A DNA stretch of 64,000 nucleotides from Rhodobiaceae bacterium (GTDB lineage: Bacteria > Pseudomonadota > Alphaproteobacteria > Parvibaculales > Parvibaculaceae). The notes under the pieces are model-generated. The model ran no database searches. It was not told the DNA's origin and saw only the letters and a list, made by a program, of their open reading frames with translations. Made by a program: the position numbers and the translations under genes. The number at the start of each line of letters is the position of its first letter. The first letter of the stretch is position 1. Below, in pieces: positions 1 to 64,000 of the stretch. The DNA lies in the NCBI GenBank assembly GCA_003330885.1, contig CP030277.1, positions 2,170,001-2,234,000 on the forward strand. The letters are read 5' to 3'.

Positions 1-100
1 GGCAGCACTTTTGCGTATCATGTGATCATCAGGCGTGGGCTGTCCCGTTACAGCACACCCTGACCTGTGTGTGAGACGATAATAGGTAGCGAGCAATCTG

Positions 101-880
101 ATGTCCGAGAGTTTACTTTTCGCCATATTGGGCTTCCTCGTAGCCTGTCTCCTTGGAACCGTGTTTGCGAGCTTCCTATGGCGGCGGGCTGTCACCGTGA
201 CAACGCGCAGAATTATGGAAGATGAGAATTTTGCCGGTCTGGATGAGGTCGCGGACCTCAAAGCTGACCTGCGCACTGCACAGAACACAATTGGCTCCAA
301 AGACCGCGAAATTGGTGCGGCTGAAACAAAAGCAGCTGAACTAGAGGCAGCAATTGCCGAAGCTAAAGCATCCGGCGAAGGAACCGCAGAAAACCTCAAG
401 CAGGAACTCCAAAACGCAGGAACCGCACTTGAGGCAGCACAGAGCGAAAGAGATGTCGCCAAAGCTGCTCTCACTGCGAAAGATGAAGAGATCAAAGCGG
501 CCGAAGGACGCGTAGAAGCGGCTCAGAAGCGTGTATCTGAATTGGAAAATGCCATTCGTGTGCTTGTCAAAGAAACCTCCCTTTTCGAGGCCAGCGCACC
601 TAGAGAAACACCCTTGGAAGCAAATGCCCCCGAGGCCAAGGCGGTGATTGCCGCCGCTACCACACCAAATGCCGACGGCAGCAAAGAGGACGACGCGAAT
701 TCCCCTGTCGCGGAGATCACCACGTCGACTGAGGCGCCCAAGGCTGAAGAAACAAAGCCGACCGCACCAACAGCATCTGGTGCCGACGACAAAGACACAG
801 CAGAACCGTCATTGGCGATCAGCCGGTCTTTAGAAGAGCGGATTGAAGCTCTGAAACAGGGCGAAAACGCTTCCGCTTAG
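101..880 (+). CDS. single-pass membrane coiled-coil protein, function unknown
   Basis: A 259-residue protein with one N-terminal transmembrane helix (about residues 5-27), a short basic stretch (RRAVTVTTRR) that should sit in the cytoplasm, a long Ala/Glu/Lys-rich predicted coiled coil (about 48-165) and a low-complexity Pro/Thr/Ala/Glu tail. The build (TM, LWRRAV-type basic segment, coiled coil) resembles anchored proteins of unknown role common in Rhizobiales; I recall this only loosely. The ATG at 101 is the first start in frame; its ribosome site is weak. It stands alone, about 240 bases before the cbb3 oxidase operon, and no function can be read from context. Confidence 0.75.
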   Translation: MSESLLFAILGFLVACLLGTVFASFLWRRAVTVTTRRIMEDENFAGLDEVADLKADLRTAQNTIGSKDREIGAAETKAAELEAAIAEAKASGEGTAENLKQELQNAGTALEAAQSERDVAKAALTAKDEEIKAAEGRVEAAQKRVSELENAIRVLVKETSLFEASAPRETPLEANAPEAKAVIAAATTPNADGSKEDDANSPVAEITTSTEAPKAEETKPTAPTASGADDKDTAEPSLAISRSLEERIEALKQGENASA

Positions 881-1048
881 GCAAACGCGTTCTGCCATGG
901 CCCGGACTGACAATCTGTCGCGCGTCATTATTCCACAATAAAACCTAGTGAAAGTTGCTTGCGGCGACTCGACAGCCGTCGCATGCTTATTAAGCCACAG
1001 TCTCGTTGGGGATATTTGGCGGTTTTCTTTGGAAAATCGGTCGTTCAA

Positions 1049-1062
1049 TTGATCTACGGCAA
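1049..1062 (+). promoter_or_regulatory. partial FNR/FixK box upstream of ccoN
   Basis: TTGATCTACGGCAA matches the FNR/FixK consensus TTGAT-N4-ATCAA fully in the left half and in the last three bases of the right half. It lies 60 bases before the ccoN start, where such a site would be expected because cco operons in alphaproteobacteria are usually switched on at low oxygen by FnrL/FixK. The match is imperfect, so this is a candidate only. The rest of 881-1122 shows no gene. Confidence 0.45.
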
Positions 1063-1122
1063 GTACGGGGCGAACGAGTCAATCTAAAGAAGAGCAAGGC
1101 AACAAGCTTTAGGAGATCTATT

Positions 1123-2805
1123 ATGGCGGCTTCCAAAGAAGCGGCCCCAGGCACATTGACAGCTGCGTCTTTTGGCGTTGGCGGTCTCTTTGTGGTCGGT
1201 GCGCTCATTTCAATGTTCATTGCGGCAGGGACACATGACAGCGTCATGGCGTTTCACGCGACCCTTTTCATCCTCTTTTTCGTGCTCGGCATATTTGCCA
1301 TCGGCAAACGCCACTTTGATGCACAGGAAAACCCGCCGGAACCCCCTGCCCGCGACGGCATCGCCTACCATGACGGTCCAATCCGCGTGGCGACCGTCGC
1401 CTCCCTCTTTTGGGGCATCGCAGGGTTCCTGGCAGGACTGGTGATCGCACTGCAACTGGCTTTCCCGGTTCTCAACTTCGATCTAGCCTGGCTGAACTTT
1501 GGGCGCCTTCGTCCCCTCCATACTTCAGCGGTGATTTTTGCCTTTGGGGGCAACGCCCTTATCGCGACATCGCTCTATGTGGTCCAACGGACATGCAAAA
1601 CCCGGATCGCTGGCGATCTGGCACCATGGTTCATTGTATGGGGCTATCAGCTCTTCATCGTACTGGCGGCCACCGGCTATCTGCTGGGTGTCACACAGGG
1701 CAAGGAATATGCAGAACCTGAATGGTATGTAGACCTCTGGCTCACCATCGTCTGGGTCACTTATCTCCTGGTCTTCCTGTTCACTCTGGCCAAGAGAAAA
1801 GAACCCCACATCTATGTGGCGAACTGGTTCTATCTCGCCTTCATCGTCACCATTGCCATGCTGCACCTGGTGAACAATGCGGCAGTGCCCGTCTCGCTGA
1901 CATCGCCTAAGTCCTACATCATCTGGTCTGGCGTCCAAGACGCGCTGATCCAGTGGTGGTATGGCCATAACGCGGTTGGCTTCTTCCTCACCGCTGGCTT
2001 CCTCGGCATGATGTATTACTTCGTGCCAAAGCGGGCAGAACGGCCGGTCTATTCCTACAGACTTTCTATCGTTCACTTCTGGGCACTGATCTTCCTCTAC
2101 ATCTGGGCGGGTCCCCACCATCTGCACTACACAGCTCTGCCTGATTGGGCGCAGACACTGGGCATGACCTTCTCAATCATGCTGTGGATGCCTTCCTGGG
2201 GTGGCATGATCAACGGTCTGATGACCTTGTCAGGTGCCTGGGACAAGCTCAGAACCGACCCGGTTATTCGTATGCTGGTGGTTTCCATCGCCTTCTACGG
2301 CATGTCCACCTTCGAGGGCCCCGTCATGTCCATTAAGGCCGTGAACTCCCTCAGCCACTACACAGACTGGACCATCGGTCACGTGCACTCTGGTGCCCTG
2401 GGTTGGGTTGGTTTCGTGACCTTCGGCGCGATCTACTGCCTGGTCCCATGGTTGTGGAACCGCAAGCAGCTCTACTCTCTTGCCCTTGTTAACTGGCACT
2501 TCTGGATCGCCACACTTGGCATCGTTCTCTACATCACAGCCATGTGGGTCTCTGGGATCCTCCAGGGTCTGATGTGGCGGGCGTATGACAGCCTTGGGTT
2601 CCTCGAATATTCCTTCGTGGAAACAGTTGAAGCCATGCACCCCTTCTACGTAATTCGTGCGATGGGCGGTGGTCTCTTCCTGATCGGGGCGCTCATCATG
2701 GCCTACAACATCTACATGACCATTCAGGGTCGTGTGCGTGAAGGCGAAGCCATGGAACCTGCACCAGCCGGTGACGGACAACTAGCCGCCGTCGGCGCGA
2801 AATAA
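1123..2805 (+). CDS. ccoN: cytochrome c oxidase cbb3-type subunit I (CcoN)
   Basis: Catalytic heme-copper subunit of the high-affinity cbb3 terminal oxidase in the inner membrane; it reduces O2 to water and helps pump protons. The 560-residue protein carries all six metal-binding histidines at family spacing: H133 (LHTS) and H422 for low-spin heme b, H282 (WYGHN), H332 and H333 (GPHHLHY) for CuB, H420 (GHVHSG) for heme b3. Compared with Pseudomonas CcoN it has about 75 extra N-terminal residues forming two additional membrane helices, as in other alphaproteobacteria. The frame is open further upstream, but ATG 1123 has an AGGAG site and begins a natural N-terminus. First gene of ccoNOQP. Confidence 0.97.
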
Positions 2806-2819
2806 GGAGGACAGGTCCT

Positions 2820-3548
2820 ATGTCTAGATTTTCACATGCCACCATCGAGAAAAACTCGATCCTCCTTCTTGTCCTGACTCTGATCGCTGTTGCGATCGGT
2901 GGTCTGGTCGAGATCGTGCCCACCTTCCTCATCAAGACCACGGTCGAAGATGTGGAAGGGGTGCGCCCCTACACTCCGCTGGAACTAGCGGGACGGGACA
3001 TCTATGTCCGCGAAGGCTGCTACGCCTGCCACAGTCAGATGATCCGGTCTCTTCGCTCTGAGGTGGAACGCTATGGGCACTACTCACTTGCCGCAGAAAG
3101 CAAGTACGACCACCCGTTCCAATGGGGATCGAAAAGAACCGGGCCGGACCTCGCCCGTGTCGGCGGAAAATATTCAGACGAATGGCACCGGGTTCACATG
3201 GCAGATCCTCGCGCTGTCGTGCCGGAGTCGGTCATGCCTGGATATCCTTTCCTGGCAGAGACACCACTGGCCACCCACGATATGCAGAACAGCCTGAAAG
3301 TGCTGGCTCTGTTGGGCACGCCTTACTCTGAGGAGATGGTGACCGAAACCCTCAACGATCTCTACGTCCAGCAAAACCCGGACGAAGACTATGATCCGAT
3401 GGTTGAGCGCTATCCAGGTGCTGTCGTTTCCAACTTCGACGGCAACCCAGAAGTGGTGACGGAGCTCGATGCCATGATCGCTTACATGCAGATGCTGGGC
3501 ACGCTGGTGGATTTCTCCACTGTCGAACGCTCAACACTCGTGCAATAG
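2820..3548 (+). CDS. ccoO: cytochrome c oxidase cbb3-type subunit II (CcoO)
   Basis: Membrane-anchored mono-heme cytochrome c that passes electrons from CcoP to CcoN. One N-terminal membrane helix (about residues 13-34), then a periplasmic domain with the heme c site CYACH (C67, C70, H71) and a candidate distal methionine in VMPGYP near residue 140. Starts 14 bases after ccoN with an AAGGAGG ribosome site overlapping the ccoN stop. 242 residues is the usual family length. Confidence 0.97.
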
Positions 3549-3558
3549 GAGAAGATTG

Positions 3559-3738
3559 ATGGATTACGAAACATTTTCGATCTTCGCCGGCACCTGGGGA
3601 CTTGTCCTTCTGGTGATCATGTTCACAGCTGCAATGGCCTACGCGCTTTGGCCCTCCAACAAAGAGATGTTTGAGCACGCAGCCCAATTGCCGCTTGATA
3701 CAGACAATCCTTCTGATAAGAGAGAGCCCCGGTCATGA
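3559..3738 (+). CDS. ccoQ: cbb3-type oxidase small subunit CcoQ
   Basis: A 59-residue protein with a single membrane helix (about residues 9-30) and a short charged cytoplasmic tail, in the fixed ccoN-O-Q-P position. CcoQ/FixQ stabilises the oxidase complex. A TTG at 3556 is in frame, but ATG 3559 sits at better distance from the AGGAGAAG site that begins at the ccoO stop. Its stop overlaps the ccoP start (ATGA), indicating translational coupling. Confidence 0.93.
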   Translation: MDYETFSIFAGTWGLVLLVIMFTAAMAYALWPSNKEMFEHAAQLPLDTDNPSDKREPRS

Positions 3739-4619
3739 CCGATACGAAACACACAGATGACGTGACCGGCGTCGACACAACCGGTCATCAATGGGATGAC
3801 ATTCGCGAGTTGAACAACCCGCTGCCAAAATGGTGGGTCTACAGCTTCTATGCCTGCATCGTATGGTCGGTTGCCTACTGGATCGTCATGCCAGCCTGGC
3901 CGATCTTCATGAACGGCGCATGGACCTATACCGGTGGTGTCATCGGCTACGACCAACGGGTCGTTGTCGAAAATGACATTGCCGAGGTCACAGCGGGACG
4001 CCAGGTCTTTCTGGACCAGATTAGCGCTCAGGACCTCCCAACCATCCAGCAAAATGCGGAACTCATGGAAGTCGCCCTTGCTGGTGGTCGTGCGGCCTTT
4101 GGTGACAATTGTGCACCCTGCCATGGCTCAGGTGCTCAAGGCTCAACCGGCTTCCCAAACCTCAATGATGATGACTGGATTTGGGGCGGGTCGCTGGAAG
4201 ACATCCACGTCACCCTGAAACACGGCATCCGTTGGGAAGCAGATGACGATACGCGCTTCAATGAAATGCCGCGCTATCTGACCGATGAAATCCTGACCGC
4301 CGATCAGGTGAGCGACGTCACAGATTATGTCCTCACCCTGTCGGGCACCGCAGAGATCACAGAAGCCTCAACACGAGGCTCAGAGGTCTTCGCAAGAGAG
4401 TGCACAGCCTGCCACATGGATGGTGGTATCGGAAACCGGGAACTCGGCGCGCCAAACCTCGCCGACGCCATCTGGCTCTACGGCGGTGATCGTGCATCGG
4501 TCTATGAAAGCGTTGCCAATGCGCGCGCTGGTCAGATGCCTGCTTGGGGCGACCGGTTGGACCCAGTTACAGTGAAGCAGCTCGCCCTCTACGTCCACGC
4601 ACTGGGCGGCGGCGAATAA
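3735..4619 (+). CDS. ccoP: cytochrome c oxidase cbb3-type subunit III (CcoP)
   Basis: Di-heme c-type subunit that accepts electrons from soluble or membrane cytochrome c and hands them to CcoO. The 294 residues comprise a cytoplasmic N-terminus, one membrane helix (about 35-57), and two cytochrome c domains with CAPCH (C126, C129, H130) and CTACH (C223, C226, H227). The N-terminal segment has the FixP-type WWVYSFYA signature. Starts inside the ccoQ stop codon. It is the last gene of the structural operon; an unusual pair of inverted repeats follows. Confidence 0.97.
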   Translation: MTDTKHTDDVTGVDTTGHQWDDIRELNNPLPKWWVYSFYACIVWSVAYWIVMPAWPIFMNGAWTYTGGVIGYDQRVVVENDIAEVTAGRQVFLDQISAQDLPTIQQNAELMEVALAGGRAAFGDNCAPCHGSGAQGSTGFPNLNDDDWIWGGSLEDIHVTLKHGIRWEADDDTRFNEMPRYLTDEILTADQVSDVTDYVLTLSGTAEITEASTRGSEVFARECTACHMDGGIGNRELGAPNLADAIWLYGGDRASVYESVANARAGQMPAWGDRLDPVTVKQLALYVHALGGGE

Positions 4620-4624
4620 CGGAC

Positions 4625-4653
4625 GGTCTAAGGCTCTTTACGAGCCTTAGACC
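4625..4653 (+). terminator. perfect 12-bp hairpin just after ccoP
   Basis: GGTCTAAGGCTC (4625-4636) pairs perfectly with GAGCCTTAGACC (4642-4653) across a 5-base loop, 5 bases after the ccoP stop. There is no T-run after it, so it may be a processing or mRNA 3'-end stabilising hairpin rather than a classical terminator. Its right arm shares GACC (4650-4653) with the next inverted repeat. Confidence 0.6.
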
Positions 4654-4710
4654 ACCTTTCAGAATGGTTCGTTGATCAAGCGTTAAGACGAAGCATTCTG
4701 AAAGGTGGTC
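4650..4710. repeat. 16-bp perfect inverted repeat, ccoP-ccoG gap
   Basis: GACCACCTTTCAGAAT (4650-4665) is exactly repeated in inverse at 4695-4710. Pairing continues inward with one mismatch (TTCGT with ACGAA), giving a stem of more than 20 pairs. The loop contains the palindrome TTGATCAA (4673-4680). It overlaps the preceding hairpin by four bases so both cannot form fully at once. The remaining 170 bases before ccoG show no gene. Confidence 0.7.
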
Positions 4711-4878
4711 GACAGAAACAGGAACGCAGGCAGATTGCCGCAGCGGCCCTTCGCCACGGCGAATTTTCGTCAATCACCCAGTACATAAAAGTCGCTGCCT
4801 GGACGGGAGGTCCCTGCGGGGAAGGCAACGCATAGACCACACACTCCGCTGCGATCCAGCGGTACAGAAGAGGCGGAC

Positions 4879-6423
4879 ATGACCAGCGACGCGTCAACAG
4901 CCGGACCCGAAACTGCAGGAGCAGGACTCACCTCCCTCATTGGTGAGGCCGAAAAGCTCGCAAATCCACATGGGCACGAAGGAGAAACCGCAACAGCGGT
5001 GAACTCCGAGAAAAACCGCTCCCTCTATGCAAGCCGCATCAAGATTTACCCCAAGCTCGTCCATGGCCGCTATCGACTGGTCAAATGGATCGTCATGGCC
5101 ATCACGCTGGGCGTCTATTATGTGACGCCATGGATCCGTTGGGACCGAGGCCCTTTTGCGCCGGACCAGGCAGTCCTTCTCGATTTCCCTCATCGGCGTT
5201 TTTATTTTTTCTGGATCGAGATCTGGCCGCAGGAGGTTTATTATCTGACGGGCCTCCTTATCCTGGCTTCTGTTCTTCTCTTTCTGGTGACGTCCCTCGC
5301 CGGTCGTGTCTGGTGCGGCTATACCTGCCCCCAGACCGTGTGGACGGACCTCTTCATCTATATCGAACGTTTGATCGAAGGAGATCGCTCCGCCCGCATC
5401 CGATTGGATAAATCATCATTTTCTCTCAACAAGCTTGTTCGCAAAGTATCCAAACATGCAGTTTGGCTGATTGTCGCCGTTGCCACAGGTGGGGCGTGGG
5501 TCTTCTACTTTGACGATGCCCCGACGCTTGCGGCAAACCTGCTCACCTTCAGTGCGGACCCAGTCGCCTATCTCTTCATCGCGATTTTCGCTGCCTTCAC
5601 CTATGTCTTTGGTGGCCTCGCCCGAGAGCAGGTCTGCACTTACATGTGCCCCTGGCCGCGTATTCAGGGTGCGATGTTTGACGACGAGTCTTTCCTCGTT
5701 ACTTACAAATATGACCGCGGAGATCCACGCGGCCCTCACAAAAAGAACACAAGTTGGGATGGGCGCGGCGATTGCATCGACTGCGGGCAATGCGTAGCCG
5801 CCTGCCCCATGGGCATCGACATTCGTGATGGCATGCAGCTCGAATGCATCCAATGCGCTCTCTGCATTGATGCATGCGACGACATCATGGCGAAGGTCGG
5901 CCGTCCACGAGGTTTGATCGAATATGACACGCCAGCCAATATGGACCGACGCCTTGCGAGCGAAAAAGAGCGCTTCCATATCTTCCGGCCGCGAACAGTC
6001 ATCTATATGGGCATACTTGTCCTGGTGAGCGCCATCATGTTCTTCTCACTAGCAACACGCGGTGCCATCGACCTCAATGTCCTGCGCGACCGCAATCCGC
6101 TCTTTGTCCAGCTTTCTGATGGCAGCATCCGGAACGGATACACCGTGAAGATCATCAATAAGGTGCACGCGGAACAGGCATTCTCCATCCGCATTGACGG
6201 TCTGCCCTCGGCCCAATTGATCCAACAGGGTGTGAGCGCTGGCGACAGCGTCAAAACAGCTATCGACCCGGACAGCCTGAAAGACATCAAGACATTTGTC
6301 ATTCTGCCGCGCGACGCCTTAGGCTCACTGGACGAGGGCGAAGCAACCCTTCGGTTTATCGTCGAAAACATGAGCACAGGCGAAACGGTCTACAACGAGA
6401 CAAGTTTCAGAGGTCCAAGATGA
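4879..6423 (+). CDS. ccoG: cbb3 oxidase accessory ferredoxin-like protein CcoG/RdxA/FixG
   Basis: Polytopic membrane iron-sulfur protein of 514 residues, implicated as a copper reductase in cbb3 oxidase assembly. Membrane helices lie around residues 68-85, 122-140, 193-211, 225-246 and 373-391. Cysteine motifs in the membrane part (CGYTCP near 146-151, CTYMCP near 253-258) are followed by two 4Fe-4S ferredoxin motifs: C299/C302/C305/C309 and C323/C326/C329/C333. A C-terminal immunoglobulin-like domain (about 400-510) is typical of FixG. It begins the ccoGHIS group and its stop overlaps the ccoH start (ATGA). Confidence 0.95.
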   Translation: MTSDASTAGPETAGAGLTSLIGEAEKLANPHGHEGETATAVNSEKNRSLYASRIKIYPKLVHGRYRLVKWIVMAITLGVYYVTPWIRWDRGPFAPDQAVLLDFPHRRFYFFWIEIWPQEVYYLTGLLILASVLLFLVTSLAGRVWCGYTCPQTVWTDLFIYIERLIEGDRSARIRLDKSSFSLNKLVRKVSKHAVWLIVAVATGGAWVFYFDDAPTLAANLLTFSADPVAYLFIAIFAAFTYVFGGLAREQVCTYMCPWPRIQGAMFDDESFLVTYKYDRGDPRGPHKKNTSWDGRGDCIDCGQCVAACPMGIDIRDGMQLECIQCALCIDACDDIMAKVGRPRGLIEYDTPANMDRRLASEKERFHIFRPRTVIYMGILVLVSAIMFFSLATRGAIDLNVLRDRNPLFVQLSDGSIRNGYTVKIINKVHAEQAFSIRIDGLPSAQLIQQGVSAGDSVKTAIDPDSLKDIKTFVILPRDALGSLDEGEATLRFIVENMSTGETVYNETSFRGPR

Positions 6424-6941
6424 GCATCGACACAAGCACTGACAAAATCTGGACGGGCCGCCGAATACTAATTGGGTTGAGTGCGTTCTTTCTGTCGGTG
6501 TTTGCCGCCAATGGCATCATGGTCTTCTACGCCCTGACAACATTTGATGGCGTTGAAACAGATGACGCCTACCGAAAAGGTCGCGCCTACAATCATGTAC
6601 TGGAAGCCAATGCCGCTCAGAATGCTCTGGGCTGGACCACGACGATCGAAATCATGTCGTCCCGTTCTCCAGAAGGAGTCTCGGTCTATACAAAGGTGAC
6701 AGTCACCACCGCTGATGGACAGGCAGCTCCGATGGTAAATCCAACCCTCACCTTCTGGCGCCCAACCGTGCAAGGTATGGATGCAGAGGCAGAGATTACT
6801 GCAGCCGGGGATGGCACCTACCAGGGTACAGCCCAGCTCCAGCGTCCGGGAAACTGGATCGTCCGACTGAATGCGGAGACCGCCGACGGCAGACCCTATG
6901 TCTATGAGGAACGCCAGTTCATACAACCCGGCGCCGGATGA
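6420..6941 (+). CDS. ccoH: cbb3 oxidase assembly protein CcoH/FixH
   Basis: A 173-residue protein with one N-terminal membrane helix (about residues 14-36) and a periplasmic beta-rich domain, matching FixH/CcoH. The family interacts with the cbb3 complex during assembly and shares the YxxGxxYN-like motif (YRKGRAYN) seen here after the helix. Overlaps ccoG by four bases and ends five bases before ccoI, so ccoG-H-I are translationally coupled. Confidence 0.93.
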   Translation: MSIDTSTDKIWTGRRILIGLSAFFLSVFAANGIMVFYALTTFDGVETDDAYRKGRAYNHVLEANAAQNALGWTTTIEIMSSRSPEGVSVYTKVTVTTADGQAAPMVNPTLTFWRPTVQGMDAEAEITAAGDGTYQGTAQLQRPGNWIVRLNAETADGRPYVYEERQFIQPGAG

Positions 6942-6945
6942 GCTC

Positions 6946-9195
6946 ATGAGTGACACCACCCTTGATGCAAACCTGTTCGTGCGTGGCGATGACGAGACCG
7001 CTCAAATCGATCTTGTGGTGGAAGGCATGCACTGCGCGGGGTGCATGCAGAAAATCGAAAAAGGCTTAGGCCGCGTTGAGGGCGTGACCAACGCTCGTTG
7101 CAATCTTTCGACGAAGCGGGTGGCCGTCTCCTGGCAGCGTGGCACCACAACCGGTGACGACGTAATCGCCGAACTTGGATCACTAGGCTTCAGTGCTGTC
7201 CCCTTTGATCCAAAGCTTGTCGGCGCGATTGACGAAACAGAAGCGCGCCAGCTTCTCCGCGCCATGGGCATTGCAGGTTTTGCCGCTGCCAATGTGATGT
7301 TGCTGTCCGTCTCTGTCTGGTCCGGCCTTGTGAGCGACATGGAGCTTGAAACACGTGCGCTGTTTCACTGGCTCTCTGCTCTCATCGCCCTACCCGCGGT
7401 CGCCTACGCAGGACGGCCCTTTTTTGGCTCCGCCTGGGCCGCGCTCAAGGCACGCACAACCAACATGGATGTGCCCATCTCTCTGGCAGTCTTACTCGCC
7501 TGCTCCATGAGCCTCGTTCAAACGCTTCAAAATGCAGAACATGTCTATTTTGATGCGAGCATTACCCTCCTGTTTTTCCTACTGATCGGCCGCTACCTGG
7601 ATGTGCAGACACGCGCCAAGGCCTGCTCCGTCGCACAGAACCTATTAGCGCTCCGCGCAGTCGCTGCAACGCTGGTGGACACAGACGGTAAAACACGGTC
7701 TGTGCCTGTTGATACGCTAGAACCAGGCATGATCGTCTCTATCGCGGCTGGTCAGCGCTTGCCCGCCGACGGCGTCATAACAGAAGGCCTCAGTGACATC
7801 GACACAAGCCTCGTGACGGGCGAAAGCCTACCCACGACGGTCGATATCGGCACGCCTGTTTATGCGGGCACGCTGAACCTGGCTGCGCCGCTGCTGGTGA
7901 AGGTGACGGCCAAGGACGACGCATCGCTCCTGTCTGAAATTGTGCGCCTGATGGAATCAGCCGAACAAGGCCGCGCGGGATATGTTCGTTTGGCTGACCG
8001 GATCGCCAGCAAATATGCACCGACCGTCCATGCCCTGGCCGCAGCCACCCTCATTCTCTGGATCGCCCTTGGCGCGGGCTGGCAGGTCGGCCTCATGAAC
8101 GCCATCGCTGTCCTGATCATCACCTGCCCCTGTGCGCTCGGACTTGCGGTTCCTGTCGTCCAGGTTGTTGCCAGTGGTCGCCTGCTGAAGCTCGGTATCC
8201 TAGTCAAAGCGCCCGATGCCTTAGAACGCCTCGCACAAATCGACACCATTGTCTTTGACAAGACAGGAACGCTGACACTCGGCGAACCTAAACTCACAAA
8301 CGTGGATACTATCGCGGCCCACGACCTCGCACTCGCCGCGGCATTGGCCGCACGAAGCAACCATCCACTCGCCCGCGCAGTCTCAATCGCAGCAGATGGC
8401 ATCTCCCTTCCTGTCCTCACAAACATTTCCGAAACACCGGGCTTTGGCGTTGAAGGGGAACAGGACGGCGAAACCCTGCGCTTGGGAAGCCGCGTCTGGA
8501 CGGATGCGGAAGGTCCAGCAGCTTGCGGACCGGAACTCTGGCTCCGTCGGGGAACAGCGGCGCCTGTCCAATTCACCTTTGCCGACCTTCTCAGAGAAGA
8601 TGCAAAAGCGGTCGTCAATCATCTAAGCAAGACCTACGACGTGGTTCTGCTGTCCGGCGATCAGAAGCCTGTGGCAAAATCTGTCGCCGAAGACCTTGGC
8701 ATTGCCAATTGGGCGGCAGAACAAACCCCGGCAGACAAAATCGCCAAAATCGACACCATGACCAAAGCAGGTAAGACTGTCCTCATGGTGGGTGACGGCT
8801 TGAACGACGCGCCGGCATTGAAAGCAGCCCACGTCTCCATGTCACCTGCAAGCGCTGCTGACATTTCCCAGACCGCCGCTGACTTTGTTTTCCAGGGCAC
8901 ACACCTCGGCGCTGTTGCGGACACACTTTCCACAGCCACCCGCTCCCGCCGCCTTGTCTTCCAGAATTTCGGATTGGCAATCGGATATAATTTCGTTGCG
9001 GTGCCGCTCGCCGTGATGGGCTTTGTCACACCGCTGGTGGCAGCTGTGGCCATGTCATCATCATCATTGATTGTGACCCTCAACGCTCTTCGTTTGGGCC
9101 TCGAGCGTTTTCAGGATAAGTGGCAACGGTTATCCGTCCGAAAACGCGAGAAAACAACGAACCTAGAGTCTGGAAACACACCATGGACGCGCTGA
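6946..9195 (+). CDS. ccoI: copper-transporting P-type ATPase CcoI/FixI
   Basis: P1B-type ATPase that supplies copper to the cbb3 oxidase. The 749 residues hold an N-terminal heavy-metal domain with GMHCAGC (C30, C33), eight predicted membrane helices, the intramembrane CPC ion motif (C394, C396), the phosphorylation motif DKTGT (D438) and the hinge motif GDGLNDAP near 625-632. The reading frame is open upstream into ccoH, but ATG 6946 lies directly after the ccoH stop and starts a standard N-terminus. Overlaps ccoS by 13 bases. Confidence 0.96.
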   Translation: MSDTTLDANLFVRGDDETAQIDLVVEGMHCAGCMQKIEKGLGRVEGVTNARCNLSTKRVAVSWQRGTTTGDDVIAELGSLGFSAVPFDPKLVGAIDETEARQLLRAMGIAGFAAANVMLLSVSVWSGLVSDMELETRALFHWLSALIALPAVAYAGRPFFGSAWAALKARTTNMDVPISLAVLLACSMSLVQTLQNAEHVYFDASITLLFFLLIGRYLDVQTRAKACSVAQNLLALRAVAATLVDTDGKTRSVPVDTLEPGMIVSIAAGQRLPADGVITEGLSDIDTSLVTGESLPTTVDIGTPVYAGTLNLAAPLLVKVTAKDDASLLSEIVRLMESAEQGRAGYVRLADRIASKYAPTVHALAAATLILWIALGAGWQVGLMNAIAVLIITCPCALGLAVPVVQVVASGRLLKLGILVKAPDALERLAQIDTIVFDKTGTLTLGEPKLTNVDTIAAHDLALAAALAARSNHPLARAVSIAADGISLPVLTNISETPGFGVEGEQDGETLRLGSRVWTDAEGPAACGPELWLRRGTAAPVQFTFADLLREDAKAVVNHLSKTYDVVLLSGDQKPVAKSVAEDLGIANWAAEQTPADKIAKIDTMTKAGKTVLMVGDGLNDAPALKAAHVSMSPASAADISQTAADFVFQGTHLGAVADTLSTATRSRRLVFQNFGLAIGYNFVAVPLAVMGFVTPLVAAVAMSSSSLIVTLNALRLGLERFQDKWQRLSVRKREKTTNLESGNTPWTR

Positions 9196-9338
9196 TCTTT
9201 CTGATCCCGATCGCGCTGGGCCTTGGCCTGTTGGGCCTCGGTGCTTTTCTCTGGTCTTTGAAATCAGGTCAGTATGACGATATGGACGGTGCCGCAGAGC
9301 GCATTCTCTTCGACGACGACACGCCTCCGAACCAATAG
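9183..9338 (+). CDS. ccoS: cbb3 oxidase maturation protein CcoS
   Basis: A 51-residue single-helix membrane protein (helix about residues 3-24) with the family pattern LxSGQYDDxxG (LKSGQYDDMDG) followed by an acidic tail. CcoS is needed for cofactor insertion into CcoN. It starts inside the end of ccoI at ATG 9183 and ends six bases from the convergent DUF2189 gene. Confidence 0.95.
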   Translation: MDALIFLIPIALGLGLLGLGAFLWSLKSGQYDDMDGAAERILFDDDTPPNQ

Positions 9339-9344
9339 CGGCGC

Positions 9345-10136
9345 TTAATCTGCGTCGGAAATACTTGCCCGGTAAGCATGCCATGTCGCATGTCCCACGA
9401 GCGGGAAAGCGAAAACCATACCGACAAAGAATGTCGCCATGCCCACCGCCATCACCACTGCAATGATCCAGGCCCACAGGAGCATGGGACCAGGGTTTTC
9501 ACGCACCACACGGACACTGGCAAGCACCGCACTGATAGCGTCCACATCACGGTGCATCAGCATCGGCACGGACAGGGCGGAGACAGCAAAGACGGCAAAG
9601 GCGATAAAGGCCCCAACAGCTGTGCCCACAACCAGCAGACCGAGGCCATAAGGCGTCAGAATGAGAGTCGGCAAAAAGTCTGGCAAAGGCGGAAACCCTT
9701 CCAGACCAAAGAACAGCGCAAACAACAGACTAGCGATCCGCATCCATGCCAGAAGCGCCAACATCAGGAGCGCTCCCAGAAAAGCGAGTTGAGTCGGGGA
9801 GGCCGTTTTGACCAGTAGGACATCCTTCAAGGTCAACGCCTCACCATTTTCCAGGCGGCGGCTTGCTTCATAAAGCCCAACAGCGAAAAGAGGCCCAACC
9901 AGCATGAAGCCGGCTGCGAGCGGCAGTACAATGGCACTGAGTTCCACCAGGAAGAGCGAGAGCACCAATAACAGGGAAATGCCGGCAAAAAGCACACCGT
10001 AAAAAAGGCTGATGCCAGGCATGGCCCACATGTCGCGCCAACCTGCGGACATCCACCGCCACGGGTCATCCAATGTCAGATTCCCAGACGCCTGAGGTTC
10101 ATTTTCTGTGGCCGGATTCCCGGTTACTACCGCCAT
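9345..10136 (-). CDS. DUF2189 family membrane protein
   Basis: A 263-residue protein with six or so hydrophobic segments and the DUF2189 features: WRxMSAGWRD-type start of the domain and the conserved stretch around the MLMHRDVD motif near residue 205. Function unknown; the family often lies close to cco clusters in alphaproteobacteria, which hints at a link to respiration. The frame is open further upstream, but ATG 10136 has a good GGAGG ribosome site. It converges on ccoS with only six bases between, so no room for a separate terminator. Confidence 0.8.
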   Translation of the reverse strand: MAVVTGNPATENEPQASGNLTLDDPWRWMSAGWRDMWAMPGISLFYGVLFAGISLLLVLSLFLVELSAIVLPLAAGFMLVGPLFAVGLYEASRRLENGEALTLKDVLLVKTASPTQLAFLGALLMLALLAWMRIASLLFALFFGLEGFPPLPDFLPTLILTPYGLGLLVVGTAVGAFIAFAVFAVSALSVPMLMHRDVDAISAVLASVRVVRENPGPMLLWAWIIAVVMAVGMATFFVGMVFAFPLVGHATWHAYRASISDAD

Positions 10137-10423
10137 ATCACTCCTCCAAATCGACCACCAAGGGGACCGTAAGACCCGCCGCTCGCCCCGGCAACAGGCG
10201 AGACCCCTATGATTCCGCCAAATCCGCCAAAAGCGGACGAATATCGAGCTCGAAAAATGGCCTTTTTGGCCCGAGCGCGCTGCGTCAAACCAACGCATTT
10301 GCAAGAAAAAGTCGTGAGTCTCTCTTACGAGTTTTAAAAAATATACAATACTTTCAGATACTTAGAAGAACATAATACTTACTAAGTTGTATGCAGTTTA
10401 TTTTGCATCGCACCATTTCCATG

Positions 10424-10452
10424 TTGACAACTTGTCATATTGGGCAGATAAA
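10424..10452 (+). promoter_or_regulatory. sigma-70-like promoter with palindrome over -35
   Basis: TTGACA (10424-10429), 17-base spacer, GATAAA (10447-10452) looks like a vegetative promoter for the sRNA that follows. The -35 box is embedded in TGACAA-C-TTGTCA (10425-10437), a perfect 6-bp-arm palindrome that could be an operator. Upstream, the AT-rich stretch 10331-10392 has three ATACTT copies (10348, 10358, 10375). Confidence 0.5.
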
Positions 10453-10457
10453 GGTTC

Positions 10458-10546
10458 TCAAGAGCCCGGCCTTACCTCCTCCCAAGGCCATAGGCTTGAT
10501 AGGCCGCTTGCACACTCCTCCTCCCCCCGTGCGAGCGGCCTTTTTC
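10458..10546 (+). ncRNA. candidate anti-Shine-Dalgarno sRNA (cuckoo/alpha-r14-like)
   Basis: Two stem-loops each expose a CCTCCTCCC loop. Stem 1: GGCCTT (10468-10473) with AAGGCC (10484-10489), loop ACCTCCTCCC, extended by an outer AGCC/GGCT pairing. Stem 2: GGCCGCTTGCAC (10502-10513) with GTGCGAGCGGCC (10529-10540), 15-base loop holding CCTCCTCCC, followed by TTTTTC, so it doubles as an intrinsic terminator. A promoter lies at the right distance. The pattern of hairpins displaying CCUCCUCCC, complementary to ribosome binding sites, is that of the alphaproteobacterial 'cuckoo' RNA family, which includes alpha-r14. Exact 5' end is inferred. The rest of 10137-10609 has no gene. Confidence 0.75.
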
Positions 10547-10609
10547 ATTCCAGACGCAAATCAAGAACGTTCACACGCAAGCCAATATTGGTTTTAGGAG
10601 GCGGCTGGC

Positions 10610-11038
10610 CTATTCCGCTGCAGGTGGCTCTACAGAGCCAGACGCCGCACCATCAGCGACAAGCCGAACCCGGCCAAGCTCTACGCCGCGCTTGGTATCA
10701 ACAATGATCACCTCAAGCACACCTTCATTGGTGGTCACGATCGAAAGCCGGTCCTCAATAAAGGTTGTGCGCACAACAGCGGTGCCTTCCGCGACAGGCA
10801 CATCCACAGACCCAAACTGCCCCCGTACAGGGACCGATGCGGGATCTGGGCTCGAACTCAATCGATAGATAATCGTGCCAAACACAACAATCAGCCCGAT
10901 CACGATCAACACGCCCATCACAATGACAGAAGCGAACAATACAGGCCGCTCTTTCACAGCCTCCATTTGAGTGACGGCGCCCGTTTCACTGTCGGATGGT
11001 GTTTCCATGGCACCGTTAGGTTCGCTATTGTCCGGCAT
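10610..11038 (-). CDS. small single-pass membrane protein, DUF6476-like
   Basis: A 142-residue protein with an acidic N-terminus, one strong membrane helix (about residues 32-56) and a C-terminal beta-rich domain ending in Ala/Pro. It resembles the DUF6476 family, small alphaproteobacterial membrane proteins encoded beside rluD; I am fairly but not fully sure of this family name. Start ATG 11038 is on the opposite strand and shares two bases with the ATG of rluD. Longer upstream frame is antisense to rluD and rejected. Confidence 0.65.
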   Translation of the reverse strand: MPDNSEPNGAMETPSDSETGAVTQMEAVKERPVLFASVIVMGVLIVIGLIVVFGTIIYRLSSSPDPASVPVRGQFGSVDVPVAEGTAVVRTTFIEDRLSIVTTNEGVLEVIIVDTKRGVELGRVRLVADGAASGSVEPPAAE

Positions 11039-12086
11039 GAGTTTATCAACCTTGAAAGTCACGGGCGGCACGCGCCACACCGTGTGTGTCAGTGAAGAGG
11101 ATGCAGGAGCCCGGCTTGACCGGTATCTCGCAACCGCACTGGAAACCCTTGAACCCGCCCCAAGCCGATCGCGCATACGCACGCTGATCGAAGAAGGACA
11201 TGTGACGCGAGGCACATCCAGTGAGGAGCGGACGATAGGTGAGGTCGCGTACCGGGTCAAACAGGACGAGACCTATAGTGTCACCCTGCCCACGCCAGGT
11301 CCCGCCACGCCGCAGCCTGAAGACATCCCCCTTACCATCGTGCACGAGGATGCACAGCTTATTGTCATCGACAAGCCTGCGGGACTTGTTGTCCATCCAG
11401 CGCCAGGGTCGCCAGATGGCACTCTGGTGAACGCCCTCCTTGCCCATTGCGGTCCGGACTTCACCGGCATCGGCACTGAACTCCGCCCGGGCATCGTTCA
11501 CCGGCTGGACAAGGAAACGAGCGGCTTGATGGTTGTCGCCAAAACTGAAGCCGCGCTGAAAAACCTGCAGGAACAATTCACCATTCACGGTCGCGACGGG
11601 CGATTAGAGCGCGCCTACACCGCCTTTGTCTGGGGCAAACCACACCCGAGCAAAGGCACGGTGAATGCCCCCCTTGCCCGCAGCCGCCACAATCGGCTGA
11701 AAATCACCGTCACACGCTCTGTGGAGGCTCAAGGAGCCCGGGAAGCCATCACCCACTACAAAGTGGCAAAAAGCTTCGGTGAGCCAGAACCGCTGGTGAG
11801 CCAGGTGACCTGCCACCTGGAAACCGGCCGCACCCACCAGATCAGGGTCCATATGACCCATCTGGGCCACCCGATCCTCGGAGACCCGGTCTATGGCGCG
11901 GCACACAAGAACCGCTCTGTGAAGCTCTCTGAGGCTGGGAAGAGCGCTCTGGATGTATTGGGTCGCCAGGCGCTTCACGCCCACCTGTTGGGCTTTGAAC
12001 ACCCAGAAACCGGCGAAAAACTGCGGTTTGAGAGCCCTTTACCGCAAGAATTGGCAGACCTTCTGACCGCTTTAGAATCCCTATAA
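11037..12086 (+). CDS. rluD: RluA-family 23S rRNA pseudouridine synthase (RluD-like)
   Basis: Converts uridines to pseudouridine in 23S rRNA. The 349 residues show an N-terminal S4 RNA-binding domain (about 20-75, with GARLDRYLA) and the catalytic domain with the signature HRLDKETSG (catalytic D158) and the late motif TGRTHQIRVHMTHLGHPILGD. Start ATG 11037 overlaps the divergent gene's start; a GTG a little downstream is possible. Neighbour rpoH 90 bases downstream is a conserved arrangement in alphaproteobacteria. Confidence 0.92.
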   Translation: MSLSTLKVTGGTRHTVCVSEEDAGARLDRYLATALETLEPAPSRSRIRTLIEEGHVTRGTSSEERTIGEVAYRVKQDETYSVTLPTPGPATPQPEDIPLTIVHEDAQLIVIDKPAGLVVHPAPGSPDGTLVNALLAHCGPDFTGIGTELRPGIVHRLDKETSGLMVVAKTEAALKNLQEQFTIHGRDGRLERAYTAFVWGKPHPSKGTVNAPLARSRHNRLKITVTRSVEAQGAREAITHYKVAKSFGEPEPLVSQVTCHLETGRTHQIRVHMTHLGHPILGDPVYGAAHKNRSVKLSEAGKSALDVLGRQALHAHLLGFEHPETGEKLRFESPLPQELADLLTALESL

Positions 12087-12177
12087 ACAATATGTGAATG
12101 CCCTTTTTTTAGCCCTAATCCCCCCCTATATGAAGACGACTTAAGATGCTGAGTACGCATCATTGAAGGGGGTCATC

Positions 12178-13110
12178 ATGGCGACTACACCAACAAGCAC
12201 CACGTCACGCATGCCGGCGGTTACGCCGGAGCAATCACTGTCGCGCTACCTGCAGGAAATCCGCAAATTTCCAATGCTGGAACCGCAGGAAGAATACATG
12301 CTGGCCAAGCGCTTCAAGGAACACGAAGACCCCGACGCTGCTGAAAAGATGGTGACCAGCCATCTGCGTCTTGTGGCAAAAATCGCCATGGGCTATCGCG
12401 GCTATGGCCTGCCCACCGGCGAAGTGATCTCCGAAGGCAATGTGGGCCTGATGCAAGCCGTGAAACGCTTTGAGCCTGAGAAAGGCTTCCGCCTCGCAAC
12501 CTATGCCATGTGGTGGATCCGGGCAGCTATTCAGGAATACATCCTGCGCTCCTGGTCGCTCGTAAAAATGGGCACGACCGCTGCACAGAAAAAACTCTTC
12601 TTCAATCTCCGCAAGGTGAAGGGCCAGCTGCAGGCCTTTGAAGAAGGTGATCTGAAGCCGGAAAATCTCACCACGATCGCAACACGCTTAGGCGTGACCG
12701 AGAAAGAAGTGACGGATATGAACCGTCGCATGTCCGGCCCGGACAATTCTCTCAATGCACCGATCCGCAATGCAGAAGCTGACGGCGGTGAATGGCAGGA
12801 TTGGCTGGTCGATGAAAGCACCGACCAGGAAGTCGAGCTCGGTGAAAAAGAAGAGCTCAATGTCCGCCGCGACATGCTGCACGCAGCGATGCAGTCGCTC
12901 AACGAACGTGAAATGCACATCCTCACCGAACGTCGCTTGAAGGATAACCCCTCAACGCTTGAGGACCTGAGCCAAGAATATGGCATCAGCCGCGAACGCG
13001 TCCGCCAGATTGAAGTGCGCGCTTTTGAGAAACTGCAGAAAGCCATGCGTGATGCGGTGAGCGAACAGGCGGCCGAGCGCCGGGCAGCCCGCGACGACAT
13101 GCTGAATTGA
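12178..13110 (+). CDS. rpoH: RNA polymerase sigma-32 factor RpoH
   Basis: Heat-shock sigma factor of 310 residues. Visible: region 1.2/2 with SLSRYLQEIRKFPML and the RpoH-box-like segment, region 2.4 with ATYAMWWIRAAIQEYILRSWSLVK, and region 4.2 helix-turn-helix with EYGISRERVRQIE. The RpoH box (QRKLFFNLR in E. coli) appears as AQKKLFFNLRK, which marks it as RpoH rather than RpoD. The frame has a TTG five codons upstream, but ATG 12178 has an AAGGGGG site. A C-rich CCCCCCTATATG about 50 bases upstream could be a heat-shock type -10 element (weak). Confidence 0.95.
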   Translation: MATTPTSTTSRMPAVTPEQSLSRYLQEIRKFPMLEPQEEYMLAKRFKEHEDPDAAEKMVTSHLRLVAKIAMGYRGYGLPTGEVISEGNVGLMQAVKRFEPEKGFRLATYAMWWIRAAIQEYILRSWSLVKMGTTAAQKKLFFNLRKVKGQLQAFEEGDLKPENLTTIATRLGVTEKEVTDMNRRMSGPDNSLNAPIRNAEADGGEWQDWLVDESTDQEVELGEKEELNVRRDMLHAAMQSLNEREMHILTERRLKDNPSTLEDLSQEYGISRERVRQIEVRAFEKLQKAMRDAVSEQAAERRAARDDMLN

Positions 13111-13112
13111 AA

Positions 13113-13155
13113 GCATTTCCAGCTGAAGTTGAAGCACTTCAGCGTCCGGAAATGC
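13113..13155. repeat. dispersed palindromic element, copy 1
   Basis: Outer arms GCATTTCC (13113-13120) and GGAAATGC (13148-13155), inner arms CTGAAG/CTTCAG around the core AAGTTGAAGCACTT, and a shared tail GCGACAAAA. It starts three bases after the rpoH stop. Same family as the elements at 35816, 50298, 56625 and 57553-57713. Confidence 0.8.
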
Positions 13156-13200
13156 GACAAAATAGAAAGCAGACACAGCGCTTCCTGCCCTAACAAAATC

Positions 13201-13232
13201 AAGCCCGCGACCTTACACTAGGTCGTGGGCTT
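13201..13232 (+). terminator. likely rpoH terminator
   Basis: AAGCCCGCGACC (13201-13212) pairs with GGTCGTGGGCTT (13221-13232) with one G-T pair, 8-base loop; followed by ATTTGT rather than a strong T-run. Confidence 0.6.
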
Positions 13233-13283
13233 ATTTGTGCCTGACACCACGCGATGCGTATGACCAATTGGGGAGAGACCACT

Positions 13284-14030
13284 ATGGCTGTGTTGGTTAC
13301 TGGGGGAACAAAGGGCATAGGCTTAGCCATTGCCAAACGTCTGTCCAAAAGCGGCGAAGAAACCTTCCTCGCCTATCACAGTGACGATGCCGCCGCCGAA
13401 GACGCACAGATGGCATTAGAGTCAGTCGGCGCACAGGTCCATCTCATCAAAGCTGACATCGGCACCATAGAGGGCGCGGCGACCATTCATCAGGCCGTTG
13501 CAAAGACGGGCGCAACCCTTTCAGGCGTCGTGCACAGCGCCGCATCTATCTATCCCACCACCTTGCTCGATGCAGATCTGGAGAAGTTCACGCGTGCGGT
13601 GGAAACGAACGGGCTCTCCCTGCTCTACCTTGTACAGAAACTGCTGCCTGTGATGGATCGTGGCACCAGCATTGTCTTCATTACAAGCGGCGGTGCGCGT
13701 ATTCCTCAGCCCCGCTACGGGGCGCTGGGCGTCGGCAAGGCGCTCGCTGAAAGCATCGTGCGTTATTTGGTGATGGAACTCGCCCCCAAAGGCATTCGCA
13801 TCAATGGCGTAGCACCAGGTCTTGTCGCCACAACCTCTGTCGCTGACATGGTGGGCAGTCAGGATGCTGCCGACCGCCTGTTCGAGAAGGCCACGAAAGC
13901 TAATCCGTCGGGACGCATGTCAAAAGACAGCGACTATGCCTCACTCGTGGAATTTCTGATGAGCCCGGAAGCTGAATTCATTCAGGGACAGGTGATCGCC
14001 GCCACCGGCGGTGTGGGTGTTGTTGGCTAA
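13284..14030 (+). CDS. SDR oxidoreductase, FabL-like enoyl-ACP reductase candidate
   Basis: Short-chain dehydrogenase of 248 residues with the cofactor motif TGGTKGIG near the N-terminus and HSAAS in place of NNAG. The active site is not the usual YX3K: Y145 is followed by six residues and K152 (YGALGVGK). YX6K is the hallmark of enoyl-ACP reductases FabI/FabL, and the surrounding ELAPKGIRINGVAPG fits FabL. It may therefore reduce enoyl-ACP or a related substrate, though generic reductase activity cannot be excluded. Start ATG 13284 has GGGGAGAG upstream; an ATG ten codons earlier is less likely. Followed by a TetR regulator and a SnoaL-like protein. Confidence 0.75.
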   Translation: MAVLVTGGTKGIGLAIAKRLSKSGEETFLAYHSDDAAAEDAQMALESVGAQVHLIKADIGTIEGAATIHQAVAKTGATLSGVVHSAASIYPTTLLDADLEKFTRAVETNGLSLLYLVQKLLPVMDRGTSIVFITSGGARIPQPRYGALGVGKALAESIVRYLVMELAPKGIRINGVAPGLVATTSVADMVGSQDAADRLFEKATKANPSGRMSKDSDYASLVEFLMSPEAEFIQGQVIAATGGVGVVG

Positions 14031-14058
14031 AGCCAGATCAGACCCTTATCTCGTGTGC

Positions 14059-14098
14059 ACTAAATAGTTTTTGACTCTTCGGTCAAAAACTATTTAGT
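14059..14098. promoter_or_regulatory. operator: 17-bp-arm inverted repeat before tetR gene
   Basis: ACTAAATAGTTTTTGAC (14059-14075) and its exact inverse (14082-14098) are separated by six bases and end nine bases before the TetR start codon. Position and symmetry suggest the autoregulatory operator of the downstream TetR protein; as a hairpin it might also end transcription of the upstream reductase gene. Confidence 0.75.
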
Positions 14099-14107
14099 CT
14101 GCATCCC

Positions 14108-14692
14108 ATGGCACGACCTCGCAAAATAGATGCAGAAAACATGGCCGAACGGCTGATGAACGCCTTTTGGGCGAGCGGGTTCGCGCGCACCTCCATCCCT
14201 GACCTCGTGAAAGCCACCGGGCTGCTGCGGGGCAGCCTATACGCAACATTTAGAGACAAGGATGCCATGTTCGAGTTGGCGCTCGAACGCTATCTCGACC
14301 AGCTGCGGACGGACATTGTTTCCGATGCCCCCGGCATTGCGGGCATCAGGGAGATGCTGCAGGCGGTCGTTGAAATCACAGTGGCCGACCCAGAACGCAG
14401 AGGGTGTTTGCTGATCAACGCCATCCCGGAGACGCCCGACCTCGACGAAGCAAACCGGGCAGCAATCAACAAAGGCCTGGACGAGATGAAAGCCTTTGTG
14501 CGTTTCAAGCTCGAGGAAGAGACGAACGAAACAAACGTCGCGCCTGATCTGGATCGGCTGACGGCACTGGTGTTTGCAGCCTCTGTCTCAATCCGTGTGC
14601 TGGGGAGAGCACAGCAGGAAAGAAAACTTCTGCAGGACGTTGCAGACGGCGCAACCGACGCCTTGAACCAGACCTTTAAGAAAACCCCCTGA
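14108..14692 (+). CDS. TetR/AcrR family transcriptional regulator
   Basis: A 194-residue regulator with a typical N-terminal helix-turn-helix (about residues 8-54; TSIPDLVKATGLLRGSLYATF) and a helical ligand-binding C-terminal domain with an AcrR-like CLLINAI segment. Probably represses itself and neighbours through the inverted repeat ending nine bases upstream. Ligand unknown. Followed 28 bases later by the SnoaL-like gene, likely co-transcribed. Confidence 0.92.
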   Translation: MARPRKIDAENMAERLMNAFWASGFARTSIPDLVKATGLLRGSLYATFRDKDAMFELALERYLDQLRTDIVSDAPGIAGIREMLQAVVEITVADPERRGCLLINAIPETPDLDEANRAAINKGLDEMKAFVRFKLEEETNETNVAPDLDRLTALVFAASVSIRVLGRAQQERKLLQDVADGATDALNQTFKKTP

Positions 14693-14720
14693 AACAAAGA
14701 CAGACAACAAGGAGACCACA

Positions 14721-15140
14721 ATGCCGATTGACCAAGCTGAACAAAAGCGGCGACGCGCCCTTATCAAGCAGCACTATCTGGTTGAGAACAATCACGACAT
14801 GGATGGCGTGATGGCGACCTTCGCCCCCGACGGTCAGATGGACTACAACCGCCAGTCTTTCACCGACCTTGAAACCATCCGACTGGCTCATGGGCTCATC
14901 GGTTTTGGCATGGAGGGCGGCGCGATCGACAAGGTGGTCAACCAGATCGACGCGGAGCATTTCACCGACGATGAAATCGTCATTGAAGGCCGCATGTGCG
15001 GGAAGCATGTGGGCGAGTTTCAGGGAATGCCCGCAACCGGCAGGGACATTGAAATGCCGTTTGTGGGATTCTACCGGTTCGACGAGAACGACAAGCTGGT
15101 CTCAGAGCGCATTGTCATGAATCTCGGCGCCCTTCTCTAA
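14721..15140 (+). CDS. SnoaL-like / NTF2-fold ester cyclase family protein
   Basis: A 139-residue protein with the cone-shaped NTF2 fold pattern: LIKQHYLVENNHDMDGVMATF at the start and a terminal VGFYRFDENDKLVSER strand typical of SnoaL-like polyketide cyclase relatives. Enzymatic activity is not certain; many members are small binding proteins or hydrolases. AGGAG lies upstream of ATG 14721. Its end faces msrA with 15 bases between. Confidence 0.8.
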   Translation: MPIDQAEQKRRRALIKQHYLVENNHDMDGVMATFAPDGQMDYNRQSFTDLETIRLAHGLIGFGMEGGAIDKVVNQIDAEHFTDDEIVIEGRMCGKHVGEFQGMPATGRDIEMPFVGFYRFDENDKLVSERIVMNLGALL

Positions 15141-15155
15141 TGAGAGGCGAGGCGG

Positions 15156-15815
15156 TCACTCTGCCGCGTCAACCCCCACGCCTATGGGGCAGCTCACGCC
15201 GGTACCGCCAAGCCCGCAATAACCATTGGGGTTCTTCGCGAGATATTGCTGGTGATAATCCTCGGCATAGAAAAACTCTGGCACGTCGAGAACTTCTGTC
15301 GTGATGGCACCATAGCCCTGCGCCAACAGCTGTTTGCCATAGGCCGCTTTGGAGGCTTCCGCTGCTGCCTTCTGCTCAGCAGAGAAGGTGTACACGCCAG
15401 AGCGATATTGTGTGCCTTTGTCATTGCCCTGCTGCATACCTTGCGTCGGGTTATGCGCTTCCCAGAAGGTCTTGAGCAATGTGTCGTAACTGACCTGTTT
15501 CGGGTCGAACGTCACCAGCACCACTTCATTGTGGCCCGTGCCGCCGGAACAAACCTCTTCATAGGTCGGGTTCGGCGTATAGCCGGCTGCGTAGCCCACC
15601 ACGGTCAGCTCAACACCGGGCAGCTCCCAGAACTTCCGCTCAGCGCCCCAAAAGCAGCCAAGCCCAAACATGGCTTGTTCGAGCCCCTCAGCTAAAGGGC
15701 CTTTGAGTGGCTTGCCATTCACGAAATGCGTTTCCGCTGTTGGGATCGCGAACTCGCGGCCCGGCAGCGCATCTGCAGGATCAGGCATCTGGGATTTCTT
15801 CGACAGACCAAACAT
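15156..15815 (-). CDS. msrA: peptide-methionine (S)-S-oxide reductase MsrA
   Basis: Repairs oxidised methionine in proteins. The 219 residues contain the catalytic GCFWG motif (C54), the [15 protein letters not shown] and GHNEVV segments, and the GTQYRSGVY motif. The C-terminal part has [13 protein letters not shown] with resolving cysteines. No signal peptide, so cytoplasmic. AGGAG precedes ATG 15815. Confidence 0.96.
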
Positions 15816-15907
15816 GGGGGCTCTCCTGATAAACGGGGTCGCTTTAATATGTAGGACAGCTTATCAGATAGACCAGCCCGCCTCACACCCTGTTGATTGA
15901 TCTTGGA

Positions 15908-16678
15908 ATGTCTGAGTTTTTAGCCCTTTTTGCCAACGCAGCCTTGAGCCCCACAGACATGGCGCTCACCGCTGCAGCCGTCTTTTTCGCAGGGGCTTTG
16001 AGGGCTTTTGTGGGCTTTGGCTTTGCGCTGGCAGGCGTGCCCCTGCTTGCCATGACCGTGGGGCCTGCCGCGGCTGTGCCCATGATCCTCGCTCTGGAAA
16101 TCATGAGCGGCCTGCAAATGCTGCCCAAGGTACGCAAACAGGCGGACTGGCACTCCATCTGGCTCATCCTGCCTGCGGCCCTCGTCGCCGCCCCCTTCGG
16201 GATCTACCTGCTGGACGTGCTGGAAGCCGACAGTCTGCGCCTCCTCATCGCTCTTGCACTCTTAGGCGCCGTAGCGCTCATGGCAAGCGGCATCAGCATC
16301 CCGGCAAAAGTGCCGCTCCCCGTCTCGCTCGGCATTGGCGGCGCGTCGGGGCTGCTCGCAGGCAGCACAGCTATGGCGGGTCCGCCGGTGCTGCTCTATT
16401 TCATCGGGCGCGCAGGCACACCAGAGGCGGCGCGCGCCTCCATGTTCATGTATTTCTCGCTGACAGGGGCAATCACCCTGGGGTTCGGGTTTGCCTCCGG
16501 CATTGTCGAGCTGAACACAATGATGCTCACACTCATGCTCAGCCCAGCCCTCTTCCTCTCCAATGTGATTGGAAGCTGGGCGTTCCACGCCACCGGTGAT
16601 CATCACTACCGCCCGATTGCGCTCGGCCTCCTCACCATCATCGCACTGGCGACACTGGCGCAGGCGGTGGCGAACTAA
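15908..16678 (+). CDS. TauE/SafE family sulfite/anion exporter-type membrane protein
   Basis: A 256-residue polytopic protein with about eight hydrophobic segments and the two-fold repeated Gly-rich motifs of the TauE/SafE family (GALRAFVGFGFALAGVPLL and GGASGLLAGSTAMAGPPV). Family members export sulfite, sulfoacetate or other anions; the substrate here is unknown. A TTG at 15893 is also in frame; ATG 15908 chosen. Converges on thiC. Confidence 0.85.
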   Translation: MSEFLALFANAALSPTDMALTAAAVFFAGALRAFVGFGFALAGVPLLAMTVGPAAAVPMILALEIMSGLQMLPKVRKQADWHSIWLILPAALVAAPFGIYLLDVLEADSLRLLIALALLGAVALMASGISIPAKVPLPVSLGIGGASGLLAGSTAMAGPPVLLYFIGRAGTPEAARASMFMYFSLTGAITLGFGFASGIVELNTMMLTLMLSPALFLSNVIGSWAFHATGDHHYRPIALGLLTIIALATLAQAVAN

Positions 16679-16706
16679 AGAAGGCGGGGTCCTGCCCCGC
16701 CTTCTT
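16678..16706 (+). terminator. hairpin between TauE gene and thiC
   Basis: AAGAAGGCGGGG (16678-16689) pairs perfectly with CCCCGCCTTCTT (16695-16706) across five bases. It sits between convergent genes and is symmetrical, so it may serve both strands. Confidence 0.7.
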
Positions 16707-16730
16707 GTTCTTGGTCGAAGATGAGAGTGC

Positions 16731-18662
<1,932 letters not shown>

Positions 18663-18668
18663 CTACTC

Positions 18669-18766
18669 CGTCCCTTCGCCGGCATGACCCGGATCAGGTT
18701 CTAAGGGTCTAGCCATCTGGCCATCTCAGCCCGCCTCAAAACACGTAAGAACGGACACCCCTCGGA
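18669..18766 (-). promoter_or_regulatory. TPP riboswitch (THI element) of thiC
   Basis: On the minus strand the leader shows GGGGTGTCC, then GGCTGAGATGGC, then ACCTGATCCGGGTCATGCC and GGCGAAGGGA, the ordered conserved blocks of the thiamine pyrophosphate riboswitch. About 70 bases separate it from the thiC start, enough for an expression platform hiding the ribosome site. Confidence 0.95.
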
Positions 18767-18817
18767 TGAGCGGAGTGTGCACTTTTCAGCTGGGCCCGTC
18801 AAAACCCAACCCAATTC

Positions 18818-20200
18818 TCAGAGAACATTAAGTCCGACCCTTGCATCTAGCGTTATCTGCCGACGAAGAAGCTCGTGCCTATCGGGAAAACGACCAAAAG
18901 CCTTAAAGAAGGCGACCCGAAAATCATTTTGTTGTTGGTAGATCAGGGCATATTTTCCCCCTGCTCTCCTGCCGATATTGGGCTGGTCATCGGGAATTTT
19001 TTCAGGATTGGAATGCCGTCCGCATGCCAAGGCCGCTTTCAACAACACGGGGTGAACATGGCCGGTCTTGCCTGTTTCAAGAAACCCAAGATAGTGCTTG
19101 TGAGAAATCATTACGGGCCCTCCCGTAATGAGCGAGCCTCCATGTTCAGAGACGTAGACAAAACGGGCGCCACCTGATGGGGTTTTCCCAAACGGCAAAC
19201 GCAAAACAGCTTCAGCCGGCCGCGACGATCGAAAGAGATACGCCGCCTCCCTCGTTTTCGCCGTCTTAGAGGACGAATAGTCCAGCTTCTTTAGGAACGC
19301 ATCTAGAGTATCCAGACCTTTCTCCAGAAGATGGGTGTGCCAATAGATCATATGAGCGTCAACCGCTTGCCGCGGGCCGACGCCTAAATCAAACACGGTC
19401 CCTTTGGGACGAGCGCCCGCAAGCTTTGCGATATCAAAACGGGTGGTCAGAACCGAAATGCCCTCTCCATTTAGCAGGGCGGAAAAGAGACCGCCAATAC
19501 CGGGGATAAGGGTAATTCCACCACCCTCCGCTGGCGGTGACCAGGCCAACACTTCGCCAATTGGCTCACCTGTGCCGTCCCGTCGCCGTTTAAGGTAGAT
19601 AGCAACCAGCCCGCCGAGAGAATGTCCGGTGACATCGGTTTGACCCGCGATCTTCTCCGGAGAGATCCGTGCCCCTGGTTTGGACAAGCGCGCAGCTTCT
19701 TCGTCACAAAATTTTTCCCAGAAGATCTCCAGCTTATCAATTTGAGACTTAAGTTGACCCCGTGGGGTCATTGAAGGGGAAAAGAAATTATCAATATTGG
19801 CTTCAATATCCCGGCCCGCTTCTCCCTCATTGCCGCCGGAAATAGCAGTGCCATCAACACAAAGCACATATCGCTTGCTACGTTTGTCGCGCACGATACA
19901 CATGTCCGCGCCTGTTGCATTTCCATGATCTGTACTGGACGCAGACTTTTTGGACATGCTCCGGCTCGCATCCAGAACATCGCCATAGCGTGCGGCCAGA
20001 GCACGGGCCGCCGCGTTTCCATAGGCATTCGTCCGCTTAAGCGCTGCAGGAACGCATGTCACCAGTTCTTCTTTGATCCAATCGACAGCAACCCGAGACC
20101 GGCCTTTAACGAATGGTCCCTTTTGCAAACAGCGATTGTAAACAACTTCCGTCAGCAGAGCTTTGTGCCATGTATCAACAAAATTAAGTGCCTTCGCCAT
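18818..20200 (-). CDS. class-3-lipase-like alpha/beta hydrolase, large unknown C-terminal part
   Basis: A 460-residue protein with a lipase nucleophile elbow TGHSLGG (Ser194) inside a Mbeg1/lipase-3-like domain (about 95-290) and a C-terminal region of about 170 residues that I do not recognise. No signal peptide or membrane helix. Could be a cytoplasmic lipase/esterase or a secreted effector delivered by a non-Sec route; nothing nearby supports a secretion system. GGAGG precedes ATG 20200. The 245 bases between it and the next gene hold no visible element. Confidence 0.6.
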   Translation of the reverse strand: MAKALNFVDTWHKALLTEVVYNRCLQKGPFVKGRSRVAVDWIKEELVTCVPAALKRTNAYGNAAARALAARYGDVLDASRSMSKKSASSTDHGNATGADMCIVRDKRSKRYVLCVDGTAISGGNEGEAGRDIEANIDNFFSPSMTPRGQLKSQIDKLEIFWEKFCDEEAARLSKPGARISPEKIAGQTDVTGHSLGGLVAIYLKRRRDGTGEPIGEVLAWSPPAEGGGITLIPGIGGLFSALLNGEGISVLTTRFDIAKLAGARPKGTVFDLGVGPRQAVDAHMIYWHTHLLEKGLDTLDAFLKKLDYSSSKTAKTREAAYLFRSSRPAEAVLRLPFGKTPSGGARFVYVSEHGGSLITGGPVMISHKHYLGFLETGKTGHVHPVLLKAALACGRHSNPEKIPDDQPNIGRRAGGKYALIYQQQNDFRVAFFKAFGRFPDRHELLRRQITLDARVGLNVL

Positions 20201-20445
20201 CTGATCCTCCCCAAGTCTCCAAAACTTTAGATAAAATCATGGTTTTTTCAATCTTTTCATCTGGGGTTCGACATCTGATTCGCACCTCACAGGCCAATTT
20301 TGCTTTGGTGTCCGGGCCGTTTGCCCCCGCCACTCGCCAAACCGTCCGAAGGCGGGCATGATTCCCCGCAAGGTCGGCCAAAATGGGGTCAACGAAAATA
20401 TGACCAGACGCTAACCCGGCCAAACCAAATGAGAGAGGGAAACCA

Positions 20446-20838
20446 ATGTCTGTAGAACTATCCATGTTGATGTGGAGTGGTGTGCTTTTACTGGTGCTTA
20501 TCGTGATGTCCGCCAATGCGGGCATCATGGCCATGGGGCTGCCATGGGGCTTTAGCAATCGCGACGAAACCGCAGCGCTCGACGGCTGGGGCGCGCGGGC
20601 CAAACGCTGCTATATGAACCACCTTGAAAACACGGTCATCTTTGCTGCCATTCTCCTACCCGTGAGCCTATCCGGGATCAGCAATGACATGACGGTGTTG
20701 GGCGCACAGATATTCCTCGCAGGTCGTGTAGCGCACGCCATCATCTATGTGGCAGGCATAACACTGCTGGGGCTTCGCACACTGGCCTACTTTGCAGGCG
20801 TCATCGGGACTGTCATGATCCTGATCCAGGCAATCTAA
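20446..20838 (+). CDS. MAPEG family membrane protein (first of pair)
   Basis: A 130-residue protein with four predicted membrane helices and the MAPEG pattern: an AxxNxxE-like loop (RCYMNHLENTVIFA) followed by RVAHAIIY. The family includes microsomal glutathione transferases and eicosanoid-type enzymes; bacterial members are mostly uncharacterised. AGAGAGGGAAA precedes the ATG. Followed by a second MAPEG gene. Confidence 0.82.
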   Translation: MSVELSMLMWSGVLLLVLIVMSANAGIMAMGLPWGFSNRDETAALDGWGARAKRCYMNHLENTVIFAAILLPVSLSGISNDMTVLGAQIFLAGRVAHAIIYVAGITLLGLRTLAYFAGVIGTVMILIQAI

Positions 20839-20902
20839 ACTCGGAGGGCGGCGGCTTTTCCTGGCTTCTGACGCCGCCTTACCGCATCTCGAGGCACCAC
20901 GC

Positions 20903-21292
20903 ATGACCCTTGAACTCTGGATGCTCTTTTGGTCCTGCGTGCTTGGCATTGCGCACCTGAGCGCGTCGAGCTTCGCCTATAAAGGCCAGGAGGGAAACAA
21001 ATACACCGTTGGGCCGCGTGACGAGTTCCGCCCAGCCACCGGCCTCGCTGGACGCTTTGTGCGCGCGCAGCAGAACTTCAACGAAACCTTCGCAATATTT
21101 GCAGCTCTCATCCTCATGGTGCATGTGCTGAATGAAAACGGCTGGTGGAGTGCCTGGGGCGCTCAGGTCTATTTCTGGGCGCGGGTTGGCTACCTGCCCG
21201 CCTATGCCATGGGGCTACCTTGGGTGCGCACACTCATCTGGCAGATTTCCATGGTGGGGCTTTTAGGGGTTGGGGCAGACTTGTTCTTGTAA
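20903..21292 (+). CDS. MAPEG family membrane protein (second of pair)
   Basis: A 129-residue, four-helix protein related to its upstream neighbour; the loop reads RAQQNFNETFAIFA and the later signature WARVGYLPAYAMG. Tandem divergent MAPEG copies suggest either a hetero-oligomer (the family forms trimers) or separate substrates. 64 bases separate the two genes, so likely one transcript. Confidence 0.82.
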   Translation: MTLELWMLFWSCVLGIAHLSASSFAYKGQEGNKYTVGPRDEFRPATGLAGRFVRAQQNFNETFAIFAALILMVHVLNENGWWSAWGAQVYFWARVGYLPAYAMGLPWVRTLIWQISMVGLLGVGADLFL

Positions 21293-21387
21293 GCCTCACG
21301 TACAAGTTGTCCCCAAAAGAGTCGACCAAAGAAAAACAATAAGTATATTATAAACCAGAAAATTCAAAATTGGGGGCGCGAGAGCAA

Positions 21388-21597
21388 ATGGCAAACACAG
21401 TCAAAATCAAATCTTTCGATGTTGGAATGGAAGTGAAGAACAAAGGGGTCGAGTTCGAAATCAAAATCGACGACACCCATGTTGGTGACCTAATAGTCTC
21501 AAAAACTGGTCTAAACTGGTGCAAAGGCAGAACCAAACCAACCAACGGACGAAAAATTAACTGGAAGAAGCTTATCGAGTTGATCGAAGAGAGCTAG
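21388..21597 (+). CDS. small conserved-looking hypothetical protein
   Basis: A 69-residue lysine-rich protein with alternating strands (VKIKSFDVGMEVKNKGVEFEI) and a C-terminal GRKINWKKLIELIEE helix. I do not know a name or function. It is more AT-rich than its neighbours. An in-frame TTG lies six codons upstream, but ATG 21388 has GCGCGAGAG before it. The gene stands alone between a MAPEG pair and a convergent reductase gene. Confidence 0.55.
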   Translation: MANTVKIKSFDVGMEVKNKGVEFEIKIDDTHVGDLIVSKTGLNWCKGRTKPTNGRKINWKKLIELIEES

Positions 21598-21614
21598 CAA
21601 CAAGCGAGGCATTC

Positions 21615-22370
21615 TCAAAGCAGACCAGGAATGATTGCTTTCCGTGTTTGCGGATAGTCCGGAAATTTCTCTTTGTACCAGCGGTGATGGGTGAGCGCCC
21701 TGGGGATCATGTACCCGGCGGTAAAGAGCGCGAAGGCAAGTCCCGCTAGCGTCCAGCTCATGCATGCAAATCCAGCCCAGATCATCATCTCGCCCAGATA
21801 GTTGGGTGCCGTCACTTTCTCAAACAAAAACCCTCGGGGAATTTTATAACCCACACCACCATCATCTCTGAGATGAATAAGCATCGTGTCCGCGCGTAGG
21901 TTCACATAGAGCCCGGTGATCATCACACCAAGACCGATCCAGAAACGCGCATCATCAAACCAGGAAGCTGTTTGCAGGTGGTCGGCATGCCCCAGCGCCC
22001 ACCCATTTACAAAGCCGTTCATAGTGTTGAACAGGATCGCTAGCGGCACCGCGATGACAGGGAAAGGCTTGTCGCCGCTGTTCAACCGAAAGGGAAAGAT
22101 GAACCCTCGATGGACGTAGTGCACTTGCCACATGAGGACACAGACAATCGCTGGCCATGAATAGACAGGCGCAAACCAGACGTAAAACCCACAACAGGCT
22201 AGCGCAGCTGGAATTTCCATGGCGAGCCAACCGGTCCTGGCTTTAATCGCCCACCAACCAGGCGTGTAATGCCGCCCCAGCGGGTTAGGGAACACGAGCC
22301 CCTGGATCGCAACGCCAATCGCACTCACAAACATAAGTGCAAGCATCCAGTCATAAACCTGCTCCGGCAT
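21615..22370 (-). CDS. steroid 5-alpha-reductase-like membrane enzyme (PF02544 type)
   Basis: A 251-residue protein with about six membrane helices and the conserved C-terminal block of 3-oxo-5-alpha-steroid 4-dehydrogenases: GYKIPRGFLFEKVTAPNYLGE, then RALTHHRWYKEKFPDYP near the end. Enzymes of this type use NADPH to reduce a delta-4 double bond of steroids or related polyprenyl substrates. The natural substrate in this bacterium is unknown. Start ATG 22370 has GGGAGGGGG just before it; an upstream TTG is less likely. Confidence 0.82.
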   Translation of the reverse strand: MPEQVYDWMLALMFVSAIGVAIQGLVFPNPLGRHYTPGWWAIKARTGWLAMEIPAALACCGFYVWFAPVYSWPAIVCVLMWQVHYVHRGFIFPFRLNSGDKPFPVIAVPLAILFNTMNGFVNGWALGHADHLQTASWFDDARFWIGLGVMITGLYVNLRADTMLIHLRDDGGVGYKIPRGFLFEKVTAPNYLGEMMIWAGFACMSWTLAGLAFALFTAGYMIPRALTHHRWYKEKFPDYPQTRKAIIPGLL

Positions 22371-22507
22371 TAGCCCCCTCCCCACCAACAGGGCTGATCA
22401 TACACAGTTTGCGGGAAACACAATCAGCATGAGACACATGTCCATCCTCACGATCTCGTTAATTCAGGTGAGTTGAAGCTCGGACGACAATGCCCCAGCT
22501 TTGATAC

Positions 22508-22969
22508 ATGACTAAGATGATCACACTGGGGCTATCGTCGATCTTTGCAGGATTCATACTCCTGGCGATCAATCAACTTGCTTATGCGAGCGGAGAGCCA
22601 CTCGCGCTTAAAGGTTATGACACCGTTTCCTATTTTGAGGTCGGACGCGCAGAACAAGGAGATGAGAACATCAGCCACGTCTGGAATGGAAAACGCTGGC
22701 ACTTCACCAGCGAGCGACACCGGGAACTTTTCGTCGCCAACCCTGAAGGCTACGCGCCTGCCTATGACGGGTTATGTGCGTGGGCGGTGAGCAAAGGCTA
22801 TCTGCAATCTGCCATTCCAACTGCGTGGACGGTCGAGAATGGACGCCTTTTCCTAAACTACTCGCAAGGCATAAAGGGTCAGTGGGAAACAAGGAAGCGC
22901 GCCAATATTCGCGCAGGCGACAGACGCTGGCCAAACCTCAAAGAAGCTGCAGCACGGTTCGGGCTTTAG
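22508..22969 (+). CDS. exported YHS-domain protein
   Basis: A 153-residue protein with an N-terminal signal peptide (about residues 1-27, cleavage near AYASG) and a YHS-like domain: LALKGYDTVSYFEVGRA, FTSERHRELFVANPEGYAPAYDGLCAWAVSKGY. Such periplasmic YHS proteins are common in proteobacteria and may bind metal; the role is not established. Starts with ATG 22508, preceded by a weak ribosome site. Confidence 0.82.
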   Translation: MTKMITLGLSSIFAGFILLAINQLAYASGEPLALKGYDTVSYFEVGRAEQGDENISHVWNGKRWHFTSERHRELFVANPEGYAPAYDGLCAWAVSKGYLQSAIPTAWTVENGRLFLNYSQGIKGQWETRKRANIRAGDRRWPNLKEAAARFGL

Positions 22970-22983
22970 ATCACACAGAAAAA

Positions 22984-23012
22984 AGCCCAGCCACCGAGAG
23001 GGTGACCGGGCT
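22984..23012 (-). terminator. intrinsic terminator of the Ala-rich lipoprotein gene
   Basis: On the minus strand AGCCCGGTCACC pairs with GGTGGCTGGGCT (two wobble pairs), loop CTCTC, followed by TTTTTTC. It lies 26 bases past the stop of the minus-strand gene. Confidence 0.85.
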
Positions 23013-23037
23013 GGTAGATATCGGTAAGAAGTAATCC

Positions 23038-23526
23038 TTACTGCTGCTCGGCAGCCTCTTCGACTGCGTCCGCTGCCACGGCAGCGCCATCTTCAGCAGC
23101 ACCCTCCGTTGCGCCAGTAGCCTCATCGAGCACCTCGCCGGCAGCGTTCGCCGCATCACCTGCAGCATCCACGGTTGCATCGACCGCATCGCCGGCAGCC
23201 TCAGCTGCATCTCCAGCAGCCTCAACCGTTGCATCAACAGCATCACCCGCCGCATCCATCGCATCGTCAGCGACACCCTCTACGGCATCAGCCGCGCCGC
23301 GAGCTGCCTCGCCCACTGCATCAGCAGCACTGCCAGCGGCTTCGCTTGCATCTTCGAGTATGGAAGAAGCTGGGCTTTCAGATTGCGCTTCGGCGGCTGC
23401 ATCTTCAGCAGCAGCTGGGTCTGGAGCACTCACCTCATCCTGCGCAGACTGATCATCACAGGCAGAGACAAACAAAGCCCCCGCGAATGTCAGCGAAAGC
23501 GCGAGCTTCATGGGTAGATTAGACAT
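23038..23526 (-). CDS. alanine-rich repeat lipoprotein
   Basis: A 162-residue protein with a lipoprotein signal peptide (lipobox VSAC, Cys near residue 19 counted from MSNLP start) followed by a mature part made almost wholly of Ala, Asp, Glu, Val and Gly. The repeat AGDAVDATVEAAGDAAEA and close variants recur about every 11 residues, the pattern of long amphipathic helices as in LEA or apolipoprotein-like proteins. A start at 23535 is possible, but its ribosome site abuts the codon; ATG 23526 is better spaced from AGGGGA. Role unknown; an envelope spacer or stress protein is a guess. Confidence 0.7.
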   Translation of the reverse strand: MSNLPMKLALSLTFAGALFVSACDDQSAQDEVSAPDPAAAEDAAAEAQSESPASSILEDASEAAGSAADAVGEAARGAADAVEGVADDAMDAAGDAVDATVEAAGDAAEAAGDAVDATVDAAGDAANAAGEVLDEATGATEGAAEDGAAVAADAVEEAAEQQ

Positions 23527-23633
23527 AAGACACATCCCCTAGTTCAAGATGTCCGTACTGACATCTTTTAAGTACCCCAAGGGACCAGACCACATAAAGG
23601 CGTCTGCGTTCAAGCAGTGATAATAATCAACCT

Positions 23634-24926
23634 CTAATCCGCGAACGGATCGTGCATCAGGATCGTATCGTCACGCTCTGGCGAAGTAGAGAGTAGCGCC
23701 ACAGGGCACTCGATCAGCTCTTCTACATAGCGCACATATTTGACCGCGGCCGCTGGCAGATCCGCCCAGCTGCGCGCACCAAAAGTGGTTTCGGTCCAGC
23801 CATCCATCTCTTCATAAATGGGTTTGATCCGCGCCTGCAGCGCAGGTGTGGCAGGCAGATAGTCGATGCGCTTGCCATCGAGCTCATAAGCCACGCAGAT
23901 TTTGATCTTTTCAAACCCGTCGAGCACATCAAGCTTCGTGAGTGCAATGCCTTGCATGCCATTTGTCTTGAGCGACTGGTTGACCAGCACCGCGTCAAAC
24001 CACCCACAGCGACGCTTACGACCTGTCACCACACCAAACTCGTGACCGCGCTCGCCAAGGCGCTGGCCGTCTTCGTCTTCAAGCTCAGTTGGGAATGGCC
24101 CTTCGCCGACACGGGTTGTGTAAGCCTTGGTAATGCCAAGCACATATTCCACCGCGGACGGTCCCATGCCAGAACCGGTCGCAGCCTGACCGGAAACCAC
24201 ATTGGACGAGGTCACAAACGGATAGGTGCCGTGGTCAATGTCGAGAAGCGTGCCTTGCGCCCCCTCAAAGAGAATGCGTTTTCCATCTTTCCGTGCCTGC
24301 GCCAGGTAGCGCCAGACGGTATCCATGTGCGGAAGAATTTTGGGCGCAACGTCCGTAAGCGCATCCAGAATAGGTTGCGCCTCCAGCTCATCCTTACCAA
24401 GACCACGGCGCAGCGCATTGTGGTGATGCAGCAGCTTCTCCACCTTGTCCGGCAGGGTCGAGGGGTCCGCCAGGTCCATCACGCGGATCGCGCGGCGTCC
24501 CACTTTGTCTTCATAGGCCGGGCCGATGCCCCGCTTGGTGGTGCCGATCTTCGTGCCTTTGTTGGACGTCTCGCGAATGACATCAAGCTCAGCATGGACA
24601 GAGAGAATGAGGCAGGCATTTTCTGCAATCTTCAAATTCTCCGGGGTCACCACCACGCCCTGCTCGCCGAGCTTGGCGATTTCCGCCACCAGCGCCCAGG
24701 GGTCAATCACCACCCCATTGCCCAGCACGGACATTTTGCCGCCACGCACGATGCCGGAAGGCAGCAGCGAGAGTTTGTAGGTCACCCCGTCAATGACGAG
24801 TGTATGACCCGCATTGTGGCCTCCCTGAAAACGCACGACCACATCCGCGCGCTCTGAGAGCCAATCCACAATCTTGCCCTTGCCTTCGTCGCCCCATTGG
24901 GAGCCGACGACCGCTACATTCGCCAT
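23634..24926 (-). CDS. purA: adenylosuccinate synthase PurA
   Basis: Joins IMP and aspartate using GTP, first committed step to AMP. The 430-residue protein opens with [12 protein letters not shown] and [11 protein letters not shown], and carries the [13 protein letters not shown] and [12 protein letters not shown] motifs. The frame extends eight codons upstream, but ATG 24926 starts the standard [11 protein letters not shown]-terminus. Cytoplasmic, stand-alone gene downstream of serC-serA. Confidence 0.97.
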
Positions 24927-24981
24927 GAGAATCACCGATTTTTGGCCCAAAACTGCGAAGTTTCATGGACCTAGACACAAA

Positions 24982-25016
24982 GAAAGCCCCCGCGCCATTT
25001 CCGGCTGGGGACTTTC
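24982..25016 (-). terminator. likely serA terminator
   Basis: On the minus strand GAAAGTCCCC and GGGGGCTTTC frame a stem with a loop of about 15 bases, followed by TTTGTG; it starts 50 bases past the serA stop and ahead of purA. Confidence 0.6.
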
Positions 25017-25066
25017 ATAGCTTTTACCGACTCTGGCCCAGAAAGGCCAGAGGGAAGTGAAAAGGC

Positions 25067-26647
25067 TTAGAACGTCAGTGCTTTTGCCTGCTTCACATGG
25101 GGAATCGCTTCCACAGCCTTCAGGCAGTCTTCTGACAGATCCTGGTCGAGATCGATAAGAGCAATGGCGTCGCCACCCTGCTCATCGCGACCGAGACGGA
25201 AATTGGCGATATTGGCGCCGGAATTCCCAAGCACCGTGCCGAGCGCCCCGATAAAGCCAGGCTTGTCTTCATTGGTGACATAGAGCATGTGTGGGGAAAG
25301 CTCAGCTTCCATATTGATGCCCTTCACCTGGATAAGACGTGGCTTGCCATCTGAGAAGATGGTGCCCGCAACTGAGCGTTCCTGACGTTCCGTCTTCACA
25401 GTGAGACGGATATAGGTCTCAAAAGCACCGCGGGGCTCTTCCCGTTTCACTTCCGTGAGCTCAATGTCGCGCTGCTTCGCGATGACCGGAGCAGAGACCA
25501 TATTCACGTCAGACAGAAGCGGCTTCAGAAGTCCGCAAAGGGCGGCGTTCGTGAGCGCCTTTGTATTGAGCTCAGAAACTTCGCCTTCATATTCGATGAT
25601 GACTTCTTCAATGCCTGTTTCGGTGAGCTGTCCGGCAAAGGAGCCAAGCTGGTCGGCAAGCGTCACATAAGGCGCAAGCTTTGGCGCTTCTTCTGCTGTG
25701 ATGGACGGTACGTTGATGGAGTTCGTCACGGCACCCGTCAGCAAATAATCCGCCATCTGGTCAGCAACCTGAAGGGCCACATTTTCCTGTGCTTCAGACG
25801 TAGAGGCACCGAGATGCGGTGTGCAGATGACGTTTGCCATGCCAAAGAGCGCATTCTCTTTTGCTGGCTCTTCTTCAAACACGTCCAACGCAGCGCCTGC
25901 TACCTTGCCGCTTTCAAGAGCTGCTTTCAGGTCCGCTTCAACGATGAGACCGCCACGCGCGCAATTGATGATGCGCACGCCATCTTTCATTTTCGCAAAT
26001 GCACTAGCGTCGAGAATATTGCGTGTTTTGTCAGTGAGTGGCGTGTGCAGCGTGATGAAGTCTGCCCGCTTCAGCAAATCATCAAGCTCAACCTTCTCAA
26101 CACCAATATCCGCAGCCCGTTCAGGCGTGAGGAACGGGTCGAACGCAATGACCTTCATGCGCAAACCCAGCGCCCGGTCCGCAGCAATCGATCCAATGTT
26201 GCCGCAGCCAATCACGCCAAGCGTTTTTGCTGTGAGTTCCACACCCATAAACTTTGACTTTTCCCACTTGCCTTCATGCGTTGACGCATTGGCTTCTGGA
26301 ATTTGGCGGGCAAGCGCTGCCATCATGGAAATGGCATGCTCTGCGGTGGTGATGGAATTGCCGAAAGGCGTGTTCATGACGATCACACCTGCAGCTGTTG
26401 CCGCGGGCAGATCAACATTGTCGACACCAATACCAGCGCGACCCACCACTTTCAGGTTCTTTGCCGCTTCGAGTACAGGTGGTGTCAGCTTGGTTGCGGA
26501 GCGAATAGCCACACCATCATAGTCGCCAATAATCTTGATCAGTTCATCACGGTCGAGACCGGTAATCACATCCACCTCAACGCCACGATCTTTAAAGATC
26601 TGCGCAGCAGCGGGGCTCATCTTGTCTGAAATAAGGACCTTCGGCAT
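25067..26647 (-). CDS. serA: D-3-phosphoglycerate dehydrogenase SerA
   Basis: First enzyme of serine synthesis, oxidising 3-phosphoglycerate with NAD. 526 residues: substrate/NAD domains with GRAGIGVDNVD, LGVIGCGNIGSIAADRA (Rossmann loop) and the catalytic RGG, E and H motifs (CARGGLIVE, CTPHLGAS), then the ASB domain (about 315-445) and a C-terminal ACT domain (about 455-525) that senses serine or related ligands. This is the long type-1 form. ATG 26647 has AGGAGACA upstream; the longer frame is rejected. Follows serC by 100 bases. Confidence 0.97.
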   Translation of the reverse strand: MPKVLISDKMSPAAAQIFKDRGVEVDVITGLDRDELIKIIGDYDGVAIRSATKLTPPVLEAAKNLKVVGRAGIGVDNVDLPAATAAGVIVMNTPFGNSITTAEHAISMMAALARQIPEANASTHEGKWEKSKFMGVELTAKTLGVIGCGNIGSIAADRALGLRMKVIAFDPFLTPERAADIGVEKVELDDLLKRADFITLHTPLTDKTRNILDASAFAKMKDGVRIINCARGGLIVEADLKAALESGKVAGAALDVFEEEPAKENALFGMANVICTPHLGASTSEAQENVALQVADQMADYLLTGAVTNSINVPSITAEEAPKLAPYVTLADQLGSFAGQLTETGIEEVIIEYEGEVSELNTKALTNAALCGLLKPLLSDVNMVSAPVIAKQRDIELTEVKREEPRGAFETYIRLTVKTERQERSVAGTIFSDGKPRLIQVKGINMEAELSPHMLYVTNEDKPGFIGALGTVLGNSGANIANFRLGRDEQGGDAIALIDLDQDLSEDCLKAVEAIPHVKQAKALTF

Positions 26648-26747
26648 CAGATTGTCTCCTGAATGCGAAATAGAAAATAAATTGGGAAAGGTGAATGGGG
26701 GGAGCAGCGCCGCCGCTCCCCGAAAATCAGGTTCAGCCCAGCCAGGT

Positions 26748-27920
26748 TCAAGCAGGAACAAGTTCCGCGCAGGCTTCGGCAAAGGCCCAATCGAGCCAGG
26801 GCGTCAGCGCCTGCATGTCGGAGACGTCGATCGTCGCCCCTGCCCAGATGCGAAGACCAGCTGGTGCATCACGGTAAGCGCCAATGTCATACGCGACACC
26901 TTCGCCGTCCAGGATCGAGCCAATCTTCTTGGCAATCGCTGCCTGCACGTCGTCCGGCAAGGCGGTGACTTTAGGGTCCACGACCTTGAGACAGACTGAC
27001 GTGCAAGAGCGTGTCGCAACATCTGTGTTCAAAAAGTCGACCCATTCGGTCTGGGAGGCCCAGTCCGCAAGGACAGCAAGGTTTGCTTCCGCCCGGCCAA
27101 TGAGGCTGTTCAAGCCACCAATCGATTCGGCCCATTTCAGCGTGTCGAGATAGTCCTCGACGCAGAGCATGGACGGCGTGTTGATGGTTTCGCCTTTGAA
27201 GATGCCTTCAATCAGCTTCCCGCCTTTGGTGAGACGGAAAATCTTTGGCAGCGGCCATGCTGGCGTGTAGCTCTCAAGCCGCGCAACAGCCCGCGGGCTG
27301 AGAATGATGATCCCATGGGCTGCTTCACCGCCCATCACCTTCTGCCAGGAGAAGGTGGTGACATCGAGCTTGGTCCAGGGAAGGTCCATCGCGAACGCCG
27401 CAGAGGTTGCATCACAAATTGTAAGGCCCGTGCGATCCGCATCAATCCAGTCGCCGTTCGGAACCCGAACACCGGACGTTGTGCCGTTCCAGGTGAACAC
27501 CACATCGCGGGTGAAATCGACGGCACCGAGATCCGGCAATTCGCCGTAGCCCGCTTCAAGCTTGCGCACGTCTTCCAGCTTCAGCTGCTTGGCAACATCG
27601 GTGACCCAGCCAGAGCCAAAGCTCTCCCAGGCCATCATATCGACGCCCCGTTCGCCCAGAAGCGACCACATGGCCATTTCCATAGCGCCCGTGTCAGATG
27701 CGGCCACAATGCCGATCTTGTAGTCGTCAGGCACGCCGAGCACGGAGCGAGTGAGATCAATCGCTTGCGCCAACTTCGCCTTACCCGGCTTAGAGCGATG
27801 GCTCCGGCCAAGACAGGCATTTTCAAGATTTTGGAGGGTCCAACCTGGCCGCTTAGCGCATGGCCCGGATGAAAAATTGGGATTAGCCGGACGCATTGCC
27901 GGCGCAGCAGTCTTTGTCAT
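26748..27920 (-). CDS. serC: phosphoserine aminotransferase SerC (Methanosarcina/alpha type)
   Basis: PLP enzyme that transaminates 3-phosphohydroxypyruvate to phosphoserine. The 390-residue sequence is of the distinct class found in alphaproteobacteria and Methanosarcina: [15 protein letters not shown] at the start and the PLP lysine K194 in [15 protein letters not shown]. Operon with serA. Its leader holds a structured element resembling the serC RNA motif. Confidence 0.96.
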
Positions 27921-27976
27921 TATCTGTATCTATCCTCACAGATAGTCGCCTCTCGGTGGGGAGAGGTGGCCCACCG
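27921..27976 (-). promoter_or_regulatory. serC-motif-like structured leader
   Basis: On the minus strand, next to the serC start codon, TATCTGT and ACAGATA (27938-27944 with 27921-27927) form a hairpin whose loop carries the ribosome site GAGGA. Upstream, two hairpins compete: CCTCTC/GAGAGG (27949-27954 with 27961-27966) and CGGTGGG/CCCACCG (27954-27960 with 27970-27976). The Rfam serC motif is known at this position in alphaproteobacteria; identity with it is inferred from place and shape. Confidence 0.6.
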
Positions 27977-28149
27977 CCGATATAGGCGTGTGCGTTCCCC
28001 CTGTCAAATGCCTTTGCGCCGCAGCTGAGAAATTCACGGTAACTCCCTTAAAATTTTAAGAAAAACAAGGGCTTAACAAGTTGAAAAGATATTGAACTCA
28101 CTATTGCGAGATACAAAGTTCTATGACCTTTAGGTCAAGGGAGTATGCG

Positions 28150-28518
28150 ATGGCCAGCGAGTTGCGACAGATCGTTTTGTCTGATGAAGAGTTTACGTCG
28201 AGCTTGAACTCCTTCAGGCGCACCCATGTCGATTTCCTTCCCACAGGCGAGATTGTCAAATGGGGAGCCGGCGACAATGGAACATTGGATGTCACCGTGA
28301 ACATCAAAGGGGGGTCAACCATCAATAAGATGACCTTCACCATTGAGCCTCATGACGTCATCGACATTCTCGTGCGGTTCTGCATGGAGAACAACGTCCC
28401 CGTCCCTCGCGCCGGAGACAAAAGCTGGAGCAGTTCCGACAAAGGCATCACGCTTTCTATCGCACTTGTTGGCCCGGAGCTCGAGCGTGCCAATATCGAT
28501 CTCGCGGCGCTTGCGTAA
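28150..28518 (+). CDS. hypothetical protein of 122 residues
   Basis: I do not recognise this protein. It is soluble, has no signal peptide, begins MASELRQIVLSDEEF with a helical start and continues as alternating strands (VKWGAGDNGTLDVTVNI). No cysteine cluster or known catalytic motif. ATG 28150 has AGGGAG seven bases upstream and is preferred over starts 28123 or 28144. It is divergent from serC and followed 99 bases later by an aminotransferase gene. Confidence 0.6.
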   Translation: MASELRQIVLSDEEFTSSLNSFRRTHVDFLPTGEIVKWGAGDNGTLDVTVNIKGGSTINKMTFTIEPHDVIDILVRFCMENNVPVPRAGDKSWSSSDKGITLSIALVGPELERANIDLAALA

Positions 28519-28617
28519 TCATGGAACCGTTGCTCGAAAAACATTGAACCAAAATACGGTTCGGGCGACGCTGCGACCGCCCTGCACATATCAGCAGGGA
28601 TTGAGTCGGACCCAAAC

Positions 28618-29784
28618 ATGCACACCAATCCTCCTGCGCTGATCTCCAATCAGCGTTCCCTCTTCGACATTCCAGATAACATCGCCTATCTGAACTGCGC
28701 CTACATGTCGCCACTGCTCAAAAGCGCAGCAGCTGCGGGCAGTGAGGCCGTGGCGTCAAAAAAGCAGCCATGGGGCACAACGTCCGAAGACTTTTTCACC
28801 CGGTCCGAAAAAACCCGCAGCCTCTTTGCCAATGTGTTCGGCGCTGATGCGGATGCCATCTCGTTCGTACCTGCCGCCTCCTACGGCATTGCCATCGCCG
28901 CCAACAATATTCCCGTTGGCGAAGGCCAGGAAATCCTCGTGCTCGCCGAGCAGTTTCCATCAAACATCTACGCCTGGCAGAGAGCCGCCGACGAACAAGG
29001 CGCACATATCAGAACAGTCGCGTCCCCTGCTGAAACGCCGACCGGTCCCGACTGGACACCGGCAATCCTGGACGCCATCACCGAGCGAACAGACATTGTT
29101 GCCCTGCCCCACTGTCACTGGACAGACGGAGCACTCATCGACCTTTCTATCGTTTCAAAAAAGGCGAGAAAGGTCGGTGCTGCCCTCGTTCTGGATGTAT
29201 CTCAGTCCCTAGGCGCCATGCCTCTCGACCTCAACCAGATCAAACCAGACTTTATGGTGGCTCCCACCTACAAATGGCTGCTCGGGCCCTATTCCATGGG
29301 CTTTCTTTATGTCGCGCCCAAGTGGCGGGACGGACGGCCTCTTGAAGAAAACTGGCTGAACCGAAAAGGCTCAGAGGATTTTGCAGGATTGGTGGACTAT
29401 GAAGAAGACTACCAGCCAGGTGCACGCCGCTTCGACATGGGAGAGCGTGCCAACTTTCAGCTCATGTCGATGACCCAAGCAGCATTGCAACAAATTGCAG
29501 ACTGGGGTGTCGAAAACATCGCGGCCACTCTGCAGACAAAGACCAACACCATTGCAGAACGGGCAAGCAAACTGGGCCTGACGGTTTCTACGCCTGAGCT
29601 AAGAGCGCCGCACTTCCTTGGCGTCCGGTTTCCAGGTGGCGTGCCGGATGGTCTTCTCGAACAGCTTGCCAAACAGCATGTCTATGTAAGTCTGCGCGGT
29701 ACGTCCATGCGTGTCACGCCGCACCTTTACAATAGCGACGAAGACGTCGACCGCCTGTTTGCTGCCTTGCAGGCCGTTCTGTGA
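28618..29784 (+). CDS. class V aminotransferase-fold PLP enzyme
   Basis: A 388-residue fold-type I PLP enzyme; the cofactor lysine is K219 in APTYKWLLGPYSMGF and the PLP-phosphate contacts appear as ASYGIAIA and LDVSQSLGA. The sequence resembles cysteine desulfurase/kynureninase-related proteins of unknown substrate, not IscS, because the mobile catalytic Cys loop is not evident. Its stop overlaps the GTG start of an EamA transporter, which suggests that the transporter moves a substrate or product of this enzyme. Confidence 0.85.
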   Translation: MHTNPPALISNQRSLFDIPDNIAYLNCAYMSPLLKSAAAAGSEAVASKKQPWGTTSEDFFTRSEKTRSLFANVFGADADAISFVPAASYGIAIAANNIPVGEGQEILVLAEQFPSNIYAWQRAADEQGAHIRTVASPAETPTGPDWTPAILDAITERTDIVALPHCHWTDGALIDLSIVSKKARKVGAALVLDVSQSLGAMPLDLNQIKPDFMVAPTYKWLLGPYSMGFLYVAPKWRDGRPLEENWLNRKGSEDFAGLVDYEEDYQPGARRFDMGERANFQLMSMTQAALQQIADWGVENIAATLQTKTNTIAERASKLGLTVSTPELRAPHFLGVRFPGGVPDGLLEQLAKQHVYVSLRGTSMRVTPHLYNSDEDVDRLFAALQAVL

Positions 29785-30671
29785 GCGCACGCCAACATAC
29801 GAAAGCCGACTATCGCGACCTCGCACTGCTCGCTGTTCTTTGGAGTGGCGCCTTTGCGTTGACCGACCTTGCAGTCGAAACCATGACGCCGGCCTGGTCC
29901 GTCTCCATCCGAATGCTTGTGTCCGCCGCAGTCCTCGCGCCCTTTATGGTGATCAACCGCGAACCCATCCCACGCACGCGGAAAATGTGGAGCTGGCTGA
30001 CCGCGCTCGCGCTCTGCGGGGACCTCATTCCCTTCTTCCTGCTATCCTGGGGCATCACCCTGATTGCGTCAGGCTTGTCAGCCATTCTCGTTGGCATCAT
30101 GCCCCTCATCACCCTGGTGCTTGCCCGTATTTTTGTGCCCGGCGAAACGCTTACAGCGACGCGGATAGCGGGGTTTGTGGTCGGTCTTATTGGGCTCGTC
30201 ATTGTCGTCGGGCCGGACGCCCTGGATGGCGCGTCTACCGAGGGCACACCGCTTCTTGGCGAAATGCTGGTGCTCGCAGCGGCCTTTTTCTTCGCCATGA
30301 ACGCAATCATCGCACGCCGCGCACCGCCTGCCCCGCTCTATTCAAAAGGTTGCCTGACAACAGGTCTCGCCGGCATCATCATGCTGCCGCTTGCATGGGC
30401 AGAAGCCCCGCTCGACATAGACGCCATCACCCTTCAGTCGTGGGTTGCCGTTGTCGTCTTGGGCGCTCTGCCTGTCGGCTACGCCACCATCGTATACTTC
30501 CGGGTGATTGAAAGCGCAGGCCCATCCTTCATGGCGATGACCAACTATCTGGTGCCGGTGCTCGCCCTCGGCATTGGCGCACTCTTCCTGGGCGAAACCA
30601 TCACGCTGCACGCAATGATCGGTCTGGCCGTCATCCTGGGGGGTATCGGCCTCGCAGAGCTTAGACGGTGA
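29781..30671 (+). CDS. EamA/DMT family transporter
   Basis: A 296-residue inner-membrane protein with about ten helices in two homologous EamA halves (SARQHTKADYRDLALLAV... then GLSAILVGIMPLITLVLARI; second half near FRVIESAGPSFMAMTNYLVPV). Probably a metabolite or amino-acid exporter. GTG 29781 overlaps the upstream stop codon (GTGA). Its last 11 bases overlap the end of the convergent phzF-type gene. Confidence 0.88.
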   Translation: MSARQHTKADYRDLALLAVLWSGAFALTDLAVETMTPAWSVSIRMLVSAAVLAPFMVINREPIPRTRKMWSWLTALALCGDLIPFFLLSWGITLIASGLSAILVGIMPLITLVLARIFVPGETLTATRIAGFVVGLIGLVIVVGPDALDGASTEGTPLLGEMLVLAAAFFFAMNAIIARRAPPAPLYSKGCLTTGLAGIIMLPLAWAEAPLDIDAITLQSWVAVVVLGALPVGYATIVYFRVIESAGPSFMAMTNYLVPVLALGIGALFLGETITLHAMIGLAVILGGIGLAELRR

Positions 30672-31458
30672 TCGTGCCTTTAAGGTAGTCAACCGCACGA
30701 CCGCGCATCACCACACGATCACCCTTGAGAGTGCAATAGAGCGTGCCCCCGCGCTTGGAGATTTGGCGCGCAACGATCTCATCCTTCTTCAGACGCGATG
30801 CCCAAAAGGGTACGATGGTGGTATGCGCAGATCCCGTCACCGGGTCTTCGGCAATGCCCACATGTGGTGCAAAAAAACGCGATGCGCAATCCCAGCCCGA
30901 AGCTTCATCGCCGGGCGCTGTCGCGATAAGCCCTTTGCCCGTCTCATTGCAAAGGCGTGTGAGTTTCGCCAGATCAGGTTGCAAGGCCGCCACTTCGCGC
31001 ATGTCGTCAAACACAGCCAGCACGTGATGGCCACTCAACACCATGGAGGGTCGTGCACCCAGAGCGTCCCCAATCTTTTCATCGACCATGGTGGGCTTTG
31101 GCGGGTTCGCCGGAAAATCCATCACATAGAGATCCTCGTCCCGGCCAACGGTCAGAGGACCGCTCTTTGTCTGAAAAACAATCTCGGCGCCCGCGAACCC
31201 CAGGTGCGCAAACAGCACATGGGCGGATGCCAAAGTTGCGTGACCACAGAGGGGCACCTCAGCGGCAGGCGTAAACCAGCGAAGTTCGTATCCCTCACCT
31301 GCGCCAACAAAGAAAGCCGTCTCGGCCAGATTGTTTTCCGCGGCAATGGACAACATCAGTTCATCCGACAGCCAGCGCTCAAGCGGAACCACGGCGGCAG
31401 GGTTGCCCTCAAACACGCCATCGGCAAAGGCATCAACCTGAAACATCGTGTAGCTCAT
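30661..31458 (-). CDS. PhzF family isomerase/epimerase
   Basis: A 265-residue PhzF-fold protein with the N-terminal FQVDAFADGVFEGNPAAVV motif, the putative catalytic glutamate E46 in NLAETAFF, the RWFTPAAEVPLCGHATL block, and the C-terminal EDPVTGSAHTTIVPFW block. Related to phenazine enzyme PhzF but in most bacteria the substrate is unknown. ATG 31458 is nine bases from GGGAT; ATG 31464 is also possible. Lies 21 bases after the LysE-type gene on the same strand. Confidence 0.9.
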   Translation of the reverse strand: MSYTMFQVDAFADGVFEGNPAAVVPLERWLSDELMLSIAAENNLAETAFFVGAGEGYELRWFTPAAEVPLCGHATLASAHVLFAHLGFAGAEIVFQTKSGPLTVGRDEDLYVMDFPANPPKPTMVDEKIGDALGARPSMVLSGHHVLAVFDDMREVAALQPDLAKLTRLCNETGKGLIATAPGDEASGWDCASRFFAPHVGIAEDPVTGSAHTTIVPFWASRLKKDEIVARQISKRGGTLYCTLKGDRVVMRGRAVDYLKGTITV

Positions 31459-31479
31459 TGTCATAATCCCGTTCTATTT

Positions 31480-32079
31480 TCAGACAAACATCGCCCACGC
31501 GACACTCGCAATCATGGAGAAAGACAGTGCGCTGGAAATAATGGGCCGCAAACCAGGGTCTTGCATGAACCGATGCAACACGCCGCCACTGACACACCAA
31601 AGTGAGTTGAGAGGAACGCCGGTGAATAGTGTCACCAATACGATGATCGACGTTTGCCAGAGATAGTTCTGCTCAGGCGACACAAAGCTTGAGAGCACAA
31701 CCATCAGCATGACGTACGCCTTCGGATTCAGCGGATGCAGAAACAGGCCATCCCTAAATCCAAACTGTCGCGTTGTAACACGTTCGGCATTTTGGTCGGG
31801 CATCTGCCAAATCTTCCACGCGAGGTAACAGATGTACCCAAAGCCGATAATCTTCAGCGCGCCATGGACAGCGGAGCTTGCAATCAACAGCCCTCCCAGC
31901 CCGCCGGCTACGGCGAAAATCACGACAACGAAACCAACCCAAATGCCCACGAGGAACGGCAATGACCGGATGAAACCGACCGCCGCGCCGCTCGCCATCG
32001 CGCTGGCATTGGCTGGGCCTGGCGTGCCAATCATCACCGCCACAAAACCCGTCAGCGCCAATAGTGTGTCCCAGTTCAT
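31480..32079 (-). CDS. LysE/RhtB family amino-acid exporter
   Basis: A 199-residue membrane protein with five to six helices and the LysE signature TGFVAVMIGTPGPANASAM near the N-terminus. Family members export basic or neutral amino acids or homoserine lactones. The frame is open for 24 codons upstream, but MNWDTLLALTGF is the usual family start. It is transcribed away from a MocR regulator, a classic regulator-target pair. Confidence 0.88.
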   Translation of the reverse strand: MNWDTLLALTGFVAVMIGTPGPANASAMASGAAVGFIRSLPFLVGIWVGFVVVIFAVAGGLGGLLIASSAVHGALKIIGFGYICYLAWKIWQMPDQNAERVTTRQFGFRDGLFLHPLNPKAYVMLMVVLSSFVSPEQNYLWQTSIIVLVTLFTGVPLNSLWCVSGGVLHRFMQDPGLRPIISSALSFSMIASVAWAMFV

Positions 32080-32104
32080 CGCTTGCCATTGCCCGACATA
32101 CCTA

Positions 32105-32217
32105 AATTGTACCATGACAATTATGAGGTGTAAGGCAAAACCCTGTAACATTGATACTTATTCAGCCCAAAAATGGGCGCAAGGGAAATATAGTCTGGAC
32201 AATTAGGATATACAATT
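32105..32217. promoter_or_regulatory. candidate MocR operator sites
   Basis: The divergent gap holds an inverted pair AATTGT (32105-32110) / ACAATT (32117-32122), and two direct copies of ACAATT at 32199-32204 and 32212-32217, the first inside CTGGACAATT. Repeated half-sites of this kind, with a CTGGAC-like core, are typical of MocR-family binding. Inferred from position. Confidence 0.45.
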
Positions 32218-32231
32218 GATAAATTGACACC

Positions 32232-33599
32232 ATGACATTTTGGAAATCTGCTCTCGAAACCGGATCAGGCGCAACCTATCAGCGGCTCGCCGATGCCATC
32301 CACACCGCCATATTGGACGGCACCCTAACGGCCGGCACCCGCTTGCCGCCTCATCGGACCCTAAGCCACGAACTTGGGGTCAGCATTGGCACCATTACCA
32401 GGGCTTATGAACTGGCAGCCAGGCGCGGCGACATCGACGCAACCATTGGCAAAGGCACTTATGTGAGAGGGATCGAGGCCGGTGCAGAGGATGACCCAAT
32501 AAATCTGCGCATCAACCTTCCAGCGGATATTGGTCAAGGCATGGATCTCGCGAACATGCTGACCCGCCGAGCAGCGGCGGAGTTTCTCTCCTACATACCC
32601 TTCGGCGGATCAGAGGACCATAAGGCTGCGGGATTGGCCTATTTAAAGCTAAGTGGTGTTGATGACATAGCAGGAGATCTAATCGTTACAGCTGGCGGAC
32701 AACACGCACTCACCACCGCATTCCTCACCTGCACCAAACCTGGCGATCTCGTCTTATGCGAACCGCTTACCTTTGGAGGGTTTCTGGACCTTGCGCGGAC
32801 CACTGACCGACGGATCACAGCGATACCCGCAGACGACAAGGGCATTGACGCTTCAGCATTTGAAGACATGTGTGAGCGCCTAAAACCCACAGCCGCCTTC
32901 TTGATGCCTACTGCGCAGAATCCAACTGGGACAACATTGCCCCTTGATCGCCGACACACAATTGCCAGCACTGCCGTCAAACACAATGTGACGCTCATTG
33001 AAGATGGCGTCTACGATCCTTTTAATCCATCGCCCCTCACCCCACTCGTATCATTGGCTCCAGAGCACACTTACTACATCAGCTCTCTCTCCAAAACGCT
33101 GGTACCGGGGTTGCGCGTTGGCTATCTAGCCTGCCCTCCACGCATGCGAGAATCTGCAAACGAACTACAACACCTTCTGGGCATGGGCCCCGCACTGGTG
33201 ATGGCCAACATCGCAACAGAGCTTGCGGATAACGGCGCGATGGAACGCCTGGTGCTGGCGCAGCGCACCGAGATGGCATGGCGGAATACCCTCGCCAACC
33301 AGGTCTTAGGCGACATTCCGGCAAAAAGCACTGTGCAACAAATGGCAAACAGAGACGTAGCCGCGCCCCATTACTGGCTCCCACTGCCCCAAGGCTGGTC
33401 TCCAGATTCATTCGTGGCCGCTGCAGAAGCCCAAAAAATCTTGGTCTCTCCGTCAGCCCATTTCGCCGTCGACATCGCCACACCTCACGTCCGGCTTGCT
33501 CTCGGTGCTGCACCAAGCCGCGCGGCGCTCGAAAAATGCCTTACCAGTCTTGCAAACTTGCTCGATAGAGGACCCCCGCGGACAAGCCGGTCGGTCTAA
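32232..33599 (+). CDS. MocR-type PLP-dependent transcriptional regulator
   Basis: A 455-residue fusion of an N-terminal GntR winged helix (about residues 12-80; LPPHRTLSHELGVSIGTITRAY) and a class I aminotransferase-like domain with PTAQNPTGTTLPLDRR and the PLP lysine K288 (SSLSKTLVPGLRVGYL). MocR proteins use PLP adducts as effector signals. Likely target: the divergent LysE-type exporter and its phzF-type neighbour. ATG 32232. Confidence 0.93.
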   Translation: MTFWKSALETGSGATYQRLADAIHTAILDGTLTAGTRLPPHRTLSHELGVSIGTITRAYELAARRGDIDATIGKGTYVRGIEAGAEDDPINLRINLPADIGQGMDLANMLTRRAAAEFLSYIPFGGSEDHKAAGLAYLKLSGVDDIAGDLIVTAGGQHALTTAFLTCTKPGDLVLCEPLTFGGFLDLARTTDRRITAIPADDKGIDASAFEDMCERLKPTAAFLMPTAQNPTGTTLPLDRRHTIASTAVKHNVTLIEDGVYDPFNPSPLTPLVSLAPEHTYYISSLSKTLVPGLRVGYLACPPRMRESANELQHLLGMGPALVMANIATELADNGAMERLVLAQRTEMAWRNTLANQVLGDIPAKSTVQQMANRDVAAPHYWLPLPQGWSPDSFVAAAEAQKILVSPSAHFAVDIATPHVRLALGAAPSRAALEKCLTSLANLLDRGPPRTSRSV

Positions 33600-33609
33600 C
33601 TGAGATGCA

Positions 33610-34437
33610 TCACTCTGATTGCTGAAACGGATGCATGTGATTGAGCGGCCCGTGGCCCTTGCCAAGACCAGGCGCAGTCGCAATCGCCTCATGCACATAG
33701 TCCCGCGCAATGGAGACAGCCTCTCGCATCGGCGCTCCTTGCGAGAGCAGTGCCGCAATCGCAGAGGCCAGCGTGCATCCCGTGCCGTGAGTGTGGAGGG
33801 TGTCAATGCGCGGGCTCGACATCACTTCGATGCTGTCCTCGGTCACAAGTACATCATGCACATCGGTGCCCTCACCGTGCCCGCCTTTGACCAAGACGGC
33901 ACTCGGGCCAAGCCCCATAAGCGCATCAGCAGCCCGTTTTTGATCGTCCAGCGTTTCAACGCTCTGCCCTGTTAGACGAGCTGCCTCGGGCATGTTGGGT
34001 GTAAGGATCGTCGCCGCGGGCACCAACAGGTTGCGAAGCGCGATCATGGCATCATCCCGCAACAGCGGATCACCACTGGTTGCCACCATCACCGGGTCCA
34101 CAACCAGTTTAAGGCCCGAGCGCGCATCAAGCTCCTCCGCCACAGCCTCAATCACCTCAGTAGAGTGCAGCATGCCCGTCTTCACGACATCTGCGCCGAT
34201 GTCATCAAGAACGACCTGCATCTGCCGAACGATGATGTCTGGTTCGAGCGGAAGCACATCAGAAACGCCCTGCGTGTTCTGAACCGTGATAGCGCTCACA
34301 GCTGTTGCTGCATACGCACCAAACATGGTCACTGTTTTGATGTCGGCTTGAATGCCCGCGCCGCCGCCGCTATCAGATCCAGCAACGATCAACACCCGTC
34401 CCAAGGGCGGAACAGGTGCAGTGTCATTGTCATTCAT
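33610..34437 (-). CDS. thiD: hydroxymethylpyrimidine (phospho)kinase ThiD
   Basis: Phosphorylates HMP and HMP-P in thiamine synthesis and salvage. 275 residues with the ribokinase-like start VLIVAGSDSGGGAGIQADIKT, TAVSAITVQNTQGV, DPVMVATSG and the anion-hole motif HGTGCTLASAIAA. Six bases downstream of glmM, so probably co-transcribed with folP-glmM. No TPP riboswitch seen before it. Confidence 0.95.
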   Translation of the reverse strand: MNDNDTAPVPPLGRVLIVAGSDSGGGAGIQADIKTVTMFGAYAATAVSAITVQNTQGVSDVLPLEPDIIVRQMQVVLDDIGADVVKTGMLHSTEVIEAVAEELDARSGLKLVVDPVMVATSGDPLLRDDAMIALRNLLVPAATILTPNMPEAARLTGQSVETLDDQKRAADALMGLGPSAVLVKGGHGEGTDVHDVLVTEDSIEVMSSPRIDTLHTHGTGCTLASAIAALLSQGAPMREAVSIARDYVHEAIATAPGLGKGHGPLNHMHPFQQSE

Positions 34438-34442
34438 GGAGA

Positions 34443-35789
34443 TCAGGCAGCCGCATCTGCGATGGCTGCTGTGATATCACCCACAACATTGGCAACGAGT
34501 CCCTCATCGTCACCTTCCGCCATCACACGGATGAGTGGTTCCGTGCCAGATTTCCGCACGACGATCCGTCCGCCCTCACCGAGGCGACCTTCGCCCTCTT
34601 TGATGGCGTCCTGCACATTGGCACACTCAAGCGGGGCACCCGACTTGAAGCGAACATTCTTCAGAAGTTGCGGCACCGGCTCAAACAGATTGCAGGCCTC
34701 ACTCACCGGTTTGTTCGTTGACTGCAATACAGCCAGCACCTGCAAACCGGCAATCAGGCCGTCACCTGTGGTTGCAAAATCAGACAGAACAATATGGCCG
34801 GATTGCTCTCCACCGACATTGAAGCCGTTTGCGCGCATATGCTCAACCACGTAGCGGTCTCCGACCTGTGTCCGTGCCAGCTCGAGACCGATACCCTGAA
34901 GGTAGCGCTCAAGCCCTAGGTTCGACATCACCGTCGAGACAATGCCAGGCCCGGCGAGCATTTCAGACTCTTTCCAGGATTGCGCAACGAGACCCATAAT
35001 CTGGTCACCATCAACGATCTCACCCTTTTCATCACAGACAATCAGACGATCCGCGTCCCCATCCAGAGCGATGCCAATATCAGCACGGCGTTCCCGCACC
35101 AACGCACACATGCGCTCTGGCGCTGTTGACCCACAGCCTGAATTAATGTTCGTGCCATCCGGGTCCACACCAACCTCGACGACTTCCGCGCCCAGCTCCC
35201 ACAACGCCGTTGGCGCAACTTTGTAGGCTGCGCCATGAGCGCAATCGATAACAATGCGCAGGCCGTCCAGACTCAGATGTTTTGGGAAAGTGCGCTTTGC
35301 AAACTCAATATAGCGCGCCTGAGCATCTTCAATACGCTTCGCCCGGCCAATGGCTTCCGGTGGCGCAAGATGGTCCATGATGCCATTGTCCATACGCCGC
35401 TCAATCTCATGTTCCACAAGATCTGAAAGCTTGTAGCCATCCGGCCCAAAGAGTTTGATCCCATTATCTTCGAAAGAATTGTGGGACGCAGAAATCATAA
35501 CCCCCAGGTCTGCACGCATGGAGCGGGTCAGCATCGCAACCGCAGGTGTCGGCAACGGACCAAACTGGAACACATCCATGCCCACCGACGTAAACCCAGC
35601 CACAAGAGCGTTCTCAATCATGTAGCCAGAGAGGCGCGTGTCTTTCCCAATAACCACCCGATGACGGTGATCACCGCGCGTAAAAACACGGCCAGCAGCC
35701 ATGCCCACGCGCAGCGCCATTTCTGCGGTCATTTTCGATTGGTTGGCCGTGCCGCGAATACCATCGGTGCCAAAATACTTGCGTGACAT
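34443..35789 (-). CDS. glmM: phosphoglucosamine mutase GlmM
   Basis: Interconverts glucosamine-6-P and glucosamine-1-P for peptidoglycan and lipopolysaccharide precursors. 448 residues with the phosphoserine motif [13 protein letters not shown] (S102), the metal-binding DGDADR motif and the C-terminal [13 protein letters not shown] phosphate loop. The usual ftsH-folP-glmM order is kept except for an insertion between ftsH and folP. Confidence 0.97.
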
Positions 35790-35815
35790 TGAAGGTCTTT
35801 ATCCCAGTAATTTAA

Positions 35816-35860
35816 GCATTTCCAGGTGAAGTGGGCTTAGGTCTCACCGTCCGGAAATGC
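35816..35860. repeat. dispersed palindromic element, copy 2
   Basis: Outer arms GCATTTCC (35816-35823) / GGAAATGC (35853-35860), inner arms GGTGA/TCACC, tail GCGACAACAAAAA. It lies in the folP-glmM gap. Just after it GGAGCC-CGGTTTG and CAAACCG-GGCTCC (35877-35915) form a further hairpin. Confidence 0.8.
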
Positions 35861-35993
35861 GACAACAAAAACATTTGGAGCCCGGTTTGCCCTATGGCCA
35901 AACCGAAACGGCTCCAATGCGTCCCCAGGGGCGGCACTATATAGCCGAACCGCTGGATAGTCGGTTAACGATTTATTTCTTTATTTTACGGGG

Positions 35994-36809
35994 TTAACGC
36001 CCGCCGGATGGCGAAAGATGGTCCCAAATTGCCAGCGAATCCGCCAATTGCCGCGGTTCATGGGTCCGGATCATGTCTGCACCGGCGGATGCCGCAAAAA
36101 GCTCAGCTGCGAGGGTTGCCGCTGCTGCACCCCCAACATCGGCCCCGGCAAGCTTACGGAGGAAGCTTTTCCGCGAGACAGAAACGAGAACGGGCAGGCC
36201 AAACCGCTCCTTCAGCGCGCCCAAACCGCGGATCACTTCAAGCGAGGGCTCCGGCTGATTGCCAAGGAAGAAACCCATACCGGGATCCAGGATCAGCCGA
36301 TCTCTGGCGACCCCAGCGCGCTCCAGCGCCCCGAACCGCTCCTCAAAAAACCGGGTGACATGGTCCACCATGTACCCAGCCGGCGGCGCTGCCCGAGTGG
36401 CGGGCCCTCGCCCTTGTATGGAATGCATGACAATGAGCTTGGCGTCTGATGAGGCTAGCTCGGGATAGAAGCCCTCATCGGCAAAACCCTGAATGTCATT
36501 TAGAAAAGCAACATTTTGTGTGAGCGCCCAACGCTGTGTTTCTGTCTGAAACGTGTCGACTGAGACCAGAGCCCCTTCTCCTTGAAGGACAGGCACAACT
36601 GCTTGCAACCGGCTGATTTCTTCAGCAGCGCTCACCGGCGCACTGTCCGGGTGCGAAGAGGCTGGCCCGATATCGAGTACATGCGCCCCGTCCGCCATCA
36701 GCTGGCGGCCATGAGCGAGTGCCGCGGTCGGATCGAGATATTTTCCCCCGTCAGAAAACGAGTCTGAGGTGATGTTGAGAATACCGAAAATCTGCACAGC
36801 TGAAGTCAT
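35994..36809 (-). CDS. folP: dihydropteroate synthase FolP
   Basis: Joins p-aminobenzoate to the pterin diphosphate in folate synthesis; sulfonamide target. 271 residues with FGILNITSDSFSDGGKY, the DIGPASSHP loop, FLNDIQGF, DPGMGFFLGNQPEPS and VSVSRKSFLRKLAG. In place of the common DIGGESTRPG loop it has DIGPASSHPDS, a notable but known variant. Start ATG 36809. Confidence 0.95.
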   Translation of the reverse strand: MTSAVQIFGILNITSDSFSDGGKYLDPTAALAHGRQLMADGAHVLDIGPASSHPDSAPVSAAEEISRLQAVVPVLQGEGALVSVDTFQTETQRWALTQNVAFLNDIQGFADEGFYPELASSDAKLIVMHSIQGRGPATRAAPPAGYMVDHVTRFFEERFGALERAGVARDRLILDPGMGFFLGNQPEPSLEVIRGLGALKERFGLPVLVSVSRKSFLRKLAGADVGGAAAATLAAELFAASAGADMIRTHEPRQLADSLAIWDHLSPSGGR

Positions 36810-36831
36810 GATCGACTAGGTAGCATGACCG

Positions 36832-37767
36832 TCATGTCTCCGCCATGCCCGGTGCATCATCAGAGTCTACTGCGCGTCGATGATGAGTATCCGCCAGCCC
36901 CACGAAGGGCAGCTTCATCACCTGCCAGAAAGAGTTGGATTGAGGATAAAGGTCGGGCTCGTCGACACCAAGCCTATCCGGCGCGACACCTGGGTCATAA
37001 ACAAATGTCCCGAACACCTGATCCCAAAAGGGAATGGTTGCGCCATAATTTTTGCTCTGAGCCCTATCTGCACTGTGATGATGGCGATGCAGCTCTGTGC
37101 TGACGAGGAAATAGTTGAGCCCCCCTGCACGGATATCCACATTGAGATGGGAGAATGTGCCGTTGATCGCTGTCAGAATGCCGAACGCGAAGACCACCTC
37201 CGGGCTCGCTCCGAGCATCAACACCACGCCAGCAAGCAACAAATGCCGAGAGATCAGGTCATTCAGTGGATGGCCGACGGCGTGCATCAATACATAGACT
37301 TTGTCTGGCAGATGGTGAGCGGCGTGAATGCGCCAAAGAAAGCCACCAACGGCGCCGCTCATCTCATGGGACAGCCGGTGATGCCAATATTGGAAGAACT
37401 CAAAAACCAGAAGAGCCACGATAAAGCTCTCAAAGAACGGTCGACCGGAAAGAGGCCCTGAGGCACCGACGCTCGCAAAGAAGGCCAGCAATAGACCACC
37501 ATAACGCACCACCATGGTCGTGCATGCGCCCACGGTTATGTATTTCAGGTCTCTCAGGAACGAGGCCCACGTCATCTTCCATTTGCGCTTCATTGGAAAA
37601 AGCATTTCGAGCGCAATCAGCAGGACCACAAGGCCGCCGAGAAAAAAACCCGTGGCTACCCCGTAGCCCCACCCATGTCCGATCGTCTCAACGATGACAA
37701 AGAGAGCGACCAGCAGCGTCATCGGATAGGCACCATATCGAACGGCCTGATGGAAAAATTCTTTCAT
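36832..37767 (-). CDS. sterol desaturase / fatty acid hydroxylase family protein
   Basis: A 311-residue membrane protein with several helices and the di-iron histidine motifs of the family: WHHRLSHE, HAAHHLPD (HxxHH), and HRHHHSADR. Family enzymes hydroxylate or desaturate lipids with O2. The substrate is not predictable. ATG 37767 has AAGGA upstream and overlaps the TGA stop of the tetR gene by one base (TGATG), so the two are translationally coupled. Confidence 0.87.
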   Translation of the reverse strand: MKEFFHQAVRYGAYPMTLLVALFVIVETIGHGWGYGVATGFFLGGLVVLLIALEMLFPMKRKWKMTWASFLRDLKYITVGACTTMVVRYGGLLLAFFASVGASGPLSGRPFFESFIVALLVFEFFQYWHHRLSHEMSGAVGGFLWRIHAAHHLPDKVYVLMHAVGHPLNDLISRHLLLAGVVLMLGASPEVVFAFGILTAINGTFSHLNVDIRAGGLNYFLVSTELHRHHHSADRAQSKNYGATIPFWDQVFGTFVYDPGVAPDRLGVDEPDLYPQSNSFWQVMKLPFVGLADTHHRRAVDSDDAPGMAET

Positions 37768-38366
37768 CACGTTTCCTTTCTGTTGGAGAGGCCGTCCCAC
37801 AAAGATCGGACACAGGCCCTAATTTTTAGCTCGCTCATCTGCCCGCCATGCGCACCCAATTTCTCCATCAGCGCAAAGCTGTGCAGGGCCGCAATCAAGG
37901 TCTCAGCTGTTGCGTCGGGATCTGCCACTCTGAGGTCACCGCGTGCCTCCCGCGCACTGAAGAACTGCACAAGCCTCTCCTGCAGCACATTGATCGGCAT
38001 ATGGGGGTGGCGTTCCAAAAACTGGTCGTGGTCAAAAGAAGGGTGGGTGATGAGCAGAACGAGCAGTGGCATCAGGTCTCGGTAATAATCCATGAGGCCG
38101 AACGAGATCACCTCCAGAGCTTTGAGTGCGTCTGGTTCTTTTTCCACACGATCAAAGAGCGCGGCATCAGGCCCGTCCTGCAAAGCCGGGATCATCGCGG
38201 CGAAGAAAAGCTCATCCTTGGTTTTGAACCGCTGGAAGATTGCTGCTTCTGACAGACCAGCCGCACGGGCGATTACCTTGGTCGAGGCCCCAACCCCCGC
38301 CGACAGAAACACACCACGCGCTGCTGCCAACAACTCATCATCACTCACTCGTTTGGGACGTCCCAT
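37767..38366 (-). CDS. TetR family transcriptional regulator
   Basis: A 199-residue regulator: N-terminal helix-turn-helix (TKVIARAAGLSEAAIFQRFKTK, shortened here by its first residue when quoted: about residues 25-46), C-terminal helical domain of the TetR_C type. Likely represses its own operon with the desaturase gene through the 15-bp-arm inverted repeat upstream. ATG 38366. Confidence 0.9.
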   Translation of the reverse strand: MGRPKRVSDDELLAAARGVFLSAGVGASTKVIARAAGLSEAAIFQRFKTKDELFFAAMIPALQDGPDAALFDRVEKEPDALKALEVISFGLMDYYRDLMPLLVLLITHPSFDHDQFLERHPHMPINVLQERLVQFFSAREARGDLRVADPDATAETLIAALHSFALMEKLGAHGGQMSELKIRACVRSLWDGLSNRKET

Positions 38367-38370
38367 CTCA

Positions 38371-38408
38371 TATCCATTTATAAGTTATTACTCACTTATA
38401 AATGGATA
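38371..38408. promoter_or_regulatory. operator of the TetR-desaturase operon
   Basis: TATCCATTTATAAGT (38371-38385) and its exact inverse (38394-38408) flank an 8-base spacer, four bases before the TetR start codon. Placement implies autorepression. Confidence 0.75.
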
Positions 38409-38466
38409 CCTGCTCGTAAATGTCAACTCCCTGTCGGAAACACCACAAAAGGGCCTCCTAAACAGC

Positions 38467-38495
38467 AAAAAGCCCCGCCTCGAAAGGCAGGGCTT
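38467..38495 (-). terminator. terminator of the Hint/lipoprotein operon
   Basis: On the minus strand AAGCCCTGCCT-TTCG-AGGCGGGGCTT followed by TTTGC, one mismatch. It is 28/29 identical to the ftsH terminator at 41014-41042. Confidence 0.85.
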
Positions 38496-38523
38496 TAGCG
38501 CATCATCACCAACAGGCGATGGC

Positions 38524-40020
38524 TCAATGAATCAGCTTGGCTCTCTGCTGATCCAGCGCCTGCCTTGCAATCTCATTCGCTTCCCTCTCTACCGCAGGAA
38601 CTGGTTTGGCAAATTCATGCAGGTCTGGCGCGGAATAGATATCTGCCAAAGTCACACCGCTGACTTTCAATACATAGTCCTCTGGTCGCGGCAGAGCGCC
38701 AAACCAATCAAGCGGATGAGGATCTTCACCCTCTGACGCAATAAGCCCATCGCCAACGAGCCGAAAACCTTGGGCGACAAGGCATTCATGAATACTTGCC
38801 GAAGACCCGTCCGCCAACACCAGACGTGTCCCCAAACGCAACCGGCTCAGACGGCGGTCGGATCCATCTTCTTTGGTGACATAGGCCACATCGATAAATT
38901 CATCATCGAGGCTCCCAACAGCGCAATTGGTCGCAGCACGAATAAGCGCACCCTCAGCATCAACCAGCGCGCCATCTTCCCGGAGAATATCGATCAGCGG
39001 CCGATGTCGCCCTTCAAAAGGCCCATCTCCACAAAGCATATGGTGACCCGGCGTAACTTCGAGCCCGTGAAAATTCAGCACCACCGGCGCTTCATTGACG
39101 AACGTCCGCGCCACCCGCGCAGATTGAAGCGCACCGCGCCCCTCTCCGTCATCATGATAGGCGAGAACCTCGTCACCGGCCTCAATAGCTTCAATGGGTT
39201 TCTGAGACCCGTCCGCCATATCAATGAGTGTGCCAGAAGTGAAACATTCAACCTTACTCTGAATGGCTTCAAGCAGCCGGTCAGGAGGGGCTGTGACGAG
39301 CACACCTTCATTTGTAATGAAGCTGATGGTGCCCACTTCGTTCACATCAAGGTCAAAATGCGGCGAATTTAGTTTGCTCTTTGCTGCGGTCAAGCCTTGA
39401 AGTCGATCATTGTAGTCGTCCGCAGCTGTGTCGAGAGCAGCGATTTGCGCGTCAATCGCGTCGCGAGTCTGCTGGATAAGGTTACGTTCCCACCCAGGGG
39501 CGTTCAACGAATTCTCGAAATTCCGACCGTCAACCACTTGTGATAGATCCGGGGTTATCCCCATCAAAAGGCCTACTGAATATGCTACTGAATTGCTGTT
39601 TTGGCCGGGTTCAAACAATCCGATTAGTTCGTAGTCGAAATCTTGACTATTGATTGCGTCAACAACGGACCCGGCTGCGGCCGCCCATCGTGACATCACA
39701 TCAATTTCAGATCCAGAAAATGCCACAACAAAAGGATTTCTTTGACTCGTGTAAAAACCCTCGTTAGCTATCCATGTTGTATCTCCTGATTGATACTCTC
39801 TACGCGCGGTATGCTCCAGTCCACCAACGCTGCCGATCCGGTGCATTTGAATAGAGTCAGACGAGCTTCCGACTGGCACCGTAAGTCCAGTTGTCCTATC
39901 TGTCGCAAACCCATGAAGCTCCTACCTCACATTCCCCGTTGAATCTCTCAACGCCCAATAGGTGTGAGTACCACCTGCGATACTAAGCTGGTGAAACTCA
40001 ATCTTCCATTCGTCGGACAT
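38524..40020 (-). pseudogene. Hint (Hedgehog/intein)-domain protein gene with in-frame amber stop
   Basis: Full frame from ATG 40020 (AAGGGAA ribosome site, 23-base overlap with the upstream lipoprotein gene) would give 498 residues, but codon 33 is TAG (39922-39924). After it the same frame continues without further stops: ELHGFATDRTTG, a helical middle, then a Hint domain from CFTSGTLIDMADGSQKPIE with the block-B motif VTPGHHML, about two thirds through the chain. The smooth continuation of related sequence across the stop points to a recent nonsense mutation (or readthrough) rather than a wrong start. A shorter protein could start at GTG 39879 but lacks a ribosome site. Hint_2 domains cleave themselves or join to secreted modules; role here unknown. 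Confidence 0.75.
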
Positions 40021-40462
40021 AGGGTTTCCCTTCATTTTCTAGTGTTGGCTTGAGACGGTTCAATCTGTTGGCAAAATAGTGAGCGCGAATATCTCGTGCA
40101 CTCCTAACTGGATCGCTCTGAAATCGCACACTCAAAAACACTACGTCTACGTAGTCAGCTCCAAACCCTTCAGGTGACGAGAGTCTCGAATAGAAGCACT
40201 GGTTTTGACTACATTCAAAGCCCAATTCTTTCATCGTGATCAAGACAGAAGGCAAATCCCGACTGCCAACAATTTCAAAGAAAACTGGGCCTGCATCTCC
40301 TGCCGTCACCTCAGAAATCAATGCCTCAGCCGAAACATCCATCCTCGTTCCGGCTTCAAAATAGGGAGGAGAAGGGGCAAGTGTACACCCACCAACGAGC
40401 CCTATCGCCAACAGCCAGACGGCCCATATCGATCCGGTCAGAAAATGAACCGGGTCATTCAC
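39998..40462 (-). CDS. small lipoprotein with CX4C motif (second of pair)
   Basis: A 154-residue protein starting at GTG 40462, which overlaps the end of the preceding gene by eight bases. Lipoprotein signal peptide with lipobox LVGGC, then a domain containing GFECSQNQCFYSR. The upstream neighbour has the matching GYVCHEHVCFYPE, so the two are distant paralogues. No known family recognised. Its end overlaps the start of the Hint gene by 23 bases. Confidence 0.65.
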   Translation of the reverse strand: MNDPVHFLTGSIWAVWLLAIGLVGGCTLAPSPPYFEAGTRMDVSAEALISEVTAGDAGPVFFEIVGSRDLPSVLITMKELGFECSQNQCFYSRLSSPEGFGADYVDVVFLSVRFQSDPVRSARDIRAHYFANRLNRLKPTLENEGKPYVRRMED

Positions 40463-40952
40463 GCACTTCCCCAACCATCTTTCTACTGTCAATAAGCCAT
40501 GTCCTCCGACGAAAGGTGTGCCGAGATTGAAATTCATGAACCACCAGGGATAGTGGACCACCAACGACCGGCCCCAAAAACTCTACTTGAGCAATCTTTA
40601 GGTCATATTCCTCTCGCCAATCTGGCGTACTAGTCGTTACCACACCAGCTTCTGGATAAAAACAAACATGCTCATGGCAGACATAGCCATCCGCACGAAG
40701 CTGCTTTATCGCTTCTTCCCTAGTTAAACCACCCAACCTTAGTTGAAGCTGCTCCATTTCTATGTCGAAGTGACTCCCCAGATAGTCCAACCGATCCAAC
40801 TCAGCATTTGCGGTCCCGTACATCTTGGAATACCCAAATGACTCGATATGTCCGGAAAAAACGCATCCGCTGACCGCTAAGGCAAAGGCAAAGGCAAAGG
40901 CAAAGGCACTGACCAACGAGATTCTTAGACAATAGAAATTGTTGCGCACCAT
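40455..40952 (-). CDS. small lipoprotein with CX4C motif (first of pair)
   Basis: A 165-residue protein with a lipoprotein signal peptide whose hydrophobic core is a Phe-Ala repeat (AFAFAFAFALAVSGC, lipobox VSGC) encoded by a hexanucleotide repeat. The mature part has a predicted helix with LTREEAIKQLRADGY, then CHEHVC, then a strand-rich end. First gene of the three-gene overlapping operon with the second lipoprotein and the Hint gene. Function unknown. Start ATG 40952 has only a weak ribosome site. Confidence 0.65.
   Translation of the reverse strand: MVRNNFYCLRISLVSAFAFAFAFALAVSGCVFSGHIESFGYSKMYGTANAELDRLDYLGSHFDIEMEQLQLRLGGLTREEAIKQLRADGYVCHEHVCFYPEAGVVTTSTPDWREEYDLKIAQVEFLGPVVGGPLSLVVHEFQSRHTFRRRTWLIDSRKMVGEVRE
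40879..40908. repeat. hexanucleotide microsatellite (AAGGCA)x5 in signal-peptide coding region
   Basis: Five perfect tandem copies of AAGGCA on the plus strand encode (Phe-Ala)n on the minus strand. Slippage would change the hydrophobic core by two residues per unit without shifting the frame. Confidence 0.9.
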
Positions 40953-41013
40953 TCCCGAAGCCTAAGGAAAAAACAGCCTTTTCACAATTGAAAACCAGCA
41001 TCTGCCCCGAACA

Positions 41014-41042
41014 AAAAAGCCCGGCCTCGAAAGGCAGGGCTT
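41014..41042 (-). terminator. ftsH terminator
   Basis: On the minus strand AAGCCCTGCCT-TTCG-AGGCCGGGCTT followed by TTTTG, 44 bases past the ftsH stop. Confidence 0.88.
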
Positions 41043-41085
41043 CATGTTCTTGTCTGTCGGTCAGAAAACCAACCAGGTCATCTGA

Positions 41086-42993
41086 CTAAGTACCTTGCGG
41101 CTCCGGATCGATCCGGCCCACACCACCACTTGTCGGCACAGAAGATGTCGGCCCACCTGTGGGCTCCGGCGGCTCACCACTCTCGCGATGCGGTGTTTCT
41201 CCAACCAGAAGGCCTTTGATTTCATCACCTGAGAGTGTTTCAAACTCAAGCAGGCCTTTGGCGATCTTGTGCAGATCGTCAATATTATTCGTCAGCACTT
41301 CATTGGCTTTTTTATAGCCATCATCCACGATGCGCCGGACTTCCTCGTCGATCATGCGCTGTGTTTCTTGCGACATGTTCTGCGAGCGCGCCACCGAGTG
41401 ACCAAGGAAGACCTCTTCTTCATTGTCCTCATAGGCCAGCGGACCGAGCTTATCACTCATGCCCCATTGCGTGACCATCGCCTTTGCCATTTTCGTCGCT
41501 TGAGAAATATCAGATGACGCGCCCGACGTGACTTTGTCGTGCCCTAGGATCAATTCCTCGGCGACACGGCCACCCATGGCAACCGCAAGGTCGGCATACA
41601 TTTTCTCACGAGTCACCGAGAACTGATCGGCCTCCGGCAAGCGCATAACCATGCCAAGCGCCCGGCCACGAGGAATAATCGTCGCCTTATGGATCGGGTC
41701 AGAAGCTTCCATGTGGAGCGCGACCAACGCATGGCCACCTTCGTGATAGGCCGTAAGGCTGCGCTCTTCTTCAGACTGGACCATGGAGCGGCGTTCCGCA
41801 CCCATCATCACTTTGTCTTTCGCATCCTCAAATTCAGACATGGTCACCAGCCGACGTCCACGACGTGCTGCCAGCAGTGCCGCTTCATTCACAAGGTTTG
41901 CCAGATCAGCACCGGAGAAACCTGGGGTTCCGCGTGCAAGGGTTTTCACTTCCACGTTAGGACCGACAGGCACTTTCTTCATGTGCACTTTGAGGATTTT
42001 CTCTCGGCCAATAATGTCCGGGTTCGGCACCACAACCTGACGGTCGAAACGACCAGGACGTAAGAGAGCCGGGTCCAGAACGTCAGGACGGTTCGTCGCG
42101 GCGATCAGGATGATGCTTTCATTGGGCTCAAAACCATCCATCTCCACCAAGAGCTGGTTGAGTGTCTGTTCGCGCTCATCATTGCCACCGCCAAGACCGG
42201 CGCCACGGTGGCGACCGACCGCATCAATCTCATCAATAAAGATGATGCAGGGAGCGTTCTTCTTGGCCTGCTCGAACATGTCGCGGACACGGCTCGCACC
42301 GACACCGACGAACATTTCAACAAAATCAGAACCGGAAATGGTGAAGAACGGCACATTCGCTTCACCCGCAATGGCACGCGCCAGCAGCGTCTTACCAGTA
42401 CCGGGAGGACCCACCAGAAGCACACCCTTAGGAATATGACCGCCAAGGCGCTGGAACTTTGAAGGATCGCGCAGGAAGTCGACGATCTCTTCCAGATCGT
42501 CTTTGGCTTCGTCAATGCCTGCCACATCGTCAAAGGTCACGCGGCCATGACGTTCTGTGAGCAGTTTCGCTTTTGATTTGCCAAAGCCCATGGCCTTGCC
42601 GCCACCGCCCTGCATCTGGCGCATGAAGAAAATCCACACCCCGATCAGAAGCAGCATCGGGAACCAGGAGACGAGAATACCGAGCAAGGACGGTGAACCA
42701 TCATCGGCAGGCTTTGCCGTGATTTCCACATTGCGCTGGTTTAAGCGCTCAACCAGGTTCGGATCGCCAGGATTGTAAGTGTAGAAACTCTGACCGTCAG
42801 AATAGTGTCCTGATATCGTGCTGCCGGACATGGTCACATCAACCACATTGCCCTTATCAACTTCATTCAGAAGCTGCGAGAAGCTGATCTCATTGGTGGT
42901 GGCCCGCTCGACCGGGCTCTGGAACAGATTGAACAGCGCCACAAGCAAGAGCGCGACAACAGCCCACAGAGCAAAATTCTTAAAATTGGACAA
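41086..42993 (-). CDS. ftsH: ATP-dependent zinc metalloprotease FtsH
   Basis: Membrane-anchored AAA+ protease that degrades misfolded membrane proteins and RpoH. 635 residues: two membrane helices (about 7-24 and 104-124), AAA domain with Walker A GPPGTGKT (195-202), Walker [15 protein letters not shown] near RPGRFDRQV, and the zinc site HEGGH (H417, E418, H421). Its likely substrate RpoH is encoded in this window at 12.2 kb. A gap of 296 bases upstream (42994-43289) has the promoter but no recognisable gene. Confidence 0.97.
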
Positions 42994-43289
42994 GGTGCTT
43001 TTCCTGTCTGGAAGTCCGATCCCACCAGCGGGACCAAGTTTCTACCGGCTAATTTGGATTTGTTCTAAGTCTATTAGAAAGATAGGGTCGCGACAAAGTT
43101 TTACTAGACGGGGATAAGCTTCCCCAGCCCTCTTTTTCATGCTTTTTCGCTGAAATGTGATGATCCGTCCCACTTTGGCGCACTTACCCTTCTGTTGGAA
43201 AAGGACCCTAACCCGCTTGGGTAAAAACCCCGTTAGCCCATTCGGTCTTTTTGACGGGATCTCAGTTCGAAACAGCAGACAGAAGTGGC

Positions 43290-44591
43290 TTAGATTTCAC
43301 CCAAAAAGCGGCTTCGAAATGTGGGCGCACCAGTCGCAAAGTAAGCAAGTTGCGGTTGCACCAGAAGCTCATCATCCCGCCAGAGTGCCGGAAGGGTCTC
43401 CAGCGCAAGCTTAGGCACATCAGTGGGGAGCGGCAGGCCCTCCTCCTTCACCTGACGCAAGCCCACGCGGCCGAGTGCTCTCACGGTGCCGCTTGCTTTA
43501 CGACCGGTCAGGCGCACGTCAAAGCGCCCATCCCAAACGAGTGGTGCCCCGGAGACAAGATCAAGCCCTTGTCCCACGGCAGCTGCTTCCCGGAGCACCC
43601 GAAAATGCGCCAGCCGACTGGTGAACTTTACCCCACCAAGGGTGCGTCCCCGATCCAACGCCTCGCCGCGCACCGCGTCGAGAAGCGTTTCAAGAGAATT
43701 GAGGCGCGGCGGATAGTCGGATCCACCCACACGCTGAATGAGCCGAGCGAGCAACCGAAGCGCAATCTCATCTGGAACATCAGCTAAACAGGCTGTTTCC
43801 ACGTCCGCATAACCGAAAGGTTGCCAGCGCACGGCCTTGCGCTCCAGCACATCTGTGGCGAACTCAAGCCCTGCACGCGCCCGGCCCATGGCCTTCGCCG
43901 TTGAAACCAGACGATCACGGTTCAGGCCCAAACCTTCCAGCACTGGTAACGCGTTGCGCACCTGAACCCTCAAAAAACGCTCATCCTCATTGCTTGGGTC
44001 ATCAACCCAGCTCTGTCCTGCCTTAAGAAGCGTGGATCGCAATCGCTCCCGGGGCACATCCAGAAGCGGACGCAGAATTCGGACGCCTTGATGCACCCGC
44101 ACGGGCGCCATCGCGGAAAGTCCATCCACGCCACTGCCCCGCTGAAGGCGAATGAGAAACGTCTCCGCCTGATCATCCAGATGGTGAGCTGTTAGAAGGT
44201 CCGCTCGACCGCGCCCAGACCGGCACCAGTCGGTCATGAGACGGTACCGTGCGGTCCGTGCCTCCGCCTGCAGATTGGACGAAGGTTTGTCCCCTTGCCA
44301 AAGAAGGGTCTTATGCGGGAGCTGAAGTGCTTTTGCCCAAAGCGCTACTTGAGCGGCTTCCTCAGCTGCTTCTGGCCGTAATCCATGATCGACCGTCAGG
44401 ACCGTAACCTTGGGAGCTTCTTTGCCTCGCGCCTCCAGCCAATCGCACCAACCGGCGATCAAAACCATCAAGGCAACAGAATCCGGCCCGCCAGAAACCG
44501 CAACACCAAGCCGGGCGGCGGGGTCGAGGGGCCGCATCAAACGGCCAAGTTCGGGGGCGCTTAGTGCACGGGGGGACCGGGCTGGAGCCAT
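43290..44591 (-). CDS. tilS: tRNA(Ile)-lysidine synthase TilS
   Basis: Modifies C34 of the tRNA-Ile(CAU) anticodon to lysidine using ATP. 433 residues with the PP-loop SGGPDS (33-38), the LTVDHGLRPEA and HHLDDQAETFLIRLQRGSG motifs. Essential in most bacteria. Position between cpoB and ftsH is the usual alphaproteobacterial one. Confidence 0.95.
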   Translation of the reverse strand: MAPARSPRALSAPELGRLMRPLDPAARLGVAVSGGPDSVALMVLIAGWCDWLEARGKEAPKVTVLTVDHGLRPEAAEEAAQVALWAKALQLPHKTLLWQGDKPSSNLQAEARTARYRLMTDWCRSGRGRADLLTAHHLDDQAETFLIRLQRGSGVDGLSAMAPVRVHQGVRILRPLLDVPRERLRSTLLKAGQSWVDDPSNEDERFLRVQVRNALPVLEGLGLNRDRLVSTAKAMGRARAGLEFATDVLERKAVRWQPFGYADVETACLADVPDEIALRLLARLIQRVGGSDYPPRLNSLETLLDAVRGEALDRGRTLGGVKFTSRLAHFRVLREAAAVGQGLDLVSGAPLVWDGRFDVRLTGRKASGTVRALGRVGLRQVKEEGLPLPTDVPKLALETLPALWRDDELLVQPQLAYFATGAPTFRSRFLGEI

Positions 44592-44600
44592 GGCCAGTCG

Positions 44601-45647
44601 TCAGCAGCCAGCGCGCGTGCGCTCTAGCTGCGCCCGCTGCTTCACCGCTTGCGCCGCAGACGGGAACCGCCGGTTAAGCTCTCCCAAAGTCGCACAGGCC
44701 TGTTCTTGCTGGCCGAGTGCAGCCAGCGTCATACCAAGCTTCAGGAGGCTGTCCGGCGCTTTCGTTGAGCTGGAGTAGGTTGAATAGCCCGTCAGAAACG
44801 CTTCGGCAGCCTGTCGGTATGCCCCGCGAACATAGAATGTTTCTCCCAGCCAATATTGCGCATTGCCTGCGAGATTGTGGTTTGGGTACCGCTGCAGGAA
44901 ATTAGCGAATTCCGCTTCAGCCACATCAAACTGTCCGCGCTTCAGCTGGTTGATCGCCGCTTCATAGGCATCTTCCGGCGCGCTGGCCGTGGGCGTAGCT
45001 AATGGTGCTGAATAGGTCTCCGCCGGCAATCGAGCTGCATCATTCACAGAGACACGGGCATTTTCGTCCGGACGGCCTTGAGGCAAAGCAGCCAAAGGCA
45101 CCTGCCCAAGCGTCCCCACGGTTGAAGCCGCTGCGTCACTGATCGCCCCACCCGCCGGTGGCGTTAATACCGGCGCACCAGACGAGGCGGCGAGCCCGCT
45201 CGAAGCACCACCAGCCGCACCCAGCTCCTGAAACCGGAACTCCACATCTTCAGCAAACTGCCGGAACTGGGATTGAGTTTGAGTGAGATCATAGGTGAGC
45301 TTCTCGATCCGGCCCGTGAGATCGCGGAGCGAGGTTTCAACCGATTGCAGTCTTAGCGACAGGTCGGCAGCACTCTGCGGATCAGGACCAAATCCCGTCG
45401 CACCGGAAATCTGACCCGCCTGGCCCGAAACCTGCCCAGCAGCTTGATAGGTCTGGCGCTGAACGTCGATCAGGTCTCGTTCAATTTTCTCAAGTCGGTT
45501 GTAGAGGGCACGGGTCTCGACGCTATCGGGTTCAGCCTGAACACCCGATACGCTGATGCCGACCAACGCCGCAACACAAACGCCCAATAGACCAGCACGT
45601 ATGCCGCCGGTTTTCCTAGCGTGGTTCTCAAAATGTGCCACGTTCAT
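44601..45647 (-). CDS. cpoB: Tol-Pal system protein CpoB/YbgF
   Basis: Periplasmic TolA-binding protein that couples Tol-Pal to peptidoglycan synthesis. Signal peptide (about 1-40), N-terminal coiled-coil trimerisation segment (about 45-75 and 95-135), Gly/Ala/Pro-rich linker, then three TPR repeats from about residue 225 (YEAAINQLKRGQFDVAEAEF, AGNAQYWLGETFYVRG). ATG 45647 is spaced nine bases from AGAAGG; ATG 45665 also possible. Confidence 0.92.
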   Translation of the reverse strand: MNVAHFENHARKTGGIRAGLLGVCVAALVGISVSGVQAEPDSVETRALYNRLEKIERDLIDVQRQTYQAAGQVSGQAGQISGATGFGPDPQSAADLSLRLQSVETSLRDLTGRIEKLTYDLTQTQSQFRQFAEDVEFRFQELGAAGGASSGLAASSGAPVLTPPAGGAISDAAASTVGTLGQVPLAALPQGRPDENARVSVNDAARLPAETYSAPLATPTASAPEDAYEAAINQLKRGQFDVAEAEFANFLQRYPNHNLAGNAQYWLGETFYVRGAYRQAAEAFLTGYSTYSSSTKAPDSLLKLGMTLAALGQQEQACATLGELNRRFPSAAQAVKQRAQLERTRAGC

Positions 45648-45752
45648 TGCCGCTAACCTTCTCATTCCAGACCCCGAAATTCAGATATTCCACAATAGCA
45701 GAGAGTTCGGCCAAATTGAGGCCAAGATACTTCTGGCCCTACCCCACATAAA

Positions 45753-45784
45753 AACGCCCCCGAAGGAGCACCCTCGGAGGCGTT
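45753..45784 (-). terminator. pal terminator
   Basis: On the minus strand AACGCCTCCGA pairs with TCGGGGGCGTT (one mismatch) and is followed by TTTAT; 25 bases past the pal stop. Confidence 0.8.
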
Positions 45785-45808
45785 AAAACTGATTAGGATT
45801 TGGTCTTT

Positions 45809-46327
45809 TTAAGAACCAGCGCCGCTTACAACAGAAACCGCACGACGGTTCTGGCTCCAGCAGCTTTCGTTCGAGCAAAGCGCCACAGGGCGCTCTTTGC
45901 CGTAGGAGATTGTTCGGATGCGGGATGGATCAACACCAAGGCTCACAAGGTAGCTTTTCGCTGCATTCGCGCGACGTGCGCCCAGAGCCAGGTTGTAGTC
46001 CCGTGTGCCGCGCTCATCCGCATGGCCTTCCATGGCAACCGAAAGGGCTGGGTAAAGTTTCAGCCATGCTGCCTGGCGCTGCAAAGTTGCCCGCGCAGCA
46101 GATGTGAGATCAGAACGGTCTGTTTCAAAGAAAACGCGGTCGCCGACATTGACCACAAGATCCTGCTGGGACCCCGGTGTAGGTCCGCTTGGCTGAGTCT
46201 GCGTTACAGGGGCAGACGGTGTTGAGGTTGCCGACGCATTTTCGTCCGGTGTCGAACTACACGCTGCTACAACCACCATCAGGCCAGCCATTGTCACGAC
46301 CCGTAGGCCGGCATTCAGGATCTTCAT
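45809..46327 (-). CDS. pal: peptidoglycan-associated lipoprotein Pal
   Basis: Outer-membrane lipoprotein that anchors the envelope to peptidoglycan. 172 residues: lipobox VAAC, Ser/Pro/Thr linker, and an OmpA-like domain (about 58-170) with FFETDRSDLT, MEGHADERGTRDYNLALGARRANAAKSYL (longer stretch, key residues D and R for diaminopimelate binding) and ISYGKERPV. Follows tolB. Confidence 0.96.
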   Translation of the reverse strand: MKILNAGLRVVTMAGLMVVVAACSSTPDENASATSTPSAPVTQTQPSGPTPGSQQDLVVNVGDRVFFETDRSDLTSAARATLQRQAAWLKLYPALSVAMEGHADERGTRDYNLALGARRANAAKSYLVSLGVDPSRIRTISYGKERPVALCSNESCWSQNRRAVSVVSGAGS

Positions 46328-46703
46328 GGATGATGTCTCCTTACATCTTTACCGCAGTACGACCGAAGCCAGCGCTTCTTTGAAGCTTTGCCGCCCGTTT
46401 TCAGCTGATACAGCTTAAATTATTCTACCGGGCCGACTTAACACTGCGTTCTTTAACATTACATGACAGCGCCCGGTGAAATTGTTTGTTTCCAAAATCC
46501 CCGGTCCCATCGCACAAAGCCCCCCAGAAGCCTTACGAAGCAAGAAACCTATCTGCCCGTTGATCTTCCCGCAAGCCATCCCTCACTCATTAGGCGGATT
46601 TCCTGCAGTAAACCAATCAAGTTCCAATCATCTTTTGGTCAGACGAAGGACCCCGACTGGAATTAACCACCAATCTTAGTTGAGCCCCTTTAGTTGAACC
46701 CCT
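46328..46703. other. pal-tolB intergenic region, no gene seen
   Basis: 376 bases between tolB's end and pal's start (both minus strand). It should hold the pal promoter. I see only a small hairpin GCTTC-TTT-GAAGC (46374-46386) and, at the tolB end, a 14-bp tandem repeat. Frames of 64-67 residues on the plus strand here lack support. Confidence 0.5.
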
Positions 46704-46713
46704 TTAGTTGAGA
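46676..46713. repeat. 14-bp tandem repeat across the tolB stop codon
   Basis: TTAGTTGAGCCCCT, TTAGTTGAACCCCT and a partial third TTAGTTGAGA follow each other on the plus strand. Read on the minus strand each begins with a TAA-containing CAACTAA; the tolB stop is the first of them. Confidence 0.85.
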
Positions 46714-48080
46714 CGGGGCGACCAGGCTGGGTCAGAGGCAAAGGCAGGCGTATAAACAGGCCGCTCATTATAGCCGGTGAGATCCACCGACCAGAGGCTG
46801 GGGCCTCCATTCTCTCCCCGTGTTTCCCGGAAGAACATGAGAACCCGCCCATTGGGTGACCAAGTCGGGCCTTCATTATGATAACCCTCAGTCAGAACCC
46901 GCTCGCCAGTGCCGTCCGGCTTCATTATGCCGATCACAAAGCGACCCTTGATCATCTTGGTAAACGCGATGAGGTCACCCCGAGGGCTCCAGACCGGCGT
47001 CGCGTATCGTCCTGTCCCAAAGCTGATCCGCTGTGCACCTGATCCGTCCGCATTCATGACGTAAATCTGCTGCGAACCGCCCCTGTCACTTTCAAAGGTG
47101 ATGTAGCGCCCATCTGGGGAATAAGACGGTGCAGTATCAATAGCTGCCGTATTCGTCACGCGCCGGGTCTGCCGGGACCGCAAATCCATTTCATAAATGT
47201 CTGCATTGCCGCCACGCTGGAGGCTCATGATGATCTTCTGACCATCAGGCGAGAAACGAGGCGCAAAGGTCATGCCTGGAAAATCGCCGACAACTTCCTG
47301 CTGCCCCGTCTCAATATCGAGCAGATAAACCCGTGGGCGGTTGCCGTAATAGGAGAGATAGGTGATTTCCTGGTTCGAGGGGCTGAACCGTGGGGTGAGT
47401 ACCAGATCAGCGCCATTGGTCAGCATGCGCGGGTTATGTCCGTCCTGATCCATGATCGCCAGGCGTTTCACCCGTTGGCCTTTAGATCCGCTTTCCGACA
47501 CATGGACGATCCGCGTATCGAAATAACCCTTCTCGCCTGTCAGCCGTTCGTAAATCGCATCTGCAATGATATGCGCGACCCGGCGCCAGTTTTCCGGCGT
47601 CGTATAAAACTGAAGTCCTGTGATCTGCTGTTCGGCATAAATATCCCAAAGCCGGAACTCAACTTTCAGCCGACCATCCGGCTCAACCACGGTCTGGCCT
47701 GTGACCAGGGCCTGCGCGCTGATGACCCGCCAATCGCCAAAGCGTGGCTGCACATTCACGTCCTGAATGCGCTCAATGTAGGAAGCAGATGGGAGAGGCC
47801 GGAAAAGGCCGGAGCGTTCGAGATCAGCGCCGATGACTTTTGCCACATCCACGCCGATCTGGCGTTCCTGGGAACCTGGCCCCAGAAAATCGACGACAGC
47901 GATGGGCAGCGGATCAATATTACCCTGGGTGATGTCAATCTGAAGGGCTGCATGCGCCTGAGGTACGCTGACGGCCAAAGACATCACGGCGACACAAAGT
48001 GCAAGCCCCTTGTTTATTCCCCCAAAGCACAAACCCATAAGCTGGAAACTCCCTCGAAACCCTGTCATTCCCCGAACCAT
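46704..48080 (-). CDS. tolB: Tol-Pal system beta-propeller protein TolB
   Basis: Periplasmic protein that binds Pal and OmpF-like porins. 458 residues: signal peptide ending near [10 protein letters not shown]-terminal TolB domain, and a six-bladed propeller with repeated [41 protein letters not shown] motifs. The frame is open 48 codons upstream; ATG 48080 gives a sensible signal peptide and has GAGGAA upstream; later ATGs are possible. Confidence 0.95.
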
Positions 48081-48133
48081 ATCTCGTATTTCCTCACTAT
48101 CACCCTTCAGGTGACCGCAATGTGGCAAGAACG

Positions 48134-48973
48134 TTAACCACCCAACATTTCTCTTGGGTCGAAATTGAGGTCGATTTCCCGCCAGGACGCATATTTGTCC
48201 GCAGGCATTCGGAAAGGCGCACACCGCCGAATGGCCCGCATGGCACTATCCGCAGCGGCCCGGAAATAGCTGTCGCCGGACAAAAGCCTGGAATTATTGA
48301 TCAATTGCGGCGGCTGGGAGAGCGAACCGTCGGGACGCAAGAACACTTTAATGCGCACCACTAGGCTCGCTGCATTGGCCGCGCCCGCTGGCACGCTCCA
48401 GCAACGGCGCATCTGAACCTTAAAGGCATCAATCTCAGACATGGTGAGCTGGGCAGCAGGCCCCGCCTGCCGCGCTGGTTGAGGCTCACTGCGGCGAACA
48501 GGCTGAGGCTCTTCCTCTGGGAGCTTATCCAAAAGGGCCGCAATCTGGGTGGGATCGAAAGCCGGCTTAGGTTCCTCGCGAGGCGGCGTTGGCTTCGCCT
48601 GCGGCTTGGGTTCCGGCTCAGGCTCAGGTTCGGGTTCAGGTTCAGGCTCCGGCTCTGGAGCAGGTTCAGGCTCTGGCGCGGGCGCCGGTTCGGGCTCAGG
48701 AACAGGCGCTGGCTCGGGCAGAGGCTCTGGAGGAATTTCGGCGATCGGTTCTGGTTCAGGCTCGGGCTCCGCAATTTCTTCTGCTGGCGGTTCCGGCGTC
48801 GGCTCAGGACGGGGTATGTCGCGCAGGTTCGTGAACTCATCAATCGTCACAAGCTCAACCGGCAGCGCCCGACTGGGTGCCACCTGTAGTGGGGCCGCAT
48901 CCGGCAACGCAACAAACATGGCGGCCAGAAGCCCCCCATGGAGCGCTGTCGAAAAAAGGATCCCTGCGCGCAT
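48134..48973 (-). CDS. tolA: TolA-like protein
   Basis: Energy-coupling protein spanning inner membrane to periplasm. 279 residues: N-terminal helix (about 5-22), a long Pro-Glu repeat region (EPEPEPEP-type, about 50-135) typical of alphaproteobacterial TolA in place of the E. coli helical Ala/Lys rod, and a C-terminal TonB/TolA domain (about 180-275) with [11 protein letters not shown] and DLNFDP. Lies between tolR and tolB. Confidence 0.9.
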
Positions 48974-48978
48974 AAAGC

Positions 48979-49440
48979 CTACCGTTCAGACGGAGATTGG
49001 GGAGGAGCTTCTGTGACGAGGCCGACACGGGAAAACCCAGCAGCCGAAATCCGGCCCATGACTTTCATCACCTCGCCATATTCAACTTCCGTGTCCGCAC
49101 GCACATAGATGCGTTCTTCATACCCGTTTTCGCCAATGGCAAGGAGGCGGGCGACAAGCTCTTCCGGCTCAACAATGGTTTCTTGCAAATAGACCGTGCC
49201 GTCCCCCTGCACAGTAATCGTGAGCGGTTCATCGTCGCCTTGAAGCGGTTCGGACCGCGTCTGAGGAAGATCAACCGGCACACCAACCGTGAGCAAAGGC
49301 GCTGCCACCATAAAGACAATGAGCAGAACCAGCATGACGTCCACGAGCGGCGTCACGTTGATTTCGCTCATGGGCTGCATGCGGGACCCACGTCGTCCTC
49401 GACGACCTGACCCTCCGCTTGATCCAAGAGAAGCACCCAT
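48979..49440 (-). CDS. tolR: biopolymer transport protein TolR
   Basis: ExbD/TolR proton-channel partner. 153 residues with a Gly/Arg-rich N-terminus, one membrane helix (about 31-50) with the channel aspartate in [19 protein letters not shown], then a periplasmic domain containing PQTRSEP and [18 protein letters not shown]. Two bases after tolQ and five before tolA. Confidence 0.95.
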
Positions 49441-49442
49441 CT

Positions 49443-50270
49443 CTATCTCCGATCGTCTACTTGGCGGGAGACGATGGCGGAGAATTCATCCGCAAAACCT
49501 TCAAGCCGCGATCCAAAGCGGCCAATCTCACTGGAGAACTTATTGTAGGCAATCACAGCAGGAATAGCCGCGAGCAATCCAAGTGCTGTCGCAAAGAGCG
49601 CCTCAGCGATACCCGGCGCCACAACAGCCAAGTTCGTATCCCGGCTGATCGCGATGGACTGGAAGGAGTTCATGATCCCCCAGACCGTGCCGAACAGGCC
49701 GACAAATGGAGCGATGGAACCAACGGTGGCAAGGAAGAGAAGATTGGTTTCGAGCGAAACCATTTCTTTATTGAGCGTCACGGACATAACCCGGTCCACC
49801 CGTTCCTTCACACCCGCAAAATGATTGGGGCCGGCTTCTGACGAGCGCTTCCATTCCCGCATGGCCGCCGCAAACAAGGACGACATCGGGTGGTTCGGAC
49901 GACTGCCAAGATCCTGATAGAGATCATCCAGCGACCGGCCAGACCAGAAAGTCGTTTCAAAACTGTCGGCCTTCCGCCGCACGCTGCTCAGCCGCCACCA
50001 TTTGTCGAACATGATGGCCCAGCTCCAGATCGACGCACCGATCAGACCGATCATCACAGATTTTACAACCCAGTCCGCCCGTGCGAACAGCGACCACAAT
50101 GTGAAGTCGGTCGCATCCGTCACCAGCGTGGCGTCCTGAATAATCTCGCCAACCGGCGCAGGCGTTATGGCGTTCTCAGCCCGAAGCGCCGACGTAATGT
50201 CCAGCTGACTTATCGTCGTGAGGGTTTGACCGACCTGCGCGACGAAGTCGACGACTTGTATGGGATCCAT
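49443..50270 (-). CDS. tolQ: Tol-Pal system protein TolQ
   Basis: ExbB/TolQ-type proton-channel subunit with three membrane helices: near residues 71-93, 170-192 and 205-227, the second and third carrying TVGSIAPFVGLFGTVWGIM and APGIAEALFATALGLLAAIPAV. The N-terminus is about 45 residues longer than in E. coli TolQ; a downstream start is possible, though GGAGAG precedes ATG 50270. First gene of tolQRAB. Confidence 0.94.
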   Translation of the reverse strand: MDPIQVVDFVAQVGQTLTTISQLDITSALRAENAITPAPVGEIIQDATLVTDATDFTLWSLFARADWVVKSVMIGLIGASIWSWAIMFDKWWRLSSVRRKADSFETTFWSGRSLDDLYQDLGSRPNHPMSSLFAAAMREWKRSSEAGPNHFAGVKERVDRVMSVTLNKEMVSLETNLLFLATVGSIAPFVGLFGTVWGIMNSFQSIAISRDTNLAVVAPGIAEALFATALGLLAAIPAVIAYNKFSSEIGRFGSRLEGFADEFSAIVSRQVDDRR

Positions 50271-50297
50271 GAAAACAGCTCTCCGTCAGATGCCTGA

Positions 50298-50340
50298 GCA
50301 TTTTCTGGATAAGTTGAAGCACTTATCCGCCCGAAAATGC
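50298..50340. repeat. dispersed palindromic element, copy 3
   Basis: Outer arms GCATTTTC (50298-50305) / GAAAATGC (50333-50340), inner arms GGATAAG/CTTATCC around the core AAGTTGAAGCACTT, tail GCGACGAAACAAAG. In the ybgC-tolQ gap. Confidence 0.8.
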
Positions 50341-50504
50341 GACGAAACAAAGCGTTTGGGCCTCACCAAAATCGAGGCTCGCAAAGCATGAAGGGGCGCT
50401 AGCTCCACGAAGAGAAACGAATACCCCCAGAATGGGGCAAAATTAGACGAGAGAATGTGTCAAAACTGGGGCACAGAGGGCTTTTTGCCCTAAAGGTCAA
50501 AGGC

Positions 50505-50972
50505 TTAACCCGATTGTGATGCTGCCGCCACATGTGGTCCAAAGGCCGCAAGCATCTCAGCCGTCAGCCGCCGCGGGCGTCCACTCGTATCAATACAGGC
50601 TGCCTTTATGATGGCCCGCCATATGGGCTCCCCGTCGCGCGCAATCACCTGCTCAAATTCCAAGCGTGCGCCGCGCGCCGTAACACAATGGCTTTCCACC
50701 TCCAGCAGATCATCAATCCGTGCGGGAGCGAGAAACTCGATCTCCATTTTCTGGATGGCAAAGGCTAAGGGAGGGTCAAGCTCCAGAATTTCGGAGTGAT
50801 GGACCCCTACCCGACGCAAAAAATCACTCCGGCCACGCTCGGCAAATTTCAAGTAGTTCGCGTGATAGACGATGCCGCTGAAATCTGTGTCTTCGTAATA
50901 GACACGGATCGGAAGCCGATGGACTCCATCAACAATCTTCCCCGAAATATCGGGCCAATTCGTGTCACTCAC
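50505..50972 (-). CDS. ybgC: acyl-CoA thioesterase YbgC (Tol-Pal associated)
   Basis: Hot-dog thioesterase of 155 residues with the YbgC signature [23 protein letters not shown] (catalytic Asp in YEDTD). Starts at GTG 50972, which overlaps the ruvB stop (GTGA). In many proteobacteria ybgC leads the tol cluster; a gap of 234 bases with a palindromic element separates it from tolQ here. Confidence 0.93.
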
Positions 50973-52033
50973 TTACCGTCTCCATCAAACAAAGCGCCCA
51001 GACTACCTTGCCCCGGCACGCCCGATGGTGTCGGCAACCCCAGATGCTGGAACGCAGCAGATGTCAGCACACGGCCCCTAGGCGTGCGCTGAACGAGCCC
51101 GTTCTGAATAAGGTAGGGCTCAACAATCTCTTCAATAGCATCGCGGGGTTCAGACAAAGCCGCTGCGATGGTCTCAATGCCCACCGGACCACCCGAAAAC
51201 TTGTGTGCAATGGTTGTGAGATACCGATGGTCGAGACCATCGAGACCTAAACGGTCTACTTCAAGGCGCGTGAGCGCTTTGTCCGCCAGGTCCGCATCAA
51301 TCTGCTCTGCGTCTGCTACCGCCGCAAAGTCTCGTACGCGCCTGAGCAAACGCCCAGCAATTCGCGGTGTGCCCCGCGCACGCCGCGCAATTTCAAGCGC
51401 CCCATCATCGGTGATCTTCATGCCCATCACACCTGCGCCGCGGCGTACGATCAGTTCCAGCTCATCCACCTCATAGAATTTGAGGCGGACAGGGATACCA
51501 AACCGGTCTCTGAGCGGTGTGGTGAGAAGTCCCGTCCGGGTTGTGGCGCCGACAAGCGTAAAGGGAGCGAGCTCAATCTTCACCGAGCGCGCGGCAGGAC
51601 CTTCTCCGATAATGAGATCAAGCTCGAAATCTTCCATCGCCGGATAGAGGATTTCTTCAACCGCCGGATTGAGCCTGTGGATCTCGTCAATGAAGAGCAC
51701 ATCGCGCTCATCCAGATTGGTGAGCAGCGCGGCAAGATCGCCTGCCTTCGCAATAACCGGCCCCGAAGTGGACCGGAAGTTGACCCCAAGCTCCCGCGCA
51801 ACAATCTGCGCGAGCGTCGTTTTGCCAAGCCCCGGAGGACCCGCAAAGAGCACGTGATCCAACGCTTCTTTGCGCTTTGCCGCGGCTTCAATAAAGACAG
51901 AGAGATTTTCCCGCGCCTGGCGCTGCCCCGTAAACTCCGACAGGCGTTGCGGTCGAAGCTGCGCTTCACTCATATCCTCTTCATGGGGCGCGCCGCCTAC
52001 CAACCGTTCACTCCCAACTGACCCCTCACTCAT
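50969..52033 (-). CDS. ruvB: Holliday junction branch migration helicase RuvB
   Basis: AAA+ motor of the RuvAB complex. 354 residues: [12 protein letters not shown] at the start, Walker [13 protein letters not shown], Walker [10 protein letters not shown], sensor 1 [18 protein letters not shown], and the winged-helix C-terminus with RTPRGRV. Overlaps ruvA by four bases (ATGA). Confidence 0.97.
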
Positions 52034-52644
52034 CGCGCTAACTCCTTCAAGCCAACACGGATGAGCGCTTCAGCACTTGCCGTCTCATCAAGTTGTTTTG
52101 TGGCCGCTGCGACCGCTGATGCTGCCTGGGCATGCGCATACCCCAGATTAACGAGCGCAGACACCGCATCCCGCACCGCACTTGCCGAGCCCGGCGCAGC
52201 TTCTCCATCCGAACCGGCCAGAACTGGCGCAAGCTTGTCAGGGACGGGGGCTTTGTCTTTTAATTCACTGACAATACGACCAGCAAGCTTGGGGCCAACA
52301 CCTGGCGCCTGGGTCACAGCTTTCTTGTCCTCTAGCGCAATAGCATCCGCCAGACCACTTGGACCAATGGTGCCAAGCATCGCCATGGCGTGCCGTGCGC
52401 CTACGCCTTGGACGGACTGCAACAGTCGAAACCAGTCCCGCTCATCGCCAGTCGCAAACCCAAAAAGCCGCAGCTGATCTTCGCGCACATAGGTATCGAT
52501 CAAAAGGGAAAGCGGTTCGCCTTTCGCGGGCACCTGTCGGAGTGTGAAGCCGGAACAGGAAACAAGATAACCAACCCCGCCCACATCCAGGATCAGCCAA
52601 TCCTCGCCAACCTCATCCACAATACCTGTGAGTTTGCCGATCAT
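52030..52644 (-). CDS. ruvA: Holliday junction DNA helicase subunit RuvA
   Basis: Tetrameric protein that binds four-way junctions. 204 residues from ATG 52644 ([11 protein letters not shown]): OB-fold (1-65), helix-hairpin-helix region with [16 protein letters not shown] and [13 protein letters not shown], and the C-terminal RuvB-binding domain. The longer upstream frame is rejected. Start overlaps the ruvC stop. Confidence 0.96.
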
Positions 52645-53165
52645 GCGCGCGTCACCCGCGCTTCTGTCGTCTCGACATACGAAATCGCAGACCGGTAATG
52701 CGCATGGCAAATGGCGACAGCCAAAGCGTCCGCTGCATGCTCACTCTCGGTCTTGCACCGTGCCAACAAGGTCTCCACCATCATCTTGATCTGCTGCTTG
52801 TCTGCGTGTCCGGAGCCGGTCACCGTTTTCTTGATTTTGTTCGGCGCATATTCTGCAACATCCAAGCCAGAGCGTGAGGGGACAAGAAGCGCCACCGCAC
52901 GGGCCTGCCCGAGCTTCAATGCAGCTGCCGCGTCTTTTGACACAAAAGCCGTTTCAACGGCGGCTGAAGCAGGTGAATGGTCTGCAATGACAGACACCAA
53001 ACCTTCTTCCAGCTGAACCAGACGTTCTGCCAGCGAGAGTTTGCTGCTGGATGTGACCGTTCCGTTCGCTACATGAGACAAGCGATTGCCGGTCACATCA
53101 ATCACGCCCCATCCCATGGCACGCAATCCGGGATCCAATCCCAGCAGTCTGACGGTTTCGCTCAT
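52641..53165 (-). CDS. ruvC: Holliday junction resolvase RuvC
   Basis: Endonuclease that cuts four-way junctions. 174 residues with acidic active-site motifs: [13 protein letters not shown] (D11), [12 protein letters not shown] (E), and [12 protein letters not shown] (D). First of ruvCAB, with 44 bases after yebC. Confidence 0.96.
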
Positions 53166-53209
53166 TGTCTCGCCTGGTTAGAGCGCCAATCCAGCGCTCA
53201 AAAATCCGA

Positions 53210-53956
53210 TCAGGCGGAGAGCTGTTCCATCACCGAATCGGACATTTCAAAGTTCGCATAAACCTGCTGCACATCATCGCTATCGTCCAGCAAATCCAAC
53301 AGACGCAGCAGTGTCTCACCTTGATCAGCCTCAACAGGGATCGTGTTGGTCGGCTTCCAGATGATCGTCGCACTGTTTGCCGCCCCAAATGAGGCCTCCA
53401 ATGCGCCTGCTACTTCATGCAGGCTTTCTGCATTGCAGATGAGCGTGTGGCCTTCATCATCAGACGAGCAATCGTCAGCCCCAGCTTCAATGGCCGCTTC
53501 AAACATGGCATCTGCATCCGCAGCATCAGCTGCATACTCAATGGAACCAACCCGTTCAAAGCTGAACGACACCGAGCCGGTCTCGCCCAGGTTTCCGCCA
53601 TTCTTGGCAAAAATCGTGCGCACTTCACTGGCGGTGCGATTGCGATTATCCGTCAGCGCCTCGACGATCACGCCAACGCCAGCGGGCCCAAAGCCTTCAT
53701 AACGGACCTCTTCATAGTTCTCGCCGCCCTGCTCGGTACTCTTCTTGATCGCGCGCTCGATATTGTCTTTCGGCATGGACTGGGCACGGGCTGCATTGAT
53801 CGCTGCGCGGAGCCGCGGATTATGCTCAGGATCAGGCATTCCCATCTTCGCAGCGACCGTGACTTCTTTCGCGAGCTTGGAGAAGAGCTTGGCGCGCTTC
53901 TTATCCTGCGCGCCTTTGCGATGCATGATGTTCTTGAATTTGGAATGTCCCGCCAT
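53210..53956 (-). CDS. yebC: YebC/PmpR family DNA-binding regulatory protein
   Basis: A 248-residue protein with the start [21 protein letters not shown] and [20 protein letters not shown] typical of the family. Members act as regulators or, in recent work, as ribosome-associated factors for stalling motifs. Upstream of ruvC, as in many bacteria. Confidence 0.95.
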
Positions 53957-54339
53957 GGCGTTCGCTCTTTCAACTTTAGGGTGTTGGGGGCGTCATCAAC
54001 TCCAACGCCATTTTGCGCCCTTTATAGGCAGCGTGAGCCTCAAAATCCATAGGCGGGCCCTAGCGGTTAAAAAACATCTTTCCCGCCACCCCAGTCCCAG
54101 GATGGCCGGTCTCCAGACCGCAAACCAGAAAACATGCGTTCTTAGGTAAAATGTTCATTATCCATTAACCTATCTATAGTTGTATAAATAAATCGATACA
54201 ACTTCTTGGTGTGTCGATCAATTCAAAGCCTGGAGGCAACTACCCTCAAGGCATCTGGAGAAATCGAGACCACCACTGGGGTGCCTTGCCGTCAAAGCAA
54301 CGACATTAGGGACCCTAGAGATCAAGAGGGGAACAGCCA
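53957..54339. promoter_or_regulatory. chemoreceptor leader region with inverted repeats
   Basis: 383 bases between yebC and the chemoreceptor gene. An AT-rich stretch at 54145-54205 includes the inverted repeat GTTGTAT (54179-54185) / ATACAAC (54196-54202). Downstream, GCCTGGAGG (54228-54236) pairs with CCTCAAGGC (54244-54252) with one mismatch around loop CAACTAC, inside a TCGAT/ATCGA closing pair. A transcribed, structured leader is likely; I could not match it to a riboswitch. Confidence 0.45.
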
Positions 54340-55605
54340 ATGTTCAAGAAAAGAAGTGCAGCTGCTGAAACCGCTGACGTAATCAGCATTGCCTCAGAGC
54401 AGGATGCGGGGCGTGTCGACGGCGAAACCCTCCTGACCATGCTGGATAACATGCCCATCAATGTCATGATGGCAGATCCGATCAATCTGAAAATCAACTA
54501 CATCAACAAGACGAGCGTCGAAACACTCAAAACTGTACGCGACCTCCTTCCTCACGAAGTTGACCCTGAAAACATGCTGGGCGTCTGCATCGATGTCTTC
54601 CACAAACAACCATCTCATCAGCGCGGGGTGTTGGCAGATCCAAGAAATCTACCTCACAGCGCCAAAATTAAGCTCGGCCCTGAAACGCTCGATCTCAATG
54701 TCTCTGCGGTACACGACAATGCCGGCAACTATGTAGGAGCCATGGTCACCTGGAGTGTTGTCACACAACTCCAAAACGCGATTACGGACTTTGAAACCAA
54801 TGTTAAGGCCATCGTGTCCGATGTCGGCAACAAGTCGACAGAGATGAAAGGCATGGCTGAATCTCTCGCAGAAACGGCAGAACAAAGCACCAAACAGGCA
54901 AGCACTGTTGCAGCGGCTGCTGAAGAAACCACCGCGAATGTGCAAACGGTCGCAAGCGCAGCTGAAGAAATGTCCAATTCGATCAGCGAGATCACCCGAC
55001 AGGTCGCAGACAGTTCCAACATTGCACAGGAAGCTGTCGCTGAAGCTGAACGAACAAACAGTACCGTCCAGGGCCTGGTTGCAGCCTCCGAAAAAATTGG
55101 TGAGGTCGTGAACCTCATCCAGGACATTGCGAGCCAGACCAATCTCTTGGCGCTCAATGCCACGATTGAAGCCGCCCGCGCCGGAGAAGCCGGCAAAGGA
55201 TTTGCCGTTGTCGCCGCAGAGGTGAAGGAGCTTTCCAGCCAGACAGCCAAGGCGACCGAAGAAATCGCCACGCAGATAGGCACCATTCAGCAGGAAACCG
55301 AGGGCGCTGTTGATGCGATCGAGTCAATCGGCACGACGATCCAGAAAATCAACGAGATTGCCTCATCAATTGCTGCCTCTGTGGAAGAACAAAGCGCCGC
55401 AACAACGGAGATCAGCCGCAATGTCCAGGAAGCCGCCACAGGCACGCAGGACGTGTCTGCCAATATCGGAACTGTGACGCAAGCGGCCGCCGATACCGGC
55501 GAGGCTGCCGGGCAGGTCCTGCAAAGCTCCGCAGAACTAAACAGCCAGGCTGATGTGCTTGGAGAAGAAGTCGAGAAATTCCTGACCGAAGTGAAAAAAC
55601 TCTGA
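54340..55605 (+). CDS. soluble methyl-accepting chemotaxis protein with PAS-like domain
   Basis: A 421-residue chemoreceptor without a membrane segment. N-terminal PAS-like sensor domain (about 28-145; [30 protein letters not shown]), then a methyl-accepting signalling domain (about 170-415) with the hairpin tip motif near [22 protein letters not shown] and [16 protein letters not shown]. It should join cytoplasmic receptor arrays and sense an internal cue such as redox or energy state; ligand unknown. GAGGGGAA precedes ATG 54340. No other chemotaxis gene lies in the window. Confidence 0.9.
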
Positions 55606-55704
55606 CCACCCTTTCGACAGCACCCCGAGATAGCTCTGATCCTGACCCGCCACCCGTATGGGGTCAGAGCTTGAGTACCGTCTGATCCCCGACGGTGCAC
55701 GACG

Positions 55705-55748
55705 CCCCGCCTCACCGCACCACCCTGCGTTGAGGCGGGGACTTTTTT
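55705..55748 (+). terminator. chemoreceptor gene terminator
   Basis: CCCCGCCTCA (55705-55714) pairs with TGAGGCGGGG (55731-55740), followed by ACTTTTTT. A second hairpin, AGCTCTGA/TCAGAGCT (55632-55671), precedes it. Confidence 0.85.
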
Positions 55749-55794
55749 AAGTCGAGCTACGCTCAGCAGAGTGCTGGTTCATCAGAACGCTCTA

Positions 55795-56607
55795 CTATTG
55801 AGGCAGGAGTGTTTTCAATCGACCACCAACGCGGACAGGGTCCACGCGCTGCGCAAGACCTGTCTTGTCATCAGTTTCAATGAAAACGCCGCAGACCGTC
55901 GCGGGCCCGGACGCTGGCGTAAAGCGCCCACTCGGAATTTTGCGCGTAAACCGATTGATCGGTTCATCCTTTTCCATACCAATGACGGAATTGTAATCCC
56001 CGCACATGCCGGCGTCGGTTTGATAGGCTGTGCCCCCATCAAAAATTTGCGCATCTGCCGTGGGAATATGACTGTGCGTTCCCACCACAAGGCTCGCGCG
56101 CCCATCACAGAAATGTCCCATAGCCATCTTTTCTGAGGTCGCTTCTGCGTGCATATCAACGATCACCGCATCAGCCACCATGCCCAACGGGCATTCCTCA
56201 AGCGCTTCATCGACACTTGCAAAAGGATCATCCAACGCATTCATGAAGACGCTGCCGAGCACATTCACCACCATCACCCGCCTGCCATCCTCGGTCTCAA
56301 ACAGGTCACTTCCTTTGCCTGGCGTGCCTTGCGGGTAGTTGCGGGGTCGGATCAATCGCGACTCCCGTTCAATATGAACAAGCGCTTCCTTCTGATCCCA
56401 GGCATGGTTGCCAAGTGTGATGACGTCTGCGCCCGCATCGAAGACCTGGTCACAGATTGAGCCTGTGATGCCAAACCCACCGGCAGCATTTTCACCATTC
56501 ACCACAACAAAATCAGCATTGAGATCTGCACGCAGGCGCGGCAATGCGGCAATAGCAGCGTCTCGACCCGCTCGACCGACCAAATCGCCCAAAAACAATA
56601 ATCTCAC
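55795..56607 (-). CDS. YmdB-type metallophosphoesterase (TIGR00282 family)
   Basis: A 270-residue calcineurin-like phosphoesterase. Metal-binding motifs: FLGDLVGRAGRD, VNGENAAGGFG, TLGNHAWD, and HAEATSEKMAM with GTHSHIPTAD. Bacillus YmdB hydrolyses cyclic nucleotides and affects biofilm choice; the role in alphaproteobacteria is unknown. GTG 56607 has AAGGA upstream and gives the standard VRLLFLGD start. The longer frame upstream runs through a palindromic repeat and is rejected. Confidence 0.9.
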   Translation of the reverse strand: MRLLFLGDLVGRAGRDAAIAALPRLRADLNADFVVVNGENAAGGFGITGSICDQVFDAGADVITLGNHAWDQKEALVHIERESRLIRPRNYPQGTPGKGSDLFETEDGRRVMVVNVLGSVFMNALDDPFASVDEALEECPLGMVADAVIVDMHAEATSEKMAMGHFCDGRASLVVGTHSHIPTADAQIFDGGTAYQTDAGMCGDYNSVIGMEKDEPINRFTRKIPSGRFTPASGPATVCGVFIETDDKTGLAQRVDPVRVGGRLKTLLPQ

Positions 56608-56624
56608 AAACTCGTCCTTTCTGA

Positions 56625-56667
56625 GCCTTTCCAGTTGAAGTTGCAGGACTTCAACGTCCGGAAATGC
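56625..56667. repeat. dispersed palindromic element, copy 4
   Basis: Outer arms GCCTTTCC (56625-56632) / GGAAATGC (56660-56667; one mismatch), inner arms GTTGAAG/CTTCAAC, core AAGTTGCAGGACTT, tail GCGGCAAAACAAAGAG. It lies just before the YmdB-type gene's start and could be part of its mRNA leader. Confidence 0.8.
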
Positions 56668-56723
56668 GGCAAAACAAAGAGCTAGAGCGGCGCTTGCTGA
56701 ATACAATCCACCCAAGAAACGCT

Positions 56724-57317
56724 CTAAAAACAGCGGCTGCCTTTTTCACTCACCACCCAATCCAGAGGCTGGTCATACACATCATGAGGCACCGTGTCAT
56801 ATTCCTGAACCGAATAGGCGAGACCGACTGCAAGACAGGTGCGTTTCGCTCGAAGCGCCTCCAAAGTTCTGTCGTAAAATCCACCGCCATAGCCCAGGCG
56901 ATAGCCGCCTAAATCAAAGGCAACGAGCGGTACAAGCAGAATATCAGGGATGATCTCTTCCGCCTTTTTCACCGGCACCCGCGTGCCAAAGGCGCCCTCA
57001 TCTGTTTGATCACCCGGCGCCCATCTGAAGAAGCGAAGCGGCTTTTCAGCGCCAACAACCCGCGGCAGCGCGCATGTATGCCCAAGCTGACCAAGCTCTT
57101 GCATCAGTGGAACCGGATCAGCCTCTGAGCGGATCGGAAAATACCCAGCGATAGAGGCGCCAGACGTCCGCGGCACATCAGCCAGGAAATTGTCGAGAAT
57201 GGCTTGGCCCACGGCCTCACCGAGGGACTTCCGGGCATCCGCGCGATTTTGCAATGCCTGTTGTCGAAGCACTGACTTGGAAAGGGTCGACATGGCGGGG
57301 TGCGTAGGATCAGGCAT
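56724..57317 (-). CDS. 5-formyltetrahydrofolate cyclo-ligase
   Basis: Recycles 5-formyl-THF to 5,10-methenyl-THF using ATP. A 197-residue protein with QNRADARKSLGEAV, the VPLVAFDLGGYRLGYGGGFYDRTL motif, and GLAYSVQE. In alphaproteobacteria this gene (ygfA/fthC) usually lies after zapA and the 6S RNA gene, as seen here. ATG 57317 used; ATG 57293 possible. Confidence 0.93.
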   Translation of the reverse strand: MPDPTHPAMSTLSKSVLRQQALQNRADARKSLGEAVGQAILDNFLADVPRTSGASIAGYFPIRSEADPVPLMQELGQLGHTCALPRVVGAEKPLRFFRWAPGDQTDEGAFGTRVPVKKAEEIIPDILLVPLVAFDLGGYRLGYGGGFYDRTLEALRAKRTCLAVGLAYSVQEYDTVPHDVYDQPLDWVVSEKGSRCF

Positions 57318-57369
57318 TGGAGCTCAACTAAGCAGCAGGACCAAGCCATGAGCGGCTGGCCGAGACGAA

Positions 57370-57523
57370 GTGGGCCCACCGGATCGTTGGAACAATGATT
57401 CTCGGAGACCTACAAGAGTAGGTGGGCACCGTGTGAAGCAGGCCACGGCCCGCCCCAGGGACAGTTCCCTAGAGAAACGTAAGGCCCCGAGCAATAGCGT
57501 TCCTGACGCATCCGGCAGCACCC
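57370..57523 (-). ncRNA. ssrS: 6S RNA
   Basis: The zapA-5-FCL gap, minus strand, fits 6S RNA in place and shape. A TATAAT -10 box (57530-57535) precedes a transcript of about 155 bases whose ends pair (CCGGAT near the 5' end with ATCCGG near the 3' end, plus flanking GTG/CAC). The interior has stacked imperfect hairpins around GGGAACTGTCCC and GCCCACC-TACTC-GTAGGT, leaving an unpaired centre like the promoter-mimic bubble. 6S RNA binds housekeeping RNA polymerase. Ends are approximate. Confidence 0.75.
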
Positions 57524-57552
57524 GCGTTGATTATAACATGCTTCTGCCCTGA

Positions 57553-57713
57553 GCGTTTTCAATAAAAGTTGCAGACTGTTGTGGTTCGAAAACGCGGCCC
57601 AAATGGAAAGAGCATTTTCAATAAAAGTTGCAGACTTTTGTGGTTCGAAAACGCGGCCCAAATGGAGAGAGCGTTTTCAATAAAAGTTGCAGACTGTTGT
57701 GGTTCGAAAACGC
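57553..57713. repeat. triple tandem array of the palindromic element
   Basis: Three 43-base units (57553-57595, 57612-57654, 57671-57713), period 59 bases, nearly identical. Each has outer arms GCGTTTTC or GCATTTTC with GAAAACGC and the core AAGTTGCAGACT, matching the size (43) and core of the dispersed copies. The 16-base spacers (GGCCCAAATGGA-A/G-AGA) are also repeated. It lies between zapA and 6S RNA. Confidence 0.92.
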
Positions 57714-57773
57714 GACACACAAAGAACAAGTACGGCGCAGACATTTCCCATTGGGCCGCAAGGACAGGAGCCC

Positions 57774-58133
57774 TCAGGAAGCTTCGAGCGTATCCGCCAT
57801 CTTCTCAATTCGGACCGCCGCATCGCTGATAAAGGTCGTGAGCTTCTGCTCCACGGCTTCTTCCCGCCCCATTTCGCTCTCTTGGGCTTCCTTCAGGCTT
57901 TTCACTTCAGCCGTCAGAGTTTCAACACGTTTCAACGCATCGGAATATTCATCTGCGAGCAACAACCCCGCCAGCAAAAGAAGGCGTGTATCACCAACCT
58001 GGCCAACAGATTTGGCAAGATCAGCAACATGCCCATCAAGATAGCGCGCCAGTTCTCGCAGATGTTCTTCTTCCCCATCACCACAGGCAACGGAATAGGA
58101 ACGATCATTAATGGAGACATTGACTTGGCCCAT
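57774..58133 (-). CDS. zapA: cell division protein ZapA
   Basis: FtsZ-ring stabiliser. A 119-residue protein: N-terminal strand domain with VNVSINDRSYSVACGDGEEEHL and RELARYLDGHVADLAK, then a coiled coil (about 75-115). The gap downstream holds the triple repeat and 6S RNA. Follows the DUF4164 gene by 23 bases. Confidence 0.93.
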   Translation of the reverse strand: MGQVNVSINDRSYSVACGDGEEEHLRELARYLDGHVADLAKSVGQVGDTRLLLLAGLLLADEYSDALKRVETLTAEVKSLKEAQESEMGREEAVEQKLTTFISDAAVRIEKMADTLEAS

Positions 58134-58156
58134 GAGCCACGTCCTTTCAATCAGAG

Positions 58157-58417
58157 CTAAGCAAGCAGTCGGTCGATATCTTTGAGTGTCGCGTCAATCT
58201 CGGCAGAAGCCTGGGCGTTGAGACCATCCAGCCGCCGGACATCTGCGTGAGCAATGTCTAATTCTTCAGCAAGCCGCGCCCGGTCTTCTTTCAGGCTCGC
58301 GATCTGATTTTCCAATTCAGAACGCGCTTCCGCCCGCACTTCATGACCGCCCAGAGCACCTTCTAGTTTATCCAGGGCAGCCGAAAACGCTTCCATGGCT
58401 GTATCAAGCTCGCTCAT
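58157..58417 (-). CDS. DUF4164 family coiled-coil protein
   Basis: An 86-residue protein almost entirely a predicted coiled coil (LDTAMEAFSAALDKLEGAL, then LENQIASLKEDRARLAEEL). Members of this family sit next to zapA in alphaproteobacteria, so a role in division, possibly a ZapB-like partner of ZapA, is a fair guess. ATG 58417 chosen with AAGG upstream; the longer frame is rejected. Confidence 0.8.
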   Translation of the reverse strand: MSELDTAMEAFSAALDKLEGALGGHEVRAEARSELENQIASLKEDRARLAEELDIAHADVRRLDGLNAQASAEIDATLKDIDRLLA

Positions 58418-58914
58418 ATCACTATGCCTTTTGACTGGTCTCGAAGCGTAAAAACGCCGCAAATCACAGCGCCTAAGATAGGGGGCCGTCATAAACTCGG
58501 TCAACAGAAGGGTTTGGAACCAATTTCACGGCATCCCCTGTAGAAAATCGCGGCAACGAGGCAAGCCAAGGCCGCTCATCGCGGGGCATATTCGAATGCC
58601 CATTCCAATCAGAGCGAGGCGCTCCCCAAATCAGGCCAAATACCCCCGAATCCCATTGACTCTCTATAGGCAGATAGTCATTGTGGCGCCGCTCTGGACA
58701 GGGTTTTTCAAGGCTGACTTTAGCATTTTGCGTGAGGTGCCTTGAGCAAGACTCAGACGGAGCAGGAAGTGATCAAAGGTCGTCAATTGATTGTCCTTTT
58801 CGCGTGGCTCAGGGGGCTGGCCGCACAGATCGCTCCTCTCAATAGTCCCGCCGACTATACTGCGCTGCCAGATCAATCTCGATTTGGGCAGCCCACGGCA
58901 ACAAGAGTTTTAAA
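58418..58914. other. divergent gap between zapA operon and tkt, no gene seen
   Basis: 497 bases that must hold promoters for both directions. Visible: an inverted repeat GGGCAT (58584-58589) / ATGCCC (58596-58601) and a TTGACT box near 58657. No reading frame here has support. Confidence 0.5.
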
Positions 58915-60951
58915 ATGACGCCATCAGAGCAATCGGCAGCGGCCTCTGTTTCCTCAGAGAACGAATCCGCGGCTGTACCAGCAACCCATCACATGATGGC
59001 GAACGCAATCCGCGCCCTCACAATGGACGCGGTCGAGAAGGCCAAATCCGGCCACCCTGGCATGCCCATGGGCGCCGCCGACATGGCCACCGTCCTCTTC
59101 ACCAAATTCATGAAATTCGATCCCCGTCAGCCGAACTGGCCGGATCGCGATCGCTTCGTTCTCTCGGCCGGACACGGCTCCATGCTGGTCTATTCTCTGC
59201 TCTACCTTCTGGGCTTCGAGGACATGACCCTGGATGAGATCAAAAACTTCCGTCAGATGGGGTCCAAGACCCCGGGCCACCCGGAATTCGGCCACACAGC
59301 CGGTGTGGAAACCACAACAGGGCCACTGGGCCAGGGCATCTCAACAGCCGTTGGCATGGCGCTCGCTGAACGATTGCAGCAAGCCCGCTTCGGCTCTGAT
59401 CTGGTGGATCACTACACCTATGTCATCGCCTCAGACGGCGACCTGATGGAAGGCATCAGCCACGAAGCCATCTCCATTGCCGGACACCTGGGCCTTTCGC
59501 GCCTGATCGTTCTCTACGATGACAATGACATTTCCATCGATGGCCCTCTGAGCCTCTCTGAGTCTGGCGATGCGCTGAAACGCTTTGAAGCCGCTGGCTG
59601 GGATGCTGTCCGCATTGACGGGCACGATGCAGACGCCATCGAGAAAGCCATTGCCGAAGCACAGAAATCAGACAAACCAAGCCTGATCGCCTGTAAAACG
59701 ACTATTGGCTTTGGGTCGCCCAATAAAGGCGGAAAATCCTCGTCTCACGGCGCTGCTCTGGGAGCTGAAGAAATTGAGCTCACCAGAAAAGAACTCGGCT
59801 GGCCCCATGAGCCCTTCGACATTCCTTCAGACGTCCTCGATGCATGGCGTGTTGCTGGCTTGAAGAGCTGTAAACCACGCAAGTCCTGGGAAGAACGTCA
59901 TCAGGCATTGGACGCAGAGACAAGAGCAGAATTTGACCGCCGCCTTGCAGGCGACCTGCCTTCAGGCTTCGACCAGGCCATCAATGACTTCAAAAAACAG
60001 CTTAGTGCTGACAAGCCAGGCTGGGCGACCCGCAAGGCGTCAGAGGAAACACTGAACGTCATCAATGCCGTGGTGCCGGAAACCATCGGCGGCTCCGCTG
60101 ACCTGACCGGATCAAACAACACCCGCTCGAAAGAGCAAGTGGCTGTCACCGCTGATGACTTCAGCGGCAGCTTCATCCATTACGGCATTCGGGAACACGG
60201 CATGGCCGCGGCCATGAACGGCATGGCGCTGCATGGGGGACTTATCCCTTACTCAGGCACCTTCCTGGTCTTCACAGACTATTGCCGCCCGTCGATCCGC
60301 CTTTCCGCGCTGATGAACCAGCGGGTTGTCTATGTGATGACCCATGACAGCATTGGCCTTGGCGAAGATGGACCGACCCATCAGCCGGTTGAACATCTGG
60401 CAGCACTCCGCGCCATGCCAAACCTGAATGTGTTCCGCCCGGCAGATGCCGTGGAAACAGCAGAATGCTGGCAGCTCTCGCTAGAGACAAAAGATACGCC
60501 GAGCATTCTGGCACTCACCCGTCAGGGTCTGCCCCTCGTTCGTACCGAACACACAGATGAAAATCTCTGTGCCCGCGGTGCTTATGAGCTGAGCCCTGCC
60601 AAGGGAGACGCAAAGGTCACCTTGATTGCAACCGGGTCCGAAGTTGCCATTGCAATGGATGCCCAGAAGCAGCTTCAGACCGAAGGCATCGGCGCGCGCG
60701 TCGTATCAGCGCCTTGCCTGGAGCTCTTTGAACAGCAATCAACAGAATATAAAAAGCAAACCCTCGGCGAAGGCACGGTTCGCATCGCCATTGAGGCCGC
60801 AATCCAGCAGGGCTGGGACCGATATATCGGGATGGATGGTGCCTTTGTCGGCATGACAGGTTTCGGCGCCAGCGCCCCCATCAGCGATCTATACAATCAC
60901 TTTGAAATTACAGCAGAAGCGGCAGTGGCGGCCGCAAAAGAACGGCTCTAA
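58915..60951 (+). CDS. tkt: transketolase
   Basis: TPP enzyme of the pentose phosphate and (in autotrophs) Calvin pathways. 678 residues: [34 protein letters not shown], the TPP motif around [12 protein letters not shown] to [10 protein letters not shown], and [17 protein letters not shown]. The first 25 residues are a Ser/Ala-rich extension with no visible function; ATG 58981-59000 region starts ([11 protein letters not shown]) are alternatives. Leads tkt-gap-pgk. Confidence 0.95.
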
Positions 60952-60996
60952 CCGTGAAAGACGGTATAGGGCGGAGAGGCTAAGGAGAATTAGAAC

Positions 60997-62004
60997 ATGG
61001 CAACACGCGTAGCAATTAATGGGTTTGGTCGCATCGGCCGTTTGGTCCTTCGGGCCATTGCAGAATCTGGCCGCAAGGACCTTCAGGTCGTTGCAATCAA
61101 CGATTTGGGCAGCGTGGACGACAATGCGCACCTTCTGAAATATGACAGTGTGCACGGCCCCTTCCCTGGCAAAGTCCGCACAACCAAATCGTCCATGAAT
61201 GTGGGCCAGGGCTCCATCAAAATCACAGCCGAGCGCGACCCATCGAAACTCCCTTGGGAAAAACTCGACGTGGACATCGCGCTGGAATGCACAGGCCTTT
61301 TTGCTTCTAAAGAAAAAGCCTCAGCGCATCTCGAAGCTGGTGCCAAGAAGGTTCTCGTTTCTGCGCCTGCAAGCAATGCAGACCTCACAGTCGTATACGG
61401 CGTGAACGAGAAAAAGCTGCGCAAGAGCCACAAAGTGGTGTCCAACGCATCCTGCACAACCAACTGCCTGGCGCCTGTTGCACAGGTTCTCGACAAGCTT
61501 TGCGGCATCAAACAGGGCTACATGACGACGATCCACGCTTTCACAGGCGACCAGCGGACAGTGGACACGCTCCACTCCGATCTCCGCCGGGCACGTGCAG
61601 CGTCCATGTCTATGATCCCGACATCAACCGGAGCTGCCAAAGCGGTTGGCCTGGTTCTGCCACAGCTTGCTGGCAAGCTTGATGGAACAGCGATCCGCGT
61701 TCCAACACCAAACGTCTCCATGATCGACCTTTGCTTCGACGCCGGGCGTGCTGTGACTGCGGAAGAAGTGAACAAGGCGATTGTGAAAGCAGCTGACGGC
61801 CCACTGAAAGGTGTCCTCGGCTATGTTGATGAACCTTTGGTCTCCATCGACTTCAACCACAACAAAAACTCTTCCACATTCGACCTGACACAGACACAGG
61901 TTATGGGCAGCCGCTTCGTGCGCGTCCTGTCCTGGTACGACAATGAATGGGGCTTTGCGAACCGCATGGGTGATACAGCCGTTGCTATGGGCAAACTCCT
62001 TTAA
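60997..62004 (+). CDS. gap: glyceraldehyde-3-phosphate dehydrogenase, type I
   Basis: Glycolytic/gluconeogenic enzyme. 335 residues with INGFGRIGR, the catalytic cysteine C153 in SNASCTTNCLAP, and the C-terminal SWYDNEWGFANRM. D36 in VAINDLG indicates NAD preference. AAGGAG precedes ATG 60997. Ends in a strong hairpin. Confidence 0.97.
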   Translation: MATRVAINGFGRIGRLVLRAIAESGRKDLQVVAINDLGSVDDNAHLLKYDSVHGPFPGKVRTTKSSMNVGQGSIKITAERDPSKLPWEKLDVDIALECTGLFASKEKASAHLEAGAKKVLVSAPASNADLTVVYGVNEKKLRKSHKVVSNASCTTNCLAPVAQVLDKLCGIKQGYMTTIHAFTGDQRTVDTLHSDLRRARAASMSMIPTSTGAAKAVGLVLPQLAGKLDGTAIRVPTPNVSMIDLCFDAGRAVTAEEVNKAIVKAADGPLKGVLGYVDEPLVSIDFNHNKNSSTFDLTQTQVMGSRFVRVLSWYDNEWGFANRMGDTAVAMGKLL

Positions 62005-62021
62005 TCAACCGCACCTGATGC

Positions 62022-62051
62022 AACGCCCCCGGATGTGAGTTCGGGGGCGTT
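62022..62051 (+). terminator. hairpin after gap
   Basis: AACGCCCCCG (62022-62031) pairs with CGGGGGCGTT (62042-62051), followed by GTCGTTT; may terminate part of the transcripts before pgk. Confidence 0.75.
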
Positions 62052-62101
62052 GTCGTTTAAGCGCAGCGATATCAGCAGATACATTTTCGGAAAGAAGACA
62101 G

Positions 62102-63313
62102 ATGGCAAACCACAAGACGCTTGACGATCTATTCGGACAAGGCCCCCTCACAGGTAAGCACGTGCTTGTCCGCGCGGACTTGAATGTTCCCGTCAATGAG
62201 GCCGGTGAAGTAAGCGACGCCACCCGTCTGGAGCGTCTTCTGCCGACACTGAAAGATCTGAGCGCCAAAGGAGCCAAGATCGGCATTCTCTCGCATTTCG
62301 GTCGCCCCAAAGGCGAACGCAAGCCGGAGATGAGCCTGAAACCCATCGCAGCGGCATTAAGCGACCTTCTCGGGAGCCCCGTGGCCTTTGCCGAAGACTG
62401 CATCGGCCTTGCCGCAGGTGATGCCCTGTCTGCACTCAGCGACGGCGGTGTTGTGGTCCTGGAAAACACCCGCTTCCATGCAGGCGAAGAGAAAAACGAC
62501 CGAGAATTTGCGGAAGCCCTCGCCGCAAATGCAGAGATCTACGTGAATGACGCCTTCTCTGCCGCCCACCGCGCTCATGGCTCAACGGAAGGCGTTGCGC
62601 ACCTGTTGCCAGCGTTCGCAGGCCGCGCCATGGAGCAGGAACTCGATGCCCTTGGGAAGGCGCTCGGACAGCCCGAACGCCCAGTGGTTGCCATTGTGGG
62701 TGGCGCTAAGATCTCCACCAAGCTGGACCTCCTTGGCAATCTGGTCTCCAGAGTCGACGCTCTCGTGATCGGCGGCGGCATGGCAAACACCTTCCTCGCT
62801 GCCAAAGGCGTGAATGTGGGCAAGTCGCTCTGCGAACATGACCTGGCGGACACCGCCCGGGAAATCATGGGCAAAGCTGACGCCGCGGGATGCACCATCA
62901 TCCTGCCGACAGACGCAGTTGTTGCGGCAGAGTTCAAGGCACATGCAGCCTCAAAGACAGTTCCAATTGATGCGGTGCCTGAGGATCAGATGATCCTCGA
63001 CGTAGGCACCGATACCTTGGCGACCCTCGCCGGACATTTTGAAACCGCCAAAACTGTCGTCTGGAACGGGCCGCTCGGTGCTTTTGAAGTCGAGCCCTTC
63101 AATATCGGGACAGATACCGCCGCGCGCCACGTGGCCATGCTCACCAAAATGGGAGCCATGGTCTCCGTTGCCGGCGGTGGCGACACCGTCGCTGCGCTTA
63201 ATGGTGCAGGTGCCGCTGACGACTTCTCCTATGTTTCCACAGCAGGTGGCGCGTTCCTCGAATGGCTCGAAGGAAAAACCCTTCCAGGCGTCGCAGCCCT
63301 CGAAAACGGGTGA
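62102..63313 (+). CDS. pgk: phosphoglycerate kinase
   Basis: Substrate-level phosphorylation enzyme. 403 residues with [32 protein letters not shown], the [10 protein letters not shown] motif, WNGPLGAFE and [11 protein letters not shown]. Part of tkt-gap-pgk. Confidence 0.97.
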
Positions 63314-63359
63314 CACAAAACGGATGACAGAGGGCCTCTGGTCGCGATAAACCGGCTGC

Positions 63360-64000
63360 ATGACTGAGCCAACACACCCTGACTGTCGCCTCTACCTCAT
63401 CACGCCACCGCGCCTTGAGCCTGACGGCTTTGCTGAAACGCTGAAAGCGACCTTGGGCGCGGGCGATGTCGCTTGTGTTCAGCTGCGCCTCAAGCAGGAA
63501 GACGGCGAAACCACCGCTGACGCTGATACCATCGCGCGTGCGACCGAGATCCTGATGCCTGTCACTCAGGCGGCAGGCGCTGCCTTTCTGATCAACGATA
63601 GGGCGGACCTCGCAGCTGAACTCGGCGCAGATGGAGTCCATATCGGCCAAAACGACACCCCCTATGACGAAGCCAGAAGACTACTGGGTCCCGACCATAT
63701 TGTCGGCGTCACCTGTCATGCGACCCGCCATCTCGCCATGGTCGCAGGCGAAGCAGGCGCAGATTACGTCGCCTTTGGTGCCTTTCATAAAACCGACACA
63801 AAGGCGGCTATAAGTAAGGCCGAACCAGAGATCCTGACCTGGTGGTCGTCACTGTTTGAAGTTCCCTGCGTCGCCATTGGCGGGATCACGGTTGAGAACG
63901 CTGCACCATTGGTGACAGCGGGTGCTGACTTTCTGGCGGTTTCTGCTGGAGTTTGGGGCCATGCGCACGGACCTGCGGCAGCCGTGGCTGATTTCAACCG
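63360..64000 (+). CDS. thiE: thiamine-phosphate synthase ThiE (partial, runs off window)
   Basis: Joins HMP-PP and thiazole phosphate to thiamine phosphate. The 213 visible residues show [59 protein letters not shown] and IGGITVENA; the C-terminus is outside the window. ATG 63360 lies 46 bases after pgk. With thiC and thiD it is the third thiamine gene here. Confidence 0.9.

Follow-up and report, generated by a model that had tools for sequence, protein, structure and literature searches.

A candidate anti-Shine-Dalgarno small RNA of the Parvibaculaceae with putative PhaR and TetR-family sites at its promoter

Do positions 10424-10546 (+) of the window, the whole 64,000-nucleotide stretch of Rhodobiaceae DNA that was analyzed, encode a small RNA (sRNA), and which signals might act on its promoter? 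Alphaproteobacteria are known to have anti-Shine-Dalgarno (anti-SD) sRNAs that carry two to four CCUCCUCCC loops, and the cuckoo RNA family was reportedly described by Reinkensmeier and Giegerich in 2015. An earlier note on this DNA had proposed an anti-SD sRNA of the cuckoo kind behind a palindromic promoter. Judged from its sequence, the feature is very likely a genuine small RNA, one able to cover ribosome-binding sites.

Structure and conservation of the sRNA

The sRNA gene was placed at 10458..10545 (+), a length of about 85-90 nt, with the 5′ end taken from the −10 element; the fold, the covariation and the loci matched by a covariance model (R1, see below) support this placement. Hairpin 1 (10462..10497, +) has a 10-base loop, ACCUCCUCCC (10474-10483). 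Hairpin 2 (10501..10541, +) carries CUCCUCCUCCCCCC in its loop, and its 12-pair helix, in which seven pairs were changed on both sides, runs into a T-run (10541-10545), as expected of an intrinsic terminator. A motif search located CCTCCTCCC twice on the + strand of the window, at 10475-10483 and 10517-10525. The predicted fold of 10455-10546 (92 bases) had an energy of −39.6 kcal/mol, compared to −22.5 kcal/mol (sd 2.8) for shuffled sequences (z −6.07, none of 200 shuffles as good), and placed both CCUCCUCCC motifs in loops. Thus, the two hairpins with the loop motif and the T-tailed terminator that the earlier note had described are both borne out by the letters and the fold.

By chance, 0.55 copies of the CCTCCTCCC 9-mer are expected per window, and at least two copies anywhere in 64 kb were present in 5 of 100 shuffles. 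The 9-mer itself was not enriched in the genome (3.86 Mb), with 12 occurrences versus 27 for the reversed control, and the pair in the window was the only one with its members close together. A promoter and terminator scan of the window, which requires a −10 element ending in T and a loop of 3-8 bases, reported neither sRNA site. Three other RNAs in the window scored above their Rfam cut-offs, all on the − strand: a TPP riboswitch (18654-18772), a serC leader (27925-27976) and 6S RNA (57369-57524).

A similarity search of 60 relatives detected the RNA in all six congeners, with 80-98% identity over the matched stretch, and the matched stretch of the copy in 'Alpha proteobacterium Mf 1.05b.01' (G003, L106) was 97% identical. 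All six congeners kept both loop motifs, so the loss among close relatives that would have spoken against the sRNA was not observed. A scan of named genomes for the palindrome (see below) together with CCTCCTCCC returned 32 stretches, of which 26 were family-type and the six from unrelated bacteria were treated as chance and dropped. The retained stretches came from records named Rhodobiaceae, Parvibaculum, Parvibaculaceae or Tepidicaulis, or from MAGs titled only Alphaproteobacteria or Hyphomicrobiales.

The covariance model R1 was built from 20 sequences (the window and 19 from the scan) and contains no promoter letters. It matched 38 of 40 family genomes at E 0.1, with a credible copy in 36 of the 40 and one copy in the window genome. 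The two discounted matches were those of G030, which was not credible and lacked the palindrome, and G034, a weak match that was never added; three second hits were also dropped. The second hits in G001, G007 and G062, which lacked promoter motifs, were rejected as further copies, as was the second hit in G002, which presumably adjoins the apparent end of a 5S rRNA gene. A credible copy was present in every one of the 27 family genomes with a completeness of at least 90% and a contamination of no more than 5%. The four family genomes with no credible copy are all less than 85% complete, which explains the missing copies yet does not prove their presence. When 289 genomes of the class were searched at E 0.01, R1 had a hit in 17, five of them within the family; the stems diverge, so R1 is a family model. 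The sample is mildly biased, as the scan that supplied 19 of the 20 training sequences required both palindrome and loop, and R1 also found copies that the scan pattern would miss in the palindrome (G009 and G013) or in the loop (G017, G019, G031 and G063).

Among the 20 aligned sequences, 13 of 18 base pairs showed changes on both sides, and 95.9% of the alignment cells were paired. The covariation score was 0.574, compared to 0.225 in shuffled alignments (none of 500 reached the observed score) and at most 0.137 when the pairing partners were slid. Four pairs of helix 2 never varied. Loop 1 contained the exact CCTCCTCCC in 32 of 36 family copies and CTCCTCCC in the other four; in G017, G019, G031 and G063 this loop reads TCTCCTCCC. 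Loop 2 contained the exact CCTCCTCCC in 35 of the 36, the exception being G021. In this MAG (L128 6466-6610; G021:C60:6500-6600) hairpin 2 has intact arms around an exactly inverted loop, the G-rich GGGGGAGGAGGGAGGAT, which an assembly error or an inversion by way of the stem repeats would explain.

ORFs of 68 and 106 codons overlap the region, which would suit a short coding gene, and a terminator with no gene of its own was considered as well. However, the indels of relatives are not multiples of three and the stem changes are compensatory, on which grounds a coding gene at 10458..10545 was rejected. Since a conserved promoter also lies directly upstream, we regard either of these readings as highly improbable.

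Downstream of hairpin 2, a clear T-run is present in the window genus and Tepidicaulis, and a C-rich tail in most Parvibaculum-type copies. At L108, L110, L111, L113 and other Parvibaculum-type loci this tail (CCCTCCC) has no T-run beside it and adds anti-SD-like letters. The sRNA region of the MAG G005 is found on two contigs (L103 and L121), probably as an assembly duplicate. In 9 of the 12 relatives' loci searched (L132, L013, L141, L163, L164, L166, L168, L170 and L173), the sRNA has a tRNA gene as a near neighbor, no more than a few hundred bases away; the Rfam scan of the window itself showed no tRNA beside the sRNA.

The sRNA gene is flanked by a divergent gene for a DUF2189 membrane protein (9345..10136, −; PF09955, E 1.9e-37) and a convergent gene for a small membrane-type protein with no Pfam or NCBIfam match (10610..11038, −). 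The gene order in the window genus and Tepidicaulis is cco genes, DUF2189, sRNA, a gene that we take to be rluD-like, and rpoH, the product of which scored above the NCBIfam cut-off for RpoH. The rluD-like match was present on the other side of the sRNA in 21 of 26 family loci, and the remaining five loci hold just 0.1-2.7 kb there. The cco side was compared by tblastn (E 1e-5) in the 19 family loci that hold 3.6 kb or more of it. Both DUF2189 and cco genes lay beside the sRNA in six of these loci, all of the window genus or Tepidicaulis (L100, L103, L106, L115, L118 and L127), and neither was found in the other 13 (L107, L110, L111, L113, L116, L120, L122, L123, L124, L125, L126, L128 and L131). 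The neighborhood therefore gives no reason to tie the RNA to respiration, and the link that had been suggested through the DUF2189/cco cluster is not supported.

Two candidate sites at the promoter

The promoter consists of a −35 element TTGACA (10424..10429, +) and a −10 element GATAAA (10447..10452, +) separated by 17 bases, exactly as noted earlier. TTGACA is present in 36 of 36 family promoters; because these were anchored on TTGACA, its invariance is not independent evidence. The GATA columns of the −10 element were conserved in 23, 25, 22 and 24 of 25 promoters. The −35 element sits within TTGACAACTTGTCA, which holds the palindrome TGACA-ACT-TGTCA (TGACAACTTGTCA; 10425..10437, unstranded), a likely TetR-family operator that overlaps the −35 element and, as previously claimed, is exact. 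With one mismatch allowed, 0.21 such palindromes are expected per window and 20 of 100 shuffles contained one, so the palindrome of the window means little by itself. In the whole genome, its general form occurs in eight places, versus one for the reversed control pattern. None of six forms of the palindrome was printed as a single string in the papers searched, and spaced or otherwise degenerate forms would escape such a search.

Both this palindrome and the TGC-rich box upstream of it might be accidents if the sRNA were an ordinary cuckoo-type anti-SD RNA transcribed from a housekeeping promoter. TTGACA, a normal −35 element, accounts for one half of the palindrome; the relatives belong to a single family of common descent, and both sequences also occur elsewhere in the genome. 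Conservation argues against accident. Exact TGACANNNTGTCA is present in 34 of 36 family promoters, and those of G009 and G013 read TGACAATTCGTCA, with one mismatch; this sample is not wholly independent, as most R1 training sequences were found with the palindrome. When the promoters were dereplicated at 85% (n = 25), the distal GTCA was retained in 25 of 25 and the preceding T in 23, whereas the neighboring bases vary and the three central bases occur in nine forms.

The TGC-rich box, which the earlier reader had missed, is TGCATCGCACCA (10404..10415, +) and points to storage of PHB. It is an exact match to TGCRNYGCASMA, which an excerpt of PMC6201568 gives as the consensus of PhaR (AniA) in B. 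diazoefficiens; the motif core in S. meliloti is YGCRNYGCR according to part of PMC12542648. As expected of a member of the PhaR regulon, the sRNA thus has an exact box at its promoter. This consensus is common in the window genome (57 places versus 25 for the control), so a single match is weak and the weight rests on conservation. All 35 readable family promoters contain the PhaR core, which starts 20-22 bp before the start of the palindrome (in G009 the distance was measured by eye), and this constancy is again difficult to reconcile with accident. The cultured relatives Parvibaculum indicum (L113) and Tepidicaulis marinus (L127) each have the RNA together with the box and the palindrome. 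PhaR itself, a sensor of PHB, is encoded in the window genome (PF07879), with a PhaR box about 255 bp before the matched domain.

A PhaR box also occurs at another sRNA gene. All eight family genomes searched gave an above-cut-off match to RF00519, which we take to represent MmgR, and in each a PhaR core precedes the start of the model by 49-54 nt. The mmgR/suhB RNA of the window genome lies at G000:C1:2329626-2329703 (−; locus L232, 64.9 bits) and has a PhaR box; a second RF00519 match in this genome (C1:3109823-3109900, 35.1 bits) was sub-threshold. The box lies upstream of the −35 element at the window sRNA and within the promoter spacer at mmgR (read by eye), so the sign of regulation may differ between the two. 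In S. meliloti, MmgR is repressed by PhaR and linked to PHB, as described in the available portion of PMC12542648. With PhaR boxes at two separate sRNA genes, the window sRNA is probably a second PhaR-box anti-SD sRNA, one with a TetR gate. Among eight phasin hits (PF09361) in relatives, four had two PhaR cores 51-52 bp apart upstream; PF09361 was found in four of seven genomes searched, and no PF09361 phasin was found in the window genome.

In the window genome, the palindrome also stands directly before a TetR-family gene (G000:C1:1471709-1472359). An orthologue of this gene was present in 25 of 25 family genomes searched (the family has 40). At each of these loci, exact TGACANNNTGTCA occurs a single time, immediately before the gene, where it overlaps TTGACA. 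The tetR loci of G008 and G012 carry TGACAATTCGTCA besides, the variant seen in the sRNA promoters of G009 and G013. This recurrence before tetR leaves very little room for an accidental palindrome. Since the palindrome is shared by the tetR upstream regions and the sRNA promoters, this TetR is the likely binder. By this shared motif, it is probably autoregulated and the likely factor at the sRNA promoter, which gives the palindrome-binding factor postulated in the earlier note a candidate. Its nearest solved structures are distant (best E 1.6e-11), and its relatives outside the family, L094 (47% identical) and L095 (41%), lack the palindrome site.

The palindrome might instead be read by another TetR, or by a factor that also controls tetR. 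TetR genes are numerous in the genome (the query has 33 matches in G000), and another of them, L037, has a similar palindrome in its own promoter. That palindrome, however, is GC-centered, and the site immediately precedes a single TetR orthologue in all 25 genomes. We therefore consider a different reader unlikely and retain the autoregulated TetR as the best candidate.

In 11 genomes the palindrome occurs at 3-12 sites per genome, compared to 0-2 for the control pattern. These sites precede genes for acyl-CoA dehydrogenase (window genome, G005, G006, G009 and G012), SDR (window genome, G005, G006 and G012) and P450 (window genome and G005), and adjoin flavin monooxygenases (window genome, G006 and G009). 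The genes of the window genome were checked against Pfam except for the monooxygenase, and those of the other genomes were named by likeness to them. In genus g5, taken as Parvibaculum, all five genomes looked at (G015, G016, G018, G019 and G023) have sites at tetR, at the sRNA and at a third promoter with a PhaR core; G015 and G016 have one extra site each, inside a long ORF. In the four g5 genomes read (G015, G016, G018 and G023), the third promoter is followed by a 73-aa ORF. At L186 (1480-1870), and also at L184, L188 and L215, the palindrome overlaps a TTGTCA −35 element, the PhaR box lies in the spacer, and the conserved 73-aa ORF follows; the L186 copy of this ORF had no match in a Pfam search. 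G007 and G009 also have a further palindrome paired with a PhaR core. Among 20 further palindrome sites fetched from relatives, a PhaR core was nearby at four (L213, L215, L217 and L218) and absent at 16, so that box and palindrome are mostly found apart.

Proposed function and targets

We propose that the locus encodes a cuckoo-type anti-SD sRNA with PhaR and TetR inputs at its promoter, and assign this proposal a probability of roughly 0.7. It builds on the RNA structure, its conservation, both promoter sites, and the recurrence of sites at tetR, mmgR and the third promoter; from these we infer transcription, factor binding, the sign of regulation, the ligand and the targets as follows. The two hairpins would hold CCUCCUCCC, a copy of the 16S anti-SD sequence, open. 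The loops would then pair with G-rich ribosome-binding sites and block translation, as suggested by the sequence, NfeR1 and MmgR. Through the candidate PhaR box, about 50 bp upstream of the start, transcription would follow the PHB (carbon storage) status. The palindrome over the −35 element would most likely be bound by the autoregulated TetR-family protein, and its overlap with the −35 element predicts repression. Given the other candidate sites of this TetR at acyl-CoA dehydrogenase, SDR, P450 and monooxygenase genes, transcription may also follow the supply of lipids or hydrophobic substrates. The sRNA could in this way link storage and lipid use to protein synthesis.

A wider version is more tentative, and we hold it at somewhat less than even odds. 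Throughout the Parvibaculaceae, PhaR and a lipid-linked TetR might jointly gate a cuckoo-type anti-SD RNA, and the constant 20-22 bp between box and palindrome raises the possibility that the two proteins bind cooperatively. With the PhaR-box MmgR, this RNA might form a two-sRNA module through which storage and lipid status adjust translation in general. A promoter with both the PHB-sensor box and the TetR operator would make storage and lipid status inputs to the anti-SD class of RNAs, and would give PhaR, within one genome, two unrelated anti-SD sRNAs as candidate targets. An uncharacterized TetR family would gain a defined candidate operator and a small, checkable regulon.

Perfect complements (GGGAGGAGG) at ribosome-binding sites before ATG were found twice in the window genome, versus once for the control. 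The two genes presumably encode a xanthine/CO-dehydrogenase-like protein and an amidohydrolase. The ribosome-binding sites of the relatives' phasin genes showed no extended complement to the RNA. With two complements against one in the control, no target stands out; global regulation of translation by this sRNA is inferred.

That the loops are extremely conserved, yet no mRNA target stands out, would also fit an RNA whose main partner is a protein or a sponge RNA rather than the ribosome-binding sites of mRNAs. Caulobacter CrfA sponges alpha-r8 siblings with the related UUUCCUCCCU core, as reported in part of PMC12559287. In contrast, NfeR1 of S. meliloti, which has the same loop motif, downregulates ntrBC, and a variant mutated in three anti-SD seeds loses the predicted ntrB pairing (excerpt of PMC10746234). 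By analogy with NfeR1, the window RNA should occupy ribosome-binding sites, and we judge action through a protein or sponge rather improbable.

Comparison with known anti-SD sRNAs

None of the papers searched combined 'Parvibaculum' and 'sRNA'. By their definition in the available text of PMC4504443, cuckoo RNAs have 2-4 hairpins in which the loop motif is conserved and the helices are not. The window RNA has two CCUCCUCCC hairpins, in which 13 of 18 pairs change on both sides and the loops are fixed (32 of 36 and 35 of 36 copies). Free stems and fixed loops agree with the published description, which supports the assignment of the feature to trans-acting non-coding anti-SD sRNAs of the cuckoo kind, with the fit judged by the verbal definition. 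The window RNA differs from cuckoo RNAs by the PhaR box and the TetR-type operator at its promoter.

The RNA also resembles ar14 (alpha-r14, NfeR1; RF02344), which has CCUCCUCCC in unpaired hairpin regions and its own sigma-70 promoter; however, ar14 has three hairpins with the motif and the window RNA has two. The alpha-r14 membership considered in the earlier note did not hold up, as the window RNA scored 33.4 bits against a gathering score of 58.8, and 4 of 12 relatives matched at E 0.1 with 28.6-32.4 bits, below the cut-off. The best Rfam match, CcsR1 (RF02791), was likewise below its cut-off (33.5 versus 65.3 bits), as were its matches at E 0.1 in 3 of the 12 relatives (24.1-31.7 bits). 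Altogether, 5 of the 12 matched one or both models at E 0.1, all below the cut-offs. RS0680a is here assumed to be a CcsR RNA. The likeness to CcsR1-4 of Rhodobacter sphaeroides is that RS0680a has two stem-loops with the anti-SD motif in each (PMC3927594, in part). The CcsR RNAs are processed from the ccaF1 (DUF1127) transcript, which starts at an RpoHI/RpoHII promoter, according to an excerpt of PMC10253847, whereas the window RNA is, by its sequence, a gene with its own promoter and terminator. Among the neighboring ORFs, those scanned (DUF2189 protein, small convergent protein, CcoS, CcoI and CcoG) are not DUF1127 proteins.

The window RNA has the PhaR box at the promoter and the UUUCCUCCCU core in common with the MmgR/suhB RNA (alpha-r8, RF00519), for which the available part of PMC12542648 describes a link to PHB in S. 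meliloti. The two are nevertheless separate RNAs: the RF00519 model did not match the window RNA even at E 10, and an RF00519 RNA is present elsewhere in the window genome. The inputs described for anti-SD sRNAs in the portions of the literature available are stress sigma factors for CcsR (PMC10253847) and, for NfeR1, activation by LsrB and repression by NtrC (PMC10746234). The window RNA is thus of an already known kind, and what appears to be new is the wiring of its promoter, with a candidate PhaR box next to a TetR-type palindrome.
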